A program made the position numbers and the translations under genes. From Chloracidobacterium sp. N (GTDB lineage Bacteria; Acidobacteriota; Blastocatellia; Chloracidobacteriales; Chloracidobacteriaceae), in assembly GCF_018304765.1 (NCBI RefSeq), contig NZ_CP072643.1:744001-808000 (forward strand): a stretch of 64,000 nt of DNA, read 5' to 3'. This document shows, one piece after another, positions 1 through 64,000 of this stretch (its first letter is position 1; the number at the start of each line of letters is the position of its first letter). The notes under the pieces were generated by a model. The model ran no database searches. It saw only the letters and a program-made list of their open reading frames with translations, and was not told the DNA's origin.

Positions 1-2
1 TC

Positions 3-413
3 CCGGCCACCGAAGCCTCGGAAGCCCCTTCGGCATCACCGGAGCAAGGTATTTCCGGGCATGGTGAACTGATTCTCGTGGCGGATGCCGAAGCTTCCAC
101 CCTCGACCTGCTGCGTACGGTTCTGGAAGCCAACGGCTACACGGTCATCACGGCGCGCGACGACACCGAACTGGCCGCCGGTTTGGCCCAGCGCCCGGCA
201 GCAGCCATTATTGACGCGGCCCTGCCAACCGTTGTGCAGAGCAGCCCGGTATTCGCGTCGCTGTCAACGGATTTGCCGCTCATTGGGGTTTGTGGCGAAG
301 ATGCCGAAACCTGCCGCCACCGGGTGGAGCACCTGCCGGTTCGGGTCTGGCTCAGCAAGCCGTTTACAGCCTCGCAGGTGCTCCAGGCGCTGCGTGAAGT
401 CCTGAAGGCGTAG
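3..413 (+). CDS. C-terminal receiver (REC) domain of a response-regulator or hybrid-kinase protein, 5' partial
   Basis: The frame is open from base 3, so the gene starts before the window and only its C-terminal part is seen. After a Pro/Ser/Glu-rich linker, GELILVADAEA starts a receiver fold: acidic beta-1 site, beta-3 aspartate in AAIIDAALP as phosphoacceptor, and the switch lysine in VWLSKPF near the end. The beta-1 acidic pair reads D-A-E rather than D-D/E, so metal binding may be weakened. A receiver after a linker at the very end of a protein is typical of hybrid histidine kinases, but the kinase part is not visible. An internal GTG at 78 could be mistaken for the start. It converges on the initiator gene at 487. 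Confidence 0.75.
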   Translation, partial: PATEASEAPSASPEQGISGHGELILVADAEASTLDLLRTVLEANGYTVITARDDTELAAGLAQRPAAAIIDAALPTVVQSSPVFASLSTDLPLIGVCGEDAETCRHRVEHLPVRVWLSKPFTASQVLQALREVLKA

Positions 414-486
414 TGAAGCGTAGGCTCTTGCGCCGAAGTTGCCCTGCGGACGCTGCGCGGGACGGACATGGGGGGGCAGTGGGGAG

Positions 487-2160
487 TCAGTCCGGTGTCG
501 TCGGGGGGTGCATCAGTTCGTTGAGTTCCACGCCGCGCGCGGCGCACCAGGCGGCAAAGGATTCGACCTGGGCCTCGGCCAGCTTGCGCCCGACCAGCCG
601 GCGCAGGTGTTCATCCAGCACATCCGGTTCCCACCGGGCGTAGATTTTCCGCCGGTCCGAAGCCAGCAGTTCCTCCCGCTCACGCGCCACCAGTTCCCTG
701 AGTTCGGATTTCCTGAGCTGGGACAGCAGGGCCTCGCCCGTCCGTTCGAGGTGTTCGAGGTAGCCGAGTTCGAGTTCCTGCATCCGCTCCTGGGAAGGCG
801 TAGAAAAGAGCGGAACCGCCTCATGGCTATCCATACCCTCCCCGGTGCTTTCCGACGCCTCAGCGGGCTTCTCAGCGCGAGCACGGGGCATTTTGGCAGA
901 TGACCGTCGTCGTTTGGGAGGCAGCTTGGGCAGGGCTTCCTGGCCGTTGACGATCAGGGTGTAGAGCAGTCCGCCCGGATTGGCGAGGTCGCGCTGGCGG
1001 TATTGCCGGTCAAACGTGGCGAGGGCCTGCTCGATGGTTTCCAGCTTGCCCTGCAGCTCGAAGCTTTCCACGAGCTTCTTGGCGACCGACCCGATCATGC
1101 CGCGCGCCGTGAGCTGCCCTTCCAGATGGAGCGCCACGTCGCGGACGGCGCGTTCTTCGGGCGACAGGTCATCGTCGCACATGGCATCCATCACGTCGTA
1201 GATGGGCAGGGCCATCTGCTGGATGCGCGCTCCGAAGTCGAGGTTCTTGCGGAAGTGGATGGTTTCCTCCGTCAGCGTCCATTCAACGAGGAACTGCTTG
1301 GCCACCAGCTCGTTCAGGGCGGGTTCGAGGCGCTGCATAATCTGTGAGACGTAGGTCATCTCGCGGGACATGCCGACGTGTTCAAAGGCCAGCTTGCGCA
1401 CGTTGATGACGAAGTAATCGGAGCTGCCGAACTTCTTGTCGAGGTAACGGAACAGCCGCTTGGCGATGGGCGAGGTCAGGTTGAAGTAAAAATCCGCATC
1501 CAGCTTTTTGAAGAGCTTTTCGCTCAGGCTCTGGGCCACGCGGTCGCTCCACATCACGTAGCTTTTGGCACCGGTGCGCTTGCCTGCCCCCTCATCAAAA
1601 ATCTTGAACTCCTGGATGATGCTCATCCCGACATCCACCAGGCGTCCCGTGTGGCGGTCCACGTAGGCATTCTTGGCTTCGATGCGCACGGCGGCGAGTT
1701 TCCGCAGGGAACTTTCGAGCCGTTCGTAGTGCTTGGCGTTCATCGGCCACCCCAGCCGGCGGATGAGGTCGTAGCGGCTGAAGTACACTTTCTTCTGCGC
1801 GCCCTGTTCATACGAAAGCTCCATCAGGGCCACGTACACATCTTCGTCCGTCGTGCTGGGCAGGCCCTCGATGGGGTGGGGCATGACGGTCCACACCCGC
1901 TGGATTTCACGGCCGTTCGAGGTGATGTGCTCGGTGAAGGTCAGGTAGTTCTTGCTTTTCTGGGCGCGCTTGTCGAGGACGGCAATCGGGAAGACCGCCA
2001 GGTTGAACTCATCCTGGGCGATACGGATGACCTCGGGCTTTTCGGCGTCATCCCCTTCGACTGCGGTGGCTGCCGCAGCGGAGGCTGCTCCGGCGGCGGT
2101 GGGGGTTCCCTCCGGTGTGTCCGTCTCACGTTTCTTCCGGCGGCCGCGTTTCTCTGCCAT
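487..2160 (-). CDS. repA: Replication initiator protein, RPA family (PF10134-like)
   Basis: The product is about 557 aa. It has a low-complexity basic then Ala-rich N-terminus (MAEKRGRRKKRE), followed by an initiator core from about residue 45 to 330 (FPIAVLDKRAQKSKNYLTF, YFSRYDLIRRLGWP, FYFNLTSPIAKRLFRYLDKK) that I recognise as the RPA plasmid-initiator family with winged-helix DNA binding. The C-terminal third is basic and Glu-rich and of unknown role. I chose ATG 2160 because AGGAG lies 10 nt upstream; the same frame runs on upstream without further family-like sequence. An iteron array follows immediately upstream (2445-2987), as expected for an initiator that binds iterons and represses its own promoter. 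Its place in a chromosome-like gene set suggests a secondary chromosome or megaplasmid. Confidence 0.88.
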   Translation of the reverse strand: MAEKRGRRKKRETDTPEGTPTAAGAASAAAATAVEGDDAEKPEVIRIAQDEFNLAVFPIAVLDKRAQKSKNYLTFTEHITSNGREIQRVWTVMPHPIEGLPSTTDEDVYVALMELSYEQGAQKKVYFSRYDLIRRLGWPMNAKHYERLESSLRKLAAVRIEAKNAYVDRHTGRLVDVGMSIIQEFKIFDEGAGKRTGAKSYVMWSDRVAQSLSEKLFKKLDADFYFNLTSPIAKRLFRYLDKKFGSSDYFVINVRKLAFEHVGMSREMTYVSQIMQRLEPALNELVAKQFLVEWTLTEETIHFRKNLDFGARIQQMALPIYDVMDAMCDDDLSPEERAVRDVALHLEGQLTARGMIGSVAKKLVESFELQGKLETIEQALATFDRQYRQRDLANPGGLLYTLIVNGQEALPKLPPKRRRSSAKMPRARAEKPAEASESTGEGMDSHEAVPLFSTPSQERMQELELGYLEHLERTGEALLSQLRKSELRELVAREREELLASDRRKIYARWEPDVLDEHLRRLVGRKLAEAQVESFAAWCAARGVELNELMHPPTTPD

Positions 2161-2273
2161 GGTGGGCGTTCTCCTGGCTTGTTCCAGTCCTCGCCTCCCA
2201 ACCCGATGGCGGGATTGGGCAGGGGCATTTCCGTCCCACGGGCCGGAGCTTCGAGGCTGTTGGCAATGACGAC

Positions 2274-2279
2274 AGTATA
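2274..2279 (-). promoter_or_regulatory. Candidate -10 box of the initiator gene
   Basis: On the minus strand this reads TATACT, about 115 nt before the chosen initiator start. No convincing -35 hexamer sits at 16-18 nt, so the call is weak. A promoter between the iterons and the gene is expected from related replicons. Confidence 0.25.
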
Positions 2280-2444
2280 AAACGGCGGTGCCGTCCACGC
2301 TATCGTTACGCCTTCGTCGCGGGCGGCGCGGCGGCACGCCGGGTCAAAGGTTGGGATGCCCTTTAATTCATCATCATCAATTATCATTAATTAGTTAATG
2401 ACGCCCAAAAGTCTTTTGTTTTCAATAGCTTACGGGCGAATTTT

Positions 2445-2613
2445 TATGTCAAAGGTCAATAGTGCCTCAACCTTGACCTTTGACATAAGAGCCAAAAAAG
2501 GGCCTTTTTTACGTCAAAGGTCAATAGTTTTATGTCAAAGGTCAATAGCGTTTACGTCAAAGGTCAATAGTTTTTATGTCAAAGGTCAATAGTTTTACGT
2601 CAAAGGTCAATAG
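2445..2613 (+). repeat. Origin iteron cluster A (six direct copies plus one inverted)
   Basis: The 18-bp unit is TAYGTCAAAGGTCAATAG. Direct copies start at 2445, 2510, 2531, 2553, 2575 and 2596. The last five are spaced 21-22 bp, close to two helical turns, so initiators would bind one face of the DNA. A copy in opposite orientation lies at 2470-2487 (TTGACCTTTGACATA). The unit is the presumed binding site of the adjacent initiator. Confidence 0.92.
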
Positions 2614-2723
2614 CGCCGCGCAACGTTCGAGTCAAACCGACGCAAAAATGGCGGAAATTATGCCAACCACAAGATATTGTGGTGCACAAACGGGCGGATA
2701 GTGTTCATCTGAGGGTGTTTTCT

Positions 2724-2848
2724 TACGTCAAAGGTCAATAGTCTTACGTCAAGGGTCAATAGTTTTATGTCAAGGGTCAATAGTTTTATGTCAAGGGTCA
2801 ATAGTTTTTATGTCAAAGGTCAATAGTCTTTATGTCAAAGGTCAATAG
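2724..2848 (+). repeat. Origin iteron cluster B (six direct copies)
   Basis: Direct copies start at 2724, 2745, 2766, 2787, 2809 and 2831, again 21-22 bp apart. The three copies at 2745, 2766 and 2787 carry CAAGGG instead of CAAAGG, a one-base variant that may differ in affinity. A 110-bp spacer separates this cluster from cluster A. Confidence 0.92.
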
Positions 2849-2901
2849 CCACAAGATATGGGTTTGACAACGGCTGTGCACGGTGCAACATGGCTGCGGA
2901 G

Positions 2902-2910
2902 TGTGGATTA
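2902..2910 (+). promoter_or_regulatory. DnaA-box-like site
   Basis: TGTGGATTA differs at one base from the DnaA consensus TGTGGATAA. It sits 54 bp beyond the last regularly spaced iteron. Iteron origins often need host DnaA, which fits, but a single 8/9 match is modest evidence. Confidence 0.45.
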
Positions 2911-2969
2911 CCGGGGTGGGCTTCAAGTCGTACGTTGACTGGATTCCGGCGTGGGCTGGACCGGCGTTT

Positions 2970-2987
2970 TACGTCAAAGGTCAATAT
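2970..2987 (+). repeat. Outlying origin iteron
   Basis: TACGTCAAAGGTCAATAT matches the unit except for the last base. It lies 122 bp beyond cluster B and 146 bp before the phosphodiesterase start. The same 18 bases, within a 21-bp identity, recur inside a gene at 20229-20249. Confidence 0.85.
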
Positions 2988-3132
2988 GGGGAGCTTGGCG
3001 ATGCTCCCTGATGGGTGGGGGACGGCGGGGACACGGGACGCCTCGGCCGGAATGACCTTGTGGGGCAGGTTCGGCTGCCGTTCTACAACTGGGATGTGGT
3101 GGTTGGTGGCGGATGCCAAGGAGGAATGTGAC

Positions 3133-3894
3133 ATGCGTGTGCGGGTGTTGCCGAGCCTGACGGACCCACGGAGTCAGTTGCTGATTACGTTCGTCGTCAA
3201 CGACTGCGTGGCAATTGATGCCGGGGCCCTGGCTTTCCATCTGACGGGGGAAGCCCTGTTGTCGGTGCAGGACATCGTGTTGACGCATGTCCATCTGGAC
3301 CACATTGCTTCCCTGCCGTTCATTTTCTCGGAGATGTTTGCCAGCATTCGGACACCGGTGCGCATTCACGCCACGGCAGCCGACATCGAGCGGTTGCGCC
3401 GCCACATCTTCAACGATGTCATCTGGCCGGACTTCACCCGCCTGCGGAATGCGCATGGCGAGTTGCTGACCTTCGTGCCGTTCACCTGGCGGGAGCCGTT
3501 CAGGGTGGCCGGGTTGCGGCTGACGGCGATTCCGGTGACACACACGGTGGAAACGGCTGGTCTCATCATTGAGGATGGGCAGGGGCGGTGTGTTGCGTTT
3601 ACCTCCGACACCGGCGTGACGGATGAATTCTGGGAAGCTCTCAATGCCCTGCCGCGGCTGGACGCTGTTTTTGTGGATGTTGCCTTTGACAACGCCAATG
3701 AGGTCGTGGCGAAGGCTTCATGTCATCTCTCGCCCCGCCTGCTGGTTGGCGAGTTGGCGAAGTTGCGGCGTCCCTCGCAGGTGCTGGCTGTGAATCTGAA
3801 ACCTTTCTGCCGTGAGCAGGTACAGGATGAAGTCCGGGCGCTCGCGCTCCCCAACGTACGGGTGGCGGAACTCGACATGGACTATACCTGGTAG
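3133..3894 (+). CDS. MBL-fold class II 3',5'-cyclic-nucleotide phosphodiesterase
   Basis: The product is 253 aa with the metallo-beta-lactamase metal motif THVHLDH at about residue 54, a later His in TAIPVTHTVE and an Asp in FTSDTG. IRTPVRIHATAADIERL and HIFNDVIWPDF are typical of class II cAMP phosphodiesterases rather than of glyoxalase-type MBL enzymes. It is predicted to hydrolyse cAMP or cGMP. ATG 3133 follows AAGGAGG at 7-8 nt spacing; the frame is open further upstream into the origin but without an equally good start. A nucleotide cyclase follows 89 bp downstream on the same strand, so making and breaking of the messenger are probably co-expressed. Confidence 0.8.
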   Translation: MRVRVLPSLTDPRSQLLITFVVNDCVAIDAGALAFHLTGEALLSVQDIVLTHVHLDHIASLPFIFSEMFASIRTPVRIHATAADIERLRRHIFNDVIWPDFTRLRNAHGELLTFVPFTWREPFRVAGLRLTAIPVTHTVETAGLIIEDGQGRCVAFTSDTGVTDEFWEALNALPRLDAVFVDVAFDNANEVVAKASCHLSPRLLVGELAKLRRPSQVLAVNLKPFCREQVQDEVRALALPNVRVAELDMDYTW

Positions 3895-3983
3895 GGGGCG
3901 CTGGGACGGCTGAGGTGGTGGTGGCACGTTTCGGCGGTGGTGCTGCGGAGGATGACGCACCCGGGAAGAGAAGGTTTGAGCCT

Positions 3984-6071
3984 ATGGAGTTTCCCAAACT
4001 GGTTGTGACGGGGCCAACGGCGAATGAGCGTGTGGACGAATGCCGGAAGTTTCCGCTGGTGATTGGGCGCGCCACCACCAGTGATGTCATTGTCGCGGAT
4101 GAGCGGGCGTCCCGTTCGCACGCCAGGATTGAAGCCTTACCGGATGGGAACTACGAGTTGGTTGATCTGGGCAGCCGGAACGGCACGCTTCTCAATGGCA
4201 AGCTGGTGACGCGGCCGGTCTCTCTGAAGGATGGCGACAGCATTGGCATTGGCAGTCATACGTTGGTATTTCGGCTGCCGGCGCCGCCGGTGAACATTCG
4301 TTATGACGACACACCGATTACCGGGACGGTCCGCTTGCAGAAGGCGGCGGCACTGCTGGCGCTGGGGCGTTCGGGGGAGGTGACGGGGAAGCCGTCGAGC
4401 AGTTTCCGGGCCGTGGCACCGCCGCCCGCGCAGAGCATTCCGGTCAGCGCCGAAGAACTGCACCTTTTGAAAAAGCGCAGCCAGATTCTCAGTCTCTTTT
4501 ACGACTTCAACAAACGGGTTGCGCGCGAGTTTGACAAAGCGGCCATCTATGCCGAGGTTGCCCGGCAGGTTTTTGAAATCTCGAATGCGGGGCGGCTGCT
4601 GATTGGCAAGCGGGGGTTGGATGATCAGCCGATGATTGAGTGGGCCACATACCGCGATGACGTCACGCGTGCGGCTTACGGGAAGATGCCTGTCAGCCGC
4701 AGTGTGATTCGGAAGGTGATGCAGGAGCGGGTTTCACTGCTGAGCCGGGACATGACGGACGTCAAGGGCACGGCCATTCTGGGCATCCAGTCTCTGATGT
4801 GTGTGCCGATGCTCGGTCAGGAAGAGGGTCCGCTGGGTGTGATTTATGCCGACAGTTTGCATCGGGATGGTTTTACGGAAGACGATGTGGATTACCTGAC
4901 GGGTTTGGCTTCGACGGTGGCACTGACGTTGGAGAGCCTCATGGCCCATGAACGTCTCCTGCATGAAGAAGCCGCGCGAACGGCTTACCGGCGCTTTCTG
5001 CCGCCGCACGTTGTCGATCAGATTATGAAGGACCCGGACAGCCTGCAACTTGGCGGCACAAACCAGGTGGTGACGACGCTGTTTGCAGACATCCGGGGTT
5101 TCACCACGCTTTCCGAGCGCAAGTCGCCGCAGGAAATCGTTGCCATTTTGAACAACTACTTTGAACGGGCGGCGACGGCCATTTTTCGGCACGGGGGGTC
5201 GCTCGACAAGTTCATTGGCGACGGCATCATGGCGTTATTTGGGGCGCCTCAGCCCAGTGAGCGTGACCCAATCAATGCTGTCCAAGCGGCGATTGCCCTG
5301 CAGGAAGTCATCGAGCAGGTCAATGCCGACCTAAAAGCTAGGGGATCAGACCTGCGGTTGAGTATTGGCATCGGCATCAACACCGGGGAGGTGACGGCGG
5401 GTTACATTGGTTCCCGCCAGCGTACGGATTACACCGTCATTGGAGATGCCGTGAACCTGGCGGCGCGGTTGGAGTCCAATGCCAAACCGGGTGAAATCCT
5501 GATTGGGGAGACAACCGCCCAGTGTTTGAAGGCGTTGCTTCAGACCGGTTTTGAGTTTGGGGAAGAGGAACGGGAGTTTGCTTTTGTTCCGCTGGGTGGT
5601 TTGAAGGTCAAGGGAAAGCTGCGGGAGGTCAACGTGTATCGCCTTTTGTGGGGCGAGGAACTCGTTTCAGCGAAAGGTGAGGTGGACAAGCGGGGCGATG
5701 GCGATGGCGAACACACGTTTTTTCACAGCACGGCAAAAAACCTGGTGTTTGTGGAACATGAGACACTTTTGCGGCCCCGTCAGGGGTGGGCGACAGTGCG
5801 GCGTGAACCGCGCCGGAAGCTTACGGTCCGGGTGGTTGTTGCTGGAACGGACCTCAGCGGCCGGTCTTTTGAGCAGGAAACGGAGACGGTGGATGTCAGC
5901 CAGTCAGGTGCCTGTGTTCGGCTGGCGCAGCCGATGGCCATTCCATCACCGCTCACCGTTTCGGTGCCGGATTATGGTTGGCGTGGAGAGGCGATTGTAC
6001 GGACGATTGCCCGGGATGAACAGGGGTATCTGACCGGCATCGAGATTATCGGCCAGGCCCCGCACTGGTAG
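3984..6071 (+). CDS. FHA-GAF-class III nucleotide cyclase-PilZ multidomain protein
   Basis: The product is about 695 aa. An FHA domain (residues 23-98; GRATTSDV, SRSHARIE, DLGSRNGT) reads phosphothreonine. A GAF-like sensor spans roughly 165-330. The class III cyclase domain (about 365-545) carries both metal aspartates (LFADIRGFT, FIGDGIMALFG) and TVIGDAVNLAARLES. A C-terminal PilZ-like domain (about 600-695) has RREPRRK and DVSQSGACV, the arginine and D/NxSxxG elements that bind c-di-GMP. The enzyme could thus couple kinase signalling and c-di-GMP to cAMP output. ATG 3984 follows AGAAGG; a GTG at 3915 would add 23 low-complexity residues. A terminator built from a CRISPR-repeat relic lies just downstream. 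Confidence 0.85.
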   Translation: MEFPKLVVTGPTANERVDECRKFPLVIGRATTSDVIVADERASRSHARIEALPDGNYELVDLGSRNGTLLNGKLVTRPVSLKDGDSIGIGSHTLVFRLPAPPVNIRYDDTPITGTVRLQKAAALLALGRSGEVTGKPSSSFRAVAPPPAQSIPVSAEELHLLKKRSQILSLFYDFNKRVAREFDKAAIYAEVARQVFEISNAGRLLIGKRGLDDQPMIEWATYRDDVTRAAYGKMPVSRSVIRKVMQERVSLLSRDMTDVKGTAILGIQSLMCVPMLGQEEGPLGVIYADSLHRDGFTEDDVDYLTGLASTVALTLESLMAHERLLHEEAARTAYRRFLPPHVVDQIMKDPDSLQLGGTNQVVTTLFADIRGFTTLSERKSPQEIVAILNNYFERAATAIFRHGGSLDKFIGDGIMALFGAPQPSERDPINAVQAAIALQEVIEQVNADLKARGSDLRLSIGIGINTGEVTAGYIGSRQRTDYTVIGDAVNLAARLESNAKPGEILIGETTAQCLKALLQTGFEFGEEEREFAFVPLGGLKVKGKLREVNVYRLLWGEELVSAKGEVDKRGDGDGEHTFFHSTAKNLVFVEHETLLRPRQGWATVRREPRRKLTVRVVVAGTDLSGRSFEQETETVDVSQSGACVRLAQPMAIPSPLTVSVPDYGWRGEAIVRTIARDEQGYLTGIEIIGQAPHW

Positions 6072-6101
6072 GGGTTGGACGTTCTCGTAAACTCCTGCTT
6101 T

Positions 6102-6148
6102 GCTCCATTGAAGCCTTGCAAAGGTTTCAATGGAGCTGCTTTTTTTTC
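6102..6148 (+). terminator. Intrinsic terminator of the cyclase gene, built on a degenerate CRISPR repeat
   Basis: GCTCCATTGAA (6102-6112) pairs with TTCAATGGAGC (6126-6136), and an inner CCTT/AAGG stem extends the hairpin. A run of eight T follows after TGC. The right arm and T-run belong to the first, decayed CRISPR repeat (6124-6160), and the left arm is an inverted fragment of the same repeat. Confidence 0.65.
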
Positions 6149-6527
6149 AAAGCGGAAAACGGGGTAGGAAATAGCGGACAGGGGGTAGGAAATAGTGGAG
6201 CTTCGATAGGGCTGCTTTTTTCAAAGCGGAAAACTATTTTCTATTCCCTGTCCACTATCTGCTATGTCCGCGCTTCAATGGAGCCGCTTTTTTTCAAAGC
6301 GGAAAACGTTCGGGCGCAGGAGGCCGGATTATATCCGGCAGAAGGCTTCAATGGAGCCGCTTTTTTTCAAAGCGGAAAACTCGTGTCATGGGTCTTGAAA
6401 AAGACCCCTTGAATTGCTTCAATGGAGCCGCTTTTTTTCAAAGCGGAAAACTACCCGCGTCAGAGGTGCGCGTCCTCTGACGCGCACTCCGCTTCAATGG
6501 AGCCGCTTTTTTTTCAAAGCGGAAAAC
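6124..6527 (-). CRISPR. Short type I-G CRISPR array, six repeats and five spacers
   Basis: Repeats lie at 6124-6160, 6200-6234, 6272-6307, 6345-6380, 6416-6451 and 6491-6527 (35-37 bp). On the plus strand they begin GCTTCAATGGAGCCGC and end AAAGCGGAAAAC, with a CCGCTTT/AAAGCGG stem. Read on the minus strand they end in ATTGAAGC, the usual crRNA 5' handle, so transcription is probably leftward from the cas2 side. The first two repeats are degenerate, which marks 6124 as the old trailer end and agrees with that direction. Spacers are 6161-6199, 6235-6271, 6308-6344, 6381-6415 and 6452-6490; their odd composition is described in the findings. Confidence 0.93.
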
Positions 6528-6588
6528 CGCACTCTCACAAGTCCCTTGCTTTCAAAGACCTGCAGGGTATCTTGCGAGCGGCGGAGAG

Positions 6589-6618
6589 TTTGTACCCACG
6601 AAACCCGGATCGCGTCAA
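6589..6618 (-). promoter_or_regulatory. Candidate CRISPR leader promoter
   Basis: Between cas2 and the leader-end repeat, the minus strand reads TTGACG (6618-6613), then 18 nt, then TACAAA (6594-6589). This would start transcription about 55-60 nt before the first repeat of the leftward array. The leader interval 6528-6739 has no gene and holds two copies of TGCGAGCGGC, near 6573 and 6660. Confidence 0.4.
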
Positions 6619-6739
6619 CCCTGTTTTTGTAAACTCAAGCCACATAAGCCCCTAAGTCCTGCGAGCGGCTCCCGCACCACACGGCACCACCCCGCCTCTC
6701 GCACAGACCCCACACGTCACCACTCTAAGCCAATGAACG

Positions 6740-7036
6740 CTATACAACAACCGTGATGCGCTCCGTCGGCGCCACTTCCAAAGGCTTCCCAAGCGCCTCG
6801 ATGCAAGTCCGGCCACGCCCGTCCACCGGACCAACATCCACCAGCATAATCCGATCCTCACGCTGGTTGATTACTTCGGTCACCGCCATCAACAACAGGA
6901 CACGCTCCGTCGCCGACAAATCACACCGAAAAACCGAATACTGCAAGGGATCGCCAAATCCACGCATAATCCGATAGACCTGACGCCACCGCTTCGGATT
7001 GGCAATGTCATAGCAAACAATGTACCGACTCCGCAT
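6740..7036 (-). CDS. cas2: CRISPR-associated endoribonuclease/adaptation protein Cas2
   Basis: The product is 98 aa, normal for Cas2. It opens MRSRYIVCYDI with the metal-site aspartate at the end of beta-1, and YRIMRGFGDPLQYSVFRC is the usual second segment. Cas2 bridges Cas1 dimers during spacer acquisition. ATG 7036 follows AGGAGAGGG at a good distance, so the 8 upstream in-frame codons are probably not used. It lies 27 bp downstream of cas4-cas1 and immediately before the array. Confidence 0.93.
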   Translation of the reverse strand: MRSRYIVCYDIANPKRWRQVYRIMRGFGDPLQYSVFRCDLSATERVLLLMAVTEVINQREDRIMLVDVGPVDGRGRTCIEALGKPLEVAPTERITVVV

Positions 7037-7063
7037 CGAACCCTCTCCTGGTTTTTCCACCCG

Positions 7064-8737
7064 TCAGCGAGTGACAAAGGGAATGTAGCGTGGAATTTCA
7101 CCCATCAGCGTACGCGCCAGAAGTCGCGCCTGAATTTCAAAAATCCGCCGATAGCTGACCTGATAGTTGAAAACCGGATGTGTGACCAACTGATCCAGCC
7201 GACGCTCAAAAGCCTCGATGAAGGTCTTTCTACCACGCGGTGTCAATGCCACTGCTTCGCCCCGCTGGATGAAATCCGAAGGCCCGATTTCACCATTGTT
7301 GATAACCGTGATGACTACCGAATCCGCTACCAAAGGGCGAAACTCCTCCATCAGGTCAAGAGCCAAAGCCGGTCTTCCATAGCGCGGCTGGTGGTAAAAA
7401 CCAAGGTGAGGATCAAAGCCAACGCCAATGACGGCCACCATCATTTCCTTGACCAAAAGACTGTACGCAAAGGAAAGCAAGGCATTGACCGGGTCCTTGG
7501 GCGGACGCCGGTTGCGCCCGGTAAAATCAAATGGCGGCTCATTGCCCGGCTTGAACATTGCCGGGAAATGACGGAAATACTCGCGCGCTGCATTGCCCTC
7601 AATTCCCAAAAGCGAAGACAGTTCCTCACACCTCTCAACTGCACCACGCGAGGCCGCCAACTGGGACAACACATCTGGATCAAGTTGACGCCCATTTCGC
7701 CGCAAAAGAAGACGGCTGTTACGGATTTTTCCACTTACAAAAGCCTTCGCCAGCCTGAGACAAAACTCCGGATTTCCGGCCGCCTGAAACTGCCGCTGAC
7801 GTAATTCAATGTTTTTGTGTGGTGGGGCCGTCGTCACAGCCTGCAACCAGCCACCATAGCTCAGGTGCAAGACGGGAACCTCCCGGTTCACCAAAGCCCG
7901 AAGTGCCTGCGCCGAAATCTGTACGTTGCCAAAAAGGTTGACCTGGCTGATTTCAACCAACCGCACCGCATCTACGGCCTGTCCTTTGTCGCGGATTTCA
8001 AGTACGGTGCCATTGAGGCCTAACGCATAACCCTGACCCTGAACATAGACGGCCTTGTTGTCGTCACGCGCCGGTACCAGTCGCCGTACTTCCCTGCCGG
8101 TTGGAACCGGCAACGCGACTTCAGCCGCTTCGGCTGCAGACGGTAGAACCGTTGCTGCCGTGGCTTCTGAAGCCCTGTCATCAACCTTGTCATCGCCGCG
8201 CAGGAAATTGATTTCATCCGGCAGACAAATACCGACCAGAGAACAGCGTGGGCACTTGTTGGAGTTGACCAACGGCGGAGGTATCGTACCGGAAACCGCC
8301 AAAGCCCGCGCCGCTGCCAAAAGCTGCTTTGTCCGCGCGATGAGAACCGGCGTGAAATCCACCCGGACACGGGTTTTATCGGCTGCGTAGTAGATAATCC
8401 CATAACCAGAGCGATAGCCATTGGCGCGCAGCAAAAGCCCCTGCAAACAAACCTGAATGCGCTCCGGTTCCCAAGCGCCTTCCAGCAGGTCCGGCGCGGC
8501 ACCCCGTTTGTAATCCACCGGCACCACCTGCCCGTCGTCACTTTCAAGCAGGTCAATCACCGCCACAGCGCCAAGCTCCGGGCAGCCAACCTCCACCGAA
8601 CGCGCATGGATTTTGCTCTCCGCCGTGATTTCGGCCGGCACCGGCGCCGGCCCGCCCGGCCGATCAACGCGCCGATGGACAAAACGTCCTTCCAGAACGT
8701 CAACATTCTCCGCCCACTCACGCTGTACATACTCAAG
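7064..8737 (-). CDS. cas4-cas1: Cas4-Cas1 fusion, large 3' part, separated from its start by an IS insertion
   Basis: The frame is open from 8737 but has lost its start. It begins LEYVQREWAENVDVLEGRF, the continuation of a Cas4 N-terminus now found at 10107-10190. The Cas4 part keeps the RecB-type motif VPVDYKRG and the C-terminal cysteines in CPRCSLVGIC. The Cas1 part carries the catalytic E in LLGIEGNAAREYF, H in GFYHQPRYG and D in ALDLMEEF. Cas4-Cas1 fusions are a hallmark of type I-G/I-U loci, where they select PAM-correct prespacers and integrate them. Restored, the protein would be 585 aa. An internal GTG at 8641 could still give a protein with Cas1 but a truncated Cas4. Confidence 0.9.
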   Translation of the reverse strand, partial: LEYVQREWAENVDVLEGRFVHRRVDRPGGPAPVPAEITAESKIHARSVEVGCPELGAVAVIDLLESDDGQVVPVDYKRGAAPDLLEGAWEPERIQVCLQGLLLRANGYRSGYGIIYYAADKTRVRVDFTPVLIARTKQLLAAARALAVSGTIPPPLVNSNKCPRCSLVGICLPDEINFLRGDDKVDDRASEATAATVLPSAAEAAEVALPVPTGREVRRLVPARDDNKAVYVQGQGYALGLNGTVLEIRDKGQAVDAVRLVEISQVNLFGNVQISAQALRALVNREVPVLHLSYGGWLQAVTTAPPHKNIELRQRQFQAAGNPEFCLRLAKAFVSGKIRNSRLLLRRNGRQLDPDVLSQLAASRGAVERCEELSSLLGIEGNAAREYFRHFPAMFKPGNEPPFDFTGRNRRPPKDPVNALLSFAYSLLVKEMMVAVIGVGFDPHLGFYHQPRYGRPALALDLMEEFRPLVADSVVITVINNGEIGPSDFIQRGEAVALTPRGRKTFIEAFERRLDQLVTHPVFNYQVSYRRIFEIQARLLARTLMGEIPRYIPFVTR

Positions 8738-8860
8738 TTGACATACTCCCCTGCCTAAAGGCAGGGGATTCTTGTTCCTGGTTCTGCGAGCGCACTTACT
8801 TCATCAGGTTGCCCCTCTAAAGCAGCGGTGCATCTCTCCCCAAGCGTTCCCTCTTTCGAG
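8718..8860 (-). ncRNA. Predicted TnpB guide RNA (omega/reRNA) from the right end of the IS608-like element
   Basis: TnpB proteins use an RNA that overlaps the 3' end of tnpB, runs through the right-end hairpin and takes its guide from the DNA flanking the element. Here that guide would be minus-strand 8737-8718, CTTGAGTATGTACAGCGTGA, which is cas4 sequence. The right end and junction are seen directly; the RNA and its 5' boundary are inferred from the family. Confidence 0.4.
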
Positions 8861-10106
8861 GCAGTTCCCTTTTGCCCAAAGGTACTGTTTTGCCACTCCA
8901 TTCCCAAGATGCTTAGTCCCTTCTTGAGGATGTTCAAAGCCGCATTCCGGTCTCTGTCTGATTCAAATCCACATTGAGGACAACTATGGGTTCTGGTGGC
9001 CAAGGTTTTTACTACCATACGCCCACAGTTACTACAGTCCTGTGTGGTGTACTGCGGTGGTACGCTGACGACTGCCTTGTCCCACACCTTGCCGTAGTAG
9101 TCCAGCCACGCAGTGAATTGAGACCAGCCAGCATCATGAATGGATTTGGCAAGATGATGATTTTTGACCAGGTTCTTCACCTGCAAGTCTTCGTACACCA
9201 CGACATCGTGAGATGCCACCACGCACCGGGCTAACTTAATCACCCAGTCTTTACGCTGGCGTTGGACTTTCAGATGTGCTTTGCCCAGTCTTTTCTTTTG
9301 CTTGTGGTAGTTCCTGGATTGAGGTTTCGCCCCTTTCCTGAACTTCCTGCTCAACCTGCGCTGGTGGCGCTTTAGCCGCTTCTCTGCTTTCCGCAGATAC
9401 TTGGGACACTCTACAGGGTTGCCGTTCTGGTCGGTGTAGAAAGCCTTCAAGCCCAAGTCAATGCCAATCACATTGCCTGTGTATGCTCCCCGCTCTTTGC
9501 GCTCCACATCCAGGCAGAACTGGGCATAGTACCCATCTGCCCTGCGTATCACCCGCACCCGATTGATTTTGCAGTTCAGGATATGGTGTCTTGCCTCACC
9601 ATTGCAGTACAAGGCGAATGTTCCTGCGTTGAAGCCGTCGGTGAACGTGATGGACATGCCGTCAGGAGACAGCTTCCAGCCGGACAGCTTGTACTCGACC
9701 GACCGACAGTTCTTCTTGAACTGCGGATAGCCTTTCCTGACCGCCTTGTTTCTGCAGTTGGTATGGAACCGGGAAATGGAAGCCCAGGCTCGCTCTGCAC
9801 TTGCCTGCCTTGCCGCTGAGTTTAACTTCCTGGCAAAGTCAAACTCTTTGGCCAGGTCTTTGCAGTGGGCATAGAGAACAGCTTTGTTGACGCTCTTGTT
9901 GTCCATCCAGTACCGCACACATTTGTTTCTGACAAACTGTGTGGTACGGATGGCTTCATCCAGAGCGTGATACTGCTTTGCTGTCCCGTTGAGTAGCTTG
10001 GCTTCCATGACTCTCATACTGCTATTTTATCACAGGTTTGGCTTGATAAAACAGCGTGCGCCTTATATCCCTGCCCTAAAGTGCAGGGCTTTACGGCGTT
10101 TTTTCG
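8738..10106 (-). mobile_element. IS608-like IS200/IS605-family element (tnpB only) inserted in cas4-cas1
   Basis: The element is 1369 bp and lies in the minus orientation. The left end directly follows TTAC (10110-10107) and the right end finishes in TCAA (8741-8738). Both ends carry a hairpin (10069-10088 and 8748-8767). AAAG sits at the 5' foot of the left hairpin and GAAT at that of the right one; TTAC/AAAG and TCAA/GAAT are the cleavage and guide tetranucleotides known for IS608. Removing 8738-10106 joins the two cas4 parts in frame with no scar. There is no tnpA, so movement would need a TnpA supplied in trans. Confidence 0.9.
8755..10017 (-). CDS. tnpB: TnpB, RNA-guided nuclease of IS200/IS605 elements
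   Basis: The product is 420 aa and full length. The RuvC-like residues are all present: D in IGIDLGLKAFY, E in VVVYEDLQVKNL and D in SDRDRNAALNIL. Between the last two lies the zinc ribbon CSNCG...CPQCG. The N-terminal half has the OrfB helix-turn-helix-like part with many basic residues. TnpB cuts DNA matching its guide next to a target-adjacent motif and so promotes element retention. No clear Shine-Dalgarno precedes ATG 10017. The stop codon falls inside the right-end hairpin. Its base composition is more AT-rich than neighbouring cas3, in line with recent arrival. Confidence 0.93.
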   Translation of the reverse strand: MRVMEAKLLNGTAKQYHALDEAIRTTQFVRNKCVRYWMDNKSVNKAVLYAHCKDLAKEFDFARKLNSAARQASAERAWASISRFHTNCRNKAVRKGYPQFKKNCRSVEYKLSGWKLSPDGMSITFTDGFNAGTFALYCNGEARHHILNCKINRVRVIRRADGYYAQFCLDVERKERGAYTGNVIGIDLGLKAFYTDQNGNPVECPKYLRKAEKRLKRHQRRLSRKFRKGAKPQSRNYHKQKKRLGKAHLKVQRQRKDWVIKLARCVVASHDVVVYEDLQVKNLVKNHHLAKSIHDAGWSQFTAWLDYYGKVWDKAVVSVPPQYTTQDCSNCGRMVVKTLATRTHSCPQCGFESDRDRNAALNILKKGLSILGMEWQNSTFGQKGTASKEGTLGERCTAALEGQPDEVSALAEPGTRIPCL

Positions 10107-10190
10107 GTAAAACAGACGTGGGCAGTACACATACTCATTGAGCATCCGGGCCGGAATGAGGTCCGGTGTGGCAAGGAAGTTTTCTTTCAT
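10107..10190 (-). pseudogene. cas4-cas1: 5' fragment of cas4-cas1, cut off by the IS608-like insertion
   Basis: This stretch encodes 28 codons from ATG 10190, ending in MLNEYVYCPRLFY, the Cas4 N-terminal motif with the first iron-sulphur cysteine. It breaks at TTAC and resumes in the same frame at 8737 after the 1369-bp element. It is too short to function alone. The start is preceded only by a weak GAAAG. Confidence 0.88.
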
Positions 10191-10244
10191 AGGCTTTCAA
10201 ATTTTGTGAAGTGGTTCTGCGGACAGGATACCCGCGCTTCGAGA

Positions 10245-10410
10245 TATGCGGGCGAGACGCCCGCACTCCCAGGCTTTCACGCGGGCGAGACGCCCGCACT
10301 CCCAGGCTTTCACGCAGGCGAGACGCCCACACTCCCAGGGATGCTCACACTCCCAGGCTTTCACGCGGGCGAGACGCCCGCGCTCCCAGGGATGCCCGCG
10401 CTCCCAGGGG
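10245..10410. repeat. Tandem GC-rich dispersed repeat between csb3 and cas4-cas1
   Basis: About five imperfect units of roughly 33 bp or less contain GCGGGCGAGACGCCCGC followed by CTCCCAGG and CTTTCAC. Each unit is itself a dyad (GCGGGCG/CGCCCGC). The same family recurs at 11682-11767, 60175-60230 and 63881-63911. Long frames through it encode only repeated Ala-Gly-Glu-Thr-Pro or Arg-Arg-Pro words and are not genes. Confidence 0.9.
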
Positions 10411-10411
10411 A

Positions 10412-11323
10412 TTAGGCGATCTTGCGCGCCGGCGTGAAGTTCGGTGTCTTGCCGACCAAAATCCGCCGTACGCGATACACCGCCGCAATCCCCATGTGAC
10501 GCAACCGCCGCCGGTCGCTCTCCCCGATGGGATCATCCTGAAGTGGCGCCAACGCCAGCAGGGAAGGGATGAGATCAGGCGGAACAAAGGGCGTCCAGAT
10601 GGGCCACGTCCACCGCGTCTCCCGGCTGCCAAACCCGCTGAATCCAAGCGTTTTGAGCGCGCCACCCACAGGCCAGACGGTGAACCACGCAAACGCCTCA
10701 ATTGCCAACCGGTTGGCACCCAACATCGTGCCCCGCCGCCTGCGGGTCGGGTCGCCAGAGGGCTTATGCCACTGATAGGCATGCCGCCGGTCCTCCGAAG
10801 GGTCGAGATGTAGGGATTGATTGTCCATCGGGTCGGCGTAATCCCACGGCTTGAACAGCGTCCGGTCCAGATGACTGCGCGTGGTTCTTCCCAAAATGGA
10901 CTCGATATTGCCTACGTGATAATCCCGGCGCGTTGTCTGAAGCTGGCTCGTCGCCTCTGCCGGCGCCAGATTGCTGGCGATCGCGGCCAGAAAATCAGCC
11001 TCCCGACGATGACCAACAGCCGCTGCCTGACGTACCTGCAAAAACACATTCCCCGGCTGTTGTTTGACTTCTTCGTAAAGCCGCGCCGGATGCTGGTTCA
11101 GTGACTTGACCAGCGTTTTATCCAGCCGGTCCAGCAGGTCGGCCTGACGGATTGGCGCTGAGCTGCCCAGTTGGGCTACCCACCCGCCCTCGTCAGTCGT
11201 CCACGCCAGACACAAATCCGGCAGGCATTCCCGCAAAGCATTCACCAGCCCCAGCGCCGCCAGAAAACCCAGCGGCGTTGTGCCATCCAATCCGCGCAAC
11301 ACAATGTGGTGATTCGGTGTCAT
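10412..11323 (-). CDS. csb3: Type I-G Cascade subunit, Csb3/Cas8-like
   Basis: The product is 303 aa. VLRGLDGTTPLGFLAALGLVNAL at the N-terminus resembles the start shared by Csb3/Csx17-type proteins, which take the Cas8 place in type I-G/I-U effectors. Further marks are RRDYHVGNIESIL and WFTVWPVGGALKTLGFSG. I base the name on position between cas3 and cas4-cas1, on size (Csb3-like, far shorter than Csx17) and on this N-terminus; catalytic motifs are not expected. It starts 41 bp downstream of cas3. The GC-rich repeat begins one base after its stop. Confidence 0.7.
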   Translation of the reverse strand: MTPNHHIVLRGLDGTTPLGFLAALGLVNALRECLPDLCLAWTTDEGGWVAQLGSSAPIRQADLLDRLDKTLVKSLNQHPARLYEEVKQQPGNVFLQVRQAAAVGHRREADFLAAIASNLAPAEATSQLQTTRRDYHVGNIESILGRTTRSHLDRTLFKPWDYADPMDNQSLHLDPSEDRRHAYQWHKPSGDPTRRRRGTMLGANRLAIEAFAWFTVWPVGGALKTLGFSGFGSRETRWTWPIWTPFVPPDLIPSLLALAPLQDDPIGESDRRRLRHMGIAAVYRVRRILVGKTPNFTPARKIA

Positions 11324-11364
11324 CGGTTTCTCCCAAGTCAGTCAAAAGCCATTTCCTCTCCCGG

Positions 11365-14300
11365 TCATGACACAAGACCGGCTTCTTCATCGGCGCTGGA
11401 CTGGTGGTCAGCCAGGCGCAGAATCGTCTCCAGATACGCCGCGCCCCACCAACCGAAACGGCGCTGCATCCGCCAGAAACGCGCGCCAATGCCCGAATCG
11501 AGCCGGTGCGGCGGCGCTTTTTCACGCCAGGCATGCGATACCGCCACGGTGTACGACTGGCCCAAAAGCTCGGCCGTGAGGGCAACGTCAGGCGCTTCGA
11601 GGTCCACCACGACCGGGGCCAGCGGGCGGCCCCGTCCGTGGTGTGTGCCAATGAGGTAAAGGATGAGATCGAGTTCAGTCCCTGCGGGCGGGACGCCCAC
11701 ATTCCCAGGCTCTGCGGGCAGGATGCCCGCGTTCCCAGGCTTTGCGGGCGGGACGCCCACACTCCCAAGGAGGGTTTCCAACATCTGCACTGAAAGCATC
11801 TCGTGCCGGAAACCGGCCGGCAGCCCGGCCCGCTCGTGCGCCTGCCGCCGTTCGAGCGGCGTCAATGGCAAGCCGTCCGACTTGGCCAGCAAACCCAGCG
11901 GGGAAGCCCCCAGCAGCCAGGTTTCCGTCCGGTCAGCACGCTGCAAAAGCGCCTGGAAGCGTTCATCCGCCTTGCCCCAGTCGTGGGCCTCGGCCGCCGC
12001 CAGAAACACTTCCTCCCGAATGTTCAGCGGCAGCGCCCGTACCGTACGCTGGATTTCATCCCGGACATGCCGGCTGTGCGCCGCCAGCGTCACCGGCTCG
12101 GCGCTGGCAATCCAGGAACGCTCATCTTCGCCTTCGTCCATCAGCGGCAGCGACCAGTCCGCCCTCCCGGCCAGTCGCTTCCGGGTGGTCAGCACGTAGC
12201 CCCGGCCGTCCGGGTAAGGCGTACGAAGCAGGCCCAGCTTTGGGTCAGCCAACTGGTGCAGCGCCGTGCGCAGGGCGTCAGCCGGCCAGTGCTGAGGCAA
12301 CTTGTCTTCCGCTCCGGTTTGCAGGTCGTCAGCCAGAGCGCGCAACGCTTCGCGCCAGTCCTCCACCCCGAACACGGTTTCCGGCTCGGTCAGGCGGGTG
12401 AAGAGTTCCTGCAGAGCCGGCCACTCGCGGTCAAAAAGATGTGGGTGCAGCCGTACGACAGGGCGGTTGCGGGCTGTCACAGAAGCAGCTTCGGCTACAT
12501 CTGGCGAGGCGTCCGCCGGCAGATGTCCCAACACCTCCCAGCCGCCGGCCGCCACCGGCAGGATCAGGGTATCGCCCGGATGCAGGTCACCCACTGCCGT
12601 CAAAAGCCGGTTGTCCGCCAGACCACGCCACAGCAGGCCACGGCGCTCAGGCTTGACGGCACTTCCGTCTGTAGCTTCCGGTTTGGCATCCGTCCCGGCT
12701 GTTTCGCCGCCAAGCTCCAAAAGGTCAGCCGCATCGTCTTTGCCAGTCTCCTCCGCACCGGTCAGCCACCGGCGCACCACCGACATCGGTACGGTCATGC
12801 ACTCGGTTGCCGTCGGCGGCAGCAGGCTGACGACTTCACTCCAGTCATCCGGCGGAAAAGCATCGAGGTCAGCCCGCCAGCACACCTGCACGTCCGGTTC
12901 GCCGGGCTGCGGGCCATGCAGCAACTGCGCCACGTTGGGTTCCAGCGCCGGGCGGGGACTCGTCTGGCAGAGCAAGTCCAGATGCGCCGGCAGCAGCACC
13001 GCAGGTTCGCGCCGGGCGGCAGGCGCCAGACATTCCACGGGCAGCCCCTGGCCGTTCAGGTAAGCGTCAAAAGCGTCAATGCCAAAATTCACGTTTTTGG
13101 ATTGCCCCCACTTGGTAAGCCATTCCCAGGTTTTGGGCAGGGCGTCGCCATAGACAGGATCGGGCTTTTTGGGATTGAGCGCCTTTACTTCGATGAACAC
13201 CACGGCCAAGGCTGCAATGGGCCGACCGCGGCGGTTGAGCCGTCCGAACCGCTGCCGGAGCGCGTCCAGTGAGGCGCATTCCGTCAGCAGCACGTCAAAG
13301 TCATAGTCGGCGCCGACTTCAAGGCACTGGGTCGCCACCACAAAGCTGAGCTGCGCGCTTTCGTCAGGCCGGTTAGGGCCAATGAGCGGAATCAAGCGCC
13401 GCTGCTGGGCGTCGCGGTCAACCGGACGCATCGGGCCGATGACGAGTTCCACCGGGGCATCGGGAAAGGCTTCGCAGAGCAGCCGGTGGACGGCGCGGGC
13501 CGTCGCCACCCGGTTGACAATGATGCCAACAGCCGCTTTGCCCAGTTGACCGGCTTCCGCCATCGCCTCGGCTTCAGAAACAAGGTCTTTCGGAAGATCG
13601 GAGACAACCCTGAGCTGCACCAGTTTGTCAGCACCCAGAACGGCAGCCAGGCGTGGCGTGCGCCGGTCGGTATGGTCCAGTCGGAAGGCCGCCTGGCCGG
13701 CGGCTTTGGGCGGCGTCGCCGTCATGGCCACGAGCCGAAAAGGGGACACACCGATGGCTTCTTCTGCCCACCGCTGCGGGTCAAGGTAGTCCCGGACGGC
13801 ATCCAGGGTTTGCTGGAAAGGTTTGCTGATGTGGGCTTCATCGAGAAACACCAGGCTGTCGTAGGCGGCCAGACTGGCGTGAATCGGAGCCGCGTGGGCC
13901 GAAACACCGTAGCCGCGAAAGAGCAGCCGCGAGCCAAACTGGTCAATGGTTGTGCAGACCACCATGGGCTGCGTCACCGACCGGGCCCAGCGATTGTCGC
14001 GGTACAGACCGCCGCGCAGTTCCAGCACATCGAGCGGTGGCGCGCTTTCCGGGCGGAGGGTTGAAAGCTGCCGCAAAGCCGCCGCAACCTTGTGCAGCGT
14101 CGGCCACCGGGTCGGGGAAGCTTCCGCTTCCAGCAGTCTCCCGGCCAGGCGCAGGGCCCGCTCGTAAGCGGCATCCACAATGACGCGCCGGTTGACGCAA
14201 AAAAACACCCGGCGCGCGGCCGTGCGCGCCGGCGGTTCCAGCGCCGCCTGACAGGCGAGAGCGAACACGGCAATGTCAATCACGGCCGTTTTGCCGCTGC

Positions 14301-14436
14301 CGGTGGGCAGATCGAGCACCGGCGGCCAGGTTCCAGCTACGGCTGCGGCCGCCAGTCGCCGCTGCCACGGGTAGGGATCACAGTCGTGAGCTTCGCGGAA
14401 AAAAGCGTCAAAGTCGTCAATACCAACCTGCGTCAT
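11365..14436 (-). CDS. cas3: CRISPR-associated helicase-nuclease Cas3 (type I-G, C-terminal HD)
   Basis: The product is 1023 aa. Helicase motifs come first: DLPTGSGKTAV (Walker A, about residue 43), LVFLDEAHISKPF (DEAH, about 195), and QRFGRLNRRGR as motif VI. The HD nuclease lies at the C-terminus (AEAHDWGKADERF, about 817), the domain order typical of type I-G/I-U. Cas3 unwinds and degrades DNA held by Cascade. Residues about 889-918 are a translated copy of the genome's GC-rich dispersed repeat (GVPPAKPGNAGILPA), placed in frame within the HD half. The gene follows csb2 with a 3-nt gap, so translation is probably coupled. Confidence 0.93.
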   Translation of the reverse strand: MTQVGIDDFDAFFREAHDCDPYPWQRRLAAAAVAGTWPPVLDLPTGSGKTAVIDIAVFALACQAALEPPARTAARRVFFCVNRRVIVDAAYERALRLAGRLLEAEASPTRWPTLHKVAAALRQLSTLRPESAPPLDVLELRGGLYRDNRWARSVTQPMVVCTTIDQFGSRLLFRGYGVSAHAAPIHASLAAYDSLVFLDEAHISKPFQQTLDAVRDYLDPQRWAEEAIGVSPFRLVAMTATPPKAAGQAAFRLDHTDRRTPRLAAVLGADKLVQLRVVSDLPKDLVSEAEAMAEAGQLGKAAVGIIVNRVATARAVHRLLCEAFPDAPVELVIGPMRPVDRDAQQRRLIPLIGPNRPDESAQLSFVVATQCLEVGADYDFDVLLTECASLDALRQRFGRLNRRGRPIAALAVVFIEVKALNPKKPDPVYGDALPKTWEWLTKWGQSKNVNFGIDAFDAYLNGQGLPVECLAPAARREPAVLLPAHLDLLCQTSPRPALEPNVAQLLHGPQPGEPDVQVCWRADLDAFPPDDWSEVVSLLPPTATECMTVPMSVVRRWLTGAEETGKDDAADLLELGGETAGTDAKPEATDGSAVKPERRGLLWRGLADNRLLTAVGDLHPGDTLILPVAAGGWEVLGHLPADASPDVAEAASVTARNRPVVRLHPHLFDREWPALQELFTRLTEPETVFGVEDWREALRALADDLQTGAEDKLPQHWPADALRTALHQLADPKLGLLRTPYPDGRGYVLTTRKRLAGRADWSLPLMDEGEDERSWIASAEPVTLAAHSRHVRDEIQRTVRALPLNIREEVFLAAAEAHDWGKADERFQALLQRADRTETWLLGASPLGLLAKSDGLPLTPLERRQAHERAGLPAGFRHEMLSVQMLETLLGSVGVPPAKPGNAGILPAEPGNVGVPPAGTELDLILYLIGTHHGRGRPLAPVVVDLEAPDVALTAELLGQSYTVAVSHAWREKAPPHRLDSGIGARFWRMQRRFGWWGAAYLETILRLADHQSSADEEAGLVS
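11682..11767. repeat. Dispersed GC-rich repeat inside the cas3 coding sequence
   Basis: Three units of about 28-30 bp (TGCGGGCGGGACGCCCAC followed by ATTCCCAGG or similar) match the intergenic family at 10245-10410. The frame stays open and encodes alternating GVPPA and GILPA words. Confidence 0.85.
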
Positions 14437-14439
14437 GGG

Positions 14440-15990
14440 CTAGCTCCGTTTGGGAACAAAAAAATCGAGGGGTTTGAACAGGCCGTAGCCGAGAAAGCGG
14501 CCAGCGCCGAGCAGAACCGGGCCAACGACCGGCTCGGCAAAACGCAAGAAGACATGAACCTGTGGCTTTGCAGCGCGTGCGCCTTTGAGCAGGTAGGGGG
14601 GAAATCCGTCGCCCAGCCTGGCCTGCGCCGGCGGGGAAGCGCCGCGCACGGGACGCTCTTTGGCAATGGCGCGGGGAGCACCCGGAGTCCAGGCCGTTGT
14701 GCCGAAGTCAATTTCAACCGGCTCCGGCAGCCCGGCGTACTGGCAGGCCTCAAAGAGAATGGAGCCGACTTCGTATTCCCAGTTGGCGCGCTCGGTCAGG
14801 CGGTTGGCTTTGGGGAAGCGGTCGAGCACGACCGGCGTCACGCTGGCCCAGCGTTTGGCTCCACGGGGAAAGGCCGTCCAGGTTTCAGGCTGGAGCGTGA
14901 GGCGGGTGTCGTCCCAGGCACGCTTGCGCAGCACCCAGACGCCCAGCCGGCCGAGCCGGAGACTGACATCCGCCGGCTTGCCCTGCTGGTTGACAAAGAG
15001 CGGCCCGATGACGCGGCCGCGCTCGCGGCGGTCAATCTCCGTGGGGAACGCCAGCGCCACGCCGAGCAACCGCCCATCAGCATATTCGTAGCCCACGAAA
15101 GGCAGAGGGAGCAGCGCCAGATGTCCGCGCCCGTCGGCCAGCGGTTGGCCCTGGGCGTCATGGCCGCTCACCCATGCCGGCGGCGGCTGCGGGCAGTGCG
15201 CCATCAGGGTGTCCCGGAGCGCCTGCATCACCTGAAGGCTGGCGGTGACCGGCAGCGCCGGGCCGTCAACTTGTGTCAACACCAGAAGGTCGCGGTCGAA
15301 AACCGTTGTGTTGGTCATAGGCGGCGGTGTGAAGGTGGCGGCACGATACCCGGCGGCCAGACCGACCAGCGGACGCCGGCCAGCCTGAAACGTTTCCCGC
15401 AGGCGTTCGAGTGAAGGTCCCTGGAAGATACGGCGGAGGTGCAGGTCAGCCAACCCGCTGTCCGCCTCTTCCGTCGGCAGCCAGCCAGCAAAGCTGTCCT
15501 CCGGTGTGGGCGGTCTTTCGGCGACCCACATCTGCACCAGTGAAGCCGAGTGTCCGAGGCGCGTCACCCTGGCGCAGAGCTGCGTCAGCGCCGGTCGGTA
15601 GCGGTCGCTGTCCGGGGCTTCCGGCCAGTGCAGGAAGCATGGCCGGTCGCCAACCCAGACCGCCGGAAATGTGCGCGGCTGCTTGCTGCGTGCCAGCGGG
15701 GCGGATTGCAGCAGGGCCGTGCCTTCGGCCTTGTCGTTGACCGGCACGTAGGCGGTGACAACGTGCCGGCGGCCGCCAGCCTGGACAGGAAGCCACACCT
15801 GCGGGTCAGGCAGCGTGCGCAGCCACTCCAGCGCCTGACCTTCGGCGGGGTCCTCGCCGGTCTCGAAAAAGGCGGCCGCCAGCGCCAGCCACACCCGCGC
15901 CGGATGTGGCGGCCACTCCGGGGCGTCGCGCCGCGCCGGGTCGGTGGCGCGGGCGTAGCCCGTCAGGTAGGTCCAAGCCAACGTCAGCAT
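14440..15990 (-). CDS. csb2: Type I-G protein Csb2 (GSU0054 family, Cas5/Cas6-like)
   Basis: The product is 516 aa. The start MLTLAWTYLTGYARATDP and the segment HPARVWLALAAAFFET match the Csb2/GSU0054 family, in which Cas5 and Cas6 roles are combined: binding the crRNA 5' handle and processing the transcript. RPLVGLAAGYRAATF, LALLPLPFVGYEYADGRLLGVALAFP and a Gly-rich C-terminal RLGDGFPPYLLKGARAAKP look RAMP-like. ATG 15990 has AGGAGGAG upstream, overlapping the csb1 stop region, so earlier in-frame starts are not used. It is the second gene of the cas operon. Confidence 0.85.
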   Translation of the reverse strand: MLTLAWTYLTGYARATDPARRDAPEWPPHPARVWLALAAAFFETGEDPAEGQALEWLRTLPDPQVWLPVQAGGRRHVVTAYVPVNDKAEGTALLQSAPLARSKQPRTFPAVWVGDRPCFLHWPEAPDSDRYRPALTQLCARVTRLGHSASLVQMWVAERPPTPEDSFAGWLPTEEADSGLADLHLRRIFQGPSLERLRETFQAGRRPLVGLAAGYRAATFTPPPMTNTTVFDRDLLVLTQVDGPALPVTASLQVMQALRDTLMAHCPQPPPAWVSGHDAQGQPLADGRGHLALLPLPFVGYEYADGRLLGVALAFPTEIDRRERGRVIGPLFVNQQGKPADVSLRLGRLGVWVLRKRAWDDTRLTLQPETWTAFPRGAKRWASVTPVVLDRFPKANRLTERANWEYEVGSILFEACQYAGLPEPVEIDFGTTAWTPGAPRAIAKERPVRGASPPAQARLGDGFPPYLLKGARAAKPQVHVFLRFAEPVVGPVLLGAGRFLGYGLFKPLDFFVPKRS

Positions 15991-15995
15991 GGCGG

Positions 15996-17315
15996 TTACT
16001 CCTCCTGGGTTCCCTGGCTCTGCGCCAGTTGTTGGCTTTTGACGACGAGCTTGACGAGTTCCGGCGCCGGCTGAAGCTGGAGCGGGGTGGTGCGCCACGG
16101 AAGGCCACACTTCCGGGCTTCGTCAACGGCTTCCATGAACAGCCGGAGCGCGGCTTCCGCATCGAGAACGATGTCTGACTGAATTTCACCGGGGCGGCCC
16201 AGCAGTTCCCACTTCAACGGCTCCTGCGGCCAGAGCAGGCAGCGGGAACGCAAATCCAGCCCGGCGTCGTCGGCCAGAATGGCCGCACAGAGGCCCAGCG
16301 CCGCCAGTACGGTCCACGCCGCTTCATCGGCCTTGGGGTTGTGCTGACCATTGATGGGGAAGCGGAGCCGGCGCAGGGCCGGCAGCGACAGGACGATGCT
16401 CTGTTCGGCGTAGTCAATGGTGACGCCGCCGCCCAGGAATTCACCCTGCCGGTCACGTTCGGAGATGGTTGGGGTGACATTGCCGTGATTGGCTTCTGAA
16501 GGGCGTCCGGTGGCTTCTGAAGTGCGTCCGGTACCGAGCAGAACGTGCCTGCCCTTGTTGTCCTTGACGGCTTTCCCAGGGTCAAGCGTCCATCCGAGCG
16601 GTTCGGTGGGCGGCGTCCGGTACAGCGGCCCGGCCTTGAGCTGGATGCCCAGCGGGTCAATCCGGCTGCTGGTTTTCGCGCCCAGAACGGCGTTGATGCC
16701 CACGATCTCGCTCACCATGGCGCGCTCGAATTTGGCGCCCAGGCCGCCTTTGGGGCCGGTGGAATCCCACATGCCAAACAGAAGCGCTGTTGGGCACAGC
16801 TCGAACAAAGGCGTGGCATGGTGGGCTGCCGCTTCACGAAGCCGGCGTCCATAGGAGGATTCCTGCTTGACGTTGGACGAACGAAACGGCTTCCCCTGTT
16901 CTTGAATCACGACGCTGTCGCGCAGGATGGCATCCACGATGCGGTGTGGGGCCTGCAGGGACGACACCCTGCCGATGGGTTCCAGAAGCCGCATGTCTTC
17001 CGGCTGGCCATTGCCGGGGAAGTAGGGCGTGAAATCCACTTCGACCAGGGGAAGGGCAAGGCGGCCGTCATCCACGGCCTGCTGGAGTGCCTCTTCCATG
17101 CGGTTGGCCTGGGATTGCACGGAATCCATCAGGACGCAGCGTACCGGATGGTCGTAACCCGGCATCCGGCGTTCTTCGAGGGCGTAGCGTCCGCCTTCGT
17201 AGGTTGGGGGAAAGACCTTGGTGCCAGGGCCGCCAGCCGGTTGGAGACGAAGACGGCAGCGCAGGGCCGTCGCCGTGCGGACGGCCTGCTGGAGTTGCTG
17301 AAGTGAAAGTGACAT
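15996..17315 (-). CDS. csb1: Type I-G backbone protein Csb1/Cas7 (GSU0053 family)
   Basis: The product is 439 aa and is the first gene of the leftward cas operon. QSQANRMEEAL, LEPIGRVSSLQAPHRIVDAILRDS and LCPTALLFGMWDSTGPKGGLGAKF are recognisable Csb1 segments; this RAMP polymerises along the crRNA. ATG 17315 (MSLSLQQLQQAV) has GAGGTC upstream; an ATG at 17390 would add 25 residues and would lie inside the duplicated 128-bp segment. A Thr/Ser/Glu-Ala stretch near residues 285-300 contains a small direct repeat (GGACGCACTTCAGAAGCCAC-like), probably a loop. Confidence 0.87.
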   Translation of the reverse strand: MSLSLQQLQQAVRTATALRCRLRLQPAGGPGTKVFPPTYEGGRYALEERRMPGYDHPVRCVLMDSVQSQANRMEEALQQAVDDGRLALPLVEVDFTPYFPGNGQPEDMRLLEPIGRVSSLQAPHRIVDAILRDSVVIQEQGKPFRSSNVKQESSYGRRLREAAAHHATPLFELCPTALLFGMWDSTGPKGGLGAKFERAMVSEIVGINAVLGAKTSSRIDPLGIQLKAGPLYRTPPTEPLGWTLDPGKAVKDNKGRHVLLGTGRTSEATGRPSEANHGNVTPTISERDRQGEFLGGGVTIDYAEQSIVLSLPALRRLRFPINGQHNPKADEAAWTVLAALGLCAAILADDAGLDLRSRCLLWPQEPLKWELLGRPGEIQSDIVLDAEAALRLFMEAVDEARKCGLPWRTTPLQLQPAPELVKLVVKSQQLAQSQGTQEE

Positions 17316-17706
17316 AGCGTTGACCTCGCTGGGTTTGGATTCGGCTGCCGACAGCAGCCAGTCCGATATGGTAGGGACGACAGTGGACAAGAACGGGGCA
17401 ACGTCCTAAGCTGTCCGCCACAGGTTCAAAGCATCAGCCGCAACGGTTGGGCGTACGCAAAGGCCACGCCCGCCGGGGTCGTGCTGTGCGACAAAAGCTT
17501 TCAGGCTGAGGCGGGGAGAAAACCGATACGGGCTGAATCCAAAGGAAAGTGGTCGCTGGCTAACTGTGTTTTGAGCCGACAGCGCCTTCGGTACCGGGCT
17601 TGTGGTACTCCGGCGACAGCACCCTTTCCGGTACATTGCCTGACACTGCATCAAGCGGGATGCACCGCAAACGGCACGTCCCTTGCGCCAAGCGTCAGCC
17701 ATTACA
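17316..17706. other. Divergent control region between the cas operon and the HNH gene
   Basis: This 391-bp gap holds copy 1 of the 128-bp duplication and otherwise no gene I can support. It should carry the leftward cas promoter and the rightward HNH promoter, but no convincing -35/-10 pair stood out. Confidence 0.5.
17382..17509 (+). repeat. 128-bp direct repeat, copy 1
   Basis: The segment starts AGTGGACAAGAACGGGGCAA and ends AAAGCTTTCAGGCTGA. It matches 18835-18962 with about seven mismatches and no gap. It contains GGGCGT/ACGCCC and GTCG/CGAC dyads that could be operator half-sites. It lies just upstream of csb1. Confidence 0.9.
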
Positions 17707-18774
17707 ATGAGCGTTCAAGCACTCTCAGACATTACATTCGATGAGCAGGATGCCAATCTCTTTCTCGTTGACGACGCTCAACTGCGGGCGGATGCGCTCA
17801 AACACTCAGTTTTGCCGCGCCTGCGCGTGGTGATGAACGTCGCAATTGCCTGCATCCGCGAGATTTACGGTATCGAGGCGCTTGAAGATTCCATCGTCAG
17901 CGTCTATCCCAACTTCCGGCAGAAGCGTGACCGGGAACTGCTCATCAAGTATGAATCCGTCTTTGTCGGTCTCGGTGGGCAGCGCAAAGCCAAGTGGCCG
18001 GGCTTTGCGCGCAAAGATGGAAAACCCGTTCAAATCCTGCCCTTCCGATTTGCTTTTGTGCTTGACCAATATGGCGTTTTCACCGTTTTGGAGAATGCGT
18101 GGTTGAAGGGACTTGACACGCGATCTTTTGAAATGCTGCTCCGCTTTCACATTGATAACGAACACAAGGTCAATCCCTTGTGTTTCGCGTCGGGCATGGC
18201 ACCGGGTATTCCGTACTTGGAAGACTTGCCGCTCCTTGCACCACTCCGTGACGAATATCAACTCCGGTTGAAGCATAAGCTCTATGACAATCATTTCCTC
18301 GGTCACACTTATCACTTCCCGGTATCGGGAGACACTCTGGAGCAAATAGTGAATCGCTTCGCTTATTTCTTCCCCGTTTATGATTCATATATCCAGATGG
18401 CAAAAGGTTTGCCGATCCGGCTTGATGCACTTGTTGCGAAGCTGTCTGCCTGGCTGGAACGGGAGCTGGAGGAAACTGAGGAACAAACTGAATTGCCAGT
18501 GCCGGAAACGCTTGGAGTCCATGCTGCCCGGGCGGCAGAATCGAAAGTCCGCGTCATGCCTGCAATGCGCTGGCAGGTGTTCCAGCGGGATCAATGGAGA
18601 TGTGTTGCCTGTGGGCGAAGTTCACACGATGGAGCCATACTCCACGTTGACCACATCATTCCCCGCTCACGCGGTGGTCTTGATGCGCTCGAAAACTATC
18701 AGACACTCTGTGACATTTGTAACATTGGAAAAAGCAACAAGGATGCCACAGACCTGCGTAACAGGAAGGGCTGA
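17707..18774 (+). CDS. HNH endonuclease domain protein
   Basis: The product is 355 aa. The last 70 residues form an HNH module: CVACGRSS, HVDHIIPRSRGG, NYQTLCDICNIGKSNKD, with zinc-type cysteine pairs and catalytic histidines intact. The first 280 residues are of unknown function and contain no membrane segment. ATG 17707 is an inner start preferred to 17683 only because the first eight codons look like leader sequence; no clear Shine-Dalgarno is present. Its composition is visibly more AT-rich than the flanking genes. It sits between two copies of a 128-bp repeat, next to CRISPR-cas, so it is probably an acquired defence or mobile nuclease. Confidence 0.8.
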   Translation: MSVQALSDITFDEQDANLFLVDDAQLRADALKHSVLPRLRVVMNVAIACIREIYGIEALEDSIVSVYPNFRQKRDRELLIKYESVFVGLGGQRKAKWPGFARKDGKPVQILPFRFAFVLDQYGVFTVLENAWLKGLDTRSFEMLLRFHIDNEHKVNPLCFASGMAPGIPYLEDLPLLAPLRDEYQLRLKHKLYDNHFLGHTYHFPVSGDTLEQIVNRFAYFFPVYDSYIQMAKGLPIRLDALVAKLSAWLERELEETEEQTELPVPETLGVHAARAAESKVRVMPAMRWQVFQRDQWRCVACGRSSHDGAILHVDHIIPRSRGGLDALENYQTLCDICNIGKSNKDATDLRNRKG

Positions 18775-18834
18775 CAACCGCTTCAAAAGGGACGCGCCGA
18801 CAGTCAGTTTCGCCGTCTGTTTCCGCGCCACTTT

Positions 18835-18962
18835 AGTGGACAGGAACGGGGCAACGTCCTAATCTATCCGCCACAGGTTCAAAACAGCCGCCGCAACGGT
18901 TGGGCGTACGCAAAGGCCACGCCCGCCGGGGTCGTGCTGTGCGACAAAAGCTTTCAGGCTGA
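18835..18962 (+). repeat. 128-bp direct repeat, copy 2
   Basis: This copy lies immediately upstream of the WYL regulator (start 18987) and matches 17382-17509 almost exactly. The central 60 bp from CAACGGTTGGGCGTACGC through GACAAAAGC are identical in both. Confidence 0.9.
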
Positions 18963-18986
18963 CGCAAGGAGTACAGAAAGCCGTTC

Positions 18987-20066
18987 ATGCTCCCGGTCTC
19001 TCCGCAGGCAGACTCCAAACGCGGCAATCTGACGCGCCTGGCCATTGAGCTGCCCCTGCTGCTGGCCTCCGGCTTCAAATCCAAGACCGAACTGGCCAAA
19101 CACTTCGGCTGTGACAAGAAAACCATCAAGCGGCTCGTAGATGAGCTTTCGTTTCACTACCGGATTACTGAGGAGAAACGGGGGCGGGAGGTGTTTTACG
19201 GTTTCGCTGATGGCTACACCTTCCGGCCGCCGGCGCTCAAGCCAGCGGAAGTGGCAGCGCTGTGGTTGGCGCAAAAGGCGGTGCTCATGGATGGCTCCTC
19301 GCCCCGCTGGCCGTTGAGTCAGGATGGGCGGTCACTGCTGGAAAAGCTGCGCGCCACTTTGCCTCCTGCCCTGGCTGCGCATCTCAGTGAGCTGGCCGCC
19401 GTCTATGGCACAGCCCTCGTCCCGGCGAAGGATTACACGCCCCACCTGGAAACCCTGAACCAGGTGCTTACCGCTGCCATCGGGAAGCAGCGCGTCGAGG
19501 TCGAATACGTCTCGCTCAGCAGCCGCCGTCCGAAGACCCGGCGCTATGACACCTACGGGCTGTATTTCGATCCCAACGGCGGGACGCTCAAGACTTTTGG
19601 TTATGACAGCCGCCGGCGCGGCATTGTCACCCTGGCCATTGACCACATGCGGCGCGTCACCCTGCTTGATGAGTGGTTCACCCTGCCGCCGGATTTCACC
19701 AGCGTGCAGAGCTACCTGGAGCGATACCATTTCAACGGTTTTTTCGGTGCACCGACCCGGGTTCGGTTGCGGTTTTTCGGCGTCACCTCACAGGTTTTTC
19801 GGGAGCGCCAGCATCACGTCACGCAACGGATCGTGAGTTACACACCGGCCACCCGCGGCCGGCCGGAGACGGTTGACATCGAAATGACCGTGGCGCGGGG
19901 GCGCGGTCTGGAGCGGTTCATCCTGAGCTGGCTGCCGGAAGTCGAGGTTCTGGCGCCCGCCGCGCTGCGCCAGCGCATCGAGGACTGCTGCCTGGGCCGC
20001 GCGCGCGTACTGCCGCCGTCAGCGTACCGCCCCCAGCCGCCGGTTGCGGTCAATGAACGGGCGTGA
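18987..20066 (+). CDS. WYL-domain transcriptional regulator
   Basis: The product is 359 aa. An N-terminal helix-turn-helix (about 15-65; FKSKTELAKHFGCDKKTIKRLVDEL) is followed by a WYL-type ligand domain (about 165-240; RVEVEYVSLSSRRPKTRRYDTYGL and DHMRRVTLLDEWF) and the C-terminal WCX extension (FLSWLPEVEVLAP-like). WYL regulators commonly control CRISPR-Cas and other defence loci, sensing nucleic-acid ligands. The 128-bp element lies just upstream of this gene and also upstream of csb1, pointing to shared or self-control. AGGAG lies 15 nt before ATG 18987, rather far. The 3' end overlaps the convergent gene by 48 bp. Confidence 0.87.
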   Translation: MLPVSPQADSKRGNLTRLAIELPLLLASGFKSKTELAKHFGCDKKTIKRLVDELSFHYRITEEKRGREVFYGFADGYTFRPPALKPAEVAALWLAQKAVLMDGSSPRWPLSQDGRSLLEKLRATLPPALAAHLSELAAVYGTALVPAKDYTPHLETLNQVLTAAIGKQRVEVEYVSLSSRRPKTRRYDTYGLYFDPNGGTLKTFGYDSRRRGIVTLAIDHMRRVTLLDEWFTLPPDFTSVQSYLERYHFNGFFGAPTRVRLRFFGVTSQVFRERQHHVTQRIVSYTPATRGRPETVDIEMTVARGRGLERFILSWLPEVEVLAPAALRQRIEDCCLGRARVLPPSAYRPQPPVAVNERA

Positions 20067-21995
20067 CTGCACGATATAGAGCTGTCCACGGTAGGTCAGC
20101 CATTCGATGTCCTGCTTTTCACCGCCAAAGAGACGCTCAATCGCCAGCGCCGCCTGCCCCAGCCGGCGGATCAGGTCGGCGGTGAGTACCGGTTGATCGG
20201 GAACGCCGGCCACTTCCCGGACGCCGCCTTTTACGTCAAAGGTCAATATCGTTTCGTCATCCGCGCGGGTGAGAACGAGGGCCGCATCGCTTTGGGGACG
20301 GTAGATGATCTGCTCCGGGATGCGCCGGCCTTCAACGACCCGCAGGCCCAGACCCCGTTTGGCGTTGATGTAGATACCCTCGGCGTCGCGCCGGTCAAAG
20401 GGATTGGTCGTGATAAGTACACCGGCGCTGTCCGCGTTGATGCCTTCCTGGATGAGGACCGCCGGATAGACGGCCAGATGGTCAATGCGCGCCGCTTCAC
20501 GGGCTTCAAACGCCTCGAAGTTCCAGATCGAGGCCCAGACGGTCTTGATGGCCGTCATCAAAGCCTCGTCGCCAATGACGTTGGGCACGGTGGTGTACAG
20601 CCCGGCGCCGCTGAAGTCGGGCAGGTCTTCGGCGTTGGTCGAGCTGCGGACGAACAGCCCGCGTCCACGGTATTCCCGGTGAACCTTCGCCAGAACAGCG
20701 CGGCGCAATGCCCGGTCAAAAGGCGCGGCCACGATGAAGTCCCGCAGCTTCGCCAGCTCAACCTGCCGGGTTTGTGGGTCGTGGTGAAACTGCTCGTCGT
20801 TGAGCAGCGCCAGGACGCGCGCCTCGATGCCGTGCCGGTCGGCAAAGGCCTTGTAGTGGGCAAAGGGAATGGTGAAGCCACGCGGCACGATGATGCCGGG
20901 CAGACGCGCCTGGGCGACTTCGCCCAGATTGGCGGACTTGGCCCCAAACCGGACGACATCCCGCGCCCGTTGGCGGTACAGGTCGGTCAGCGCGCGCCAG
21001 CGCAGATCGGCGCGTGGGAGGCGCAGTTCCCGGCTGAGTTCGCGTTCGCGTTCCGATTCGGTGATTTGTTCAGCCGGTTCGAGTGTGATGCCGTCATCCG
21101 TGACGACGAGCGTGACCCAGCGGTTGACGAGGCTCCGAAAGCGTACGTCGGCGTCTTTGACGTAGGCGTTGGGAATGCCCCAGCCTTTGGCCAGCAGATT
21201 CAGGTGCGACAACGGCGCGCCCGGCTGCGTCACGAGGATGCCGCGCAGGGGCGGCGTCGAAAGGGGCGTTTCCTTGAAGATCACAATGTCTTCGCGCTCG
21301 AAGGGTTGTTCCGGCGGCAACTGCTCCACCAGCCGCAGCACGCCCACGGCGCGGCCGGGATTGAGTGCCAGAAACGTCGTCTCCGGCAGGGTGGCCTCCG
21401 CCCGAACCCAGGGCAGGTCGGGAAGCTGCGCGGCGACTTCTTCGTGACGGCGGGCGTTGGCCTTGAACGTCAGCGGGGCAAAGCCCGTGGCCGTCAGGCG
21501 TTGGTGAGCTTCGGCCAGCAACGTTGGCGTCAGCAGGTCGCCTTCCCAGAACTCGTAGGTGAAACGTTCCAGCCGGGGTTGAAACGTCAGCGTACCGAGC
21601 AGGAACCGCCGGCGTTCGTTGGTGTAGTTGTGGCGCAGGAAGACATCGCCGGCATCGAGCGTCAGATAGGTGGCGCGGGCAAAGTCGCTGTGAAACCGGA
21701 ACCGGCGCGAGTTGGCGTAATAGACGCGCCCATCCGCACGGTCAATGACGAACATGACCCCCGGAACAGCCAGCTCCTTGCCCTGGCTGGTCAGACGCGC
21801 CAGCCGGTCGAAGTCGGCGCGGGTCAGGCGGGTGACATAGTCCGGGGCTGTCGGGTCATCGGCCGGAGCCGCCGCATCCACTGCCGCCGAAGGAACACTT
21901 TGCGCGCCGACAACCGACACACAAAACAGCAGTAACGCCAGGCTCCAGGCCAGGTGGCAACGGACAGCCCGGCAGAGGGCGCAAAACGCACGCAT
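20019..21995 (-). CDS. Exported PEP-synthase/PPDK-like protein (PEP-utilising and pyruvate/ATP-grasp domains)
   Basis: The product is about 658 aa. It begins with a signal peptide (basic start, WSLALLLFCVSVVGA, then AQS). A PEP-utilising swivel segment with SH (GAPLSHLNLLAKGWGIPN) lies near residue 270, and a PPDK N-terminal ATP-grasp part follows (FGAKSANLGEVAQ, LFVRSSTNAEDLPDFSGAGL, YIVQSRPF). The order, swivel before ATP-grasp, is reversed compared with PpsA. ATP is not expected outside the cytoplasm, so an enzymatic role after export is unclear. ATG 21995 lies 4 nt after the mogA stop, suggesting coupling. An origin-type iteron is embedded at 20229-20249. Confidence 0.75.
   Translation of the reverse strand: MRAFCALCRAVRCHLAWSLALLLFCVSVVGAQSVPSAAVDAAAPADDPTAPDYVTRLTRADFDRLARLTSQGKELAVPGVMFVIDRADGRVYYANSRRFRFHSDFARATYLTLDAGDVFLRHNYTNERRRFLLGTLTFQPRLERFTYEFWEGDLLTPTLLAEAHQRLTATGFAPLTFKANARRHEEVAAQLPDLPWVRAEATLPETTFLALNPGRAVGVLRLVEQLPPEQPFEREDIVIFKETPLSTPPLRGILVTQPGAPLSHLNLLAKGWGIPNAYVKDADVRFRSLVNRWVTLVVTDDGITLEPAEQITESERERELSRELRLPRADLRWRALTDLYRQRARDVVRFGAKSANLGEVAQARLPGIIVPRGFTIPFAHYKAFADRHGIEARVLALLNDEQFHHDPQTRQVELAKLRDFIVAAPFDRALRRAVLAKVHREYRGRGLFVRSSTNAEDLPDFSGAGLYTTVPNVIGDEALMTAIKTVWASIWNFEAFEAREAARIDHLAVYPAVLIQEGINADSAGVLITTNPFDRRDAEGIYINAKRGLGLRVVEGRRIPEQIIYRPQSDAALVLTRADDETILTFDVKGGVREVAGVPDQPVLTADLIRRLGQAALAIERLFGGEKQDIEWLTYRGQLYIVQSRPFIDRNRRLGAVR
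20229..20249 (+). repeat. Stray origin iteron inside a coding sequence
   Basis: This 21-bp stretch, containing TACGTCAAAGGTCAATAT, is identical to 2967-2987 at the origin. In the host gene it encodes ILTFDVK on the minus strand. Confidence 0.85.
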
Positions 21996-21999
21996 CAGA

Positions 22000-22536
22000 T
22001 CACGTCTTCGGACGAAACACGGTAACGTGCTCCGGGTTGCCCGTGATGTAAGGACCACCGATAAGGTCAATGCCGTAGGGAATCGCCGGGAATACGGCGG
22101 CCAGGCACTCCCGGATGGATTTGGGCTTGCCGGGCAGGTTGACGATGAGACTGCGCCCCCGGATGCCGGCCGTCTGCCGGGAGAGAATGGCCGTCGGGAC
22201 GTACTGAAGCGACACGGCGCGCATGAGTTCGCCGAAGCCGGGCAGCATTTTGTCGCAGACGGCCGCCGTGGCTTCCGGCGTCACATCGCGTGGGGCGGGC
22301 CCCGTGCCGCCGGTGGTGACGACCAGGCAGCAGCCGTCTTCGTCTGTGAGCCGCCGGAGTTCAGCCTCAATGAGCGGCTGCTCATCAGGTACGAGGCGCA
22401 TGATGGGCGTCCAGTCGTTGGCGATGTACTCACGCAGCACAGCCAGAATGGCCGGGCCGGACTCGTCCTGATACACCCCCTGACTGGCGCGGTCCGAAAT
22501 GGTCAGAATGCCGATGGTGATGGTTGAGAGTGTCAT
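22000..22536 (-). CDS. mogA: Molybdopterin adenylyltransferase/MoaB-like protein
   Basis: The product is 178 aa. TIGILTISDRASQGVYQDESGP opens the fold and VVTTGGTGPAPRDVTPEAT is the diagnostic MogA/MoaB motif; SRQTAGIRGRSLIVNLPGKPKSIRECL is the usual C-terminal signature. It adenylates molybdopterin before molybdenum insertion. ATG 22536 was chosen because the upstream in-frame extension is only translated heptamer repeats. Whether it is MogA or MoaB cannot be settled by eye. It is followed closely by the exported PEP-synthase-like gene. Confidence 0.88.
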   Translation of the reverse strand: MTLSTITIGILTISDRASQGVYQDESGPAILAVLREYIANDWTPIMRLVPDEQPLIEAELRRLTDEDGCCLVVTTGGTGPAPRDVTPEATAAVCDKMLPGFGELMRAVSLQYVPTAILSRQTAGIRGRSLIVNLPGKPKSIRECLAAVFPAIPYGIDLIGGPYITGNPEHVTVFRPKT

Positions 22537-22540
22537 GGTG

Positions 22541-22713
22541 TGAGTGGCGAATGGTGAATGGTGAAGCGAGTGGCGAATGGCGAATGGCGAGTAGTGGCGA
22601 CCGGCCGGTCGCCCGTACCAGTGGCAGCCGGGCCGGTCGCACGTACCAGCGGCAGCGGGGCCGGTCGCCCGTACCAGCGAGTGGCGAGTGGTGAATGGTG
22701 AATGGTGAGTGGC
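22541..22713. repeat. Heptamer and CCGGTCGC-type repeat block upstream of mogA
   Basis: Two runs of the heptamer family GTGAATG/GCGAATG (22541-22596 and 22678-22713) flank three copies of a roughly 30-bp GC-rich unit with GGCCGGTCGCCCGTACCAG. The long frame through it encodes His-Ser-Pro-Phe words and is not a gene. Confidence 0.85.
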
Positions 22714-22822
22714 GAAGTGCAGCACCACGTCCAACAAACCGGCTTTGATGCCTGGGGAGAATGCTTTACAGTCAGGGTCACTATCTGACTCTCTATCCAA
22801 ACTTCTGATTCAGGATGGCGCT

Positions 22823-23893
22823 ATGTTGAACCGACGACACATGCTTTGCCTTGCGTTATGGTGGTTGGCGTTGCCGGGGCTGGCTGGTTTCAGTTTTGCC
22901 CAGGAGCCAGCGCCGAATCCACCTTCATTTCCGCCGGTGATGCCCAGCCCGGCCGTGCGGGCCACCCAGGTCTATACAGCGCCAACCGGGGACTACGTGA
23001 TTGGCCCAGGGGATGTCGTGGACATCAAGGTGTTCAAGCAGCCCGATCTGACGGGGCGCTTCCGGGTGGGCGACAGCGGCAGCGTCGAGCTGCTGTTCAT
23101 TGGCAAACAGCAGTTGGCCGGGCTGACCGAGAGCGAAGCCGCCGATTTGCTGCGGCAGGAGTTGCGGAAGTATCTCCGGCAGCCGGAAGTCAGCGTCACG
23201 GTGACGGAATTCAACTCCCGGCTCGTGACCGTGATTGGCGCCGTCCGCACGCCGGGACGGCAACCGCTGCGGCGCGCCATGCGCCTGCTCGATGTCGTGG
23301 CCCTGGCAGGGGGACTCGCCGAAGACTCCAGCCGCTTTGTCAATGTCATCCGCTATGTGTCAAAACCGGCGGAAGAATCCCAGCCGGCACCGGTAACGGA
23401 TACGGCGTCAGCACCGGGAACGGATGAGGATGTGCCGCCGGATGTCGAAATCCTTTCCATCAACATTGATGACATCATCGCCGGCAATGCCAAAAACAAC
23501 CTGTTGTTGCAGCCGGGGGACATCATCTCCGTGCCGCGGGCCGATGTCGTCTATCTGGCCGGGAATGTACGCAAGCCCGGCCCCATTACGGCGCGCAACC
23601 CGATTACCGTGACGCAGGCCATCGCCATGGCCAGCGGGCTGGCCGAGGGAGCGAAGCGCAATGACCTCCGCCTTTACCGGACGGTGCCCGGCAAGCTGGA
23701 GCGTGAAGAAATCAAGGTCAGCCTCGCCGCGATTCAGTCCGGGAAACAGAAAGACCTGGTGTTGCAGGCGAACGATGTGCTCTACGTGCCCCATTCCGAA
23801 CTGCGGTCGGCCGGAACGGCCCTGATGCGCAACCTGCCTACACTTGTCACTTCGGCGCTCATTCCCATCCTGACGACTTCCATCATCCGGTAA
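22823..23893 (+). CDS. Polysaccharide export outer-membrane protein (Wza-like, SLBB)
   Basis: The product is 356 aa. It has a signal peptide (MLNRRHMLCLALWWLALPGLAGFSFAQ), the polysaccharide-export motif YVIGPGDVVDIKVFKQPDLTG at about residue 55, and two SLBB-like segments (VTVIGAVRTPGRQPLRRAM and VYLAGNVRKPGPITARNPI), then ANDVLYVPHSEL. Such proteins form the outer-membrane channel for capsule or exopolysaccharide. ATG 22823 follows AGGA; an earlier in-frame start lies in repeat DNA. No Wzc/Wzx partners are in the window, although nucleotide-sugar genes occur at 52-56 kb. Confidence 0.88.
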   Translation: MLNRRHMLCLALWWLALPGLAGFSFAQEPAPNPPSFPPVMPSPAVRATQVYTAPTGDYVIGPGDVVDIKVFKQPDLTGRFRVGDSGSVELLFIGKQQLAGLTESEAADLLRQELRKYLRQPEVSVTVTEFNSRLVTVIGAVRTPGRQPLRRAMRLLDVVALAGGLAEDSSRFVNVIRYVSKPAEESQPAPVTDTASAPGTDEDVPPDVEILSINIDDIIAGNAKNNLLLQPGDIISVPRADVVYLAGNVRKPGPITARNPITVTQAIAMASGLAEGAKRNDLRLYRTVPGKLEREEIKVSLAAIQSGKQKDLVLQANDVLYVPHSELRSAGTALMRNLPTLVTSALIPILTTSIIR

Positions 23894-23933
23894 TCCGGGT
23901 TTCCGGGATGCGGATTCCCGACAGCCTGCGGCC

Positions 23934-25283
23934 ATGCGCAACATCCACGACACCACCAACTTTCGGGCTCTTGACCCGGAGCTGATGCAGGACCTGCTGC
24001 GGGCGCAGGAGCAGGACGCGCCCGCGCGGGGAAGTTGGCAGGTGTTGCAGCATCGTGCGCTGGCGTGGTTGCTGGGCGCGGCCCTGCTGTCGAATGTCGG
24101 CACCTGGATGCAGAACACCGCCCAGGCGTGGTTCATCTATGAAACCACGCGCAGCGCCTGGTATCTGGGGCTGGACGCCTTTCTGATGTTGTCGCCGCTG
24201 TTTCTGCTGACCTTTCCCAGCGGCGTGGTGGTGGATCGGTTCGAGCGGCGGCGGGTTTTTCTGGTGGCTTCCCTGCTGCAAATCCTTTGTACGGCCTGGG
24301 GGACACTGCTGTTTGTGACCGGACAGCCGACGGTGGGGTGGCTTCTGGCGCTGTCGTGCGGAACCGGCATTGGGCAGGCCTTTGCCAATGTGGCCTATGT
24401 CTCCCTGCTGCCACGGCTGGTGCCCACCCGCGAAGTTCCCCAGGCAACGGCACTCAACTCGCTGCAACTCAGTGTGGCGCGCATGGTCGGCCCGCTGGCG
24501 GCAGGTGGAGTTTTGCTGATGCTGGGGCCGGCTGCGTGCTACGCGGCCAACTGTCTGTCCTTTGTGCTGCTGCTGGTGGTGGCCGGGCGTGTGCCGGAGC
24601 GCCCGCCAGAAGCCCCGACGATGAATGCCTTTGCCAAGATTACCCGTCCACTGCGGCCACTGACCAAGCTCAGCCTGTGGCAGGCGCTGGCCCAGGAAAT
24701 GCGGCAGGTGCGCCACTATCTGAAGCGGCGTCCGGGGCTCCTCGAAGTCTATGTCCTGTGTTTTGTGGCCACGTTCTTCGGGGGCTGTGTGCCGGTGCTG
24801 CTGCCCGGTCACGTACGGGAAGCCTGGAATGGCCCGGCGTGGCTCTACACCGTGCTGCTTGGGCTTTACGGACTGGGGACGGTGCTGGGCTCGCTCTACA
24901 TTGCGCAGCGTCCGAAACCGGTCGGCGGCGGGCGGCGCGCGCTCTTTCTGACGGGGGCGACGAGCGCCGCGCTGTGCCTCTTTGCCCTGATGCCTTCACC
25001 GCTCACCGGGGCGCTGGCCATCGTCGCCACCGGCGGCGCACTGATTGCCCTGCTGAGCCAACTGACGGCGCTCGTCCAGTTTGGTCTGGTGGATGAAGTG
25101 CGCGGGCGCGTGATGAGCCTCTTTCTGGTGACGTTCCAAGGGGGGTACGCCCTGGGAGGACTGGCAGCGGGTGCCATCGCCAGCCGCGTTTCCACAACGA
25201 CAACCATCCTGGCTTGCGGAGTTGCGGTGGGCGTTGCGGCGCTGGGCGGCTGGTGGCTGGATTCGCACCTCGGCGAAACCTGA
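23934..25283 (+). CDS. MFS transporter (EntS/DHA3-like exporter)
   Basis: The product is 449 aa with about twelve hydrophobic segments. WMQNTAQAWFIYETTRSAWYLGL, the loop GVVVDRFERRRV and the later ATALNSLQLSVARMVGPLAAGGVL are typical of the EntS/MFS_3 group, which exports siderophores or drugs. A 35-residue soluble N-terminus precedes the first membrane segment. It starts 40 bp after the export-protein gene on the same strand, so co-transcription is likely, but the substrate is unknown. Confidence 0.88.
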   Translation: MRNIHDTTNFRALDPELMQDLLRAQEQDAPARGSWQVLQHRALAWLLGAALLSNVGTWMQNTAQAWFIYETTRSAWYLGLDAFLMLSPLFLLTFPSGVVVDRFERRRVFLVASLLQILCTAWGTLLFVTGQPTVGWLLALSCGTGIGQAFANVAYVSLLPRLVPTREVPQATALNSLQLSVARMVGPLAAGGVLLMLGPAACYAANCLSFVLLLVVAGRVPERPPEAPTMNAFAKITRPLRPLTKLSLWQALAQEMRQVRHYLKRRPGLLEVYVLCFVATFFGGCVPVLLPGHVREAWNGPAWLYTVLLGLYGLGTVLGSLYIAQRPKPVGGGRRALFLTGATSAALCLFALMPSPLTGALAIVATGGALIALLSQLTALVQFGLVDEVRGRVMSLFLVTFQGGYALGGLAAGAIASRVSTTTTILACGVAVGVAALGGWWLDSHLGET

Positions 25284-25327
25284 CCGGAATCAACCGGGCC
25301 CGGTGAACGCTTTTCAGCCGTGACGCC

Positions 25328-25723
25328 CTACAGCGCGCTCAGGTGCGCCTCAATCTGACAGCGGATGCGGTAGTAGTCTTCGAGCAGGCGATTGACGCTC
25401 ACCACAAAGGGAATCTGGGCAGCCGCGGCTTCCTCGATACGGGCTTCGAGCGCGGCCGCTTCCGGTGTGTTGGGAGCGGTTTTTTCTTCCAGCGCCATCA
25501 GCTCATAGACGTTCTCCCCGCGAGGATGGTGGTGGTAGCAGTGCGTCACGAAAGCCAGGGTCAAACCGTCAGCAATCTGGCGCAGCAGGTCGGCATCCAC
25601 CACCGCAAAGTCGGAGAGAAGAAACGAGTCGGAGGCCACGCCAAGGGCGCGGGCCAACTCGTGGATACGGTTGACAAGGGATTCGTCAAGCGTGACTGGC
25701 GGGGAGGTCCCAACTTCCGTCAT
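25328..25723 (-). CDS. Hypothetical small protein
   Basis: The product is 131 aa, soluble and acidic, mostly helical by composition, with a His cluster (THCYHHHP) at about residue 63 and a long Glu/Ala helix after residue 75. I do not recognise the family. Its ATG overlaps the stop of the next upstream gene (ATGA at 25723-25720), so the two are translationally coupled and probably act together. Position downstream of a SctI-like gene hints at a secretion-related role, without motif support. Confidence 0.6.
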   Translation of the reverse strand: MTEVGTSPPVTLDESLVNRIHELARALGVASDSFLLSDFAVVDADLLRQIADGLTLAFVTHCYHHHPRGENVYELMALEEKTAPNTPEAAALEARIEEAAAAQIPFVVSVNRLLEDYYRIRCQIEAHLSAL

Positions 25724-26139
25724 GGCTGGTTGGTATCAATCATGAGCTTTTCAGACATGGCAAACAGCAGTTTCTGCCGGGCACTCACCCCATTGCGGCG
25801 GGACGATTGCCAGAGGGCGACTGCCTGCGCGTACTGCTCCTGGACCTGTGGCGGCGTGCCTTCCTGCGCGAGTTGCTCGCCCAGGGCCCGAATCTGGCGC
25901 AGCGCCCGTTCCTGCTCCTGACGGGCATGGATGAGACGCCGCATCTGCGTTGCCAGATAGGCTTCGAGTTCAGCCGGTGATTGTGGGGCAACAGCGGATT
26001 CGTACACCTCATCGGCATACTGGGGCAACCCATTCTGATTTGGTTGTCCGGGGCGTTTTCCCTTGGAGCTTTTGGCAACATTGCCATTCTGGTTGTTGCT
26101 GTGACTGCCACCTCGGCGTGGTCTGCGGTGCTGCTTCAT
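25720..26139 (-). CDS. Hypothetical protein with basic/Asn-rich N-terminus and helical C-terminus
   Basis: The product is about 139 aa. The first 40 residues are Arg/Gly/Asn/Gln-rich and likely unstructured (MKQHRRPRRGGSHSNNQN). From residue 50 on it is strongly helical (ELEAYLATQMRRLIHARQEQERAL), coiled-coil-like. No family recognised. ATG 26139 and a GTG 6 nt earlier share the upstream GAAGGG. It overlaps the downstream gene by 4 nt. It lies 213 bp downstream of the SctI-like gene on the same strand. Confidence 0.6.
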   Translation of the reverse strand: MKQHRRPRRGGSHSNNQNGNVAKSSKGKRPGQPNQNGLPQYADEVYESAVAPQSPAELEAYLATQMRRLIHARQEQERALRQIRALGEQLAQEGTPPQVQEQYAQAVALWQSSRRNGVSARQKLLFAMSEKLMIDTNQP

Positions 26140-26352
26140 CGGCACAATGCCCTTCGTGTCGAATGTGGTGGGGGCGGCTGTGCGGCGGACATCTCATCAA
26201 AGACTTGACGCACAGCTTGGCAGCTTGCTTCAAGTTCAACTCCGGTAAGGATTTACCGGAACTGAACGGGAAGCTCGGCATGCCGATTGTAACGGTTCCA
26301 AGTCGCCTGTCAACTCACCGCCTGGCGAGTGGAGGAAGCCAGGCCGGGCAAT

Positions 26353-26877
26353 TCAAACGTTCGTTTGAAGAACGGTCTTGATGCCGCCTGTGACCTGGTC
26401 CACGACCTTGCTCAGAATTTCGATGTTCTGAGTCAGTTGGTACATGCGCGCCTGCAGGCCGAGCAGTTCCCCCTGCGACAGCTCCCGGTCGGAATTGAGC
26501 ATCGCCTCAATCTGCATCCACTGGTTTTCAACCTGTGAAAACCGCGCCAGCATATCCGGCGAGCGCCGGTCGGGAGCCATGCCGTGGATACCATCCCGCA
26601 GAGCAGAAATCCGCAGCCGCGCCTGGTCAAAGGAAATTCCAAAGTCGTTGGCGTTTGGGTTGGCTAAGCGTTGCATCAGGTCAGCACGGAGTTGCTCCAA
26701 GGTCAGGCCCGACGTACCGCTTCCCTGGTGGAGCACATCGGTCGGTTGCCCGGCTGTCTGCTGCATAATGGATTCAAAGGATTTGCCGCCAGTCGCGGGT
26801 GACTGTGCTCCGTGGGGATGGTTGGAAGTGCCCGGCGTGGGAACGCCGGGCGCAATGCCACCAATTTGTCCGCTCAT
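26353..26877 (-). CDS. SctI-like type III secretion inner-rod protein (putative)
   Basis: The product is 174 aa. The first 60 residues are Gly/Pro/Thr/Ser-rich without a signal peptide. The last 45 (GELLGLQARMYQLTQNIEIL then SKVVDQVTGGIKTVLQ) resemble the conserved C-terminal helix of YscI/SctI inner-rod proteins, which polymerise inside the type III needle base. The resemblance is judged by eye and the family is short and variable. No other core type III gene (SctV, SctN, SctC) is in the window. Neighbours include two signal-less wall hydrolases and a FliA/WhiG-like sigma factor, which makes a secretion context plausible. Confidence 0.5.
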   Translation of the reverse strand: MSGQIGGIAPGVPTPGTSNHPHGAQSPATGGKSFESIMQQTAGQPTDVLHQGSGTSGLTLEQLRADLMQRLANPNANDFGISFDQARLRISALRDGIHGMAPDRRSPDMLARFSQVENQWMQIEAMLNSDRELSQGELLGLQARMYQLTQNIEILSKVVDQVTGGIKTVLQTNV

Positions 26878-26921
26878 AGATGTCTGTCCTTTCCTGCACC
26901 GCCAGTGCGATGCGGTTGTTC

Positions 26922-28907
26922 CTAGCCAACCGTGACCAAAACGTACTGGAACCGCTGCTGGTTGCCAAGCGAATCCCAGAAGCGGTTGAACTCACTCTGG
27001 GGCATGGTCTGGCATCCGGCCGAGTAGGTGTTGGTCGTGCCGCCACGGTGGAAGTACATCGTCTGTCCCTCAAAGCTGTTCCGGTTGCGATCGCGCTCAT
27101 CGAAGACACCGTCGTGGTTGGTGTCGCGCACGACCGGGCGGCTTGTCGTGGGCATCAGGATGTTGTTCCCGTCGGGTTGGGTCGGGCCGAAGTTGGGGCC
27201 GACATTGGCGCGCATATATTCGTGCGTGCCATCCACCAGCCGCCCCAGGTCGAGCCGGCCATCCCGGTTGCTGTCCACGCCCATCGGGCGCCGCGTCCGT
27301 CCTGACCAGCCATCTTCATACTGGCTGCCCGGTTCTGTGTTGGCGCGCAGTTCTGTCACCTGGAACTGGCCGTTGGGCAGCTTGCGCAGGGTCACGATGC
27401 GGTCGTCATAGACGCCCTGCCCACCATTGGCGCGGGTGTTGGTCTCCACGCGCAGCCCCAGAATCACCGTCCGTCCGGCGGCCAGATCGGCCTTGGCCTG
27501 AGCGGAGCCGTGGCGCTCGATGTAGTTGGCATACAGGGCGAACTTCTGGGCTGTGGTCATCCCTTCCGTGCGTGGCAATCCCCGGCTAGGAGGCACAGGC
27601 GAGCCGGAGGTCGGCGGGGTGGACGGGGCTGGTGTCGGCGCTGGCCGACTGCCATTCGTGCTGCCGCTGCCGGGAATCACAATGCGCTGGCCCGGATAGA
27701 TGAGGTTGGGGTTGGTGATGCTGGGATTGGCGCGCTGAAGCGCCGCGACGGTCGTCCCGTACTGCTGGGCAATACCGGAGAGCGTGTCGCCGACCCGAAC
27801 CCGGTGCTCCCGCGTGCCGGCCGCCGGCGGTGCCGAGGGCGCAGGTGCCGGGGTTGGCGCTGCCGGAGGCGGTGCCGGTGTGGCGTTGCCATTCCGCGCA
27901 ATGGCGTCAAAGCGCGTCAGATTGTACTCGCGCATGAGACTGTGGAGCAGTTTGGTGTAGTTCGGGTCGGTGGCGTATCCGGCCTTGTGAATCTCAGCGG
28001 CGAAGCGGAAGGCGTCGTTGGTGTGCCGCATGGCGGTGGCATAGCGTGGATTGCGGATGAAGAACTGGGCGTGGTCGGCGAAGGACTCGGCTGCCGAGTT
28101 GTACTTGCGGAACTGGGCGTTGACATAGACCTCGCGGCCGTTGAAGACCTCGCGCGTCCGCATCGTGACCGACCCGGCCGGCCCTGTGCCCTTGATGCCG
28201 AAGTAGTTGTTGGCCTGGCGGGTCAACTCCGAACGTCCCCAGCCGCTTTCGAGAATGGCCTGGGCAATCGTCACTGACGCTGGCACACCGGTTGTCCGCT
28301 GGCTGCGGATGGCATCGGCTGCAATCGAATCAATGAAGGCGTTGCCGGTGCGTGGAATCGTGCCAACCGGGGCGGTGGTGTCCACCCGGGGCGGCGCAGG
28401 CGTGGTCGGTTGGGAGGGCGCGGGCGTCGGGCGTGAGGGCACCGGACCAGGTTGAGTTGGGCTGGGTTGGACTGGATTAGGGCGCGCCGGAGCCGGAGTT
28501 GCCACCTGGCGGCCCGGCAGGTTGATGACCTGTCCGGGATAGATGAGGTTGGGATTCTGAATCTGCGTATTGGCCTTGATGAGCCGCGCCAGATCAATGC
28601 CGTTGCGGGCGGCAATTTCGGAAAGCGTATCGCCCCGGCGCACGACATACTGGCTGCCAGCCTGACTGCCGGCCTGGTTCGGCGCACTTGTGTTACGGGT
28701 CGTTGGAATCGTCAGCGTCTGTCCGGCGTAAATGAGGTTCGGATTTCTGATCTGGCGGTTGGCCTGCAGGAGCGCATCCACCGTTGTCCCATAACGCTGT
28801 GCAATGCCCGACAGGGTTTCCCCGCGCCGGATCAGGTGTTGGGTGCCGGTGGTTGGAGTCTGTGAAGAAGTCGCCGGTGTCCGTGTAACCCCGTTGAGCC
28901 GTGCCAT
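26922..28907 (-). CDS. Multi-LysM peptidoglycan hydrolase with FlgJ-type glucosaminidase domain
   Basis: The product is about 661 aa. Two LysM repeats (HLIRRGETLSGIAQRYGTTV and YVVRRGDTLSEIAARNG) precede a Pro-rich linker. A glucosaminidase domain follows (VTIAQAILESGWGRSELTRQ with the catalytic Glu, NNYFGIKG). After another Pro-rich linker comes a third LysM (HRVRVGDTLSGIAQQYG), and the C-terminal 200 residues end with TNTYSAGCQTMP, an SxGC motif reminiscent of L,D-transpeptidase-like folds. There is no N-terminal signal peptide, so export would need another route. The start is uncertain: ATG 28907 has GGGAG upstream, and other starts lie up to 28958. Confidence 0.8.
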   Translation of the reverse strand: MARLNGVTRTPATSSQTPTTGTQHLIRRGETLSGIAQRYGTTVDALLQANRQIRNPNLIYAGQTLTIPTTRNTSAPNQAGSQAGSQYVVRRGDTLSEIAARNGIDLARLIKANTQIQNPNLIYPGQVINLPGRQVATPAPARPNPVQPSPTQPGPVPSRPTPAPSQPTTPAPPRVDTTAPVGTIPRTGNAFIDSIAADAIRSQRTTGVPASVTIAQAILESGWGRSELTRQANNYFGIKGTGPAGSVTMRTREVFNGREVYVNAQFRKYNSAAESFADHAQFFIRNPRYATAMRHTNDAFRFAAEIHKAGYATDPNYTKLLHSLMREYNLTRFDAIARNGNATPAPPPAAPTPAPAPSAPPAAGTREHRVRVGDTLSGIAQQYGTTVAALQRANPSITNPNLIYPGQRIVIPGSGSTNGSRPAPTPAPSTPPTSGSPVPPSRGLPRTEGMTTAQKFALYANYIERHGSAQAKADLAAGRTVILGLRVETNTRANGGQGVYDDRIVTLRKLPNGQFQVTELRANTEPGSQYEDGWSGRTRRPMGVDSNRDGRLDLGRLVDGTHEYMRANVGPNFGPTQPDGNNILMPTTSRPVVRDTNHDGVFDERDRNRNSFEGQTMYFHRGGTTNTYSAGCQTMPQSEFNRFWDSLGNQQRFQYVLVTVG

Positions 28908-29080
28908 CGCGTTCAAGTCTCCCATCCATCGTGGTGTGCCGACACTGTCGGTCCTCACTTCCGTTATCGGTTGGCCGCGTCCGATGTTGCGTCAGGGCAG
29001 CATGTTTTTGAGCCGGCCAGTTGCCAGCGAAATGTCTGCCCTGCCTGCTCAAAGTGTGCGCCACACGGAAGCCGCGCCGG

Positions 29081-29581
29081 TCAGGCTTCGGTGAGAACCA
29101 CCAACCGCCGCAGGGCCAGGGCAAAGGGGCCGGCCTGTTTGCCGGCAATCATCAGGCCCACAGTCGTCGTGGCTTCCGTCCGCAGGGGCGGGGCCGGAAC
29201 AGGGCGGCCGCGAAACGTCGGCACAAAGTCGGCTGCGGCAAACCGGCAGGTCTGCCAGGTGTTGGGCGCAGGCGTGAAGGTGGCCTGATAGGCCAGGCCG
29301 TCAAAAGCCGCATCGGTACGCACCACGAACCTGTAGGTTTTCCCATCACCTCTGGCCTCGATGACAAACACCGCCCGGGGCGGCAGGCGCTGCGCAAGGG
29401 GGACCGAGCGCACGGAAGCAAAGCCGCCATTGTTGGCCAGAGACACCACACCTTCAAAGACGGCAAAGCCGTGGTTCGTCGGACGCAACTGCCCGGACGA
29501 ACAGCCGCCCATGACCTGATCGCCAATGGCGTACCAGGCGGTGGCGGCCGTCGGGTCTGTAAAGTCGAACACCACCATCAT
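29081..29581 (-). CDS. CIA30/NDUFAF1-like family protein
   Basis: The product is 166 aa. MMVVFDFTDPTAATAWYAIGDQVMGGCSSG followed by FEGVVSLANNGGFASVRS is the characteristic start of the CIA30 family, a galactose-binding-like fold. GDGKTYRFVVRT and TWQTCRFAAADFVPTFRGRPV complete it. The mitochondrial relative helps complex I assembly; bacterial members are poorly studied. ATG 29581 overlaps the stop of the upstream gene, so the pair is coupled. The upstream extension of the frame is antisense-like sequence of that gene. Confidence 0.82.
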   Translation of the reverse strand: MMVVFDFTDPTAATAWYAIGDQVMGGCSSGQLRPTNHGFAVFEGVVSLANNGGFASVRSVPLAQRLPPRAVFVIEARGDGKTYRFVVRTDAAFDGLAYQATFTPAPNTWQTCRFAAADFVPTFRGRPVPAPPLRTEATTTVGLMIAGKQAGPFALALRRLVVLTEA

Positions 29582-30102
29582 CAGGAAGCTGGCACCAGCG
29601 GTTTGAAGGTGTTGTCGCTGGGACGAAACAGGATGTCGTGGCGCTTGCCCTGCGCATCCTTGCATGAAACGTTGTTTTTCTGGTCGCGGAACAGCTCGAA
29701 GAAGACCGTCACTAGGGCTTCCAGTCCGGTGAAGCCAGCAGGAGCCGGTGCTTCGATGTATATCCACGTCATATCCACCCGCTGCTCCATGCCGACCCAC
29801 GCCACCCGCACCGGTGTGCCATCAGTACGGCGCAGTCTGAACCGTTCCCGCACGTAGGCGCTGGCCAGCTCAGCGACATCCGGTGTCCGGTCGAGTTCGA
29901 TGCGCCGCCGCGCCTGGCGGCTGAGGGCGTTTTCCAGATCATCGCTGAAGACGCGCAGGGAAATCTCCAGCGAGCCGGTTTCCGCATTGAACTCAATGGT
30001 CGTAAAACTGGCGTGAAATTTGTGCGCCGCCGCTGGCGCACCCAAGCCCGTGCCGGAGGCCAGCAGCAAGGCCGTTGCCAGAAATGCCCGTCGTGAGGTC
30101 AT
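29581..30102 (-). CDS. Exported DUF6702-like protein
   Basis: The product is 173 aa. It starts MTSRRAFLATALLLASGTGLGAPAAA, a Tat-like or Sec signal with twin arginine, and continues HKFHASFTTIEFNAETGSLEISLRVFSDDLENAL, which resembles DUF6702 periplasmic proteins. No catalytic motif is visible. AGGAAAG lies 3 nt before ATG 30102. It is first in a two-gene unit with the CIA30-like gene and is divergent from the phosphotransferase at 30251. Confidence 0.75.
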   Translation of the reverse strand: MTSRRAFLATALLLASGTGLGAPAAAHKFHASFTTIEFNAETGSLEISLRVFSDDLENALSRQARRRIELDRTPDVAELASAYVRERFRLRRTDGTPVRVAWVGMEQRVDMTWIYIEAPAPAGFTGLEALVTVFFELFRDQKNNVSCKDAQGKRHDILFRPSDNTFKPLVPAS

Positions 30103-30250
30103 GATCTTTCCTGTCCCATTCCCATCCGTAACAACCGGCGGCCCGTTGTCGCCCGGTCAACGGTATGTTATTTCCCCTTTTCCAGACCTCTGTCCAGACG
30201 CAACTGCCGAGACTGACCGGCCGCGCCGGTTCATCCAGTGAGGCACACCG

Positions 30251-31321
30251 ATGACCATTCCGCTTTCTGCCCTTGATGCTCCGCGTCCACCCCGGGCTGG
30301 TGAGGACCTGGATGCAGAGGCGCTGTTGGCCTGCCTGCAACCGCACCTCCCGGAGCTTGCCCCGCCGCTCATCATCGAGCAGTTTCCGGCCGGGCACTCC
30401 AATCTGACCTACGCCCTGCGGAGCGGCGACCGGGAATACGTGCTGCGGCGTCCGCCCTTCGGCGCGGAACATATCCGGGCGGGTCACGACATGCACCGCG
30501 AGTTTCGGGTGCTGTCGGGCCTGCACCGGGTCTATCCGCGCGTGCCACAGCCGCTGTGCTACATCCCGGCGGAAAGTTCGCCGTTAGGCGTGCCGTTTTA
30601 CGTCATGACGCGCGTGCGGGGCATCATTCTGCGCACCAGGGTCCCGGAAGGCATCACGCTCGATGCCGAAACCATGCGCCGGCTTTCGACAAACTTCATT
30701 GACCACCTCGCTGAGTTGCATGCCGTGGATGTTGAAGCCGCCGGATTGCACGATCTCTACCGGGGGGCCGGGTACGTCCGCCGTCAGGTCGAGGGCTGGG
30801 TCAAGCGGTATCGCGCTGCCCAGACCGATGACGTGCCGGCCATGGAACGGGTCATTGCCTGGGTGACGGCGCGCATTCCCGAAGACAGCGCCGCCACACT
30901 CATTCACAACGATTACAAGTACGACAACGTCGTTCTCGACCCGGACGATCTGACCCGGATTCGCGCCGTGCTGGACTGGGAAATGGCTACGGTGGGCGAT
31001 CCGCTGACGGACGTGGCCACAGCACTTGCCTACTGGGTGGAGCGGGATGATCCGCCGGAAGTCCACGCCATGAGTTTCGGGCTGACGGCGCTGCCCGGCA
31101 ACCTGACCCGCGCCGAACTGCTCGCCCGCTATGCCGAAACCAGCCGCCGGGATGTAGGTGAAATGCGCTGGCACGAGGCGTTTGCCCTGTTCAAGGTGGC
31201 GGTCATCGTCCAGCAAATCTACTTCCGGTATGTGAAGGGCTTCACGCACGACGAGCGCTTTGCCCGCATGGGCGCCACGGCCCGTCTTTTTGCCGAACTG
31301 GCCCAGCGCGCCATGGGATGA
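30251..31321 (+). CDS. Aminoglycoside-phosphotransferase-like kinase (ACAD10-type)
   Basis: The product is 356 aa. FPAGHSNLTYAL is the Gly-rich nucleotide loop region, YVLRRPPFG carries the ATP lysine/arginine region, LIHNDYKYDNVVLDPDD is the catalytic loop (HxDxxxxN) and RAVLDWEMATVGDPLTDVA the metal-site motif. The closest type I know is the phosphotransferase fused to or working with acyl-CoA dehydrogenases (ACAD10/11), which phosphorylates 4-hydroxyacyl-CoA. No acyl-CoA dehydrogenase is adjacent, but an acyl-CoA ligase lies at 41.7 kb. Confidence 0.85.
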   Translation: MTIPLSALDAPRPPRAGEDLDAEALLACLQPHLPELAPPLIIEQFPAGHSNLTYALRSGDREYVLRRPPFGAEHIRAGHDMHREFRVLSGLHRVYPRVPQPLCYIPAESSPLGVPFYVMTRVRGIILRTRVPEGITLDAETMRRLSTNFIDHLAELHAVDVEAAGLHDLYRGAGYVRRQVEGWVKRYRAAQTDDVPAMERVIAWVTARIPEDSAATLIHNDYKYDNVVLDPDDLTRIRAVLDWEMATVGDPLTDVATALAYWVERDDPPEVHAMSFGLTALPGNLTRAELLARYAETSRRDVGEMRWHEAFALFKVAVIVQQIYFRYVKGFTHDERFARMGATARLFAELAQRAMG

Positions 31322-31358
31322 CCGGTGGCAGGGACGAACAGCCGTTCGCCCTACGCCA

Positions 31359-31781
31359 TTATTCCTTTGAAGGCTTGCGGCGGGTGGCCACCCACGTGCC
31401 GGCGTAGCCCGAAATGTCGAATTCACCCTTCATCGTGTCACCTTCGAGTTTGCCTTTGAACTCGAACTCCATGCCTTGGTAGTTGCCGGTCAACGTCACC
31501 TGCCCGTCGTCGTCCACGGTGATGCCCGTGATGGACACACCGATCTGGTCTTTGGATTCGCAGGTGAGTTTGCCCTGCTCGTCGCGCATGACCTTCAGCT
31601 CGACAGGGAAAATCCCCGCGCCAGTCACGGTGATTTCCATATCGTATTCACCTTCGACAGCCGGAGCTTTCTTCGGTTCATCGGGCTGGTGGGCGGTGGC
31701 GGCCACGGGCAGCAGGCCAAGGACGACCCACAGGCAGAGTCCGTATCGCAGCCAGGCGTATCGCCTCCAGAGGTTTCGCAT
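31359..31781 (-). CDS. Exported beta-rich hypothetical protein
   Basis: The product is 140 aa with a signal peptide (WRRYAWLRYGLCLWVVLGLLP, cleavage near ATA-HQ). The mature part is a run of short beta-strands (YDMEITVTGAGIFPVELKV, GQVTLTGNYQGMEFEFKGKL, GTWVATRRK) like small lipocalin- or DUF-type binding proteins found in Acidobacteriota. I cannot name the family. It is convergent with the phosphotransferase gene and stands alone. Confidence 0.72.
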   Translation of the reverse strand: MRNLWRRYAWLRYGLCLWVVLGLLPVAATAHQPDEPKKAPAVEGEYDMEITVTGAGIFPVELKVMRDEQGKLTCESKDQIGVSITGITVDDDGQVTLTGNYQGMEFEFKGKLEGDTMKGEFDISGYAGTWVATRRKPSKE

Positions 31782-32039
31782 GGATTTGGAACACTCCTTT
31801 CACGTAACAAGTTGTCACAAGCCGTTTGACGACGCCGCGCAAGCTAGCACAGACCGCCGGGCGCGTCGCGTATGTCTTGGCACGGACGTTCCCCAAGGTG
31901 CACGCAACATGGCTGTACATGGAACGATAACCAAGGATAGGGCGCACTGCGCGTGAGCGCCGGAAACGTTGCAAAGCCCCCGCGTCGGCGGCGATAAAGG
32001 GAAGACAGGGTTTTGAGTTTGGCTTGACAGGGAAGCGCC

Positions 32040-33143
32040 ATGGCAAACGAGCAGACCATTCAACGCACCGACCCCGCACGGATACGACCGGATGCCTTCC
32101 TGCGGCAACCGGCCGCTGCCACCCGTGCCACCGGTAAAACGGCCTTTGAAACCCGCCTGGAACAGGCTCTGGGCAACGACCCGGAGACGCAGCGCCGGAC
32201 CCGTGAAGAACTCAGGACCATCGTCATGGCGGTGCAGTCCGGCTTTACCGATCCGTGGCAGTTGACGGACCTGATCTTTCAGGCGCGCCATCCAGAGCTG
32301 ATCGGGGCTGACCTGTCGCAGTCGCCGGAACTGCTCGATGAATGGAACGACATCAGCGCCCGGCTCGTGCAGCCCATGCTCAACGACCTGGCGGCGCTTC
32401 AGTCATCGGCTGCGCCGGGAGTCTCCGACCGTCCCTTCGGCGCGCCGCCGTTCGGCGTGCCGCCATCCGGCGAAACGGCGCCGCGTGTGACCGGCAGGGA
32501 CAAAATGGCAGCAGCGAGCGCGCTCGATCCCCTCATCGAGCAGGCCGTGGCCCTGTGTCCGGGATTGCCGCCCCAGTTGCTCAAGAGTTTGCTCGTGCAG
32601 GAGTCGGGGCTGCGCACGGATGTCGTCAACCAGTATGGCTACGCCGGTATTGCCCAGATTGGCCGCCGTGAAGCCCGCGAACTGGGGTTGTCCGTAGGCG
32701 TTCCGGGAACGGAAAGCGACGAGCGGCTCAATCCGAGCCTGGCCATTCCGGCCGCTGCGCGGTTGCTGCACGTCAAGGCGCAGCGCTTGACGGAAATGGC
32801 CTTTTCGCGCTACGGCACGCCGCAGGGGGATGAATACTGGAAGTTTGTCATGGGCGCGTACAACGGCGGAGAGGGAACGATTACGGTGGCAATGGGGCAT
32901 GCCTACCGGGATGGACTTGCCCGCGCGCGCGAAGAAGGGCTGACCGGGCCGGAAGCCGTTGCGTTTGCCCGCGAATGGGCCACCAAGTGGGAACATCTGG
33001 CACTTGGGGGCGAAACTGCGCCCTTGGCGTTGGCCGCTGCGCGCTACTTTCCTAAACTGGCGGCCCAGAAGTTTGTCGAAATCCGCAACTACCCAGAACA
33101 CATCGTCGCTCGGGCCGCGCGCCGCCGTACCGCCGCCGGGTGA
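32040..33143 (+). CDS. Soluble lytic transglycosylase-like protein (SLT domain)
   Basis: The product is 367 aa. The SLT domain occupies about residues 165-310: LLKSLLVQESGLRTDVVNQYG with catalytic Glu near 187, GYAGIAQI and FVMGAYNGGEGTI. The N-terminal 120 residues are helical, and a Pro/Gly-rich linker (RPFGAPPFGVPPSG) joins the two. No signal peptide is present, as in transglycosylases dedicated to type III or flagellar assembly. A group 3 sigma factor begins 35 bp downstream on the same strand. Confidence 0.82.
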   Translation: MANEQTIQRTDPARIRPDAFLRQPAAATRATGKTAFETRLEQALGNDPETQRRTREELRTIVMAVQSGFTDPWQLTDLIFQARHPELIGADLSQSPELLDEWNDISARLVQPMLNDLAALQSSAAPGVSDRPFGAPPFGVPPSGETAPRVTGRDKMAAASALDPLIEQAVALCPGLPPQLLKSLLVQESGLRTDVVNQYGYAGIAQIGRREARELGLSVGVPGTESDERLNPSLAIPAAARLLHVKAQRLTEMAFSRYGTPQGDEYWKFVMGAYNGGEGTITVAMGHAYRDGLARAREEGLTGPEAVAFAREWATKWEHLALGGETAPLALAAARYFPKLAAQKFVEIRNYPEHIVARAARRRTAAG

Positions 33144-33177
33144 CATTCGGTCACTCCGTACGGTGGCGCGAAACGGC

Positions 33178-33897
33178 ATGAGCGGAACGCAGCCATCTCC
33201 CAACATCCAGCGGGATGCGCTCATCGAGCAGCATCTGCACTACGTGCGGACGATTGCTTATGACATCGTGCGGAAGTTGCCGCCCAGTGTCGAACTCGAC
33301 GACCTGATTGCCTACGGCAACCTGGGCTTGGTGCGCGCCGCCGAAAAATACAATCCGGCGCGGGGCGTGTCGTTTGTCACCTTTGCCCACTACTACATCA
33401 AGGGCGCCATCTGGGACGAAGTGCGCAAAATGGCCAGCTTTGCCCGGGTGGACGGCGGGCGCGTACGTGCCGAAGCCAACGCGACGGACTTTCTCCACAG
33501 TCTGGCTGAAGAGGAGTCCGGGCGTCCGGCCCATGGCACGACCCTCGATGACGACATTGCCGACGCGCGGGCGCAGCTTGAAAGTCTCATCCCGATTTAC
33601 CTGCTGTCGCTCGATCACGAGGAACTCACGATTGCCGATGACCGGAGCCTGGATTTTGCCAGCGCCCTGGAGCGGGATGACCTCATCGGCCGGATGATGC
33701 GCCTTGTGGCGCAACTGCCCGATGAGGACCGCGCCACCATCGAGGCCCTGTATTTCAAGGGACGGAGCGCGGCGGACTACGCGGCCGAACTGGGGCTGTC
33801 ACGTTCGTGGGGATCGCGCCTGCATGCGCGCGCCATCAGGCGCCTGCGCGAAGCCATGCAGCGCGAGAGGCTGCTTAGGCCGGAGGAGTCTGGCTGA
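33178..33897 (+). CDS. FliA/WhiG-like group 3 sigma-70 factor
   Basis: The product is 239 aa. Region 2 is clear (VELDDLIAYGNLGLVRAAEKY, GVSFVTFAHYYIKGAIWDEVR), region 3 is reduced, and region 4 is present (LPDEDRATIEALYFKGRSAADYAAELGLS, SRLHARAIRRLR). This is the sigma-28 type, used for flagella, secretion or stress. There are no flagellar genes in the window. It follows the transglycosylase gene closely; ATG 33178 was chosen as the first Met before region 1.2-2, and the 73 codons further upstream overlap the previous gene. Confidence 0.85.
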   Translation: MSGTQPSPNIQRDALIEQHLHYVRTIAYDIVRKLPPSVELDDLIAYGNLGLVRAAEKYNPARGVSFVTFAHYYIKGAIWDEVRKMASFARVDGGRVRAEANATDFLHSLAEEESGRPAHGTTLDDDIADARAQLESLIPIYLLSLDHEELTIADDRSLDFASALERDDLIGRMMRLVAQLPDEDRATIEALYFKGRSAADYAAELGLSRSWGSRLHARAIRRLREAMQRERLLRPEESG

Positions 33898-33965
33898 GCC
33901 AGGCCGGACCCGACAGGAAACGCCGAAGCTTCAGCCGGGTGGACAACTGCCCGGTATGGCCGTGG

Positions 33966-34544
33966 TCAGCCGGTGCTGGCCGGTGGCGGCAGCGGCAACT
34001 CAACGTGCAACCGTTTGAGTTTGCCCTGTGGCGTCAACTCCCAATCCAGCAGTTTTCCATCCAGCTCGTGACGCACGATGATTTCATCTTCATCCGCGTC
34101 ACGTTCGAGGGGCGGCCCAAAGTACGCCGTAAGCGTGGCTTCATCGGTTTGGCTATCGAGCCGCAGTTGCTGGCCATCGGGGAACTCAAGCGTCACCAGC
34201 GCCGGCGTCACGTCCGATTCCCACGCTTCGGGGCCGATGATGAATTCAAAGTATTCAATGCGCTCGCGCGTCCCTTCCACGGTCAGTCCCATGGACGGGT
34301 ACTGAAAGCGGTCGGCGGCGTAGGGCTGGGGATTGCCGGGGCGTCCCAGCCGGCTCAGAACCCGGTAGTGATCACCCAGGGAAATACGGTCGTTGAGGAT
34401 GCCGGCGGGAAGGTGCAGCTTCAGGGGCAGGGCCGGCCGCGCCGTCCAGCCCGCCGTCGGATCGGCTTCCCCGGTGGCCGGCGGATTGGGGGGCTGCCGG
34501 GGAGTCCGGCCGGGAACAAGCCAGTCAAGAAGCTGCCGGAACAT
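33966..34544 (-). CDS. Hypothetical protein downstream of NDH-2
   Basis: The product is 192 aa, beginning MFRQLLDWLVPGRTPRQPPNPP and then soluble with many beta-strand stretches (IEYFEFIIGPEAW, DVTPALVTLEFPDGQQLRLDS, DEIIVRHELDGKLLDWELTPQG). No family recognised. ATG 34544 is 4 nt after the ndh stop, so it is in the same operon and may be an accessory of that enzyme. Confidence 0.65.
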   Translation of the reverse strand: MFRQLLDWLVPGRTPRQPPNPPATGEADPTAGWTARPALPLKLHLPAGILNDRISLGDHYRVLSRLGRPGNPQPYAADRFQYPSMGLTVEGTRERIEYFEFIIGPEAWESDVTPALVTLEFPDGQQLRLDSQTDEATLTAYFGPPLERDADEDEIIVRHELDGKLLDWELTPQGKLKRLHVELPLPPPASTG

Positions 34545-34548
34545 ACGG

Positions 34549-35874
34549 CTAGGCCGCCTGATTCGTCTGGGCCTGTGCGGCGGCCTGCCGGACGGCATCC
34601 ACGGCGCGCTCGCCGGTGGCGAGCAGGCTTTTCGCAATCTCACCCGTCCACGTGCCGCCCACCCGCACTTTCAGCCCCATCGTCGGGAGCTTCGTCAGAT
34701 AAACCGCACGCCGCATGGCCGCGCCAAGCGTGCCGCCGATGCACATCCCAAAGGCATCCGCGCCGGCTTCTCCGATGCCCAGGGTCAGCATTTCGCCAAG
34801 GCCGATGTAAATGTAGGGCAGTTTCATCCAGCCTTCGATGTCAGCGCGGATGTTCCACGCGGCAATTTCCGACTGCCGGACGGCAACCTGGGCCGTGGCT
34901 GGCAGCCCGTGACCATCGTCGGTCGGAAAATGCGTGGCGTCCCCCAGTGCATAGACGCCACGCTGGCCGGGGACTTCAAGCTGCTGCGTGATCCGAATCC
35001 GTCCGTGCGCATCCTTCTCCACGGGAAGGGCCGTCAGAAGCGGATGCATCTCGATGCCGCCAGTCCAGGTGATGGTGGCCGCCGCCACCTGCTTGAGCGT
35101 GCCCTGCTTGTCGCAGCGGATTTCGACGCCTTCCGGGGTGACTTTGGTCACGCCCCAGTCCAGAACCAGGTTGACCCGCCGCCGCCGCAGCGCGTCGAGG
35201 GCAATCGGCTCCAGACGGTGGGCCACACCCCGCAGAATCCGCTCATTGCGGTCAATGAGGTGGATTTCCATTTCCTGGCGGTCGAGTCCGTACACCCGGG
35301 CCTGCGCGTCGAGGTAATCGGCCAGCTTGCAGCTTACTTCGACGCCGCAGGTGCCGGCGCCAACCACCAGAAAGTTCAACAGCGCCTTGCGCATCTTGGG
35401 ATCAGTGGTCTGCCTGGCGCGGTCGAGCGTGTGGGCCAGGTGCTTCTGATAGGCCTGGACGTGTGCCAGGTCATAGAACGGCTGCGAGTATTTGTCAGCG
35501 CCCGGCACCTGCCGGAAGTTGGGGCGTCCCCCCAGCGCCAGCACGAGATAGTCGTACCGGTGCGTCGTATCGCCAACCTGTACCTGGCGTTTTTCAAGGT
35601 CAATCCGCTCAATGACGCCCTGCACGAACCGCACCGGCCGGTTGCCGAGGATGTCGCGGTACAAGGGGGCAATCTCCCACACCTCAACTTCGCCGGTGAG
35701 AATTTCGTAGGCCATCGGCGTGAACAGGAAACGGTCGTTGCGATCGACGAGCGTAATGCGCACCGGGCGCGTCCAGGGATAGTTCGACAACTGGAAGGCG
35801 GTGTTGAGGCCGGCAAAGCCACCGCCCAGAACCAGAATGTCAACCGGCGATGAGGTCGTATGCGGGGCAGTCAT
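34549..35874 (-). CDS. ndh: Type II NADH dehydrogenase (NDH-2)
   Basis: The product is 441 aa. An FAD-binding Rossmann motif (VDILVLGGGFAGLNTAF) opens it, a second NAD-binding motif (LNFLVVGAGTCGVEVSCKLA) lies near residue 170, and the FAD-closing motif (GVYALGDATHF) near 320; the AxQ-type quinone-site motif appears as LPATAQVAVRQ. It should pass electrons from NADH to quinone without pumping protons, as a peripheral membrane protein held by C-terminal helices. A hypothetical gene follows in the same operon. Confidence 0.88.
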   Translation of the reverse strand: MTAPHTTSSPVDILVLGGGFAGLNTAFQLSNYPWTRPVRITLVDRNDRFLFTPMAYEILTGEVEVWEIAPLYRDILGNRPVRFVQGVIERIDLEKRQVQVGDTTHRYDYLVLALGGRPNFRQVPGADKYSQPFYDLAHVQAYQKHLAHTLDRARQTTDPKMRKALLNFLVVGAGTCGVEVSCKLADYLDAQARVYGLDRQEMEIHLIDRNERILRGVAHRLEPIALDALRRRRVNLVLDWGVTKVTPEGVEIRCDKQGTLKQVAAATITWTGGIEMHPLLTALPVEKDAHGRIRITQQLEVPGQRGVYALGDATHFPTDDGHGLPATAQVAVRQSEIAAWNIRADIEGWMKLPYIYIGLGEMLTLGIGEAGADAFGMCIGGTLGAAMRRAVYLTKLPTMGLKVRVGGTWTGEIAKSLLATGERAVDAVRQAAAQAQTNQAA

Positions 35875-35952
35875 CGGTGGTGAACGTCCGTGTCAGAGAA
35901 GTTGGCGGGAGGACAGACGCATCCTATCCCACACCGGCGTTACTTGAGAATG

Positions 35953-35979
35953 AAAAAACGACACGGGTGTGTCACCCGT
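35953..35979 (-). terminator. Intrinsic terminator after the response-regulator gene
   Basis: On the minus strand ACGGGTG/CACCCGT forms a 7-bp stem with a 3-nt loop (35979-35963), then GTCG and a run of six T (35958-35953). It lies 14 bp past the stop of the leftward response regulator. Confidence 0.75.
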
Positions 35980-35992
35980 ACAACGTTGCTTC

Positions 35993-36745
35993 CTAGCCGG
36001 CTTCCGATTCGACCGTCCGTGTGATCTGGGTCATCAGCACGGCGTTGTCGAGAGTCTGCTGCCCGGAAAACGTGAACGTCACCCGTGGCGACTGCAAGAG
36101 GTATTCGAGCGCCACAGAGCCCGCGAGTACACTGTCGCCGTTGGCCGCTTCGATTTCCGCTGCCGTCAGGTTGCCCTGCTCGAACACAGCCCGCCCAACC
36201 TCGCCCTGGGGGAAAATAACCGTCAGCAGTCCGCTCAACGCCTGGCTGCGAATGACGTGAAGCGCCTGCTCGAAGGAAAACTGCCCCAGATGGTTGGGGT
36301 TGACTTCAAGGGCTTCATCCACGAGCGGGGAACGGCGATTGGTCAGCAGGCGGTTGACCCGATAGACCAGCTCATCGAGGCTGAACGGCTTGCCCAGAAA
36401 ATCACTGGCACCGGCAGACAGTCCTTGGAGCCGGGTTTCGATGTCCTGGTAGGCGCTGAGGAAAAGGAACGGTATGGCGGCCGTCCGCGGGTCGCTGCGC
36501 ACGAGGTTGCACAGCTCGATGCCATCCAGGTGCGGCATGCTGATGTCACAGACCACCAACTCAAAGGTCGCTGCGCCAAGCTGCTCAAGGGCATCACGCC
36601 CGTCTGCGGCCAGTGCAACCTGATGACCCTGTTTCTGCAGGGCCTGTCCAATGGACTGACGAATCAATGGCTCGTCGTCAACCACCAGGATTCGGGCTGA
36701 AGACAATGAAGACGTCTCGGCCGGCGACACATAGGGCAGGGTCAT
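35993..36745 (-). CDS. Response regulator with C-terminal DUF4388 (PATAN) domain
   Basis: The product is about 250 aa. The receiver (about 18-135) has the acidic pair in ILVVDDEP, the phosphoacceptor in LVVCDISMPHLDG and the lysine in FLGKPFSLDEL. The second half (QFSFEQALHVIRSQALSGLLTV, ... GRAVFEQGNLTAAEIEAANGDS) is DUF4388-like, a module tied to gliding and exopolysaccharide control in delta-proteobacteria and cyanobacteria. ATG 36745 has TAAGGA at good spacing; ATG 36754 is closer to it. It is divergent from the large sensor kinase at 36911, its likely partner. Confidence 0.85.
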   Translation of the reverse strand: MTLPYVSPAETSSLSSARILVVDDEPLIRQSIGQALQKQGHQVALAADGRDALEQLGAATFELVVCDISMPHLDGIELCNLVRSDPRTAAIPFLFLSAYQDIETRLQGLSAGASDFLGKPFSLDELVYRVNRLLTNRRSPLVDEALEVNPNHLGQFSFEQALHVIRSQALSGLLTVIFPQGEVGRAVFEQGNLTAAEIEAANGDSVLAGSVALEYLLQSPRVTFTFSGQQTLDNAVLMTQITRTVESEAG

Positions 36746-36910
36746 AAACGGCATCCTTACTGGATGTGATGTGCGTTTTCTAACACATTCCGGTTTCCCC
36801 TGACCAGCCGGAACCTTTTGCTTGACTTGCCGTGGATGTGGCGCGCACAGTGCACCATATCCACGTTCCATCAGCCGGTCTCCCACCAGCTTCGGACGCC
36901 ACATGCTCAA

Positions 36911-39900
36911 ATGGTGTTGAACATGGGCAGCGCCTTGCGAAAAGCCACCGTGCAGGGGCATTCAGCTTCCGCCCATCCCCTGCGAAGTTATGTCCGGCGT
37001 CGGTCCGAACGCCGTTGCCCATGGTGCGTCCTGCTGTGCTTCTGGCTTTGTCTGTTGGGAGGGTGGGCGCAGCCGCAATCCCTTCCCCGTCCGGGAAAAA
37101 TATCGTCGCCGCCAACCGCCGCAACGCCACTCAGCATAGCCCAGCCGGCGCTGCAAACCTACACCGACCAGCAGGGGCTGCCCCAGAACTCCATCCGGGC
37201 GTTGGTGCGTGACCAGCAGGGCCGACTCTGGGCGGCGACACAGGACGGTGCGGCCTATTTCGACGGCCACCTCTGGACGCCGGTCCCTGTGCCACGCGCC
37301 CTGGGTTCCAACTTCGTGACGGCGCTGGCCGTGACCGGGGACAGCGTCTGGTTGGGAACGCCCAACGGGCTCTGTCGCTACGATGCGCTGGCGCATCCGT
37401 CCCAGCCGTGGCGGGTGTTTTCGCTCGGCAGTGAGCGCGCCAACAACATCACTGCACTGCTGGCCATACCGGACGACAGGGCAGGGGGGCTGTGGATTGG
37501 CACGCACGACGGACTGTTTCGCTTCCGGGACGAGCGGTGGGAGCGCCCGCCAGCGGCCCTGCCGCTCCAGGGCTGTGTGGTGCAGTGCCTGGGCATCACC
37601 GACCAACCGGCGCCCTCCCTGTGGGTGGGGACGCAGGACCGCGGTCTCTGGCGGCAGGTGCTGGGCACCGAGCAGTGGGAGCCATTGACAACTGCGGAGG
37701 GGTTGCCAGCGAACAACATCACCTGCCTGTCCCGCCGGCTGGCGCCCGACAGCGTTTGGGTCGGCACGGTACGCGGCGCGGCCCTGGTGGTCGGCCGACA
37801 GGTGCAGCCGTTGTCAGGGATACCAGCGGAACTCGCAACACTGCCCATCAATGCCATGCTGGAAGTCGAGGGCCCGGATGGCAGGCCCCTGGTATGGATT
37901 GGCACGAATCAGGGGCTGTACGCCCAAGCCGGCGGCCAGTGGCGGCGCTACGCAACAGCCCAGGGGCTGTCGAGTGACCTCGTGCGTTCCCTGTTCATCA
38001 GTCAACCCCGCAGTGGCGGGATTTGGATCGGACAGGGCGGCGGCGGTGGCGTGACCTACCTGCACCACGGCGCATGGTGGTCACTGTCAAAGGCGCAGGG
38101 GCTACCTTCCGACATGGCCTGGTGCACCGAAGTCTGGGACGCCGCCGATGGCACGGAAATTCTCTGGGCCGGAACGCTGGCCGGATTGGCCAGGTGGGAG
38201 CGTGGCACATGGGCAACCATTGGCCCCGAACAGGGCTTCCCGGCCGACAACGTCCGCACGCTGCTGACAACCGGGCAACCGGGCCGGCGGGTGCTGTGGA
38301 TTGGCACGGCCACGGCCGGTTTGTGGCAACTCGCAGAGAACAGACGTCCCTTGCGCGCTTCGCGTGTTGATTCCGTCCCGGCGGATGCCCACATTCATGT
38401 TCTGTGTCCATCACGTACTGCGACAGCGCCGGCGCGGCTGTATGTGGGAACCAACCGGGGGGTGCTGGCCCTGCGTCCCGATACGGGCGAAAGCGAGTCG
38501 TTGGGTCTCGAAAATGAAGCCGTGTACACGGTGGCTGAAGTGTCCGGCCCGGATGGGGAAGTGCAGCTCTGGGCCGGCCTTGACCAGGGCATTGCCTGCC
38601 GGACGGCGGCCGGGTGGAAGCGTTTTGAGCTTGGGCTGAGTGGGCAGCCGATGGTCAATGCCCTGCATGTGACCCGTGACGCCGCCGGCCACACCCGGCT
38701 GTGGTGTGGTTTGCAGGGTGGGGGTCTGGTGTGTCTCGAACCGGCTGCCCCCCCGCGCATCCTCGAACACCTCAACACCCGGACCACGCCCGCGCTTCCC
38801 AACGATGTGGTGTATCACCTGTTCGAGGATGACCACCGCCGGTTGTGGGCGACGACCAACCGGGGCGTCGTGTGTCTGGCGCTGGACGGGGCGCGTGAAG
38901 GTTCGGAGCGTGCGCTGAGAACCTTTACCGTGGAAGACGGTCTGCCCAGCAATGAATGCAACTTCGGGCGCGCCGGCTGTGATCGCCGGGGCCGGGCCTG
39001 GGTGGGGACGGTGCGTGGCCTGGCTGTCCTCGACACACATATCTTTCCTGCCGAAGAGACACCGGGAAAACTGCTGGTGCACATCGCCACTGCGGAGGAT
39101 ACCCTGTTGTCCCCGTCGCCCGGGCTGGCTTTCCCCCATGCGCTGCGCGACCTTTCGTTTCACTTTGTCCTGCCCGTGCTGCGGCGTGGGCAGGAGGTGA
39201 TGTACCGCACGCAACTTGTCCCTTACGATGCCGAACCGACCCCCTGGACAGGACGCACCCGGCGCGACTGCTCAAATCTGCCGCCGGGGAACTACACGCT
39301 CACGGTCTGGGCGCGGGATGCCACGGGGCAGATGGTCAGGCCCGTCACCCTGTCGTTTTCCATTCAGGCGGCACCGTGGCGGCAACCCTGGGCCTACGTG
39401 CTCTATGCCCTGGCGCTGTTTGGCTTTGGCTATGCCCTGTATGACCTGCGGGTACGCCAAATCCGACGCCATCAGGAACTGCGCATTGCGGCGCTGCGGC
39501 AGTTGCTCGACAGCACGCGCGTCATCAACTCGACTCTGGATGTGGGGGAAGTCCTGCGCAAGATTGCCTCGGAGAGCGCGCTGCTGGTACGGGGTGAGCC
39601 GGGCGGGATTGGCCTAATGGAGGGCGATACGCTGGTCTTTCGCCACGTCTGGAATGGAAAAGCCTGGGAAGATTGTGAAGTCCCCTTTCCGCTGGGCAAG
39701 GGCGTGGCCGGGAGTGTGGCGGCGACAGGGAAGCCACGGATTGTCAATGATGTCCGCACCTGCCCTGACCTGGCGCATCCTGAACTCATCGAGGTGTATG
39801 GGGTTCACGGCATCGTGGATGTGCCCATCCGCAACCGCAGCGGCGTGACGATTGGCGTGTTGGACATCCGGCGTCCGCCCGGACGGGAACCCTTTACCGA

Positions 39901-40810
39901 GCGGGACAGTGACCTCATTGAGGGGCTGACCCACCAGGCGGCTGTGGCTATCGAGAATGCCACCATCAACCGCCAGCTCCGGGAAGCAGCCGAGCGGGCC
40001 GAGCGTCTCTACCGCCGTGAACAGGAAGTCGTGGCCCGGATGCAGGAACTCGATGTCATGAAAAACAACTTCCTGGCTGTCACCTCGCACGAGATGCGCA
40101 CCCCGCTGACGGTCATCAAGGGCTTTCTCGAAGCCCTGGCGTTTGGCGCGTTTGACCCGCCTACTGAACGCCAGCAGATGGCCCTGGCCACCTGCCTGAA
40201 AACCACCGACCGACTGGCGCGGATTGTCGAGGACATCTTCGAGGTGCTCAAGATTCAGGAAGGCTACATTGGTCTCCAGCGCGAGCCTGTCATCGTCGAG
40301 TCATTGCTGCGCGAGATTCTGGAGGAGGTCAGCGTCTTTACGTCCAGGCGCCGGCAGCAGGTGCTGTTCGTGGCCAGCGGCAACACCCAGATTGAAGGCG
40401 ATGCCCACAAACTCAACCTGTCGTTTCTCAACGTCATTCAAAACGCCATCAAGTTCACCCCAGATGGCGGCGAGATTGCTGTAACCGTGACGGGCGGGGA
40501 AACATTCGTCACCGTTGAAATTGCCGACAACGGAATCGGCATTGATGCCGCCGATTTGCCTCACATCTTTGAGCGGTTCTACACCGGCCGGGATACGTCA
40601 CGGCATTCGTCCGGGCGGTTCGAGTTCAACACGCGCGGCACAGGTCTCGGTCTCACCATTGCCAAAAGCTACATTGACGCGCATGGCGGTGGTATCGAAG
40701 TCATGTCGGACGGTCCCGGGCAGGGCAGTCGCTTTACCATCACGCTGCCGCGCGTCCAGCCCCAGGAGGCTGAATCGCGCATCACGATGGCGATTGCCAG
40801 GATTGAATGA
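36911..40810 (+). CDS. Giant two-component sensor kinase with beta-propeller (Reg_prop/Y_Y_Y), GAF and histidine kinase domains
   Basis: The product is about 1299 aa. A signal or anchor segment (CVLLCFWLCLLGG) precedes some 14 Reg_prop blades of the type NGLPxNxIxxLxxxxxGxLWIGT (about 70-720) and a Y_Y_Y-like domain. One membrane helix follows (WAYVLYALALFGFGYALYDL, about 830). Inside are a GAF domain (about 870-1015), HisKA with the phospho-His in VTSHEMRTPLTVIKG (about 1059) and HATPase_c (NVIQNAIKFTPD, DNGIGI, GTGLGLTIA). Such periplasmic propellers usually sense sugars or polysaccharides. The start is uncertain; no clear Shine-Dalgarno was found. Divergent with the DUF4388 response regulator. 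Confidence 0.88.
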   Translation: MVLNMGSALRKATVQGHSASAHPLRSYVRRRSERRCPWCVLLCFWLCLLGGWAQPQSLPRPGKISSPPTAATPLSIAQPALQTYTDQQGLPQNSIRALVRDQQGRLWAATQDGAAYFDGHLWTPVPVPRALGSNFVTALAVTGDSVWLGTPNGLCRYDALAHPSQPWRVFSLGSERANNITALLAIPDDRAGGLWIGTHDGLFRFRDERWERPPAALPLQGCVVQCLGITDQPAPSLWVGTQDRGLWRQVLGTEQWEPLTTAEGLPANNITCLSRRLAPDSVWVGTVRGAALVVGRQVQPLSGIPAELATLPINAMLEVEGPDGRPLVWIGTNQGLYAQAGGQWRRYATAQGLSSDLVRSLFISQPRSGGIWIGQGGGGGVTYLHHGAWWSLSKAQGLPSDMAWCTEVWDAADGTEILWAGTLAGLARWERGTWATIGPEQGFPADNVRTLLTTGQPGRRVLWIGTATAGLWQLAENRRPLRASRVDSVPADAHIHVLCPSRTATAPARLYVGTNRGVLALRPDTGESESLGLENEAVYTVAEVSGPDGEVQLWAGLDQGIACRTAAGWKRFELGLSGQPMVNALHVTRDAAGHTRLWCGLQGGGLVCLEPAAPPRILEHLNTRTTPALPNDVVYHLFEDDHRRLWATTNRGVVCLALDGAREGSERALRTFTVEDGLPSNECNFGRAGCDRRGRAWVGTVRGLAVLDTHIFPAEETPGKLLVHIATAEDTLLSPSPGLAFPHALRDLSFHFVLPVLRRGQEVMYRTQLVPYDAEPTPWTGRTRRDCSNLPPGNYTLTVWARDATGQMVRPVTLSFSIQAAPWRQPWAYVLYALALFGFGYALYDLRVRQIRRHQELRIAALRQLLDSTRVINSTLDVGEVLRKIASESALLVRGEPGGIGLMEGDTLVFRHVWNGKAWEDCEVPFPLGKGVAGSVAATGKPRIVNDVRTCPDLAHPELIEVYGVHGIVDVPIRNRSGVTIGVLDIRRPPGREPFTERDSDLIEGLTHQAAVAIENATINRQLREAAERAERLYRREQEVVARMQELDVMKNNFLAVTSHEMRTPLTVIKGFLEALAFGAFDPPTERQQMALATCLKTTDRLARIVEDIFEVLKIQEGYIGLQREPVIVESLLREILEEVSVFTSRRRQQVLFVASGNTQIEGDAHKLNLSFLNVIQNAIKFTPDGGEIAVTVTGGETFVTVEIADNGIGIDAADLPHIFERFYTGRDTSRHSSGRFEFNTRGTGLGLTIAKSYIDAHGGGIEVMSDGPGQGSRFTITLPRVQPQEAESRITMAIARIE

Positions 40811-40877
40811 ACGCCGGCAGCGCCGCCGGGAGGCAGCGCCTGTCCGGCAGAACCTGCCCGTAAAAGGTTTCCACCTC

Positions 40878-41564
40878 ATGTGCGGACGCTACACGCTGAC
40901 CACACCCCAGGAAGCTTTGATGACGCGCTTTGGTCTGACGACCGCCCAGGTTGCGCTGCGCCTGCGCTACAACATTGCGCCGACGCAGCCGGTGGCCGTC
41001 GTGTTTGACGACGCGCCAACCACGCTTTCCAGCGCGCGCTGGGGGCTGCTCCCGGCCTGGCAAAAGGACACCTCCGGGCCACCCCTCATCAATGCCCGCG
41101 CCGAGACCCTGCGCACAAAACCTTCCTTTCGGGAAAGTTTCCGGCGGCGGCGCTGCTGGGTGCTCTGTGACGGTTTCTACGAATGGCGCAAGAACCAGGA
41201 TGGCACGCGGACGCCGTTCCGGGCCATCCTCAAGGACGGCGGCCCCTTTGCACTGGCCGGCCTGTGGGACGAACGTCCCGCGCCTGACGGCAGCGTGCTG
41301 CGTTCCTGCACGGTGGTGACGACGCAGGCCAACCCCCTGCTGGCCTCGGTCCACGCGCGCATGCCGGTCATCCTGCCGCCGGAGGACGAGCGACGCTGGT
41401 TGGAAGAAAACGATCCCGACCGGCTCGACCGGTTGCTGCGCCCCTATCCGGCCGAAGCCATGCAGCTCTATCCGGTATCGCGCGCCGTCAATGTCGTGAC
41501 CAACGATGACGCATCGCTGATTGCGCCGGTGATGCCGGAACCGCATCAGACCGGGCTGTTCTGA
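40878..41564 (+). CDS. yedK: SOS-response-associated peptidase/HMCES-YedK family abasic-site protein
   Basis: The product is 228 aa. It starts MCGRYTLTTP; Cys2 forms the thiazolidine link to abasic sites after Met removal. RYNIAPTQPVAVV, the Asn in LINARAETL, CDGFYEWRK and the catalytic His in SVHARMPVILPP complete the signature. It shields abasic sites in single-stranded DNA. The gene is preceded by the sensor kinase 67 bp upstream on the same strand. Confidence 0.92.
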   Translation: MCGRYTLTTPQEALMTRFGLTTAQVALRLRYNIAPTQPVAVVFDDAPTTLSSARWGLLPAWQKDTSGPPLINARAETLRTKPSFRESFRRRRCWVLCDGFYEWRKNQDGTRTPFRAILKDGGPFALAGLWDERPAPDGSVLRSCTVVTTQANPLLASVHARMPVILPPEDERRWLEENDPDRLDRLLRPYPAEAMQLYPVSRAVNVVTNDDASLIAPVMPEPHQTGLF

Positions 41565-41745
41565 ATGTGACCAGTGAGTGAACCGCCGCTGCCGGCTTCG
41601 GGTGGATGAGTTCTTTCAGGTAAGGCGAAGGCGGTTGACGCGCGCAAAGTGACCCGCCACGATAGTTGCCATCTGCCTGCGTCGGTCCGGCCCATTCCGG
41701 GTCGTGTCTGCCGGATGCGTCAATCTCTCTGAAAAGGTGTGTGTC

Positions 41746-43356
41746 ATGGTGCTTCCTGCTGCTGCCACGTATTCGATTGCTTCCATCCTCGACCATCATG
41801 CCGTACATCGTCCTGACCGGCTGGCCGTCATCGCCGGGCCGGCCCGTTTGACCTATGCCCAACTTGCGGCGGCGGCCAATCAGATTGCCAACGGTCTGCG
41901 GGCGCGGGGCATTCAGCCCGGCGACCACGTGGCGCTGTCGTGTCCGAATGTGGCCTACTTTCCCATGGCCTTTTTCGGCATCCTCAAGGCCGGCGCGGTG
42001 GTTGTGCCGCTCAACGTCCTGCTCAAGCCCCGTGAGATTGCCTATCACCTCAACGACTGTGACGCCAAAGCCCTTCTCTGCTTTGAAGGTCTCCCGGAAC
42101 TGCCCATGGCGCAGATGGCGCAGGCGGCGCTCCAGGAAGCGCCCATGTGCGAGACGTTCGTCGTCATGCCGGCCAGTCCTGACCGTCCACCGGCGCTGTC
42201 CGGCGCCATCACGCTGGCGGAATTGATGGCCAACCAGCCGCCAACTTGTGAGCGCCCGCCGGTCAGTCCGTTCGATACGGCGCTGATGCTCTACACCTCG
42301 GGCACGACCGGGCAGCCCAAGGGGGCGGAACTCACGCACTGGCAGCTCATTCTGAACTTCATCCACGTGCGCGACGTGCTGCTGCCGACCGTGGATGTCC
42401 GGCTCGAAGCCGAATTCAAGGTGCTTTCCACGGCCCCGCTCTTTCACGCCACGGCCCTGATTGCGCAGTTTGGCGTGGTGATGTATGCCGGCGGTACGTC
42501 CGTCCTGCTGCCGCGCTTTGATCCCAAACAAACCATTGAGACCATGATCGCCGAGCGCATCAACTCCTGGGCGGCTGTGCCGACGATGTACTGGGCGCTG
42601 CTCAACTACGCCAACGAGCACGGCATAGACGTTTCCCCGATTGCCGAAACGCTCAGGATTGCAAACGTCGGGGCAGCTCCCATGCCGGTCGAGCTGATGC
42701 GCGCCTTTGGGGAGAAGTTCAAGACCCTTGTGCTGGAAGGCTATGGAATGTCCGAAACCGGCGTGCTGTCCTATAACCAGATCACCAGGCCGCCGAAGCC
42801 GGGGACGGTCGGACAACCGCTGATGGGGATTGAAATCCGGGTTCACGACGAAAACGACCAACCCGTGCCGACCGGCACGGTGGGCGAAATTGTCGTGCGT
42901 GGCCACTGTGTGATGAAAGGCTACTACAAACGGCCCGAGGCCACGGCCGAAGCCATGCGCAACGGCTGGTTTCACACCGGCGACATGGGCTTCATAGATG
43001 AAGATGGCTACATCACGATTGTTGACCGCAAGAAAGACCTCATCATCCGTGGCGGCTACAATGTCTATCCCCGCGAAATTGAGGAAGTGATGATGACGCA
43101 CCCGGCCGTTTCGCTGGTGACGGTCATTGGCGTGCCCGATGAGCGGCTGGGCGAGGAAGTCAAAGCCTACGTCGTCCGCAAGCCGGGCGCCACGATCACG
43201 GAGGACGAACTCCGCGACTGGTGCAAAGCACAGATGGCCGCGTATAAATACCCGCGCCTGATTGAGTTTCGCACGGAGTTGCCGATTGGTCCGACGGGCA
43301 AGGTGCTCAAACGGGCGCTGCGCGAGGCGCTGGCGCATGAGTCGGCCAGTGCCTGA
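41746..43356 (+). CDS. Long-chain fatty-acid-CoA ligase (AMP-dependent)
   Basis: The product is 536 aa. The adenylate-forming signature LMLYTSGTTGQPKGAELTH lies near residue 185, then EGYGMSETGVLSYN, WFHTGDMGFIDEDGY and IIRGGYNVYPREIEE with the hinge, and the catalytic lysine in GPTGKVLKR at the C-terminus. It activates fatty acids to acyl-CoA via acyl-AMP. ATG 41746 follows AAAAGG. No beta-oxidation genes adjoin it. Confidence 0.9.
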   Translation: MVLPAAATYSIASILDHHAVHRPDRLAVIAGPARLTYAQLAAAANQIANGLRARGIQPGDHVALSCPNVAYFPMAFFGILKAGAVVVPLNVLLKPREIAYHLNDCDAKALLCFEGLPELPMAQMAQAALQEAPMCETFVVMPASPDRPPALSGAITLAELMANQPPTCERPPVSPFDTALMLYTSGTTGQPKGAELTHWQLILNFIHVRDVLLPTVDVRLEAEFKVLSTAPLFHATALIAQFGVVMYAGGTSVLLPRFDPKQTIETMIAERINSWAAVPTMYWALLNYANEHGIDVSPIAETLRIANVGAAPMPVELMRAFGEKFKTLVLEGYGMSETGVLSYNQITRPPKPGTVGQPLMGIEIRVHDENDQPVPTGTVGEIVVRGHCVMKGYYKRPEATAEAMRNGWFHTGDMGFIDEDGYITIVDRKKDLIIRGGYNVYPREIEEVMMTHPAVSLVTVIGVPDERLGEEVKAYVVRKPGATITEDELRDWCKAQMAAYKYPRLIEFRTELPIGPTGKVLKRALREALAHESASA

Positions 43357-43413
43357 ACGTGTGAGCGCCTGACGGCATAGCGCACTGACACGGTTGAGAC
43401 GGGTGAGAGGACG

Positions 43414-43950
43414 ATGCCTTCCGGCCGAACGCATGACCTGGTGACGTACGCCCTGGCCGTACCCACGGCCGTCGGGTTGTTCTTTCTGACACGCCACGTG
43501 GGGCTGACGGTGCTGGGGACGGCAACGATGCTCTTTGGCGGGCTGATGTTCGGCCCCGACCTCGACACGCACAGCAAGCAGTACACGCGCTGGGGCATCC
43601 TGCGCTGGTTGTGGTACCCCTACAAAAAGCTCTTTCCGCACCGGTCACACTGGACACACGGCCTGCTGTGGAGCACCTGGCTGCGGGTGGGCTACTTCAC
43701 GCTGGTGATGACCCTGGCGCTGGCCGCTGTGCTCTACGTGCGGGCAGTCTGGATTGACGGGCTGCCGGCCGATGGCGATCAGGCCGTACGGACCCTGCAA
43801 ACAGCCGGGCATCACATGTCGCGTCTGTTCCGCGCCGTGGACGGCAAGGTGTGGCTGGTGGCGTTCATCGGCTTGTGGTGGGGCGCGGCCACGCATACGC
43901 TGACCGATGTGATCGGGAGCGCGCTCAAGAGCATGTTCAAGACGTTTTAG
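43414..43950 (+). CDS. DUF2227-type metal-binding membrane protein
   Basis: The product is 178 aa. It begins MPSGRTHDLVTYALAVP, and the pattern THD, GPDLDTHSKQYTRWG, HRSHWTHG and ATHTLTDV gives conserved His/Asp residues in membrane-proximal positions with about three hydrophobic segments. This is the DUF2227 putative metal-binding family, distantly like YdjM membrane hydrolases. Function unknown. It follows the acyl-CoA ligase by 57 bp. Confidence 0.83.
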   Translation: MPSGRTHDLVTYALAVPTAVGLFFLTRHVGLTVLGTATMLFGGLMFGPDLDTHSKQYTRWGILRWLWYPYKKLFPHRSHWTHGLLWSTWLRVGYFTLVMTLALAAVLYVRAVWIDGLPADGDQAVRTLQTAGHHMSRLFRAVDGKVWLVAFIGLWWGAATHTLTDVIGSALKSMFKTF

Positions 43951-44023
43951 CCTGGGCACATCCGGTCAGCGCGAATCTGGAAGGAGACCAAGCCGGCGGC
44001 GGGGGCTGCCGGCCGCCGACGCT

Positions 44024-44674
44024 ATGCTGCGGAAATGGTTGGTCGGAATGGTAGCCGGGTGGTACCTGTGTGGTGTCACCCTGTTGGCCCAGTCGCCGAT
44101 GGCCACGGGAAAGCTGGAAGGGCGCGTGGTGGCGCGTGAAAACAAACAGCCGCTGGCCGGCGCCAAAGTGACCCTGACCCGCCCGGTGACGAAGGAAACC
44201 TATACCGGGGAGACCGGCGCCAAAGGGGAGTTTCACCTGGACGGCCTGCCGCCGGGCAACTACGTGGTCGAAGTCGAAGCCGAAGGCCGGTCGGCGGCGC
44301 GGCTGAATATCCTGCAAACTGTCGAGGGCGGAAAGACGACGGTCATCAAGCGTCCCTTCGAGCTGGAGGCCGAACGCGCCTATTCGGTGATCCGCGGCGC
44401 GGTGTTCAACGAGCACGGTCTGACGATGCCCAACGTGACGGTCATCGCCGAGCGGGTGTCGGCGGCGGAGGCCAGTCTCAAGCCGGGCAAGGTTGGAACC
44501 ACCACCACCAACGGAGCTGGCGAGTTTGCCTTCCGGTTTCCCGGCGGCGAAGCGGTGTACCGTATCACGGCGACAGCCAAAGGCTATCGCCCCCAGACCA
44601 AGGAACTGGATGTGCAGAAGCGGGAAGCGCGCAACATGGCTTTTCAGCTTGAACCGGAGAAGCGCCGGCCATGA
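44024..44674 (+). CDS. Exported carboxypeptidase-regulatory-like (CarboxypepD_reg) protein
   Basis: The product is 216 aa. A signal peptide (WLVGMVAGWYLCGVTLLA, then QSP) is followed by two Ig-like domains: GKLEGRVVARENKQPLAGAKVTLT...GEFHLDGLPPGNYVVEVEAEG and VIRGAVFNEHGLTMPNVTVIAERV...GEFAFRFPGGEAVYRITATAKGY. These folds are common surface or periplasmic binding modules in Acidobacteriota. Its stop overlaps the start of the IMPase gene (44671-44674). Confidence 0.8.
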   Translation: MLRKWLVGMVAGWYLCGVTLLAQSPMATGKLEGRVVARENKQPLAGAKVTLTRPVTKETYTGETGAKGEFHLDGLPPGNYVVEVEAEGRSAARLNILQTVEGGKTTVIKRPFELEAERAYSVIRGAVFNEHGLTMPNVTVIAERVSAAEASLKPGKVGTTTTNGAGEFAFRFPGGEAVYRITATAKGYRPQTKELDVQKREARNMAFQLEPEKRRP

Positions 44675-45453
44675 CCGATCTCCTGCCTTTTGCTGAAGCC
44701 GTCGCCCGCGAGGCCGGGGCGCTGCTGCGCGAGCGGTTTGGCGCGCCCCTCGATGTGCGCCACAAGGGGCGGATTGACCTTGTCACCGAAGTGGATGTGC
44801 TGTCCGAGCAGTGCATCCGCCGTCGCATTCAGGCGCGCTTTCCAGACCATGCCATTCTGGCGGAGGAAAGTGGATTGACGGAAACGGCCTCGGACTTCCG
44901 GTGGATTGTGGACCCGCTGGACGGCACGACCAACTATGCCCATGGGTATCCGTTTTTCAGCGTCGCCATTGCCGTTGAGTGGCAGGGGGAAACCATCGTC
45001 GGTGTGGTCTATGACCCGCTCCGCGATGAGCTGTTTTCGGCAGCGAAGGGGCAGGGAACCCGGTGCAATGGCCGGCCGCTGCACGTTTCGGGCGTAACCA
45101 GTCTGGAACAGGCATTGCTTGTCACTGGATTTCCCTATAATGTCAAGGCGTCGCCACAAAAAAACCTGGATCACTTCAGTGCTTTTCTGGACGTTGCGCA
45201 GGCTATCCGGCGCGACGGATCGGCGGCACTCGATCTGGCGTATGTGGCGGCCGGGCGTTTCGATGGCTTTTGGGAGCTGAACCTTGCGCCGTGGGATATG
45301 GCCGCCGGCAGTTTGCTCGTTACCGAAGCTGGAGGGCAGGTCACGGCTTTCAGCGGGCAGGCGTTCAGTCCGTATGTGCCTGAGATTGTGGCCAGCAATG
45401 GGCATCTCCACGCGGCCATGTGCCAGGTGCTCATGAAATCAACCCCACAGTAA
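44671..45453 (+). CDS. suhB: Inositol monophosphatase family protein
   Basis: The product is 260 aa. The three metal-binding motifs are present: ILAEESG, WIVDPLDGTTNYAHG and LAPWDMAAGSLLVTEAGG. It dephosphorylates inositol-1-phosphate or related sugar phosphates; in some bacteria SuhB also aids rRNA antitermination. Its start overlaps the preceding stop by 4 nt. An FHA protein gene follows 52 bp downstream. Confidence 0.9.
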   Translation: MTDLLPFAEAVAREAGALLRERFGAPLDVRHKGRIDLVTEVDVLSEQCIRRRIQARFPDHAILAEESGLTETASDFRWIVDPLDGTTNYAHGYPFFSVAIAVEWQGETIVGVVYDPLRDELFSAAKGQGTRCNGRPLHVSGVTSLEQALLVTGFPYNVKASPQKNLDHFSAFLDVAQAIRRDGSAALDLAYVAAGRFDGFWELNLAPWDMAAGSLLVTEAGGQVTAFSGQAFSPYVPEIVASNGHLHAAMCQVLMKSTPQ

Positions 45454-45505
45454 GCGAGGGAGGGCGGGCCGGGTGGTCAGCCCGGCTTGGCAAGCGAGGC
45501 AAGCA

Positions 45506-46273
45506 ATGTCGGAAAGTTCAGAAGTGCCAACCATCAAAACGGCTCGGCTCGATGTGGAGACCCTGGGGCGGCTCGCATCGTCGGATGACCAGTTTGCCAC
45601 ACTGCTCGTTTTGGAGGGCGCTGCCGTCAAGCAAACCTATATCCTCGACAACCCGACGACGGTCATCGGGCGCTCCCCGCTGGCAACCGTGCCGCTTGTC
45701 AACGACGCCGTGGCTTCCCGTGAGCACGCCAAAGTGATACTTGACCTTGAATCCAGCGAAGCCGACCGCAAACGCTACTTCCTTATGGACCTGGGCAGCA
45801 CGAACGGTACGTTTCTCAACGGCCGGCGGCTCGCGCCCCAGGAACGCTGCCTGTTGTCGGATGGCGACCGTTTTACGATTGGCTCCCACACCTTTGTCTT
45901 TGTGCTTCCCCTGCGCAGCGGATCGAAGTTTCTGACCGGCGACCTGAGCCGGATTTCCGTCTTTGATGTCATCCAGGTGGTGGAAGCCAACCGGTTGACC
46001 GCGGCCTTCACCGTACGCGCCACTCAAGGGCAGAGCGGCTGGCTGGGGTTCAACGAAGGTCTCATCGTGACCTGTGAGGTGGGACACCTGCGCGGACTCG
46101 AAGCCTTCCGCAGGTTCGTCGGCTTCACCGAAGGCTTTTTCGAGGTCGAACGTTCGACCAAGCCCTTTCCGGTCACGATTGTGGCTGGGAGCAACACCAG
46201 CCTGACGCTGGACATTCTGCGTGAACTCGACGAAGCCAACGCCGGGCTGTCCGGGGACGCCGAACCTGCCTGA
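45506..46273 (+). CDS. FHA domain protein with C-terminal DUF4388-like domain
   Basis: The product is 255 aa. The FHA core (about 40-130) shows TVIGRSPLATVPL, SREHAKVIL and DLGSTNGTFLNGRRL, all phosphothreonine-reading residues. The rest (LTGDLSRISVFDVIQVVEAN ... GWLGFNEGLIVTCEVGHLRG) is DUF4388/PATAN-like, as in the response regulator at 36 kb. It probably links Ser/Thr-kinase signalling to protein partners. ATG 45506 follows GAGG. Confidence 0.83.
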   Translation: MSESSEVPTIKTARLDVETLGRLASSDDQFATLLVLEGAAVKQTYILDNPTTVIGRSPLATVPLVNDAVASREHAKVILDLESSEADRKRYFLMDLGSTNGTFLNGRRLAPQERCLLSDGDRFTIGSHTFVFVLPLRSGSKFLTGDLSRISVFDVIQVVEANRLTAAFTVRATQGQSGWLGFNEGLIVTCEVGHLRGLEAFRRFVGFTEGFFEVERSTKPFPVTIVAGSNTSLTLDILRELDEANAGLSGDAEPA

Positions 46274-46330
46274 TCGTCCTCCTCCGTACGCTGCCTTTCC
46301 CGGTGCACCAGGGTGGCAGTGAAGGTCTGG

Positions 46331-46825
46331 TCAGTCTGCCGGGTGGGGGGCTGGCTGGTGGATGGTGATGCGGCGGATTCCGTCCTCCAGCTCATCAAGC
46401 TGAACCCACCACGTCCTGCCTTCATCGGCGACAAGGAGGGGCAGGTCCGGGCCGAGCCGCTCCGGCCACTCCATCGCGATGATGCCGGCCTGCTCCAGAA
46501 GCTCCGCCAAGGCGATGGCCTCGGCCGCACCGGGGCCAGTCGGCAGGCGGTACAGGTCCACGTGCCAGAGCGTCCCACCCGGAAAGGCATGCGCCTGAAC
46601 GAGGGCAAAGGTCGGGCTGGTCACTTCCGCCGGGTCGAGGCCGAGAGCCGCGGCCAAACCTTTCACGAACTGCGTTTTCCCGCTGCCAAGCTCCCCGCTC
46701 AGCAACACCACCCGCCCTGTGGCGTCCGGCCACGCCGCCAGGCGCTCACCCAGGCCGTAGCCCACGGCAAATGTCTCCTCCGGGCTGTGGCTGAGGTAGG
46801 TTTGCTCGTTCACCGGACTGACCAC
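46331..46825 (-). CDS. tsaE: tRNA threonylcarbamoyladenosine biosynthesis ATPase TsaE
   Basis: The product is 164 aa. VVLLSGELGSGKTQFVKGLAAALG is the P-loop, VTSPTFALVQAH the switch-like motif, HVDLYRL and IAMEWPERLG the later family marks. TsaE assists TsaB/TsaD in t6A37 modification of ANN-decoding tRNAs. The start is GTG 46825 with no good Shine-Dalgarno, just 6 bases from the T-run of the upstream gene's terminator; a GTG five codons further in is an alternative. Confidence 0.92.
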   Translation of the reverse strand: MVSPVNEQTYLSHSPEETFAVGYGLGERLAAWPDATGRVVLLSGELGSGKTQFVKGLAAALGLDPAEVTSPTFALVQAHAFPGGTLWHVDLYRLPTGPGAAEAIALAELLEQAGIIAMEWPERLGPDLPLLVADEGRTWWVQLDELEDGIRRITIHQPAPHPAD

Positions 46826-46831
46826 AGAAAG

Positions 46832-46863
46832 AAAAAACGGGGCAGGCGGTTTGCCTGCCCCGT
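46832..46863 (-). terminator. Intrinsic terminator after the OmpA-like gene
   Basis: On the minus strand ACGGGGCAGGC pairs with GCCTGCCCCGT around a short loop (46863-46837) and a T-run follows. It separates the OmpA-like gene from tsaE. Confidence 0.85.
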
Positions 46864-46892
46864 CGTTGAGGGTTGCGGTTGAGGGCCTCCCG

Positions 46893-49016
46893 TTATTCGG
46901 GGCGTTGGGCGCCTTCCGGCACGACCGTCACCACGACCCGGCGGTTGTTGCCACCCGGGGCCTCGGCGGCCCGCTGGTCATCGAAGATGCGCAACTCGAT
47001 GCGGTTCGGGTCAACACCCTTGCCCACCAGGTAGGCCCGGACGTTGTCCGCCCGCTTCCGCGCCGTACCGCGCTTCTCACCCTTGTCGGCGTGGCCATCC
47101 ACGATGACCTGTGCCGTCGGGTCGCTCTGGAGGCGGGTCACGATCTGGTCGAGCAGCGCCTTGCACTGGTTGTCCACCCGCACCACGTTGCGGCGGAACG
47201 GCGGGTTGGCCAGGGTGCCATCGCAGGCAATGGTGTACGCCTGTGGCGGCGGCGGCGGCGACAGGATTTCAATCGCCGTCGAGGCCTCGCCCGTGCACTT
47301 GCCATCGTCCACCGTCACAGTCACGACGACGCGCCCGGCCGAAAGCCCGGTCGTGTCGAGTGTGACATTGGCGCCACTGCCTTGGATGCGCCCGGCCGAG
47401 GTCGTCCAGCGATAGGTCAGCGGATCGTCATCGGCGTCACGTCCCACGGCCGAGAGGCTGATGGGGGCGTCGGAGCCTTCCTTGACCTGCGTGGGGGAGG
47501 CCGTCACCGTCACCGTCGGGCAGGTGTTCTTCTCGATGGTGAGTTCAAGCGAGGCTGTCGCTGTAGCACAGCACAGGTCCGAAACCGTGACCGTCACCGT
47601 GGTTGTGCCGGCGCGGTCCGTGGGCGGAACATAGGTCACATTCGGCCCGGTGCCTTCAATCCGTCCGACGCTGGCCGTCCAGTTGTAGGTCAGGTTCGTG
47701 TCATACGGATCGGGGTCGCTGGCCACGGCCGTCAGCCGCGCCTGTTCGGTGGTCTTGAGGCGCGTCCGGTCAGAGGACAGTGTAACCGTTGGCGGCCGGT
47801 TGTTGGCGCAAGGGTCAGGCGCTTCAACCGTCTGCACGCGCCGCCGGTAGCCAATCACGGCGTTCACGACGAAACCGTTGACATCACCCCGGTTCGAGCC
47901 GCGTTCCGAGTTGGCATTGTTCAGCAGCCGCCGGTAGCCGCCACCGAAGCTGAAGTGAACCGACTTGTCATTGCCGGTTGGCGTGAAGCGGGCGCCAACG
48001 GTCAGGTCAAGCGGATTGACCGGGTTGAGATTCGGCGTGCCACTGCCGTAGTAGATGTTGGAGGTGATTTCACCGATGGCCTGGAAGTACTTGTTGACGG
48101 CCACATCCACCGCGCCCGAAGCGATGAAGATGTTGCGCCGGTCGAGGTAGCGGATGTTGTTGGCCGAAGGATCGCCGGTTTTGACGGCGCCGAGGTTGCC
48201 GGTGAAGGTAAAGCGCCCGGCACGGACGGCCGGCACGAGGATCACACCGTAGTCCACCGCGCCCGGTCCGCTGCCACGCACCACGCCGTTGCCCGCACCA
48301 CGAAAGATGCCGTTGGCAAAAGAGGTCGGGATGCTCACGAAACCGACAATCGCCAACCCAAGCGGATTTTCGGGGTCGGTAAAGCGAAACTTGGCGCCGA
48401 GCGTCGTGTTGCCGCTGGTGTATTCGCTGCTGGCCAGGAAGGGAAAGTCATTCAGGTAGCCAGGCAGATTGCCTATCAGGCGCTGGTTGGCGCCGGTGCC
48501 AACAATGCGCGTTCCGCTTTGCACCAGCCCCGGCAGCACCCCGCCAACGGCGGCGCCGGCGTTGGAGATGTTGGTTGTGCTTGGCCCGATGAGGCCGACG
48601 AAAGGCGCGCCGGCTGAAGAGCCGGGTCCCAGGGGCACCGGCCCGGCCGGCGTTCCCGGAAAGCGTACATTTGGCAGGAAGAACCCGCTGATCTCGCGGC
48701 GCTGGTTGGCAACAAGCTGCTGCCGGAAGACCGAAGCGGCAAAGAATTCCAACCGATCCGTGAGCCCGATAGCACCGCTCACAATTTGTTGACTGATGTC
48801 CACGTTGCCCGGTTCACGGTCGAAGTTGTTGTAGTAGGCCGCGATATTAAACTCGCCCCGCTTCAGCGTTGAGGCGTCATAGACCGTAAACAGACCGGTG
48901 CCGCCGGTGACGGTCGGATTGAGCGGGCGGTCCTGCTCGCGCGCCGATTGCGCCATGACCGTCGCACTGCCCAAAAACATGCAGGCGAACAGCGCAAGCC
49001 AAGTACGGTGTTTCAT
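46893..49016 (-). CDS. Outer-membrane protein with beta-barrel, PKD-like repeats and OmpA domain
   Basis: The product is 707 aa. Signal peptide MKHRTWLALFACMFLGSATVMA, then a barrel-like region to about 395 with alternating strands (FNIAAYYNNF, LEFFAASVF, GFVVNAVIGYRRR). Two Ig/PKD-like repeats follow (PPTVTLSSDRTRLKTTEQA and CPTVTVTASPTQVKEGSDA, each ending in a VTVTV strand). The C-terminal 110 residues are an OmpA peptidoglycan-binding domain (AQVIVDGHADKGEKRGTARKRADNVRAYL, DPNRIEL). It should anchor the outer membrane to the wall. A strong terminator follows. Confidence 0.88.
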   Translation of the reverse strand: MKHRTWLALFACMFLGSATVMAQSAREQDRPLNPTVTGGTGLFTVYDASTLKRGEFNIAAYYNNFDREPGNVDISQQIVSGAIGLTDRLEFFAASVFRQQLVANQRREISGFFLPNVRFPGTPAGPVPLGPGSSAGAPFVGLIGPSTTNISNAGAAVGGVLPGLVQSGTRIVGTGANQRLIGNLPGYLNDFPFLASSEYTSGNTTLGAKFRFTDPENPLGLAIVGFVSIPTSFANGIFRGAGNGVVRGSGPGAVDYGVILVPAVRAGRFTFTGNLGAVKTGDPSANNIRYLDRRNIFIASGAVDVAVNKYFQAIGEITSNIYYGSGTPNLNPVNPLDLTVGARFTPTGNDKSVHFSFGGGYRRLLNNANSERGSNRGDVNGFVVNAVIGYRRRVQTVEAPDPCANNRPPTVTLSSDRTRLKTTEQARLTAVASDPDPYDTNLTYNWTASVGRIEGTGPNVTYVPPTDRAGTTTVTVTVSDLCCATATASLELTIEKNTCPTVTVTASPTQVKEGSDAPISLSAVGRDADDDPLTYRWTTSAGRIQGSGANVTLDTTGLSAGRVVVTVTVDDGKCTGEASTAIEILSPPPPPQAYTIACDGTLANPPFRRNVVRVDNQCKALLDQIVTRLQSDPTAQVIVDGHADKGEKRGTARKRADNVRAYLVGKGVDPNRIELRIFDDQRAAEAPGGNNRRVVVTVVPEGAQRPE

Positions 49017-49294
49017 TCTTTATCCCCTCCTGGTCACATGACCAGTTGATGTTGTTCCAACCTTGTCACGTCCGCACGATACAAAAAAAGCAAAAGACCT
49101 TCATCGTTTTTCAGACCCATCAGCCGGTGGGCTGACTCGTGCAACGCTTTTGGTGACAAAACTTGGGCAAAGCTAACACAGCCAACTTTCGGAAACCAAG
49201 TTTTATCGCTTCCTGGTCTCACGCACTTCAGGCAGAGCTGGCATGGCGTCACTTTTCCAAAAAAGTGCAAACGCTCCGGGAGCCTGCTTGGGTA

Positions 49295-50575
49295 TCAGGC
49301 GTAAATGCCCCGCATCTTGGTTTCGTAAGCCACGCGGTCAATCGCCAGCATGTACGCCGCCGTGCGCATGTTCACCTTGTGTTTTTCGGCATAGCTGAGG
49401 ACATCGTTGAAGCTGGACACCATCGTGTCCTGCAGGCGCTCGTTGACGAAATCTTCCTTCCAGAAGAAGCCCATGCGGTTCTGCACCCACTCGAAGTAGG
49501 AAACTGTCACGCCGCCCGCGTTGGCGAGGATGTCCGGGATGACGAAAACGCCCTTTCTTTCAAGCACTTCGTCGGCGGCCGCCGTGGTCGGCCCGTTGGC
49601 CCCTTCGCACAGGATGCGGCACTTGATCCGTTCGACATTCTGGGTCGTGATCTGGTTTTCCGTTGCCGCCGGCATCAGCACGTCGCAGTCGAGTTCAAGC
49701 AGTTCCGCATTGGAGATGAGTTCGCCACCCTCAAAGCCCTCGAAGGTCTTGTGCTTGCGCAGGTAATCCAGTGCTGCCGGAATATCCAGCCCGTTCGGGT
49801 TGTACAGTCCGTGGCGAATTTCCGAGATACCGATGACCTTGAACCCGGCCTCATGCAGCAGGGTCGCGCCGATGCCGCCGACATTGCCCGCACCCTGGAC
49901 GACGATCCGGGTTTCCGCCGGCTTGAGATCGAACTTCTTGCAGGCTTCCTGGATGACGAACAGCAGTCCCCGTCCGGTGGCTTCCCGCCGGCCCCGCGAG
50001 CCGCCGAGTTCAACGGGTTTGCCGGTGACGACGGCATTGACGGTGTGGCGGGCATGCATCGAGTAGGTATCCATCACCCACGCCATGACCTGCTCGTTGG
50101 TGTTCATGTCCGGCGCCGGAACGTCGCGTTCGGGTCCGATGATGTCGAGAATTTCCGAGGTGTAGCGCCGGGTCAGGCGTTCGAGTTCCGTCATGGACAG
50201 CTTGTGCGGGTCACACACAATGCCCCCCTTGCCGCCGCCGTAGGGAATGTTGACCACGGCGCACTTCCAGGTCATCCAGGCTGCCAGGGCGCGGACCTCA
50301 TCCAGCGTCACGTCGGGCGCATAGCGGATGCCGCCTTTGGCTGGCCCACGGGCAAAGTTGTGTTGGACGCGATAGCCCACAAAGACTTCATAGTGACCGT
50401 CATCCATCATGGTCGGGATGTACACGGTCATTTCGCGCGTGGGGCAGCGCAGGATGCGATAGATGTTCGGGTCAAGGTCGAGCAGCTTTGCCGCATTGTC
50501 AAAGCGCGACATCATGGACTCGAACGGGTTGTCTTCCTTGAAATTACGGGCGTCATCAACAAAAGCGTTTGGCAT
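49295..50575 (-). CDS. gdhA: Glutamate dehydrogenase
   Basis: The product is 426 aa, normal for the NAD(P) hexameric type. [22 protein letters not shown] and [16 protein letters not shown] carry the substrate and catalytic lysines, DVPAPDMNT the conserved Asp, and [24 protein letters not shown] the dinucleotide fold. It interconverts glutamate and 2-oxoglutarate with ammonia. The 278-bp gap before the next gene (49017-49294) has only a weak hairpin near 49272-49284 and no gene; a 78-codon frame there lacks support. Confidence 0.93.
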
Positions 50576-50602
50576 GGGACGTTCCTCACGAAATGATGGC
50601 GG

Positions 50603-51508
50603 TCAGAGTGTCCTCGAAAGTGCGGACGGCGATTCGGTATGACGTTCGGTATGACAGACCGCGGCATGGCTGGCCGCAGCAGGGTTGAGCGAGCCGCTGC
50701 GAAAGCCTTCGAGGTCGAGGGTGATGAAGCGAAAGCCAAGGGGTTTGAGCGCCGCCACCAGGCGGGCGGCCATCGCCGGATCGAGGGCGCGGGGCAACTC
50801 GGCAGGAGCCAATTCAATCCGGGCCACCTCCGCGTGGTGCCGAAGGCGTACCTCACGAAACCCCAGCGCCCGCAGCGCCTGCTCACCGCGCTCAATGGCC
50901 GTGAGCTTGCCAATGGTCACCGGCTGCCCGTGCGGAATCCGCGATGCCAGACAGGGCGAAGCCGGCTTGTCGGCCATGGGCAATGTCCAGTGCTGCGCGC
51001 GTTCCCGGATGTCCGCCTTGGTGAATCCAAACTGCGCCAGTGGGCTGCTGACAGACTGTTCGGACGCCGCGCGCCGTCCGGGACGGAAGTCGCTGGCATC
51101 ATCGGCGTTGGTGCCATCGCAGACGACACCGATGCCTTCCTGCCGGGCCAGAGACCAGAGCTGGCCAAAGAGTTCCTGTTTGCAGAAGTAGCAGCGTTCG
51201 ACCGGGTTGGCGCGGTAGGATGGATCGTCGAGTTCACGGGTTTCCACGAACACATAACGCATTCCATAGCGCGTCACAAACTGCGTTATGGCTTCCCGCT
51301 CCGCACGGGCCAGACTGGGGCTGTCGCCAGTGACCATAAGAGCTTGCGTGCCCAATTCCTGATGGGCCACAAAGGCCAGATAGCCACTGTCCACACCACC
51401 CGAAAGCGCCACAATCAGGCGTTGCGCCCGGCGCAACCACGCCCGGAGCGCCTGTTCTTTGTCAGCGGCAGTGTGGCTGGATAAGGAGGGGGAGGAAGCG
51501 GCGTCCAC
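50603..51508 (-). CDS. larE: ATP-dependent sacrificial sulfur transferase LarE
   Basis: The product is 301 aa. LIVALSGGVDSGYLAFVA is the PP-loop, NPVERCYFCKQELF and KPASPCLASRIPHG are LarE signatures; the Cys in the latter is the sacrificial sulfur donor of single-use LarE enzymes. It builds the nickel-pincer cofactor of lactate racemase-type enzymes with LarB and LarC, neither of which is in the window. The start is GTG 51508 with AGGAGG-like sequence inside the coding side only, so it is uncertain. The last 20 residues run through small ACGTTCGGTATGAC repeats. Confidence 0.9.
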   Translation of the reverse strand: MDAASSPSLSSHTAADKEQALRAWLRRAQRLIVALSGGVDSGYLAFVAHQELGTQALMVTGDSPSLARAEREAITQFVTRYGMRYVFVETRELDDPSYRANPVERCYFCKQELFGQLWSLARQEGIGVVCDGTNADDASDFRPGRRAASEQSVSSPLAQFGFTKADIRERAQHWTLPMADKPASPCLASRIPHGQPVTIGKLTAIERGEQALRALGFREVRLRHHAEVARIELAPAELPRALDPAMAARLVAALKPLGFRFITLDLEGFRSGSLNPAAASHAAVCHTERHTESPSALSRTL

Positions 51509-51633
51509 GGAAGCATAGCTCCGTTGGTCGAAAGATGCGCGAAGCGTGCGAAATCATACGCCCGCCATCCGCGCAAGTTCAAGCCTTTGCCCGTGAGGCT
51601 GCCGCAGCCGTTTGACCGCCTCACAGCCACCGG

Positions 51634-52737
51634 TCACAGCCACCGGGACAGCACATCCACCAGCCGGGCAGCGCCCACCCGTACGTCGCCCCGCGCCACG
51701 GAGGCGCGGGTGTGGCGGCGCATGGCCTCGACGGCCTGCGGGTGATCGAGGCAAAAGGCCAGCGCCCGGTGGATGTCCGTTGGATGCGGTTCGACGAACA
51801 GCCCATTGACGCCGGCTTCGACGTAATAACGCGCTGCTTCGACGCCGCGCGTGGTGATGACCGGCATCCCCGCGCCCAAAGCTTCGGGAATGACCAGCCC
51901 CCAACCGGCATGAAAACTCGGCAGTACCAGCACGTCCGAAGCGGCAAACGGCCGCAGACGGTCGTTCCAGGTCGCAAACTCCCGGTCGAAGCTCACCGCC
52001 TGCGCCAGCGCCGGGCAACGCGCCATAGTCTGTCGAATCCAGCGTTCTTCGTCTCCAGTGCCGGAAACACACCAGTGAAAGCGGCCGGGATGCGTCTGCG
52101 CCAGCTTTTCAAAGGCTGCCGCCAGACCACGGATGCCATGCTGCGCTGCCAGCCGGCCGGAAAAGAGAAAGTGCAGCGTGTCCCGCGCCGGCCGGTCGGG
52201 AATGGCGAGCACCGGACGTAAATCCTGATAGTACGGGAAAAACACAGCCGCTTCGGGGTCGCGCAACAGATGCCGGTAAAACTGTACGGCGCGGTCGCCA
52301 ACAGCCAGGACAAAGGCCGGGGGCATCCGCCGCCAGAGTTGGGCGTAGTAGGCCCGGCGCACCAGATGCTTGAGCCGGCCATCGCGCATGGGCTGTTCAG
52401 CAAAGACGCCAAAGACCGCACCGGTACGCCGGCAGTGGGCAAAGGTGGCTTCGTACGCCGGCCCCCGCCCGTAGCCGCAAATCACAACTTGCGGACGGTA
52501 GCGGTCAAACCAGTCCCGCAGGAAGTCCGTCACCGGCACGTCGGCCGGGCGGCGATGCGTATCCGGGCGCTCGGCCGCTGTGTTCCAGTGCGCCCCGTGG
52601 TTGGCAAACTGGGAGGTTTCGAGATAGGCGGCGTGGAACGCCACCTGTCCCAGGTCATTGACGGCCGCCGTCAGCTCGGTCATGAACGGCGACACATAGC
52701 TGGTGACAAAAAGAACAACCGGCGGCGGGCGCATCAT
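51634..52737 (-). CDS. Glycosyltransferase family 4 protein
   Basis: The product is 367 aa. The C-terminal GT-B half has LHFLFSGRLAAQHGIRGLAAAFEKL and LVLPSFHAGWGLVIPEALGAGMPVITT, the GT4 donor-site motif with the conserved Glu. The N-terminal half (VVLFVTSYVSPFMTELTAAVNDLG) is the acceptor domain. It presumably adds a sugar to a surface glycan. Its start overlaps the stop of the epimerase/reductase gene by 4 nt, making it the last gene of the leftward sugar operon. Confidence 0.87.
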   Translation of the reverse strand: MMRPPPVVLFVTSYVSPFMTELTAAVNDLGQVAFHAAYLETSQFANHGAHWNTAAERPDTHRRPADVPVTDFLRDWFDRYRPQVVICGYGRGPAYEATFAHCRRTGAVFGVFAEQPMRDGRLKHLVRRAYYAQLWRRMPPAFVLAVGDRAVQFYRHLLRDPEAAVFFPYYQDLRPVLAIPDRPARDTLHFLFSGRLAAQHGIRGLAAAFEKLAQTHPGRFHWCVSGTGDEERWIRQTMARCPALAQAVSFDREFATWNDRLRPFAASDVLVLPSFHAGWGLVIPEALGAGMPVITTRGVEAARYYVEAGVNGLFVEPHPTDIHRALAFCLDHPQAVEAMRRHTRASVARGDVRVGAARLVDVLSRWL

Positions 52738-53693
52738 TCCGTGACCGTCTGAAAGCTGGCCAGGGTGGCGGCAATTTCAGCATCGAGCACCGCTTCTTCG
52801 GGCGGCGACCATCCCAGCCGGCGCAGGGTGGTGGTGTCCACATGAAACGGAACCCGGAAGGCATCCGTCCGGTTGCCCGTGGTCAGTGCCACTTCCCATT
52901 GGTACTGCCGGGCGGCAACCTGTTGGATGCGTTCGGCCAGCGTCCGCAGCGTCATGGCCTGGCCGGCCGCCAGATGACACTGCCGGGGCCAGGAAGGGGC
53001 ATCGAGCAGGCAGTGAATGGCAGCCAGCGCCGCCGGGATCGGCAAGAAGTCCCGGTAGGCCAAACCGTCGGTCAGCAACGTCAGGGCGCGTTGGGTGACA
53101 ACCTGCCGGCAAAGGTCAAGAAAGATGAGCCGCTGCTGCGGTCCCAGGTCCATGTGCGCCGGCCGCCCCACAAGGTTCGTCGGTCGCACAACCAGGACGG
53201 AGGGCAGGGCTGCCTCGGCCAGACGGGCCTCGCAGGCGGCATGGATATGTCCGTAGGGGTGCGTCGGCGTTGGCGGGTCGTCCTCCCCGTACCAGGTGCG
53301 CGGCGTTTCAGGCGACGGCGCGCCATAGACGTGGAAGGTCGAAAAATGTATCAGCCGACGCGCGCGCCCGGTGGTGACGAGGTGCAGTGCCTGTTCCACC
53401 GTGGTCAAGGCCTGCTGCCGGGCGGTTTCCGGCTGTGCGGCAGCTTCGGCTGCGCCCGGTGTCGCCAGATTGAACACGGCGGCATAGTCGGTTTCCGCCG
53501 GCAGCCGGGACGTTTCGGCGGCGTCATAGCACTGCCAGGTGATGCGTCCGGCATGGCGCGCCAGCCACCGGTCACGCGCGGGGGAGCGGCGGCGGCCGGT
53601 GATGACAACCCGCCCGCGTTGGGCAAGGTCTTCCGCCAGCCGCGCGCCAAAGTAGCCGGCTCCGCCAATGAGGAGATACACCGGTTCAGCCAT
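52734..53693 (-). CDS. NAD-dependent epimerase/dehydratase (SDR) protein
   Basis: The product is about 319 aa. The Rossmann motif is VYLLIGGAGYFGARLAEDLA, and catalytic TyrxxxLys-like residues lie in PTPTHPYGHIHAACEARL, where the usual YxxxK is YGHIHA, so the lysine is replaced by His and activity may be altered. PTNLVGRPAHMDLG and AYRDFLPIPAALAA are extended-SDR marks. It may reduce the keto-deoxysugar made by the upstream enzymes. ATG 53717, overlapping the previous stop as ATGA, is an alternative start. Confidence 0.82.
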   Translation of the reverse strand: MAEPVYLLIGGAGYFGARLAEDLAQRGRVVITGRRRSPARDRWLARHAGRITWQCYDAAETSRLPAETDYAAVFNLATPGAAEAAAQPETARQQALTTVEQALHLVTTGRARRLIHFSTFHVYGAPSPETPRTWYGEDDPPTPTHPYGHIHAACEARLAEAALPSVLVVRPTNLVGRPAHMDLGPQQRLIFLDLCRQVVTQRALTLLTDGLAYRDFLPIPAALAAIHCLLDAPSWPRQCHLAAGQAMTLRTLAERIQQVAARQYQWEVALTTGNRTDAFRVPFHVDTTTLRRLGWSPPEEAVLDAEIAATLASFQTVTE

Positions 53694-53713
53694 GCCTGGA
53701 CATGTGCCGGAAC

Positions 53714-54163
53714 TCATCCGTGGCGGATGTCCCAGCGGTAGGGAATGCGGTCGGTGAACGGGTCCATCCGTTCGATTTCCTCCGGGTCATGGGGCAGGGT
53801 GGCACAGTTGGCCACGATGGCTGTTTCCGTGCCAATGCCTTTGAAGCCGTTCCAAATCCGGGGCGGGATGGTCACGAGCGCATAGTTGCCGTCCCCGATG
53901 AACAGCTCCATGAGTTCACCACGGGTCGGCGAGTGCTCCCGGTCGTCGTAGAGCACGAGCTTGATGCGCCCGACGATGACGGCGTAGTTGAGCGTCATTG
54001 CCTTGTGGATGTGCCAGGCCTTGATGGCGCCCGGATAGACGCAGGAAAAGTAAATCTCGCCGAACCGCTCGAAGTGCGGCGCATCAGCCCGCAGCATGTG
54101 CATGATTTTGCCGCGTTCATCGGGAATCTGCCGCAGAGGACGCACGGCCACGCCGTCAATCAT
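53714..54163 (-). CDS. dTDP-4-dehydrorhamnose 3,5-epimerase-like cupin
   Basis: The product is about 149 aa. [39 protein letters not shown] (with the catalytic His), [18 protein letters not shown] and [15 protein letters not shown] match the RmlC family, in a shorter form seen in CDP- and dTDP-sugar clusters. It should epimerise a 4-keto-6-deoxy sugar. ATG 54163 has GGGAG 10 nt upstream; ATG 54175 is possible. It overlaps rfbG. Confidence 0.85.
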
Positions 54164-55184
54164 GGTTGAAGCCATCTCCCGTCAGATTTCGGTCTTTCCA
54201 GAGGCGGTCCTGCTCATCGAGGAAGGCGCGATACCATGCAATGGTGGCGCGCAGGCCGTCCTCCAGCGTACGCCGGGGCGTCCAGCGGAGACGCTCCCGC
54301 GCCTTGGAGGCATCCAGGTACTGCGAGTGAATTTCGCCCACGGCCGTATTGCGGATGTCGAGCGGAATGTGCCGGCAGTCCATCAGGTCCTGAATCCGCT
54401 CCACGAGTTCCAGCACCGTCATGGGGCGTTCGGGACTGAAGTTGAACCCTTCCCCCGCCACGCCCGGCCGGTCAAGGTAAACGGCCAGCCGCAGGTAGGC
54501 GTCAACCACGTCCTCGACGTAGAGGTAGTCGCGGACGTACGTGCCGTCACTGCGGATGATGGGGCGTTCACCCCGCCAGAAGGCGCGGATCGTGCCTGGT
54601 ACGATGCGGCTCCAGTTCAGGTCGCCGCCGCCGTAGATGTTGCCGCACCGGGCAATGGCCACCGGCAGGCCGTAGGTGTGGTGATAGGCGGCTGTGATGA
54701 GGTCGGCACAGCTTTTGGCCACTTCGTAGGGATGCTGGCCGCGCAGCGGCATGGTCTCGACATAAGGCAAGGTTTCAGCCGTGCCGTAGGCCTTGTCGCT
54801 GGAAGCCACCACGATGCGCTGAACGAAGGGCTGTCCCCGCCGGCAGGCTTCGAGCAGGTGATACGTGCCACGGACATTCGACTCGAAGTTCTCCAGCGGA
54901 TTGCGGTGCGCCGCTCCAACGATGGTCTGCGCCGCCAGATGAAACACGGTGTCGGGTTCGTGGTCGTGGAGGGCGCGTTCGAGCGTTGCAAAGTCTTCCA
55001 GCCGGCCGTTGACGACGGCGACGCGCCGGAGGTCGCCGGAGCGCAGCAGTTCGGATTGCGGATCGGCATCCCGGATGAGGGCAATGACCTGCGCGCCTTG
55101 GGCGAGCAACGCCTTGACCAGCCACGACCCGACCAGACCTGTGGCCCCGGTAACAAACACCCGCCGGTCACGCCAGAAGTTCAC
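54156..55184 (-). CDS. rfbG: CDP-glucose 4,6-dehydratase
   Basis: The product is about 342 aa. It starts with [21 protein letters not shown], the typical RfbG opening, then [36 protein letters not shown] (SDR lysine region), [19 protein letters not shown] and [14 protein letters not shown]. It turns CDP-glucose into CDP-4-keto-6-deoxyglucose. I chose GTG 55184 because it forms a GTGA overlap with the rfbF stop; GTGs at 55196 and 55217 are in frame too. Confidence 0.9.
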
Positions 55185-55969
55185 CAGATTTTCCACGGGG
55201 CCTCGCCGCTCCTCCACAGGTCATTCAGAAGTTGAAACTCGCGCGGTGTGTCCATGGGTTGCCAGAAGCCATCGTGCCGGAAGGCCATGAGTTCGCCATC
55301 CCGCGCCAGGGCTTCGAGAGGTTCCTTTTCGAGCATGAGGTCATCGCGGTCGGGAAAATACCGCTCCAGGACATCCCGGTGAAAGACAAAAAAACCGCCG
55401 TTGATGTAGCCGCCGCTCACCTGGGGCTTTTCGTTGAAAACGCGCACGTGGCGGTGGTCATCCAGCACGAGTTCGCCGAAACGTCCCGGCGGGCGGACGG
55501 CCGTGACCGTTGCCAGCCGCCCGTGCTGCCGGTGGAAGGCGAGCAGGGCAGTGATGTCCACATTGCCGACGCCATCCCCGTAGGTCAGGCAGAACAGCTC
55601 GTCCGTTTCCAGATAGCGGCGCGCCCGGCGGACCCGCCCGCCGGTCAGGGTGTCTTCACCGGTGTTGAGCAGTGTCACCTGCCACGGCTCGGCCGGCGGC
55701 CCGTGAAAGGTGAGGCGGCGGTCGCCGGTTGCGGACAGATGCACCGTCACGTCACATTCGTAGGCAGCGAAGTTGAGAAAATACTCCCGGATGACCGTCC
55801 CCTTGTAGCCCAGCAGCAGGACAAACTCGGTCAGCCCGTGCGAGGCGTAAAGTTTCATGACATGCCACAGAATCGGATGCTCGCCAATCGGCACCATGGG
55901 CTTCGGGATGGTTTCGCTCACCTCCCGCAGGCGTGTCCCCCGCCCACCACAGAGAATGGCAACTTTCAT
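55181..55969 (-). CDS. rfbF: Glucose-1-phosphate cytidylyltransferase
   Basis: The product is 262 aa. [19 protein letters not shown] and [19 protein letters not shown] are the nucleotidyl-transfer motifs, [10 protein letters not shown] the metal Asp, and [16 protein letters not shown] plus [15 protein letters not shown] the RfbF marks. It makes CDP-glucose, the substrate of RfbG encoded by the overlapping next gene. It heads the leftward sugar operon. Confidence 0.93.
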
Positions 55970-56023
55970 GACAGAGCGTTCCTCGATCTGGTGCGGGTTG
56001 CCTCCAGCCTGATCCTGCCCGGC

Positions 56024-59014
56024 TTAGCTTCCTACCGCTTTGCTGATGGTAATGCCATAGGTTTTGCACTTGGCATAGAGGCTCGGACGGCTGATGCCAA
56101 GTTCCTGCGCCGTCCGGGTGACATTGCCGCCGTGGCGTTTGAGGCTTTCGGTGATCAGGTGGCGTTCGAGCAGTGCTACGGCGTCGGTGAGTTTTGGCGG
56201 AATGTGCCCTTCCGGGAAAATGGTTTCCAGTCCGGCTTCGGTCGGCGGGCTGGCGGACGGCACGGTAAAGTTAAATGACGACGGCGTAAGCAGCTCCCGG
56301 TCATCGGCCAGCGCGACGACACGCTCGATTTCGTTCTGCAACTGCCGGACGTTGCCCGGCCAGTCATAAAGGGTCAGCGCCGTCAGGGCTGCTTCGGACA
56401 GCGTCACTGTCTTTTGGTTGCGCGCTGCGGCTTCCTGAAGGAACGCCTGGGCCAGCACAGGGATGTCAGTCCGCCGTTCGCGCAGCGGCGGCAGGGCGAT
56501 GTTGAGAACATTGAGCCGGTGAAACAGGTCCTCCCGAAAGCTGCGGGCGGCGACTTCCCGTGCCAGATCGCGGTTGGTGGCGGCAATGACCCGTACATCC
56601 ACGGCCATCGCCCGGTCGGCTCCGACCGGGTGGACTTCCCGTTCCTGAAGAAAGCGCAGGAGTTTGGGCTGAAGGTGCAGCGGCAGTTCGCCAATTTCAT
56701 CGAGGAAGAGTGTTCCGCCGTCGGCGGCCCGGATGACCCCCAGGGCATCTTTGTCCGCCCCGGTAAAGGCCCCCTTCTTGTGGCCGAAGAGCTGGCTTTC
56801 AAGCAGTTCGGACGGAACAGCCGCGCAGTTGAAGGCGACAAAGGGTTTGTGACGCCGCGCCGAGGCACGGTGAATGGCGCGCGCCACGACTTCCTTGCCA
56901 GTGCCGGACTCGCCGGTGATGAGCACCGTCACGGAAGCATCCCGGATGCGCAGAATCCTTGCGGCAATCTCGCGCATCGCTGGCGAGACGCCAATGAGTC
57001 CCAGTTCAGACAGGGTGGCATCATCCACACGCACTTCGCTGACTTTCTGGGCGGTGGAGAGCTCATCCACCACGGCCCGGAGATGACATAGCTCCAGGGC
57101 CGTTCCGGCCAGACGCAGCAGGGAATGAACGAGTGGCTCGATGTCCGGTTTGAGCCGTCCCAGATGAACCCACAGGCTGCGCGGACGATGCGGCGAAAGA
57201 TGGGTTTCGGTCTGCCAGAGACACTCGAAGCGGATGGAGTCGCTGTGGGGCGTGTCCGGGTGCTGGAGGCGTCGTCTCAGAAGGGTGCGCAAATCCTGAA
57301 TGGTTTCATTTTCCAGCCCACGGGAGGTGATGACCAGGACATCGCCTTCGACATTTTCGGCAAAGACGGCGACGGCGATCTTGTAGCTGTCAATGATGGC
57401 GGCGAGTTCACGGGCGACGGATTCGGTCGAAGCCATCGCCGTTGTCAGACGCTCAACCTGGGTGGTGTTGAGACCGGGCAGGTCCTGCAGGGTCACGGGC
57501 GTGCGCCGGCTGAGTTCGACCAGCGCCGCTTCCGCCGCCATCAGGTGGGGGGCCGTCCCAAGATGGCGGAAGATGCTGATGGCCGTTTCGAGCCATTCCC
57601 GCTGCTGCATGAGAGGAATGCCCTCACCTACGGCCGTCCCCACATCGAAGTAACCCAGGGCCACCTGCCAGGCAAAGTTGAGCGACTCGAAGCCGTGAAT
57701 ACTGCGCAGCAGTGCGGAGAGTCCGGTCGCCGTGTCTCCCTGCGCCAGCGCAAGTTTGCCGCTGAGGCGGTCCACATGGGCTGCGAGCAGCGGGTTCGTT
57801 GTCCGGGCTGCCAACTCACGGGCAACTTCAAAAAAGCCTTGGGCCCCGGCAAGGTCCCCCTGCGCGAGACGGGTTTCGGCCAGCCGCAGGTTGGCGTAAG
57901 CCACCCGGCTGGGTTGGTTCATCTTGATGAACAGGTCGCGCGCCGCCGCAAAGTTGTTTTCGGCGTCGGCGTAGTTTTGCTCCAGCAGGTCGGTTTCACC
58001 AAGGGCATCGTGGTATTCGGCCAACAGGCTGCGGCTGCCGGATTGTGACGCCAGCATGTTGGCGTCGGCCAGCGCCAGGCGGGCGTCGGAAAACTTGCCA
58101 CGCCGGGCCGACAGGCGGCTCATGGTAATAAGTGTTGAACAGCGGATGGAGGGATCGCTTTCGCTAATCAGGTAGTCCGCCTGTTCGAGCAGGGCCTCGG
58201 CCTGGTCCCAGTTGCCGGTGGCAAAGTGAATTTCGGCGACATTGCGGTAGCCATTGGCCAGCAGGCGCGGGTCATTCGTGGACATCCAGTGATCAAGCGC
58301 CCGCTCGTGGATCATGAGGGCAATCTCGACGTTGCCGCACTCAAAGGCGATGACTGCCTGGCTGGCCCGCAGGTGTCCGAGAATGGTCTGCCCGAAGGGG
58401 CTGTCGGCCTTGGGGGAGTTGGTCAGCGCCACAATGCCACGCTCCGAAACCTCCTGGGCTTCAGAGGTGCGTCCCAGCAGATTGCAGACGTAGGTCAGCG
58501 CCCAGCAGGCTTGTGCAAAGGCGCGCAGGTTTTTGGTCCGCCCGAGCACTTCAACGGCCTGCCGCAGGGCGTCGTAGGCCATTTCGTATTCGTCCAGCAG
58601 CCAGTAAGCATAGCCAATGACGGCCGCGGCTTCGCCGGCGCATTCGTCATCGTTGACCTTTTGGGCAAGTTCCTGCGCCTGCTTGGCGAGGTGAATGGCC
58701 TGCGGCGCATCGCTCGTCCAGCGGCAGAGGCTGGCCCGCCGCAGCAGCACCTGGGCTGCAATGTCATCCGGCAGTCCTTCCATGCTGATTTGGGACAATT
58801 GCTGCTCGGCCGCACTGTAGTTGCCCAGCACTTCCCACTGTTCAGCGATTTGACAGCGGCGCAGCGAGTCGAGCGGTGGCAGGGAAATCGAAAGCAGGTC
58901 TTCAAGTTCCTTGAGGGCGGCCAGTGGGTCGCGTCCCGAAACATCCCCAATATCCTGGGTGATGCGCCCTATGGCGGAAAGGTCATCGGCCGGTTGCAGG
59001 TCAAAGTAACGCAT
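56024..59014 (-). CDS. Sigma-54-dependent activator with N-terminal TPR array
   Basis: The product is 996 aa. Residues 1-500 are TPR-like helical pairs (ALRQAVEVLGRTKNLRAFAQACWALTYV, WDQAEALLEQADYLI), and a GAF-like linker spans about 500-660. The AAA+ core has Walker A in VLITGESGTGKEVVARAIH (about 698), the sigma-54 contact motif GAFTGA (about 746) and Walker B in GGTLFLDEIGELP. A Fis-type HTH ends the protein (GNVTRTAQELGISRPSLYAKC). It lacks a receiver, so the signal is probably a bound protein or ligand. Its neighbour is the surface-sugar operon, 54 bp downstream, and a secreted basic protein diverges from it. Confidence 0.9.
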   Translation of the reverse strand: MRYFDLQPADDLSAIGRITQDIGDVSGRDPLAALKELEDLLSISLPPLDSLRRCQIAEQWEVLGNYSAAEQQLSQISMEGLPDDIAAQVLLRRASLCRWTSDAPQAIHLAKQAQELAQKVNDDECAGEAAAVIGYAYWLLDEYEMAYDALRQAVEVLGRTKNLRAFAQACWALTYVCNLLGRTSEAQEVSERGIVALTNSPKADSPFGQTILGHLRASQAVIAFECGNVEIALMIHERALDHWMSTNDPRLLANGYRNVAEIHFATGNWDQAEALLEQADYLISESDPSIRCSTLITMSRLSARRGKFSDARLALADANMLASQSGSRSLLAEYHDALGETDLLEQNYADAENNFAAARDLFIKMNQPSRVAYANLRLAETRLAQGDLAGAQGFFEVARELAARTTNPLLAAHVDRLSGKLALAQGDTATGLSALLRSIHGFESLNFAWQVALGYFDVGTAVGEGIPLMQQREWLETAISIFRHLGTAPHLMAAEAALVELSRRTPVTLQDLPGLNTTQVERLTTAMASTESVARELAAIIDSYKIAVAVFAENVEGDVLVITSRGLENETIQDLRTLLRRRLQHPDTPHSDSIRFECLWQTETHLSPHRPRSLWVHLGRLKPDIEPLVHSLLRLAGTALELCHLRAVVDELSTAQKVSEVRVDDATLSELGLIGVSPAMREIAARILRIRDASVTVLITGESGTGKEVVARAIHRASARRHKPFVAFNCAAVPSELLESQLFGHKKGAFTGADKDALGVIRAADGGTLFLDEIGELPLHLQPKLLRFLQEREVHPVGADRAMAVDVRVIAATNRDLAREVAARSFREDLFHRLNVLNIALPPLRERRTDIPVLAQAFLQEAAARNQKTVTLSEAALTALTLYDWPGNVRQLQNEIERVVALADDRELLTPSSFNFTVPSASPPTEAGLETIFPEGHIPPKLTDAVALLERHLITESLKRHGGNVTRTAQELGISRPSLYAKCKTYGITISKAVGS

Positions 59015-59325
59015 GGTGCCAGGTTGTGGTCAGGCAAGCCTGATGTGGTGAAACGTGTTCATTCGACAGTCATCTGTCCGGGACATTGACGCATGAAACC
59101 CATGAGAGTCTCTGTGAGACAGTTATCGCCGCCGTGGAAATTTTGTTGACACTTTTATCTAAGGCTTTTCTTGCAAAGACTTTGCGGTTTGTCCCGGCGT
59201 CGGCGGAGGGCGACATCGAATGAAGGAAGCGTGTGGCGCGGAAGTTGCACCAGGACTCGGTTGAGCCGCAGGCACCGCGACAAACACGGCGGCTGAGTTC
59301 GGGTTTGGTTCTGGAGCGTAACACG
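59015..59325. promoter_or_regulatory. Divergent intergenic region with a -35-like TTGACA and a GTCTC/GAGAC dyad
   Basis: This 311-bp gap holds no gene. TTGACA occurs at 59146-59151 toward the rightward gene but without a good -10, and the dyad GTCTC-TGT-GAGAC lies at 59108-59120. I looked for a -24/-12 sigma-54 promoter near TTCTTGCAA and found the spacing wrong. Confidence 0.35.
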
Positions 59326-60138
59326 ATGGCGCGATTCTTTCACGGTCTGATACGCACTGTCATCCTGGTTTGCCTCACCTTTCTGTTCTGTGGCACGGCG
59401 ACGCTCGCCGGCGAAGTGGCAGGTGACCGTGCCCATGCCTTGTCTTCAGCCGGAGCTTCCCGGCAGCCGGCGCTTGGCATGGAAGCGAGTGCGCCAGCCA
59501 GTGTGAAGTCCGGTCGGCGGTTTGTCCGGCGCAAATCCTGCCGGGTTTCCTGCCGGGCGCATGTGCGCCGGACGGGTAAGACCGCCAACAACCGCGCCGC
59601 GCGCCAGATGTGGTTGGGCAGAACCCGTGTCGGGGAGCGCGCCCTGGCGGCCCGGAAGGCTAAGAGTCCAGTCAAGTTGACGGTTGCGGCAAAGAAAGCG
59701 GCACCGACGGCCGTTGTCTCCCGCACGACCCGGAAACCGGCCGCCGTTGACGTTGCGTTAGCGGTTCCGCCTGCTGTGGGTGATGGCATCCAGGTTGCCG
59801 AAAGTGTGACCTACGAGTTCGCCGGGTACTCCGCCACAGCCGACGGGGCCACCGTCAAGCTCTGGTACAGCCATGCCTACACCGTCCGGTCGCCTTACGC
59901 CTACTTGGGTCGGATGCCGGTTGGCGGCCGTGAAGTTCACGTCTGGATGGAAACCGCCGGTACGCTGCTGGCCAGCGCCGTTACCGAGTCGGCACAGGAA
60001 CCACTGCCCGACGTTGCCCGGATGATGGAACGTTTCCCTGACGGTGGCTTGGGGGTGGTGGTGGCCGGCTGGGATGACTTCGCACCGCCGGCGGAGCCGG
60101 CCGTGGAAGTCGTGGAGTTCACGGAACCCGGTCGGTAA
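59326..60138 (+). CDS. Exported basic hypothetical protein
   Basis: The product is 270 aa. A signal peptide (MARFFHGLIRTVILVCLTFLF ending near TLAGE) is followed by a strongly basic Ala/Arg/Lys-rich segment (about 65-150) with two close cysteine pairs (RRKSCRVSCRAH). The rest is a mixed domain (VTYEFAGYSATADGATVKLWYSH) ending acidic. No family recognised. ATG 59326 follows GGAG at 11 nt. The basic part might bind wall or polysaccharide. Confidence 0.65.
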   Translation: MARFFHGLIRTVILVCLTFLFCGTATLAGEVAGDRAHALSSAGASRQPALGMEASAPASVKSGRRFVRRKSCRVSCRAHVRRTGKTANNRAARQMWLGRTRVGERALAARKAKSPVKLTVAAKKAAPTAVVSRTTRKPAAVDVALAVPPAVGDGIQVAESVTYEFAGYSATADGATVKLWYSHAYTVRSPYAYLGRMPVGGREVHVWMETAGTLLASAVTESAQEPLPDVARMMERFPDGGLGVVVAGWDDFAPPAEPAVEVVEFTEPGR

Positions 60139-60174
60139 TTCTCTGGATACCCACACGCCTCATTTCCTTTCGTC

Positions 60175-60230
60175 ATGCGGGCAGGATGCCCGCGCTCCCA
60201 AGCTCGTGCGGGCGAGACGCCCGCGCGCCC
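60175..60230. repeat. Dispersed GC-rich repeat, two units
   Basis: TGCGGGCAGGATGCCCGCGC and TGCGGGCGAGACGCCCGCGC, each followed by a CTCCCA- or GCCC-type tail, match the family at 10245-10410. It lies between the exported protein gene and the ABC cassette. Confidence 0.85.
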
Positions 60231-60309
60231 GGTTCTTGCATCGGGGGCGGCTCTCTGGTATTCAGATTATTCCTATTTACTGATTCCTGTGTGCCGGTAG
60301 GATACCCCC

Positions 60310-61020
60310 GTGCCGCCCATGCTCGAAGCCGTCCACCTCACCAAAGCCTATGGTGAGCGCATTGTCTTGGATGACCTCAACCTGCAGGTTGCCCCCGGCG
60401 AGATTTTCTGCCTGCTGGGTGCCAACGGCGCTGGCAAAACAACCACCATCAACCTGTTCCTGAACTTCATTATGCCGACCAGGGGCGAAGCCCGCATCAA
60501 CGGCTATGTCGTTGCCGAACATCCCATCGAAACCAAGCAGTGGCTTGCCTACATCCCGGAGCAGGTCATGCTGTATCGAAATTTTACAGGACTTGAAAAC
60601 CTCGACTACTTCAGCGAGCTGGCCGGAAAACACTACACCAGGCGCGAACTTCTCGACTGGCTGGCCAGCGTTGGTTTGTCTGCCGAGGCTGCCGAGCGGC
60701 GCGTAGCCACGTACTCCAAAGGGATGCGCCAGAAGGTCGGCATCGCCATTGCCCTGGCCAAAGAAGCCAAAGCCCTTCTGCTGGACGAGCCAACTTCGGG
60801 ACTGGACCCACAGGCTGCCAATGAGTTTTCACAACTGCTGACCCGGCTGGCCACCCAGGGCATGGCCGTCCTGATGGCGACCCACGATCTGTTCCGCGCC
60901 AGAGAAATCGGTACGCACATCGGCATCATGCGCCAGGGAAAACTGTTGACGACCCTGGCCGGCACTGACCTGACACCCCAGGCGCTCGAACAGCTTTATC
61001 TCGACTACATGCGGAACTGA
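60310..61020 (+). CDS. ABC transporter ATP-binding protein
   Basis: The product is 236 aa. Walker A (CLLGANGAGKTTTINLFL), Q-loop (YIPEQVMLYRNFTG), signature (TYSKGMRQKVGIAIALA), Walker B (ALLLDEPTSGLDPQ) and the H-loop (VLMATHDLFRA) are intact. It is of the ABC-2/CcmA type that energises exporters. Start GTG 60310 has AGGA upstream; ATG 60319 is possible. Two permease genes follow on the same strand. Confidence 0.92.
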   Translation: MPPMLEAVHLTKAYGERIVLDDLNLQVAPGEIFCLLGANGAGKTTTINLFLNFIMPTRGEARINGYVVAEHPIETKQWLAYIPEQVMLYRNFTGLENLDYFSELAGKHYTRRELLDWLASVGLSAEAAERRVATYSKGMRQKVGIAIALAKEAKALLLDEPTSGLDPQAANEFSQLLTRLATQGMAVLMATHDLFRAREIGTHIGIMRQGKLLTTLAGTDLTPQALEQLYLDYMRN

Positions 61021-61048
61021 ACCCCGCCACCAGGGAGAACCGAACAAC

Positions 61049-62467
61049 ATGGCTGGATGGTTGACCATTGCCCGGCAGGAGTTCCGAGGCCTGCTCCGCG
61101 ACCGCCGCTTTCGCTGGCTGTGCAGCGCCGTTGGACTTTGCCTTCTGGCCGTTCTCATCATCGGCTGGCAACAGACGCAGAGGGTTCGTGCCCAGCGCAC
61201 TGCTGCGAACGCCGTCGCCCGTGAGCACTGGGTGACACAGCCGCCGAAGAATCCCCACGCGGCTGCCCACTACGGCATCTATGCCTTCAAGCCCCAGACG
61301 GCGCTGGCGTTCGTTGATGTTGGCGTGGATGAACATGCCGGCGTCGTGGCTTTTCTCGAAGCCCACAAACGCCATGATCTCACCGGCGCTGCCGCCCAGG
61401 ATGGACGTACCCAACGCCTGCTCGCCCTCACCGCCGCCGGAGTGTTGCAGTACCTGCTCCCGCTGCTCATCATCGTCCTGGCGTTCGACGCCCTTGCCGG
61501 CGAACGTGAACACGGTACGCTGCGCTACCTCCTCAGCCTTGGCGTCCGCCCCCGGACGCTGCTCGCGGGCAAACTGGCCGGCATCGGAGCCGCCCTGGGC
61601 GTGGCGTTGCTGCCGGCTGTGGTCGGTAGTGTCCTGCTTCTGTGGTGGCTGGAGGATGCCCCGTGGGATTTTGTCCGCCTGGCCCTGATGGTGATCAGCT
61701 ATCTGCTCTACGGCTTCATCTTTCTGGCGCTGACCCTGGCGGTGTCGTCCCGTTGGTCAGCGCGGATGACACTGTTGGGTATGTTGACATTCTGGGCGGT
61801 GAGTAGTTTCGTCGTGCCGCGGATGGTGACTGACCTGGCGGCCCGCTGGTATCCGACGCCCGCCCGCGCAGCTTTTGATGCCGCCGTCGCACACGACATC
61901 AGGCAGGGGATTGATGGTCACAATCCCCAGGAAGAGCGACTCAAAGCCTTCGAGGCCAGGTTGCTGGCCCAGTACAACGCCAAGCGCCTGGAAGACTTGC
62001 CCATCAATCCGGCTGGCTTGCTGATGCAGGAAAGCGAAGAGCACAGCAACCAGGTCTATGCCCATCACTATGCCCGCCTGTGGTTAGCGTTCGAGCAGCA
62101 GGTGGCGCTGCACAACGCCGCCGCCGTCGTCGCGCCGGTGCTGGCCGTCCGCAGCCTCTCGATGGCCCTGGCCGGAACGGATGTCTTCCACCACCTGGAC
62201 TTTGCCGACGCCGCCGAGCGCTACCGCCAACCGCTCATCAAAACCCTCAACGAAGACTGGGCCTACAACTCAACGCTGGCGACGGATGAAACCTACGTTG
62301 CCGATACCCGGCTTTGGACGAGTGTCCAGCCTTTTACCTACACCCCGCCGCCGCTGACGCTGGCGCTGCAACGGCAGTGGTTGGCGCTGGCCTGGCTCGG
62401 TGGTTGGGTGGGTCTCTCACTGCTGGCACTCTGGCTGGCAGCGCGCGCCCTGGCCGCGACAACCTGA
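61049..62467 (+). CDS. ABC-2 type permease subunit
   Basis: The product is 472 aa with one N-terminal membrane helix (WLCSAVGLCLLAVLIIGW), a large extracytoplasmic loop (about 45-125), then helices around LLPLLIIVLAFDALAGEREHGTLRYLLSLG, the ABC-2 coupling motif. A second large loop spans about 275-410 and a helix ends the protein. GGGAGAACC precedes ATG 61049. It resembles the DUF3526-type ABC permeases that occur as pairs with one ATPase. Confidence 0.87.
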   Translation: MAGWLTIARQEFRGLLRDRRFRWLCSAVGLCLLAVLIIGWQQTQRVRAQRTAANAVAREHWVTQPPKNPHAAAHYGIYAFKPQTALAFVDVGVDEHAGVVAFLEAHKRHDLTGAAAQDGRTQRLLALTAAGVLQYLLPLLIIVLAFDALAGEREHGTLRYLLSLGVRPRTLLAGKLAGIGAALGVALLPAVVGSVLLLWWLEDAPWDFVRLALMVISYLLYGFIFLALTLAVSSRWSARMTLLGMLTFWAVSSFVVPRMVTDLAARWYPTPARAAFDAAVAHDIRQGIDGHNPQEERLKAFEARLLAQYNAKRLEDLPINPAGLLMQESEEHSNQVYAHHYARLWLAFEQQVALHNAAAVVAPVLAVRSLSMALAGTDVFHHLDFADAAERYRQPLIKTLNEDWAYNSTLATDETYVADTRLWTSVQPFTYTPPPLTLALQRQWLALAWLGGWVGLSLLALWLAARALAATT

Positions 62468-62483
62468 ACGGACAACCCTTTTC

Positions 62484-63914
62484 ATGATGCACTCAAAACT
62501 CTGGCTGTCTGTCTTCCGGCACGAGTGGCGGCACCTTCTGCGGGAAAAGAGTCTGTGGCTGGTTGGGCTGGTTTTGCCCGGCCTGTGTGTCTTCGGGGCT
62601 TACAACGGCCTGCGCTGGACAACCTTCCAGCAAACGGCCAGCGCCGCGTTCCAGAAGTCCGCCGATGAGCGCCTGGCTGCCTACCGTGAAACTGTGGCGG
62701 GGCTGGAACAGAAGCAGGCCCCCGACCGTGAGTTTGATCCCCGCCGCCCGTTGATTGCCGGTATGTTCCGGGTCTTTCAGCCGGCCCTGCTGCCGCCTGC
62801 GCCCCTGGCAACCTTTGCCATTGGCGACCGCGACCTGCGTCCCTACGCCTTTCGCATCACCATGCGCGAGGCAGCCGTACAACCCGACCCGGAAAACCCG
62901 CTCCATGCGGCAACCGGGTGGTTTGACATCGCCTTTGTGGTCACCTTCCTGCTGCCGCTCATGGTTTTTGCTTTTGGTTACGATGTGCTGTCGGGCGAAC
63001 GTGAGCGGGGAACGCTGGCGCTGGTGTTGGCGCAGCCCATCACCCCCTTTGCGTTGCTGGTGACAAAGCTTGCGGCCCGGGGCGTCTGGCTGGTGGGAAC
63101 CATGTGGGGGGCAGGCCTGCTGGCCTTTTTGCTGACCGAAGGGCCATCGGGAGCGGCCCTGCTGCGGCTTGTCCTCTGGATGGGGCTGGTCGCGGTGTAT
63201 GTCTGGCTGTGGCTGGCGGTGGTGGCTGTCGTGGCGGCTGGCGGGTGGGCTTCGGCAACGAACGCCGTGGTGTTGTCAGTGGTGTGGTTGGTGTGGGGCC
63301 TTCTCATTCCGGCGGCTGGTGCGGGAGTCGCCAACGGGTTGGCTCCCGGGCCGTCCCCCATCGAACTCGTCAATGCACGGCGTTCGGCTGACCGCGCCTT
63401 TGAGGCCAACGAAAAGGAACTGACAGCCCGCTACCTTGCCGCCCAAGGTGTACCGACGGCGCTTCCGGCAGAAGACTTCTCCATGCAGGCGCTGGCGCAC
63501 CAGGCGGCCATGGAGTCTGAACTGCGTCCGTTGCGGGAAGCCGGGGAACAGGCGCGTCGCCGCCGTCACCAATGGCGTGCGCGCCTGGCATGGCTCTCGC
63601 CGACGGCCCTGATGCAGTCGCTTCTGGATGGGCTTTCCGGCGTGGATGCCGACCGCTGGCTGGCGTTTTACGACCAGGTGTTGGCTTTCCACGAGACATG
63701 GCGTGAACGGTTTGCGCGGCGTGTCCTGTCCAACGACCTCATTCGCGCTGAAGAAGTGCCAACCTGGCCGCGCTTCACCCTGCGCGAACCGCCCCTTTCG
63801 GCGTTGTATCCGCGCCTGGCCCTGGCTGGTGGTTTGTGGTTGGGTCTGGGGGGCGTCCTGCTCTGGGTGGCAGGCACGCGGACTGGGAGCGCGGGCATCC
63901 TTGCCCGCCCGTGA
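62484..63914 (+). CDS. ABC-2 type permease subunit (second, DUF3526-like)
   Basis: The product is 476 aa, of the same build as the previous subunit: WLVGLVLPGLCVFGAYNG helix, outer loop, FDIAFVVTFLLPLMVFAFGYDVLSGERERGTLALVLAQP, three more helices, a soluble loop and a last helix. The last residues (TRTGSAGILARP) are translated from a GC-rich dispersed repeat that also supplies the stop, so the native C-terminus has been replaced or extended. The two permeases probably form a heterodimer with the ATPase; substrate unknown. Confidence 0.87.
   Translation: MMHSKLWLSVFRHEWRHLLREKSLWLVGLVLPGLCVFGAYNGLRWTTFQQTASAAFQKSADERLAAYRETVAGLEQKQAPDREFDPRRPLIAGMFRVFQPALLPPAPLATFAIGDRDLRPYAFRITMREAAVQPDPENPLHAATGWFDIAFVVTFLLPLMVFAFGYDVLSGERERGTLALVLAQPITPFALLVTKLAARGVWLVGTMWGAGLLAFLLTEGPSGAALLRLVLWMGLVAVYVWLWLAVVAVVAAGGWASATNAVVLSVVWLVWGLLIPAAGAGVANGLAPGPSPIELVNARRSADRAFEANEKELTARYLAAQGVPTALPAEDFSMQALAHQAAMESELRPLREAGEQARRRRHQWRARLAWLSPTALMQSLLDGLSGVDADRWLAFYDQVLAFHETWRERFARRVLSNDLIRAEEVPTWPRFTLREPPLSALYPRLALAGGLWLGLGGVLLWVAGTRTGSAGILARP
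63881..63911. repeat. Dispersed GC-rich repeat forming the 3' end of the permease gene
   Basis: GACTGGGAGCGCGGGCATCC and TTGCCCGCCCG are the family words in the opposite orientation to the copy at 60175. They encode the last ten or so residues of the permease. Confidence 0.75.
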
Positions 63915-63944
63915 GTGTGAACGTCAGTGAACGTCAGTCAGTCA

Positions 63945-63973
63945 GTAGGGGCAGGTTCAGAACCTGCCCCTAC
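63945..63973. repeat. Perfect 14-bp inverted repeat, bidirectional hairpin
   Basis: GTAGGGGCAGGTTC and GAACCTGCCCCTAC flank a single base. No T-run follows, so it is more a palindromic dispersed element than a standard terminator. A GTGAACGTCA-type short tandem repeat lies just before it (63917-63937). Confidence 0.8.
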
Positions 63974-63992
63974 GTAAGGAGGTTCGGGGTCA

Positions 63993-64000
63993 ATGTCCAC
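63993..64000 (+). CDS. Start of a gene running off the window
   Basis: ATG 63993 follows AGGAGG at 10 nt (63977-63982). Only two full codons (Met-Ser) are visible, so no product can be named. Confidence 0.5.

What the first reader, a model, noticed from the sequence alone, without database searches (positions are those of the whole stretch)
7064..10190. Scarless IS608-like insertion splits cas4-cas1 between the CPRLFY motif and the rest
The 28-codon Cas4 start (10190-10107) and the remaining frame (from 8737) join perfectly when 8738-10106 is removed, giving 585 residues. The junctions are TTAC on the left and TCAA on the right, with AAAG and GAAT guides beside the end hairpins, exactly the IS608 rules. 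Spacer acquisition is therefore probably off but instantly reversible by precise excision, a possible phase switch for CRISPR adaptation. The short array with decayed repeats fits stalled acquisition.
Basis: partly seen in the sequence, partly recalled or inferred. Interest (0 to 1): 0.82.

Follow-up and report, generated by a model that had tools for sequence, protein, structure and literature searches.

The report
Jumping gene splits CRISPR spacer-acquisition gene
A small mobile element carrying an RNA-guided nuclease (TnpB) has inserted without a scar into the gene a bacterium uses to record new viruses in one of its two CRISPR systems; the gene is clearly interrupted, but nothing found here suggests the cell can flip it back on, and the nuclease itself would be expected to oppose that.

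Summary
A 1369-bp TnpB-only element (8738-10106, minus strand) of the IS608 group of IS200/IS605 sits in the fused cas4-cas1 of a type I-G CRISPR locus. It lies exactly 3' of TTAC, ends in TCAA, has AAAG and GAAT guides 5' of its two end hairpins, and has no target duplication. All 18 distinct insertion sites of this family in the genome and its sister obey the same rule. Five congeners carry the uninterrupted gene; in the sister the empty site is base-exact.

The 'instantly reversible phase switch' is not supported. The genome's only two Y1-type proteins look like vertically inherited REP-associated (RAYT) proteins, not a cognate TnpA. By known TnpB biology, an excised site (TTAC plus cas4-cas1 flank) would be this copy's own RNA-guided target, so TnpB should lock the insertion in.

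Stalled acquisition is plausible for this system only. Its array has 6 repeats, with a mutated repeat next to the presumed leader, against 50, 84 and 91 in congeners. A second system in the same genome keeps an intact cas4-cas1 and at least 127 repeats. Insertion sequences inactivating cas genes is already published; this is a well-resolved new case.

The parts
10107..10190 (-). First 28 codons of cas4-cas1 (MKENFLATPDLIPARMLNEYVYCPRLFY), cut off from the rest
10107..10110 (-). TTAC target, left cleavage site CL and presumed TAM
   Evidence: IS608 rule PMC5934647
8738..10106 (-). TnpB-only IS608-group element, 1369 bp, no target duplication
10089..10092 (-). Left guide AAAG
   Evidence: equals IS608 GL
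10069..10088 (-). Left-end hairpin CCCTGCACTTTAGGGCAGGG
   Evidence: folded in context, z -4.5
8755..10017 (-). tnpB, 420 aa, uninterrupted; RuvC D-E-D residues and zinc ribbon present
8768..8771 (-). Right guide GAAT
   Evidence: equals IS608 GR
8748..8767 (-). Right-end hairpin CCCCTGCCTTTAGGCAGGGG
   Evidence: z -4.0
8738..8741 (-). TCAA, right cleavage site CR, last bases of the element
8718..8737 (-). Predicted guide segment of the TnpB omega-RNA (CTTGAGTATGTACAGCGTGA), which is cas4-cas1 coding sequence
   Evidence: position by analogy with ISDra2 (PMC8612924); inference. Weak sub-threshold Rfam HgcC match 8725-8817
7064..8737 (-). Rest of cas4-cas1 without stop or frameshift; longest conventional ORF starts at GTG 8641 and lacks the first 60 aa
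6740..7060 (-). cas2
10412..17390 (-). Type I-G effector genes: Cas3-extension protein, cas3g, csb2 (cas5-6), csb1 (cas7g), all uninterrupted
6123..6527 (.). Type I-G CRISPR array: 6 repeats (3 exact, 2 decayed at the distal end, 1 with an extra T at the cas2/presumed leader end)

Best explanation
A non-autonomous, TnpB-only member of the IS608 group of IS200/IS605 inserted into cas4-cas1 of a type I-G CRISPR-Cas locus in the lineage of this genome, after it split from its sister species. The family's closest relatives are cyanobacterial, so it probably came from mat cyanobacteria. Insertion followed the IS608 single-strand rule (3' of TTAC, no duplication). It removes the start and the first Fe-S cysteine motif (CPRLFY) of Cas4, so Cas4-dependent type I-G spacer acquisition is most likely lost or impaired while the effector genes stay intact. 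The insertion is scarless in principle, but the genome has no cognate TnpA to remove it. TnpB, guided by the cas4-cas1 flank, would be expected to cut any restored allele and reinstate the element. It is best read as a locked, selfish inactivation, not a switch. Shown: anatomy, boundaries, empty sites, copy family, absence of an IS608-type TnpA, constraint on TnpB. Inferred: loss of acquisition, TnpB targeting of the empty allele, direction of transfer.
For: IS608 boundary and guide sequences match exactly. Exact empty site in G001 and the intact gene in five congeners. Seven full-length copies in this genome and 14 in G001, with all 18 distinct sites at TTAC and only 3 sites shared, so sites turned over since the split. 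TnpB copies under purifying selection: mean pairwise dN/dS 0.20 over 10 open copies. Only two Y1-type proteins in the genome, both vertically shared with G001 and RAYT-like. The I-G array has 6 repeats here against 50, 84 and 91 in congeners, and at least 127 in the intact second system of the same genome; the repeat next to the presumed leader carries a 1-nt insertion not copied into its neighbour. TnpB cuts donor joints bearing its TAM (PMC8612924).
Against: A cognate TnpA existed at some point and could return by transfer; the RAYT-like Y1 protein L001 passes NCBI's IS200 transposase cut-off and is found only in the two genomes that carry this element family, so acting in trans is not excluded. 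The rest of cas4-cas1 shows no significant excess of nonsynonymous change (15 of 45 against 10 of 48; p=0.24), so it is either recently broken or partly functional. Array shortness is one genome's correlation. No TnpB activity or omega-RNA was measured.
Confidence: 0.82

Rival explanations
1. Reversible phase switch: precise excision by a Y1 transposase in trans restores cas4-cas1 in part of the population, so type I-G adaptation turns on and off.
For: The junction is scarless and in frame; IS608-type excision seals the donor precisely. A Y1 protein of the IS200 NCBIfam model is present.
Against: That Y1 protein is single-copy, syntenic with G001, surrounded by unrelated REP palindromes and only distantly like IS608 TnpA (39.6 bits). 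No TnpA is linked to any copy of this family seen here. TnpB would cut the excised allele. The array looks stalled, not intermittently active.
Confidence: 0.06
2. Cas1 is still made from the truncated frame (for example from GTG 8641, by read-through from tnpB) and acquires spacers without Cas4, so without PAM choice; adaptation is deranged, not off.
For: Cas1 and Cas2 frames are uninterrupted. In a related I-G Cas4/1 a Cas4 active-site mutant keeps Cas1 nuclease activity in vitro (PMC10504553). Spacers are odd: 3 of 5 hold hairpins of 7 bp or more against 11 of 221 in congeners, and one contains 31 nt of another array's CRISPR repeat.
Against: The extra-T repeat at the presumed leader end has not been copied, so no spacer was added there since that mutation. 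Spacer age relative to the insertion is unknown.
Confidence: 0.15
3. The locus was already inactive and decaying when the element landed; the insertion is a passenger, not a cause.
For: Other copies of the family lie in or near diverse genes, so landing in cas4-cas1 needs no special cause. Array age is unknown.
Against: All effector genes and cas2 are uninterrupted and conserved against G001.
Confidence: 0.25

Closest known systems
IS608 (ISHp608) of Helicobacter pylori, IS200/IS605 family
   Same: TTAC/TCAA cleavage sites, AAAG/GAAT guides, subterminal hairpins, no target duplication, tnpB
   Different: No tnpA in the element; TnpB-only; host is apparently a thermophilic acidobacterium and the nearest relatives are cyanobacterial
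ISDra2 TnpB of Deinococcus radiodurans
   Same: TnpB family with RuvC and zinc ribbon; target motif equals the presumed TAM; right end followed by the guide region
   Different: Only about 122 bits of similarity by sequence to the solved TnpB chains; presumed TAM TTAC instead of TTGAT; activity untested
IS insertions that inactivate cas genes (Nat Commun 2023, PMC10359306)
   Same: Natural transposition into a cas gene that disables CRISPR function
   Different: That paper's main text contains neither 'IS200' nor 'cas4'; here the insertion is scarless, hits an adaptation gene and carries a guided nuclease
Type I-G Cas4/1 fusion (Geobacter, Methanosarcina barkeri)
   Same: Fused Cas4-Cas1 with cas2 and the GSU0051/0053/0054-type effector set
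   Different: Split after codon 28 in this genome

Membership tests
IS200/IS605, IS608 group | Insertion 3' of TTAC, element ends TCAA, no target duplication | tested here: met
   18 of 18 sites
IS200/IS605, IS608 group | Guide tetranucleotides AAAG and GAAT 5' of end hairpins | tested here: met
IS200/IS605, IS608 group | Y1 transposase TnpA in the element | tested here: not met
   Element holds only tnpB; genome has two RAYT-like Y1 proteins. Described therefore as a non-autonomous TnpB-only (IS1341-type) relative that uses IS608-type ends, not as an autonomous IS608 element
TnpB RNA-guided nuclease | guided_TnpB profile, RuvC acidic residues, zinc ribbon | tested here: met
   NF040570 255 bits, cut-off 100; IGIDLG, VYEDL and ESDRDRNAALNI align with the top match, an AI-designed nuclease of the TnpB fold
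TnpB RNA-guided nuclease | RNA-guided cleavage next to the TAM | not testable with these tools
   needs a biochemical or plasmid-interference assay
Type I-G CRISPR-Cas | cas4g-cas1g fusion, cas2, cas3g, csb1, csb2 | tested here: met
   cas4-cas1 interrupted
Phase-variable switch | An enzyme in the cell that restores the gene | tested here: not met
   no IS608-type TnpA
Phase-variable switch | Both alleles present in one population | not testable with these tools
   one assembly per species; no reads

The most novel reading that the evidence does not exclude
The insertion makes TnpB an RNA-guided nuclease programmed against the host's own CRISPR adaptation gene: its omega-RNA guide would be the conserved FY|LEYVQREW coding segment, so it would cut intact cas4-cas1 alleles arriving by recombination and convert them to the interrupted form. 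That would be a homing, allele-locking drive that spreads loss of CRISPR adaptation.
Probability: 0.2. Interest if true: 0.72.

Novelty: new member of a known kind. Interest (0 to 1): 0.45.

Why it matters
It is an unusually clean natural case, with base-exact empty sites in a near relative, of a mobile TnpB element disabling the memory-writing step of a CRISPR system while leaving the effector genes and a second adaptation system intact. It makes two things testable: whether TnpB locks deleterious insertions in place, and whether losing Cas4 freezes or deranges a type I-G array.

Tried and rejected
TnpA near the family: neither this genome's copies nor the cyanobacterial relatives sampled showed an adjacent IS608-type TnpA (two hits in 80 loci, none placed as a partner), although the query TnpA used there was itself divergent. 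The strong Y1 gene in G001 (L068) belongs to a different tnpA+tnpB element with different ends and is absent here. Relaxed selection on the G000 branch of cas4-cas1: not significant. Elevated dS of cas4-cas1 relative to neighbouring genes: a patchy mosaic block at 7541-8420, not centred on the insertion, so not evidence of TnpB-driven conversion. Preference for CRISPR loci: other copies lie in or near varied genes, so none claimed. The predicted TAM plus guide target in viral contigs: no match. Array spacers in viral contigs: nothing beyond what an 18-nt palindrome gives by chance.

Full report
What is there. On the minus strand, cas4-cas1 starts at 10190 and reads MKENFLATPDLIPARMLNEYVYCPRLFY, then is interrupted at 10106 by a 1369-bp element ending at 8738, after which the frame continues to 7064. 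The joined frame is 585 aa. The remaining part matches NCBIfam cas4g_cas1g from profile position 55 (699 bits, cut-off 560), with Pfam Cas1 and Cas4 domains. The neighbours are cas2, a Cas3-extension protein, cas3g, csb2 and csb1, a type I-G set.

The element. It encodes only TnpB (420 aa; NF040570, 255 bits), with the RuvC residues and zinc ribbon aligned to the top match among solved structures, an AI-designed nuclease of the TnpB fold; natural TnpB chains follow at about 122 bits. Its left end follows TTAC and its right end is TCAA. AAAG and GAAT lie directly 5' of two hairpins that fold far better than shuffles (z -4.5 and -4.0). These four tetranucleotides are exactly CL, CR, GL and GR of IS608 (PMC5934647). 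The base after TTAC at the empty site is C, the IS608-preferred +1 base.

Not chance, and a mobile family. There are seven full-length copies in this genome and 14 in the sister genome G001 (five of those with altered right parts), plus fragments. All 18 distinct sites have TTAC before the left end; three sites are shared, the rest are private. The window copy is closest (97.7%) to a G001 copy at another site. Ten open copies give mean pairwise dN/dS 0.20, so TnpB has been maintained by selection. Within the genus only these two of seven genomes have the family, and 59 other genomes drawn from the phylum have none. The best matches elsewhere are cyanobacterial (up to 75% aa identity), several with the same GAAT...GGAGTATGTCAA right end, which suggests transfer from cyanobacteria.

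Empty site. Five congeners encode the uninterrupted Cas4-Cas1 with CPRLFY|LEY at the junction, all with TTTTAC|CT. In G001 the alignment is contiguous across the site with no footprint. By parsimony the insertion is derived in this genome's lineage. A scarless element cannot strictly exclude loss in the others.

Reversibility. IS608-type excision needs TnpA. Pfam Y1_Tnp finds two places in the genome. One (L001) is a 150-aa protein that passes NCBI's IS200 transposase cut-off but is only distantly like IS608 TnpA (39.6 bits). It is syntenic with G001 over 2.5 kb and surrounded by repeated palindromes unlike the element's hairpins, the signature of a REP-associated (RAYT) protein. The other (L002) lies in-frame inside a methylase-like ORF and looks like a RAYT (the labels RAYT and methylase are my reading, not a profile match). 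G001 also has a real IS605-type tnpA (L068), absent here and with different ends. In-trans action by L001 is not excluded, since it too occurs only in the two genomes with this family. TnpB is known to cut sites carrying its TAM and matching flank, and is proposed to make the donor joint recopy the element (PMC8612924). Here the predicted guide is CTTGAGTATGTACAGCGTGA, cas4-cas1 coding sequence, and the excised allele would be its perfect target. The alleles of G001 and G006 differ from the guide at 3 and 2 of 20 positions. Hence the element should resist reversion. This step is inferred.

Consequence. The insertion removes the first Fe-S cysteine motif of Cas4 and the native start; the longest conventional ORF left begins 60 aa in. 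Cas1 and Cas2 frames remain open. In vitro a related I-G Cas4/1 with a dead Cas4 active site keeps Cas1 nuclease activity (PMC10504553), so 'deranged' instead of 'off' is possible. The array has 6 repeats: 3 exact, 2 decayed at the distal end, and the one next to cas2 (presumed leader side, flank shared with G001) with an extra T that was not passed to its neighbour. Counts elsewhere are 50 in G001, 84 in G005 and 91 in G006. In the same genome a second, type I-MYXAN system has an intact fused cas4-cas1 (579 aa), a Cas2-like ORF and at least 127 repeats. This supports stalled type I-G acquisition, but it is a single-genome correlation, and the rest of cas4-cas1 shows no significant relaxation.

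Verdict. The switch reading is not. Insertion sequences knocking out cas genes is a published phenomenon (PMC10359306). What is distinctive is the scarless hit on an adaptation gene by an element whose nuclease would be guided by that very gene.

Noticed in passing
window 6381-6415 (spacer 4) and G001:C2:464322-464805 (L217): Spacer 4 of the type I-G array contains 31 nt identical to the repeat of a different CRISPR array in G001; that repeat occurs nowhere else in this genome.
   Followed up: partly
window 6160-6490: Three of the five I-G spacers contain hairpins of at least 7 bp, against 11 of 221 spacers in congeners (Fisher p=0.002); spacers 1 and 2 look like pieces of one short tandem repeat.
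   Followed up: partly
L086/L217 (G001:C2:464250-466205): In G001 a frameshifted copy of the same element has its right end inside a CRISPR spacer, so its predicted omega-RNA guide is a spacer fragment; its left flank is the right end of another IS605-type element.
   Followed up: partly
L002 (G000:C1:1397820-1401050): A Y1 domain that looks like a RAYT lies in-frame inside a long methylase-like open frame (1255 aa); the same arrangement is in G001.
   Followed up: no
window 17520-18834: About 1.3 kb holding an HNH-nuclease ORF (363 aa, 17683-18774) is missing from the otherwise collinear G001 locus.
   Followed up: no
window 7541-8420: The middle of cas4-cas1 is a block about 85-93% identical to G001 between flanks that are mostly 95-100% identical, suggesting recombination.
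   Followed up: partly
L034 / G000:C2:313379: One copy of the family has flanks that look like another tnpB/IscB-type element, i.e. nested insertions.
   Followed up: no
window 8725-8817, minus strand: Weak, sub-threshold Rfam match to HgcC RNA (22.4 bits, gathering 50) over the right end where the omega-RNA is expected.
   Followed up: no
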